Shown here piece by piece: positions 1-5,123 of a DNA stretch of 5,123 nt (positions are counted from its first letter, which is position 1; each line of letters starts with the position of its first letter). The stretch covers positions 1 to 5,123 of the forward strand of contig CANSQW010000122.1 of assembly GCA_947649215.1 (NCBI GenBank), given 5' to 3'. Source of the DNA: an uncultured bacterium (lineage in GTDB: Bacteria; Actinomycetota; Coriobacteriia; Coriobacteriales; Eggerthellaceae). Made by a program: the position numbers and the translations under genes. The notes below the pieces were generated by a model. That model did no database searches and had not been told where the DNA came from. It saw nothing but the letters and a program-made list of their open reading frames with translations.

Positions 1-3
1 GCG

Positions 4-909
4 TTAGGCAGGGCGCGGGCCGGCGGCCACGAGGGCCGCGAGCGCGGCAAGGTGGGCGGGGGTGGTGCCGCAGCAGCCGCCGACTATGGCGGCGCCGGCC
101 TCGAGGATGGGGGCCATGGCGGCGGCGAAGTCCTCGGGGCCCACGTCGTAGACGGTCTGGCCGCCCTCGAGACGCGGCAGGCCGGCATTGGGCTTGACGA
201 TGAGCGGGCAGCCGAGCAGCGGGGCCATGGCCGCCGCCAGGGGCGCGGCCTCACGCGGGCCCACGGAGCAGTTGAGGCCCGCGGCGTGAACGCCCCAGCC
301 CGCGAGCGCACAGGCGGCCTCCTCGGGCGTGACGCCCATCATGGTGCGCCCGCCCGCGCCGAAGGAGAGCGTGGCGAACACGGGCAGGTCGGTGACGGCG
401 AGCGCCGCCCGCGCCGCCGCCTCGGCCTCCCCCAGGTCGGTCATGGTCTCCACCACGATGACGTCGGCCCCGGCCGCCACGGCGGCGCGGGCCTGGGCGG
501 CGAACAGGTCGTAGGCGTCGTCAGGGTCGAGGTCGCCCCACGGCTCGAGCAGCTGGCCGGTCGGCCCCAGGCTGGCGGCCACGTAGCGCGGAGAGGCCGC
601 GCGGGCGCAGGCCACGGCCGCCGCGAACACCTCGTCGACGGAGAGCCCCGCGTCGGGCCTGAGCGCGCTGGCGCCAAAGGTGTTGGCGGTCACCAGCTGG
701 GCGCCGGATTCCACGTAGGCCCGATGGACGGCGGTGACGGCCTCGGGCGCGGAGAGGCTGAGGCCCTCAGGCGGCTCGCCCGGCGCGAGCAGCCCCGTGC
801 GCTGGAGCATGGTGCCCATAGCGCCGTCCTCGATGAGAAGGGCGCGCCCTTCCAAGACGAGGGCCAGATGATCGTCGGCGATGACGCGGTGCGAGAGGTC
901 GGTGCTCAT
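4..909 (-). CDS. Stand-alone homocysteine S-methyltransferase family protein
   Basis: Predicted cytoplasmic enzyme of 301 aa that transfers a methyl group to homocysteine to give methionine. Seen: DGAMGT near residues 28-33, NTF at 76-78, ETM at 154-156, GLNC ending at Cys214, PNAGLP at 240-245 and GGCCGT with Cys279-Cys280. The three cysteines are the family's zinc ligands, and their 65-residue spacing matches the zinc site of the N-terminal domain of cobalamin-dependent MetH. The protein stops right after this barrel, with no folate, cobalamin or MTHFR domain, so the methyl donor (S-methylmethionine, betaine, or methyl-cobalamin carried on a separate protein) is undetermined. The start at 909 is chosen because AAGGAG lies 5 nt upstream and the family fold begins soon after. 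An ATG at 1017 overlapping the U32 stop would add 36 Pro/Arg/Gly-rich residues and is less likely. It follows the U32 gene on the same strand, probably co-transcribed. It ends in TAA. Confidence 0.9.
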   Translation of the reverse strand: MSTDLSHRVIADDHLALVLEGRALLIEDGAMGTMLQRTGLLAPGEPPEGLSLSAPEAVTAVHRAYVESGAQLVTANTFGASALRPDAGLSVDEVFAAAVACARAASPRYVAASLGPTGQLLEPWGDLDPDDAYDLFAAQARAAVAAGADVIVVETMTDLGEAEAAARAALAVTDLPVFATLSFGAGGRTMMGVTPEEAACALAGWGVHAAGLNCSVGPREAAPLAAAMAPLLGCPLIVKPNAGLPRLEGGQTVYDVGPEDFAAAMAPILEAGAAIVGGCCGTTPAHLAALAALVAAGPRPA

Positions 910-914
910 GGGGT

Positions 915-920
915 CTCCTT
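915..920 (-). promoter_or_regulatory. Ribosome binding site of the homocysteine methyltransferase gene
   Basis: AAGGAG on the minus strand, separated by ACCCC (5 nt) from the ATG at 909. It decides the start: the upstream in-frame ATG at 1017 has no comparable site and would have to rely on coupling to the U32 stop codon. Confidence 0.8.
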
Positions 921-955
921 GGGTGATCGAGCGGAAAGGGCGAAGGCGCGGACCG

Positions 956-964
956 CCCCCCCCC
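956..964. repeat. Nine-base C homopolymer (G9 in the mRNA)
   Basis: Nine consecutive C on the plus strand in the leader between the U32 and methyltransferase genes. It lies outside the preferred reading frame. It would fall inside the coding frame only if translation began at the alternative ATG at 1017, where it encodes part of a glycine run. Confidence 0.75.
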
Positions 965-986
965 AGGGGCCTCGCCGCAGAGCGGG

Positions 987-1006
987 GCCGCCGCCGGGGC
1001 GGCGGC
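987..1006 (-). other. GC-only stem-loop in the U32-methyltransferase intergenic leader
   Basis: GCCGCCGCC at 987-995 is perfectly complementary to GGCGGCGGC at 998-1006. In RNA this gives about 8 bp closing a tight loop, beginning 11 nt past the U32 stop codon. No U-run follows in the minus-strand direction (the next bases are CCCCGCTCTG), so it is not a typical intrinsic terminator. It could stabilise or process the upstream message, attenuate read-through into the methyltransferase gene, or be a by-product of GC-rich composition. Confidence 0.4.
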
Positions 1007-1016
1007 ATGCGGGGCA

Positions 1017-2297
1017 TCAGCCATGGCGGGCGGAGCGGCGGAATACCCGGGCGCGCAGGAACGCGCCGGGCGGCACGGGCTCGGGCGCCGTAACGACGTA
1101 GAGCGCGCAGGAGCGGTTGGCCGTGGCCACGGGCTGCGGCGCCGGCGCCGGGTCGTCCTCGTCAGGTTCGGGAAGCCAGGTGAGGTCGCGCACCTCAAGC
1201 GGTCGCACGGGAACGCGCGGCGCGAGCACCTCCAGCTCGTCGCGCTCAGAGAACCGGTTGCGGCACCGCACGGTCACACGATAGCGCGGCGCGGCGCCCC
1301 CGCCTTCGCAGGCCTCGCAGGCCACCACGTCGGCGACGTGCATGGTCTGCTGCTCGTAGCCGTCGTAGGCGGGGGCCTGCTCGGCCTCGGCGAAGTAGAA
1401 GCCGGTGCCGTAGGGACGGTGGCTCACGGCTAAGAGCTCGTCAGCGACGGCCTCGGGCGGCTCGCCGTCGAGCACACGGCGGTAGGCGCCCACCACGGTG
1501 GCCACGTAGAAGGCCTTCTTGTTGCGCCCCTCTATCTTGATGGAGTCCACGCCGGCGTCCGCCAGCTCGCGCAGGTGGGCGAGCATGTTCAAGTCCTTGG
1601 CGTTCATGATGAAGGTGCCGCGGCCGTCCTCCTCGACGGGGAAGTGCTCGCCGGGGCGCTTCTCCTCTTCCAGCGTGTAGCTCCAGCGGCAGGGCTGGGT
1701 GCAGTGCCCCCGGTTGCCGGAGCGGCCCGTGAGGTAGCTGCTGATGAGGCAGCGCCCCGAGACGGCCATGCACATGGCGCCGTGGGCGAAGGCCTCGATC
1801 TCCAGGTCGGGCGGGGCGTCCTGGCGCAGGCGGGCTATCTCGGCGAGCGACATCTCGCGGGCGCACACGACCCGCGTGGCACCCAGGTCGCGCCACACGC
1901 GGGCGGCTGCGGCATTGGCCACCGACGCCTGGGTGCTCACGTGCAGCTCGACGGCTGGCGCGTGCTCGCGCGCGAGGACGGCCGCGCCCAGATCGCCGAT
2001 GATGAGGGCGTCGGCGCCGGCGTCCTGGACGGCGCGCAGGTAAGCGGGCAGCGCGTCGAGGTCGTCGGACGTCATGAGGACGTTGCAGGCCACGTGCACG
2101 CGCACGCCGGCCTCGTGGGCGACGCGCACAGCCTCAGGCAGCGCGTCGAGGGAGAAGTTGGCAGCCCGGGCGCGCATGCCGAAGCGGTCGGCGGCCAGGT
2201 ACACGGCGTCGGCGCCGAAGCGGACGGCGGCACGCAGCTGATCCATCCCCCCGGCGGGGACCAGCAGCTCCAGGGGTATGCGCGCGGGCGTGGTCAT
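1017..2297 (-). CDS. Peptidase U32 family protein (probable iron-sulfur RNA hydroxylase)
   Basis: Cytoplasmic protein of 426 aa, close to the length of the tRNA/rRNA hydroxylation members of family U32 (TrhP and RlhA type); these were first called collagenase-like peptidases. Seen: an N-terminal barrel beginning LLVPAGGMDQL, the strand LHVSTQASVAN at 118-128, then the U32 signature region at about 168-187 with EAF, HGAMC and SGRC, followed by NRGHCTQPC. Cys176, Cys183, Cys199 and Cys203 are candidate Fe-S ligands. SIKIEGR at 252-258 and SHRPYGTGFY at 292-301 are further family blocks. The C-terminal domain (about 315-426) contains RCRNRFSERDELEVL, typical of the U32 C-terminal module. By family precedent it hydroxylates a uridine in tRNA or a cytidine in 23S rRNA; which one cannot be told here, so no symbol is given. 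It stops in TGA and heads a probable operon with the methyltransferase gene. The start is set by the downstream-facing promoter only 8 nt away. Confidence 0.9.
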   Translation of the reverse strand: MTTPARIPLELLVPAGGMDQLRAAVRFGADAVYLAADRFGMRARAANFSLDALPEAVRVAHEAGVRVHVACNVLMTSDDLDALPAYLRAVQDAGADALIIGDLGAAVLAREHAPAVELHVSTQASVANAAAARVWRDLGATRVVCAREMSLAEIARLRQDAPPDLEIEAFAHGAMCMAVSGRCLISSYLTGRSGNRGHCTQPCRWSYTLEEEKRPGEHFPVEEDGRGTFIMNAKDLNMLAHLRELADAGVDSIKIEGRNKKAFYVATVVGAYRRVLDGEPPEAVADELLAVSHRPYGTGFYFAEAEQAPAYDGYEQQTMHVADVVACEACEGGGAAPRYRVTVRCRNRFSERDELEVLAPRVPVRPLEVRDLTWLPEPDEDDPAPAPQPVATANRSCALYVVTAPEPVPPGAFLRARVFRRSARHG

Positions 2298-2305
2298 GGG
2301 TGCCT

Positions 2306-2311
2306 ATTATA
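2306..2311 (-). promoter_or_regulatory. Consensus -10 box of the U32 gene; probable leaderless transcript
   Basis: A perfect TATAAT on the minus strand, with AGGCACCC (8 nt) between it and the U32 ATG. With usual spacing, transcription would start near 2299, leaving about 2 nt of leader. The only Shine-Dalgarno-like bases (AGG at 2303-2305) lie outside such a transcript. No convincing -35 hexamer is seen 16-18 nt upstream (the 17-nt position reads CGTCGC). Leaderless mRNAs with this geometry are common in actinobacteria. Confidence 0.7.
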
Positions 2312-2406
2312 GTGGAGGGCGGAGGCGCGCGACGCGCGGGCGCGGGGCATCGGGCGAGACGGCCTGCGGCACGCATGGCCGATGCGACTCCGCGCAAGCC
2401 CCCCCC

Positions 2407-2434
2407 TTCCGCGATCGGGTCAACGGGCTATGAT
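2407..2434 (+). promoter_or_regulatory. Promoter and putative operator of the TetR gene
   Basis: TTCCGC (2407-2412), a 16-nt spacer, then TATGAT (2429-2434), facing the TetR gene. The predicted transcription start is near 2441, giving a leader of about 52 nt. The spacer GATCGGGTCAACGGGC is nearly the same as the spacers of two promoter-like sites in front of the ABC operon at 4966-4993 and 5085-5112 (23 of 30 bases shared with each when the two bases upstream are included). Conservation inside the spacer suggests a bound regulator, most simply the TetR protein itself, blocking RNA polymerase. Confidence 0.65.
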
Positions 2435-2446
2435 GGAGCCGAGCGC

Positions 2447-2460
2447 TGACCTGCCGGTCA
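2447..2460. promoter_or_regulatory. Short dyad just downstream of the predicted TetR start site
   Basis: TGACC-TGCC-GGTCA: two perfect 5-nt inverted arms around a 4-nt centre, about 6-20 nt after the predicted transcription start. Its position would suit an autoregulatory operator or a small leader hairpin. No copy is seen in front of the ABC operon, so a shared role is not supported. Confidence 0.3.
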
Positions 2461-2481
2461 ACGCCGCCCTCCCCCGACCCC

Positions 2482-2487
2482 GAGGAG
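2482..2487 (+). promoter_or_regulatory. Ribosome binding site of the TetR gene
   Basis: GAGGAG followed by five C and the ATG at 2493. It picks this start over the in-frame ATGs at 2382 and near 2430; 2382 lies upstream of the predicted promoter and the other overlaps its -10 box. Confidence 0.8.
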
Positions 2488-2492
2488 CCCCC

Positions 2493-3155
2493 ATGAACCG
2501 AAGCGAACATCCCGGCACGCCCGCGCCCGCAACCTCGACCGCCCCGCGTCGCGGCGACTTCGACGCGCTGCCGCCCGAGCGGCAGGAGGCCATCATGCGC
2601 GCGTCGCTCGAGGGCTTCGGGCGCCACGACTATAAGGGCGCACGCACCGCCGACATCGCGCGACGGGCCGGCATGTCCAAGGGGCTGCTGTTCTTCTACT
2701 TTCGCGACAAGCGGTCGCTCTACCTTCACACCCTGGACTACCTGACCGACCGCATCATCGAGCTGGTCGTGGACGAGGACTTCTACGCCATCGACGACTT
2801 CTTCGACCTGATGCTCTACGCCGGCGAGCAGAAGGTGGCCAGCCTGAGCCGCTGGCCGTGGGCGCTCGAGTTCGCGGTGCGGGCCTTCTACGCCGACCAC
2901 CGCGACATTCGCGATATCACGGCCCAGTGGACGAATCGCCAGGTCGACCTCATGTACGACCGGTTCTTCCGAAACGTGGACTTCGGCCGGTTCCGCGACG
3001 ACGTGGATCCGCGCGAGGTGCTCGACATGCTCATCATGCTGGGCGACGGCTACCTGCATCAGCGCCTCTCCAGCCGCGAGCCCATCGACCTGGGCGCGCT
3101 CATGGACGCGTACCGCCGCTGGTGCGAGATCCTGCGCGGGTGGGCATACCGCTAG
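2493..3155 (+). CDS. TetR/AcrR-family transcriptional regulator
   Basis: One-component DNA-binding repressor of 220 aa, a normal length for TetR proteins. After a loose, Pro/Ala-rich N-terminus (residues 1-20) comes the HTH domain at about 27-75: RQEAIMRASLEGF as helix 1, then TADIARRAGMSKGLLFFYF with the recognition helix around MSKGLLFFYF, and the closing RDKRSLYLHTL. The rest (about 80-220) is the variable ligand-binding and dimer domain, with acidic and aromatic segments (DEDFYAIDDFFDLM; EFAVRAFYADHRDIRD), so the ligand cannot be predicted. It diverges from the U32 gene and converges on the ABC exporter operon. Its promoter spacer shares a motif with two sites upstream of that operon, so its likely role is repressing itself and the exporter. 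The start at 2493 is supported by GAGGAG 5 nt upstream; the stop is TAG. Confidence 0.92.
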   Translation: MNRSEHPGTPAPATSTAPRRGDFDALPPERQEAIMRASLEGFGRHDYKGARTADIARRAGMSKGLLFFYFRDKRSLYLHTLDYLTDRIIELVVDEDFYAIDDFFDLMLYAGEQKVASLSRWPWALEFAVRAFYADHRDIRDITAQWTNRQVDLMYDRFFRNVDFGRFRDDVDPREVLDMLIMLGDGYLHQRLSSREPIDLGALMDAYRRWCEILRGWAYR

Positions 3156-3179
3156 ACCTCGGCCTTTCGCCGGCAATCC

Positions 3180-3327
3180 GCAAATTCGAACGGTTCTGCA
3201 CCCTGCCGCGCGGCAAAGGCCCTCCAAGATGCCAGCGCACACAAGGGCGGTCAGGGTTTTTGCGGCCACAAGCCCCTCCACGGCAGCAAAAAGAACGCCA
3301 CGGGGGTACAGAACCGTCCGAATTTGC
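3180..3327. repeat. 148-bp structured inverted-repeat element between convergent genes
   Basis: Arms at 3180-3203 and 3304-3327 are inverted copies matching at 22 of 24 positions; they begin GCAAATTCG. A palindromic GCCGGC flanks each side (3169-3174 and 3331-3336), which could extend the stem past a small internal loop. Inside are the perfect 12-nt palindrome TGCCGCGCGGCA (3204-3215), a weaker stem GCCCT/AGGGC (3219-3223 with 3244-3248), and TTTTTGC/GCAAAAA (3257-3263 with 3286-3292), the last extended by GCC/GGC (3265-3267 with 3282-3284). The element fills most of the 215-nt gap between the TetR and permease stop codons. It is less GC-skewed in its arms than the flanking genes. Candidate identities are a small non-autonomous mobile repeat (MITE-like), a structured RNA, or an unusual bidirectional terminator. 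No clear target-site duplication is visible, and no transposase is encoded. Confidence 0.7.
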
Positions 3328-3370
3328 ATGGCCGGCTCGATTTTTCGAGGCACAGCGCTCCGCACAGGCG

Positions 3371-4168
3371 CTACAGGCTGAAGTCGCGGCGGGCGAAGAC
3401 GGCGACGGCCAAGGCGTCGAGCGCCGCCGCGAGCGCGGCGAGCAGGGCGGCGCCAGCCGCGGCCTGCGCGTCCCCCGCCGCCAGGCCATAGGGATCGAAC
3501 AGCCTGAAGGGCGACAGGTCGGCCGCCCAGGCGAGCCCCTCCCCCACCGTGCCGACAAGCCCCATAAGAAAGAACAGCACGCAGGCGCCAGCACCCACCC
3601 CCAGGCCGAGGCCGGGGCGCTGGAAGGCGCAAGCCGACGCGAGGCAGACCGCCGACGCGAACAGGCCGAGGGCAAGCAGCCCCGCGTTGACGCGGGCCAG
3701 GCCGACATGGTCGAGCTCGCCGGGGAACAGCGCCTCGCAGCTGACGGCCTCGCCCGCCCAGCACAGACCCACCAGGAGGGCGACGGCGGCCGCCTCCGCC
3801 GCGACGAGCGTGAGGGCGAGCGCCGTCCGCGAACGCGGCGCAGCCAGCAGCCACGCGAGCGAGCCGTCCCTCGCAGGGCCCGCCATCAGGCGCTGCGCCA
3901 GGTAGGCGGCCAGAACGACCAGCACGATGGTCAGCAGAAAGCCATAGAGGTAGTTGACGAGGAAGTCGAGCAGCGTAGCGGAGGCGTTGGCCATGTTGAA
4001 GGCCGCGAAGAGCTCGGGCATGGCCTCCTGCATGAGCGCCAGGCTCTCGCTGACGGCGGGGTCGTAGAGGTAGGCGACGGAGGCGACGTACATGACGGCG
4101 ACGGCCGCGAGGGCCGCAAGCACCGGAGCGGCGCTGCGCAGGCTGCGGGCGAAGAGGACGGGGATCAT
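3371..4168 (-). CDS. ABC-2 type transporter permease
   Basis: Integral membrane subunit of 265 aa that should pair with the ATPase encoded just upstream. About six hydrophobic segments are visible: roughly 12-35, 66-93, 114-137, 155-181, 187-206 and 236-258. The segment between TM1 and TM2 carries EAMPELFAAFNMA, and the cytoplasmic stretch after TM2 carries RDGSLAWLLAAPRSRTAL. Both resemble the ABC-2 family in which the loop reads as 'DGT-E-LL--P-SR'. Its ATG overlaps the ATPase stop codon as ATGA (4165-4168), implying translational coupling and a fixed stoichiometry. It ends in TAG, converging on the TetR gene. With one permease gene, a homodimer of permeases with two ATPases is the simplest assembly. 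Substrate unknown: family members export antibiotics, antimicrobial peptides or lipids, and nothing here singles one out. Confidence 0.88.
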   Translation of the reverse strand: MIPVLFARSLRSAAPVLAALAAVAVMYVASVAYLYDPAVSESLALMQEAMPELFAAFNMANASATLLDFLVNYLYGFLLTIVLVVLAAYLAQRLMAGPARDGSLAWLLAAPRSRTALALTLVAAEAAAVALLVGLCWAGEAVSCEALFPGELDHVGLARVNAGLLALGLFASAVCLASACAFQRPGLGLGVGAGACVLFFLMGLVGTVGEGLAWAADLSPFRLFDPYGLAAGDAQAAAGAALLAALAAALDALAVAVFARRDFSL

Positions 4169-4920
4169 CGGAGGCCTCCCTTCGTCGCCGAGGCAGGCTC
4201 GGCGGGCGCCTCCCAGTGGCGGTCGAGGGCGTCGGCGCCGTAGAGGCGCTCGAGCGTGGCGTCCAGCGTGAGGTCGGCGGCGGAGGCCTCCGATGACAGA
4301 CGGCCGCGGCGGATGAACACCGCGCGGTCGCAGATGCCCTCCACCTCGCCGAGGACGTGGGATGACAGCAGCACCGTGGCGCCGCGCTCCCGCTCGGCCC
4401 GCACCAGCTCGACGAAACGGCGCTGCATGAGCAGGTCGAGACCGCTCGTGGGCTCGTCGAGCAACAGGACGTCGGGGGCGCCCATGAAGGCGGCCACGAT
4501 ACCGAGCTTCTGCCGATTGCCCTTGGAGAGCGCGCGGATGCGGGCGCACGGGTCGAGCTCGAAGAAGGCCGTGAGCTCGTCGCGGCGGCGCCGGTCGGCC
4601 GTGCCGCGCAGGGCCGCCATGAAATCGAGAAAGGCCGCACCGGTCAGATCGGCGGGGCACGCCAGCTCGCCGGGCAAGTAGCCCACGCGCCCCTGGATGG
4701 CGGCACGGCGGGCGAAGCAGTCCAAGCCGCCGATGGACACGCGGCCGGCATCCGGTCGGATGAAGCCCATGAGCAGCCGCATCGTGACGGACTTGCCGGC
4801 GCCGTTTGCCCCGAGGAAGCCGACGACCTCGCCGCGGCCCACCGCAAGCGACAGGTCGAACACGCCTCGGCCGCCGCCATAGTCCTTGGTGACGCCGCGC
4901 AGCTCGATGACCGGATCCAT
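4165..4920 (-). CDS. ABC transporter ATP-binding protein (ABC-2 exporter type)
   Basis: Cytoplasmic ATPase of 251 aa that powers the adjacent permease. Motifs in order: Walker A GANGAGKS at 37-44, YLPGE at 81-85 in the Q-loop region, signature LSKGNRQKLG at 131-140, Walker B VLLLDEPTSGLD at 151-162 with Glu156, and the H-loop His188 in SSHVL. The usual Gln of the Q-loop and the canonical LSGGQ are changed, in a way common in the BcrA/drug-export branch. About 40 residues after the core end in a charged, Ala-rich tail. The start at 4920 is chosen because GGAGG lies 5 nt upstream; in-frame ATGs at 4962 and 4977 would sit in or upstream of the predicted transcription start. First gene of a two-gene operon, overlapping the permease by 4 nt. 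Expression is probably controlled by the TetR-linked motif upstream. Confidence 0.93.
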   Translation of the reverse strand: MDPVIELRGVTKDYGGGRGVFDLSLAVGRGEVVGFLGANGAGKSVTMRLLMGFIRPDAGRVSIGGLDCFARRAAIQGRVGYLPGELACPADLTGAAFLDFMAALRGTADRRRRDELTAFFELDPCARIRALSKGNRQKLGIVAAFMGAPDVLLLDEPTSGLDLLMQRRFVELVRAERERGATVLLSSHVLGEVEGICDRAVFIRRGRLSSEASAADLTLDATLERLYGADALDRHWEAPAEPASATKGGLR

Positions 4921-4925
4921 CGCAT

Positions 4926-4930
4926 CCTCC
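4926..4930 (-). promoter_or_regulatory. Ribosome binding site of the ABC ATPase gene
   Basis: GGAGG on the minus strand, 5 nt (ATGCG) before the ATG at 4920. An overlapping ATG at 4925 lies in another frame and is too close to the site to be used. Confidence 0.8.
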
Positions 4931-4965
4931 CTCCCGTGGCGCCCCGTTAGCGCCCTCGCCATGAG

Positions 4966-4993
4966 ACGATACGCCATTGACCCGATTGTGGAA
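4966..4993 (-). promoter_or_regulatory. Proximal promoter and putative operator of the ABC operon
   Basis: On the minus strand TTCCAC (4993-4988), a 16-nt spacer AATCGGGTCAATGGCG, then TATCGT (4971-4966). The start of transcription is predicted near 4959, a leader of about 39 nt holding the ribosome binding site. The block shares 26 of 30 bases with the distal copy at 5085-5112 and 23 of 30 with the TetR promoter at 2407-2434. The spacer contains CAATCGG and CAATGGC, a 9-nt-spaced direct repeat, rather than a clean palindrome. Confidence 0.6.
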
Positions 4994-5084
4994 GGGGCCT
5001 TCTCGCCGCCCTGGGAACAAACGCGCTGCCTTCGCGGCGTAGCGTGCCCAAAACTGGCGACCTGACGACAAACCTGCGGAGCAG

Positions 5085-5112
5085 ACGATACCCCATTGGC
5101 CCGATTGCGGAA
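5085..5112 (-). promoter_or_regulatory. Distal promoter-like copy / second putative operator of the ABC operon
   Basis: On the minus strand TTCCGC (5112-5107), a 16-nt spacer AATCGGGCCAATGGGG, then TATCGT (5090-5085). Same orientation as the proximal copy and 119 bp upstream of it. It could be a second start site giving a leader of about 160 nt, an auxiliary repressor site, or a duplication relic. Confidence 0.5.
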
Positions 5113-5123
5113 GAGGTCGTTTC

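Follow-up and report, generated by a model that had tools for sequence, protein, structure and literature searches.

The window analysed here is the whole of contig C122 (CANSQW010000122.1, 5,123 nt) in assembly GCA_947649215.1 (1.74 Mb; completeness rating 56.55%) of an uncultured Eggerthellaceae bacterium related to Adlercreutzia. It carries tetR, a TetR-family regulator gene (2493–3155, plus strand; 220 aa, start codon ATG at 2493 uncertain), and two minus-strand genes, encoding an ABC transporter ATPase (4165–4920, ATG at 4920; 251 aa) and a predicted ABC-2 type membrane subunit (3371–4168; 265 aa, six hydrophobic stretches). Gene positions in the window confirm that tetR and the exporter genes, including that for the ATPase, are convergent, as given in the original prediction. 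The regulator contains the TetR_N helix-turn-helix domain (Pfam, 44 bits; cut-off 24), its structure model (pLDDT 90.3) matches TetR folds, and the ATPase matches Pfam ABC_tran (79.6 bits; cut-off 25). The match of the permease to Pfam ABC-2 is sub-threshold (15.9 bits; cut-off 27.2), and one of seven scanned permease orthologues lies above that cut-off (L304, from a Negativibacillus relative; 38.5 bits). Scanning the window for a consensus sigma-70 promoter found none, so the promoter assignments given below rest on comparison.

Three 28-nt promoter-like sites had been predicted in the window, one on the plus strand facing tetR and two on the minus strand facing the ATPase gene, and all were recovered at the same coordinates and orientations, with 0 mismatches to their shared pattern and no occurrence of it in 200 dinucleotide shuffles. 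The pattern itself stands, and its length needs one correction: comparison of the regions before orthologous modules gives a box of 29 nt, CTTCC-N8-GTCAAYG-N3-TAnnnT, with one more base at the 5′ end, of which the three sites are copies. The box before tetR (CTTCCGCGATCGGGTCAACGGGCTATGAT; 2406–2434, plus strand) is the putative tetR promoter, with a predicted −35 (TTCCGC; 2407–2412, plus strand) and −10 (TATGAT; 2429–2434, plus strand), and its spacer includes GGTCAACG (2418–2425, plus strand), which matches one arm of the palindrome described below letter for letter and is proposed to be an embedded TetR half-site. The proximal box, at the predicted exporter promoter (CTTCCACAATCGGGTCAATGGCGTATCGT; 4966–4994, minus strand), contains the corresponding candidate half-site GGTCAATG (4975–4982, minus strand). 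In the distal copy (5085–5113, minus strand) GCCAA replaces GTCAA. This copy sits in a 41-nt direct repeat whose two units lie 119 nt apart, with 83% identity between them. The counterpart of the distal site in G002 has CAT where the TAT of the −10 is expected, and the 260 nt before the ATPase gene in G001 show no counterpart. On sequence comparison, this outermost site looks like a relic of promoter duplication. The 9-nt direct repeat (CAATCGG..CAATGGC) from which an unusual mode of TetR recognition had been suggested is visible in the proximal exporter site; the same stretch in relatives reads, for example, AAAACGGGTCAACGG or AAAATAGTCAACGG, breaking the repeat, and direct-repeat recognition was dropped for this want of conservation.

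Within the source genome the core pattern, ATCGGGYCAAYGGNNTAT, is matched exactly at four places, the three window sites and one on contig C194; there is also one match at two mismatches and 16 at three (reversed control, 11 matches at up to three mismatches). The C194 site stands before the 5′ end of another version of the ATPase gene (identity 85% over 182 nt), and at a limit of E ≤ 1e-60 one full-length ATPase copy was detected in the genome. In relatives, cysS is the gene immediately before this ATPase gene, and cysS is present on C194 too; because of this neighbour the site was no longer counted as a second regulon member, and the ATPase version on C194 could be either an allele that has diverged or a tandem duplicate.

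Of the 138 genomes of the family, 18 carry the exact box, at 26 places in all, and the module accounts for 23 of these (the reversed control gave 1). Extending the scan to 395 genomes of the order, these 138 included, raised the total to 48 places, spread over 40 genomes, with 35 at the TetR/ABC module (reversed control, 6, counted from the match table), and an N7-spaced variant of the pattern, taken as background, matched at 38 places (≤1 mismatch, 60 genomes), none at the module. The remaining 13 exact places fall within open frames, 119 to 1226 codons long, and seem to be chance matches in coding sequence, a reading weakened by the frequency of long chance open frames in G+C-rich DNA. The regulator (E ≤ 1e-30) and the permease (E ≤ 1e-20) were each detected in 56 of the 395 genomes, and both together in 55. 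The scan of this genome and its relatives, suggested with the original prediction, thus returned few extra matches and a motif conserved along with the TetR/ABC pair, and a general promoter class standing before many unrelated genes was dropped on the same count.

Sixteen seed sites supplied a profile, which was applied to 57 tetR loci and to the upstream regions of 15 separate ATPase genes; 56 of the tetR loci include upstream sequence, L261 being truncated there. The box scored above the best of 2252 background stretches in 53 of the 56 tetR upstreams, being missed at L212, L215 (tetR side) and L258, and in all 15 separate exporter upstreams, which bears out the predicted link of tetR to the exporter through one motif embedded in their promoters. 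With the seed loci left out it was found at 43 of 46 tetR and 10 of 10 exporter upstreams, some of which are closely related to the loci that gave seeds. In a set of 52 distinct boxes, each of the five positions of GTCAA carries 2.0 bits, CTTC 1.8–2.0, and TA and the last T 1.7–2.0; the mean is 0.25 bits in the upstream flank (maximum 1.05, at a C run before the box) and 0.20 in the downstream flank.

A conventional palindrome, CTGACCTGCCGGTCAA (16 nt; 2446–2461), went unnoticed in the original prediction, which had preferred direct repeats to the usual TetR palindrome. It agrees with TTGACC-N4-GGTCAA at 11 of 12 half-site positions and is the candidate for the main TetR operator, close to where transcription is predicted to start. 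At least 10 of the 12 positions are matched in 37 of 56 tetR upstreams, the window among them, and in 3 of 1972 background stretches. None of the 15 separate ATPase upstreams has the palindrome (5–7 of 12 positions, background-like), nor does the sequence downstream of the proximal exporter box in the window (6 of 12). Since the palindrome is restricted to tetR promoters, the shared box is not the whole TetR operator. Palindromes start 36–44 nt past the box start, which would place them near a start point 6–8 nt after the −10. GGTCAA is common to palindrome and box spacer, and in the window the letters GGTCAAYG are those of one arm. The box is kept in 18 of the 19 palindrome-free tetR upstreams and missing in one (L258); 14 of the 19 are of Collinsella/Olsenella type (L081–L083, L251–L260 and L262), and the other five are L080, L197, L207, L211 and L250.

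Gene layout varies among the 57 loci: tetR and the ATPase gene are convergent in 15, form an operon-like row in 40 (scored on the tetR side alone), and in two (L079 and L207) tetR is without a detected ATPase gene. The box is still present in these two, where tetR has no neighbouring ABC pair. Convergent loci have the box before both transcription units, except on the tetR side of L215, as expected if it were needed for control of both, and in this layout no element common to the two promoters was found besides the proposed spacer half-site GGTCAA.

Related loci outside the class were drawn from a scan of named genomes for relatives of the TetR alignment, which used recognition-helix words and so favours regulators with the same helix. 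Among the matches listed (80 of 107), 36 loci with titles other than Coriobacteriia were tested, 35 mostly from Clostridia and one from a Bifidobacterium. The profile trained on Coriobacteriia placed a box at 34 of these 36 loci, mainly Bacillota, where the TetR proteins are 25–44% identical, and found none at L299 and L346; matches were counted at scores higher than 7, a cut-off set post hoc, and the own-locus background threshold, itself holding real boxes, was exceeded by 1 of 36. Seven other profile matches (scores 7.4–14.3) occur in the 513,802 bases of these loci, both strands included. The box stands directly before tetR in 25 of the 36 loci and 0.9–2.5 kb upstream on the same strand in nine, in six of the latter directly before an ATPase gene. 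A typical Lachnospiraceae form reads CTTCTCAAAAACGGTCAATGG-N2-TATAAT followed by TTAACC-N5-GGTCAA, and the distance from the GTCAA of the box to that of the palindrome is 33 nt in 15 of the 18 loci where both are visible. The −35 and −10 vary outside the class (TTGnnn or TTCTCA, and often TATAAT) and GTCAAY is constant; in Negativibacillus, Lachnoclostridium, Pygmaiobacter and Anaerostipes, for instance, the −35 is TTGnnn and GTCAAT is kept. A stricter pattern, derived from the same loci against which it was scanned, gave 25 matches at ≤1 mismatch in 18 outside genomes (reversed control, 14, counted from the table). Its exact matches number 16, one each in 16 genomes, 15 of them at the module; the sole exact match off the module (G397, locus L353) stands before no recognisable module gene.

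These comparisons suggest that TetR probably represses both tetR and the exporter via the shared box, with the palindrome as an additional site at its own promoter. CTTCC and TAnnnT would be the −35 and −10 of both promoters, and the spacer GGTCAAYG a single TetR half-site with the letters of one palindrome arm. Bound to the embedded half-site, a TetR dimer would span roughly −34 to −18 and keep RNA polymerase off. The palindrome would begin near +1 to +9 and make autorepression tighter, and a ligand, perhaps a substrate of the pump, would release the regulator. Where relatives have the tetR, ATPase and permease genes in one operon, a single promoter would serve all three; in convergent lineages the exporter's own promoter keeps the box alone, which would hold the exporter in the regulon. 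More tentatively, we propose that a single, non-palindromic half-site locked in the promoter spacer may serve as a stand-alone TetR operator, which both Actinomycetota and Bacillota would have retained along with this TetR/ABC module, and that it may have kept the exporter in the regulon after the convergent split. In favour of repression through the shared box count the co-conservation of box and module, its extension across phyla and the persistence of the box at palindrome-free tetR upstreams. Against it, the box offers one half-site where the palindrome has two, the −35 standing where the left arm would be. The distant module of G375, where TetR is 27% identical, has no CTTC-N9-GTCAA match, which counts against generality; G375 had also been considered as a separating case with a permease and no TetR, and was dropped as non-discriminating given that TetR.

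The main rival to the half-site reading is that TetR binds the palindrome alone and that the box is a dedicated core-promoter element, used by RNA polymerase or an unlinked activator and inherited by both promoters from an ancestral operon promoter, in which case direct TetR control would no longer extend to the exporter of convergent lineages. Of the two elements, only the palindrome has the usual symmetry of a TetR operator, and it is absent at all 15 separate exporter promoters, and the near-equal conservation of CTTC and TA alongside GTCAA is what a pure promoter element would give. Nor do box and palindrome letters covary: for the base before GTCAA, box against palindrome, no covariation was seen (G/G 11, A/G 21, A/A 1, G/A 2), and boxes of Eggerthella and Gordonibacter type have AGTCAA while the palindrome has GGTCAA. 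However, the box is almost never found off the module, so that a general polymerase or global activator would be keeping it for one target; it persists across phyla despite the changing −35 and −10, and nearly all palindrome-free tetR genes retain it. We regard a dedicated promoter element as less likely than the half-site reading.

Binding of TetR to the box could also have the opposite sign, the protein acting there as an activator or dual regulator that aids polymerase at a weak −35, with autorepression left to the palindrome. The −35 (TTCC..) is indeed far from TTGACA in a window lacking a consensus sigma-70 site. Between −35 and −10, however, is the usual position for an operator that blocks polymerase, and some Bacillota forms have a TATAAT −10 and would need little help, which makes activation improbable here, although some members of the TetR family do activate their targets (PMC6790063). 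That the boxes are alike through recent promoter duplication, and have no function, is suggested by the two minus-strand sites with their 41-nt repeat; box columns kept across families and phyla, between flanks averaging 0.20–0.25 bits, speak against it, and plain shared ancestry is disfavoured by the genome scan, the profile test and the loci outside the class to the point of being highly improbable.

Repression of both promoters by TetR through the shared box would amount to an operator code for an uncharacterised TetR/ABC module of gut bacteria, which occurs in Adlercreutzia, Gordonibacter, Eggerthella, Collinsella and Lachnospiraceae. Its natural variants (box only, and box plus palindrome) offer a test of whether a TetR dimer can regulate via one embedded half-site, and an inducer of TetR would point to the substrate exported by the pump. 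Transformation methods for Eggerthella lenta and other Coriobacteriia are announced in PMC9734109. Among the papers listed by literature searches (for one query, the best 10 of 109), no title or abstract start describes the motif.

Among known regulators, TM1030 of Thermotoga maritima (PDB 1zkg, 1z77, 2id6) is the best fold match to the modelled window TetR (TM-scores 0.63–0.74) and the best profile match (E about 5e-20), with 23–24% identity; this likeness is one of the proteins. The HTH region of RutR of Escherichia coli, whose half-site letters are TTGACC, is among the better PDB profile matches. RutR also has a palindromic site of the same size as that in the window, about 16 bp (PMC10891134). 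The window TetR differs in scoring 33.9 on the NCBIfam RutR model (cut-off 368), and RutR controls pyrimidine genes, without an ABC pump. The closest known kind is the local TetR-family efflux-pump repressors, types I to III of Ahn et al. (PMC6790063), which, as described there, share the TetR_N domain, a regulator gene adjoining the pump and a palindrome over the promoter region. Compared with that description, the window has a convergent layout with two promoters, and a second, non-palindromic element common to both and kept across two phyla. As judged from its sequences, the system would be TetR-type local control with a new feature, the putative promoter-embedded shared box.

The exporter promoter is duplicated in the window as a direct repeat of 41 nt (4964-5004 and 5083-5123; copies 119 nt apart), and the same duplication occurs in a second genome, G002 (locus L071). 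An inverted repeat with 24-nt arms (3180-3203 and 3304-3327; 92% complementary, spacing 100 nt) lies between the convergent genes, its core being found, among all loci fetched for comparison, only in those overlapping the window. The minus-strand genes for a homocysteine S-methyltransferase (4-909) and a U32 family protein (1017-2297) are ordinary neighbours.

The assembly that contains the window carries a second version of the cysS-ATPase junction on another contig, C194 (L009, 1-186), with one box. This version may be an allele that has diverged, a copy in tandem, or the product of mixed binning. The interval between cysS and the ATPase gene in L009 (about 202-360) includes an inverted repeat, gccgacttgacgac ... 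gtcgtcaagtcggc, and sequence resembling it precedes the distal exporter-side box in G002.

Boxes were also identified away from the full module of tetR, ABC ATPase and permease. Two tetR copies carry a box with no ABC pair detected (L079, 4083-4727; L207, 4060-4701), and an exact box core is found outside the module upstream of an HTH gene in an Anaerostipes genome (L353, 1501-1521). In the Collinsella/Olsenella-type TetRs (L081-L083 and L251-L262), which lack the TTGACC-N4-GGTCAA palindrome (the proposed main operator), the recognition helix mostly reads G-V-S-K-S-Q (or G-I-S-K-S-L), replacing S-K-G.
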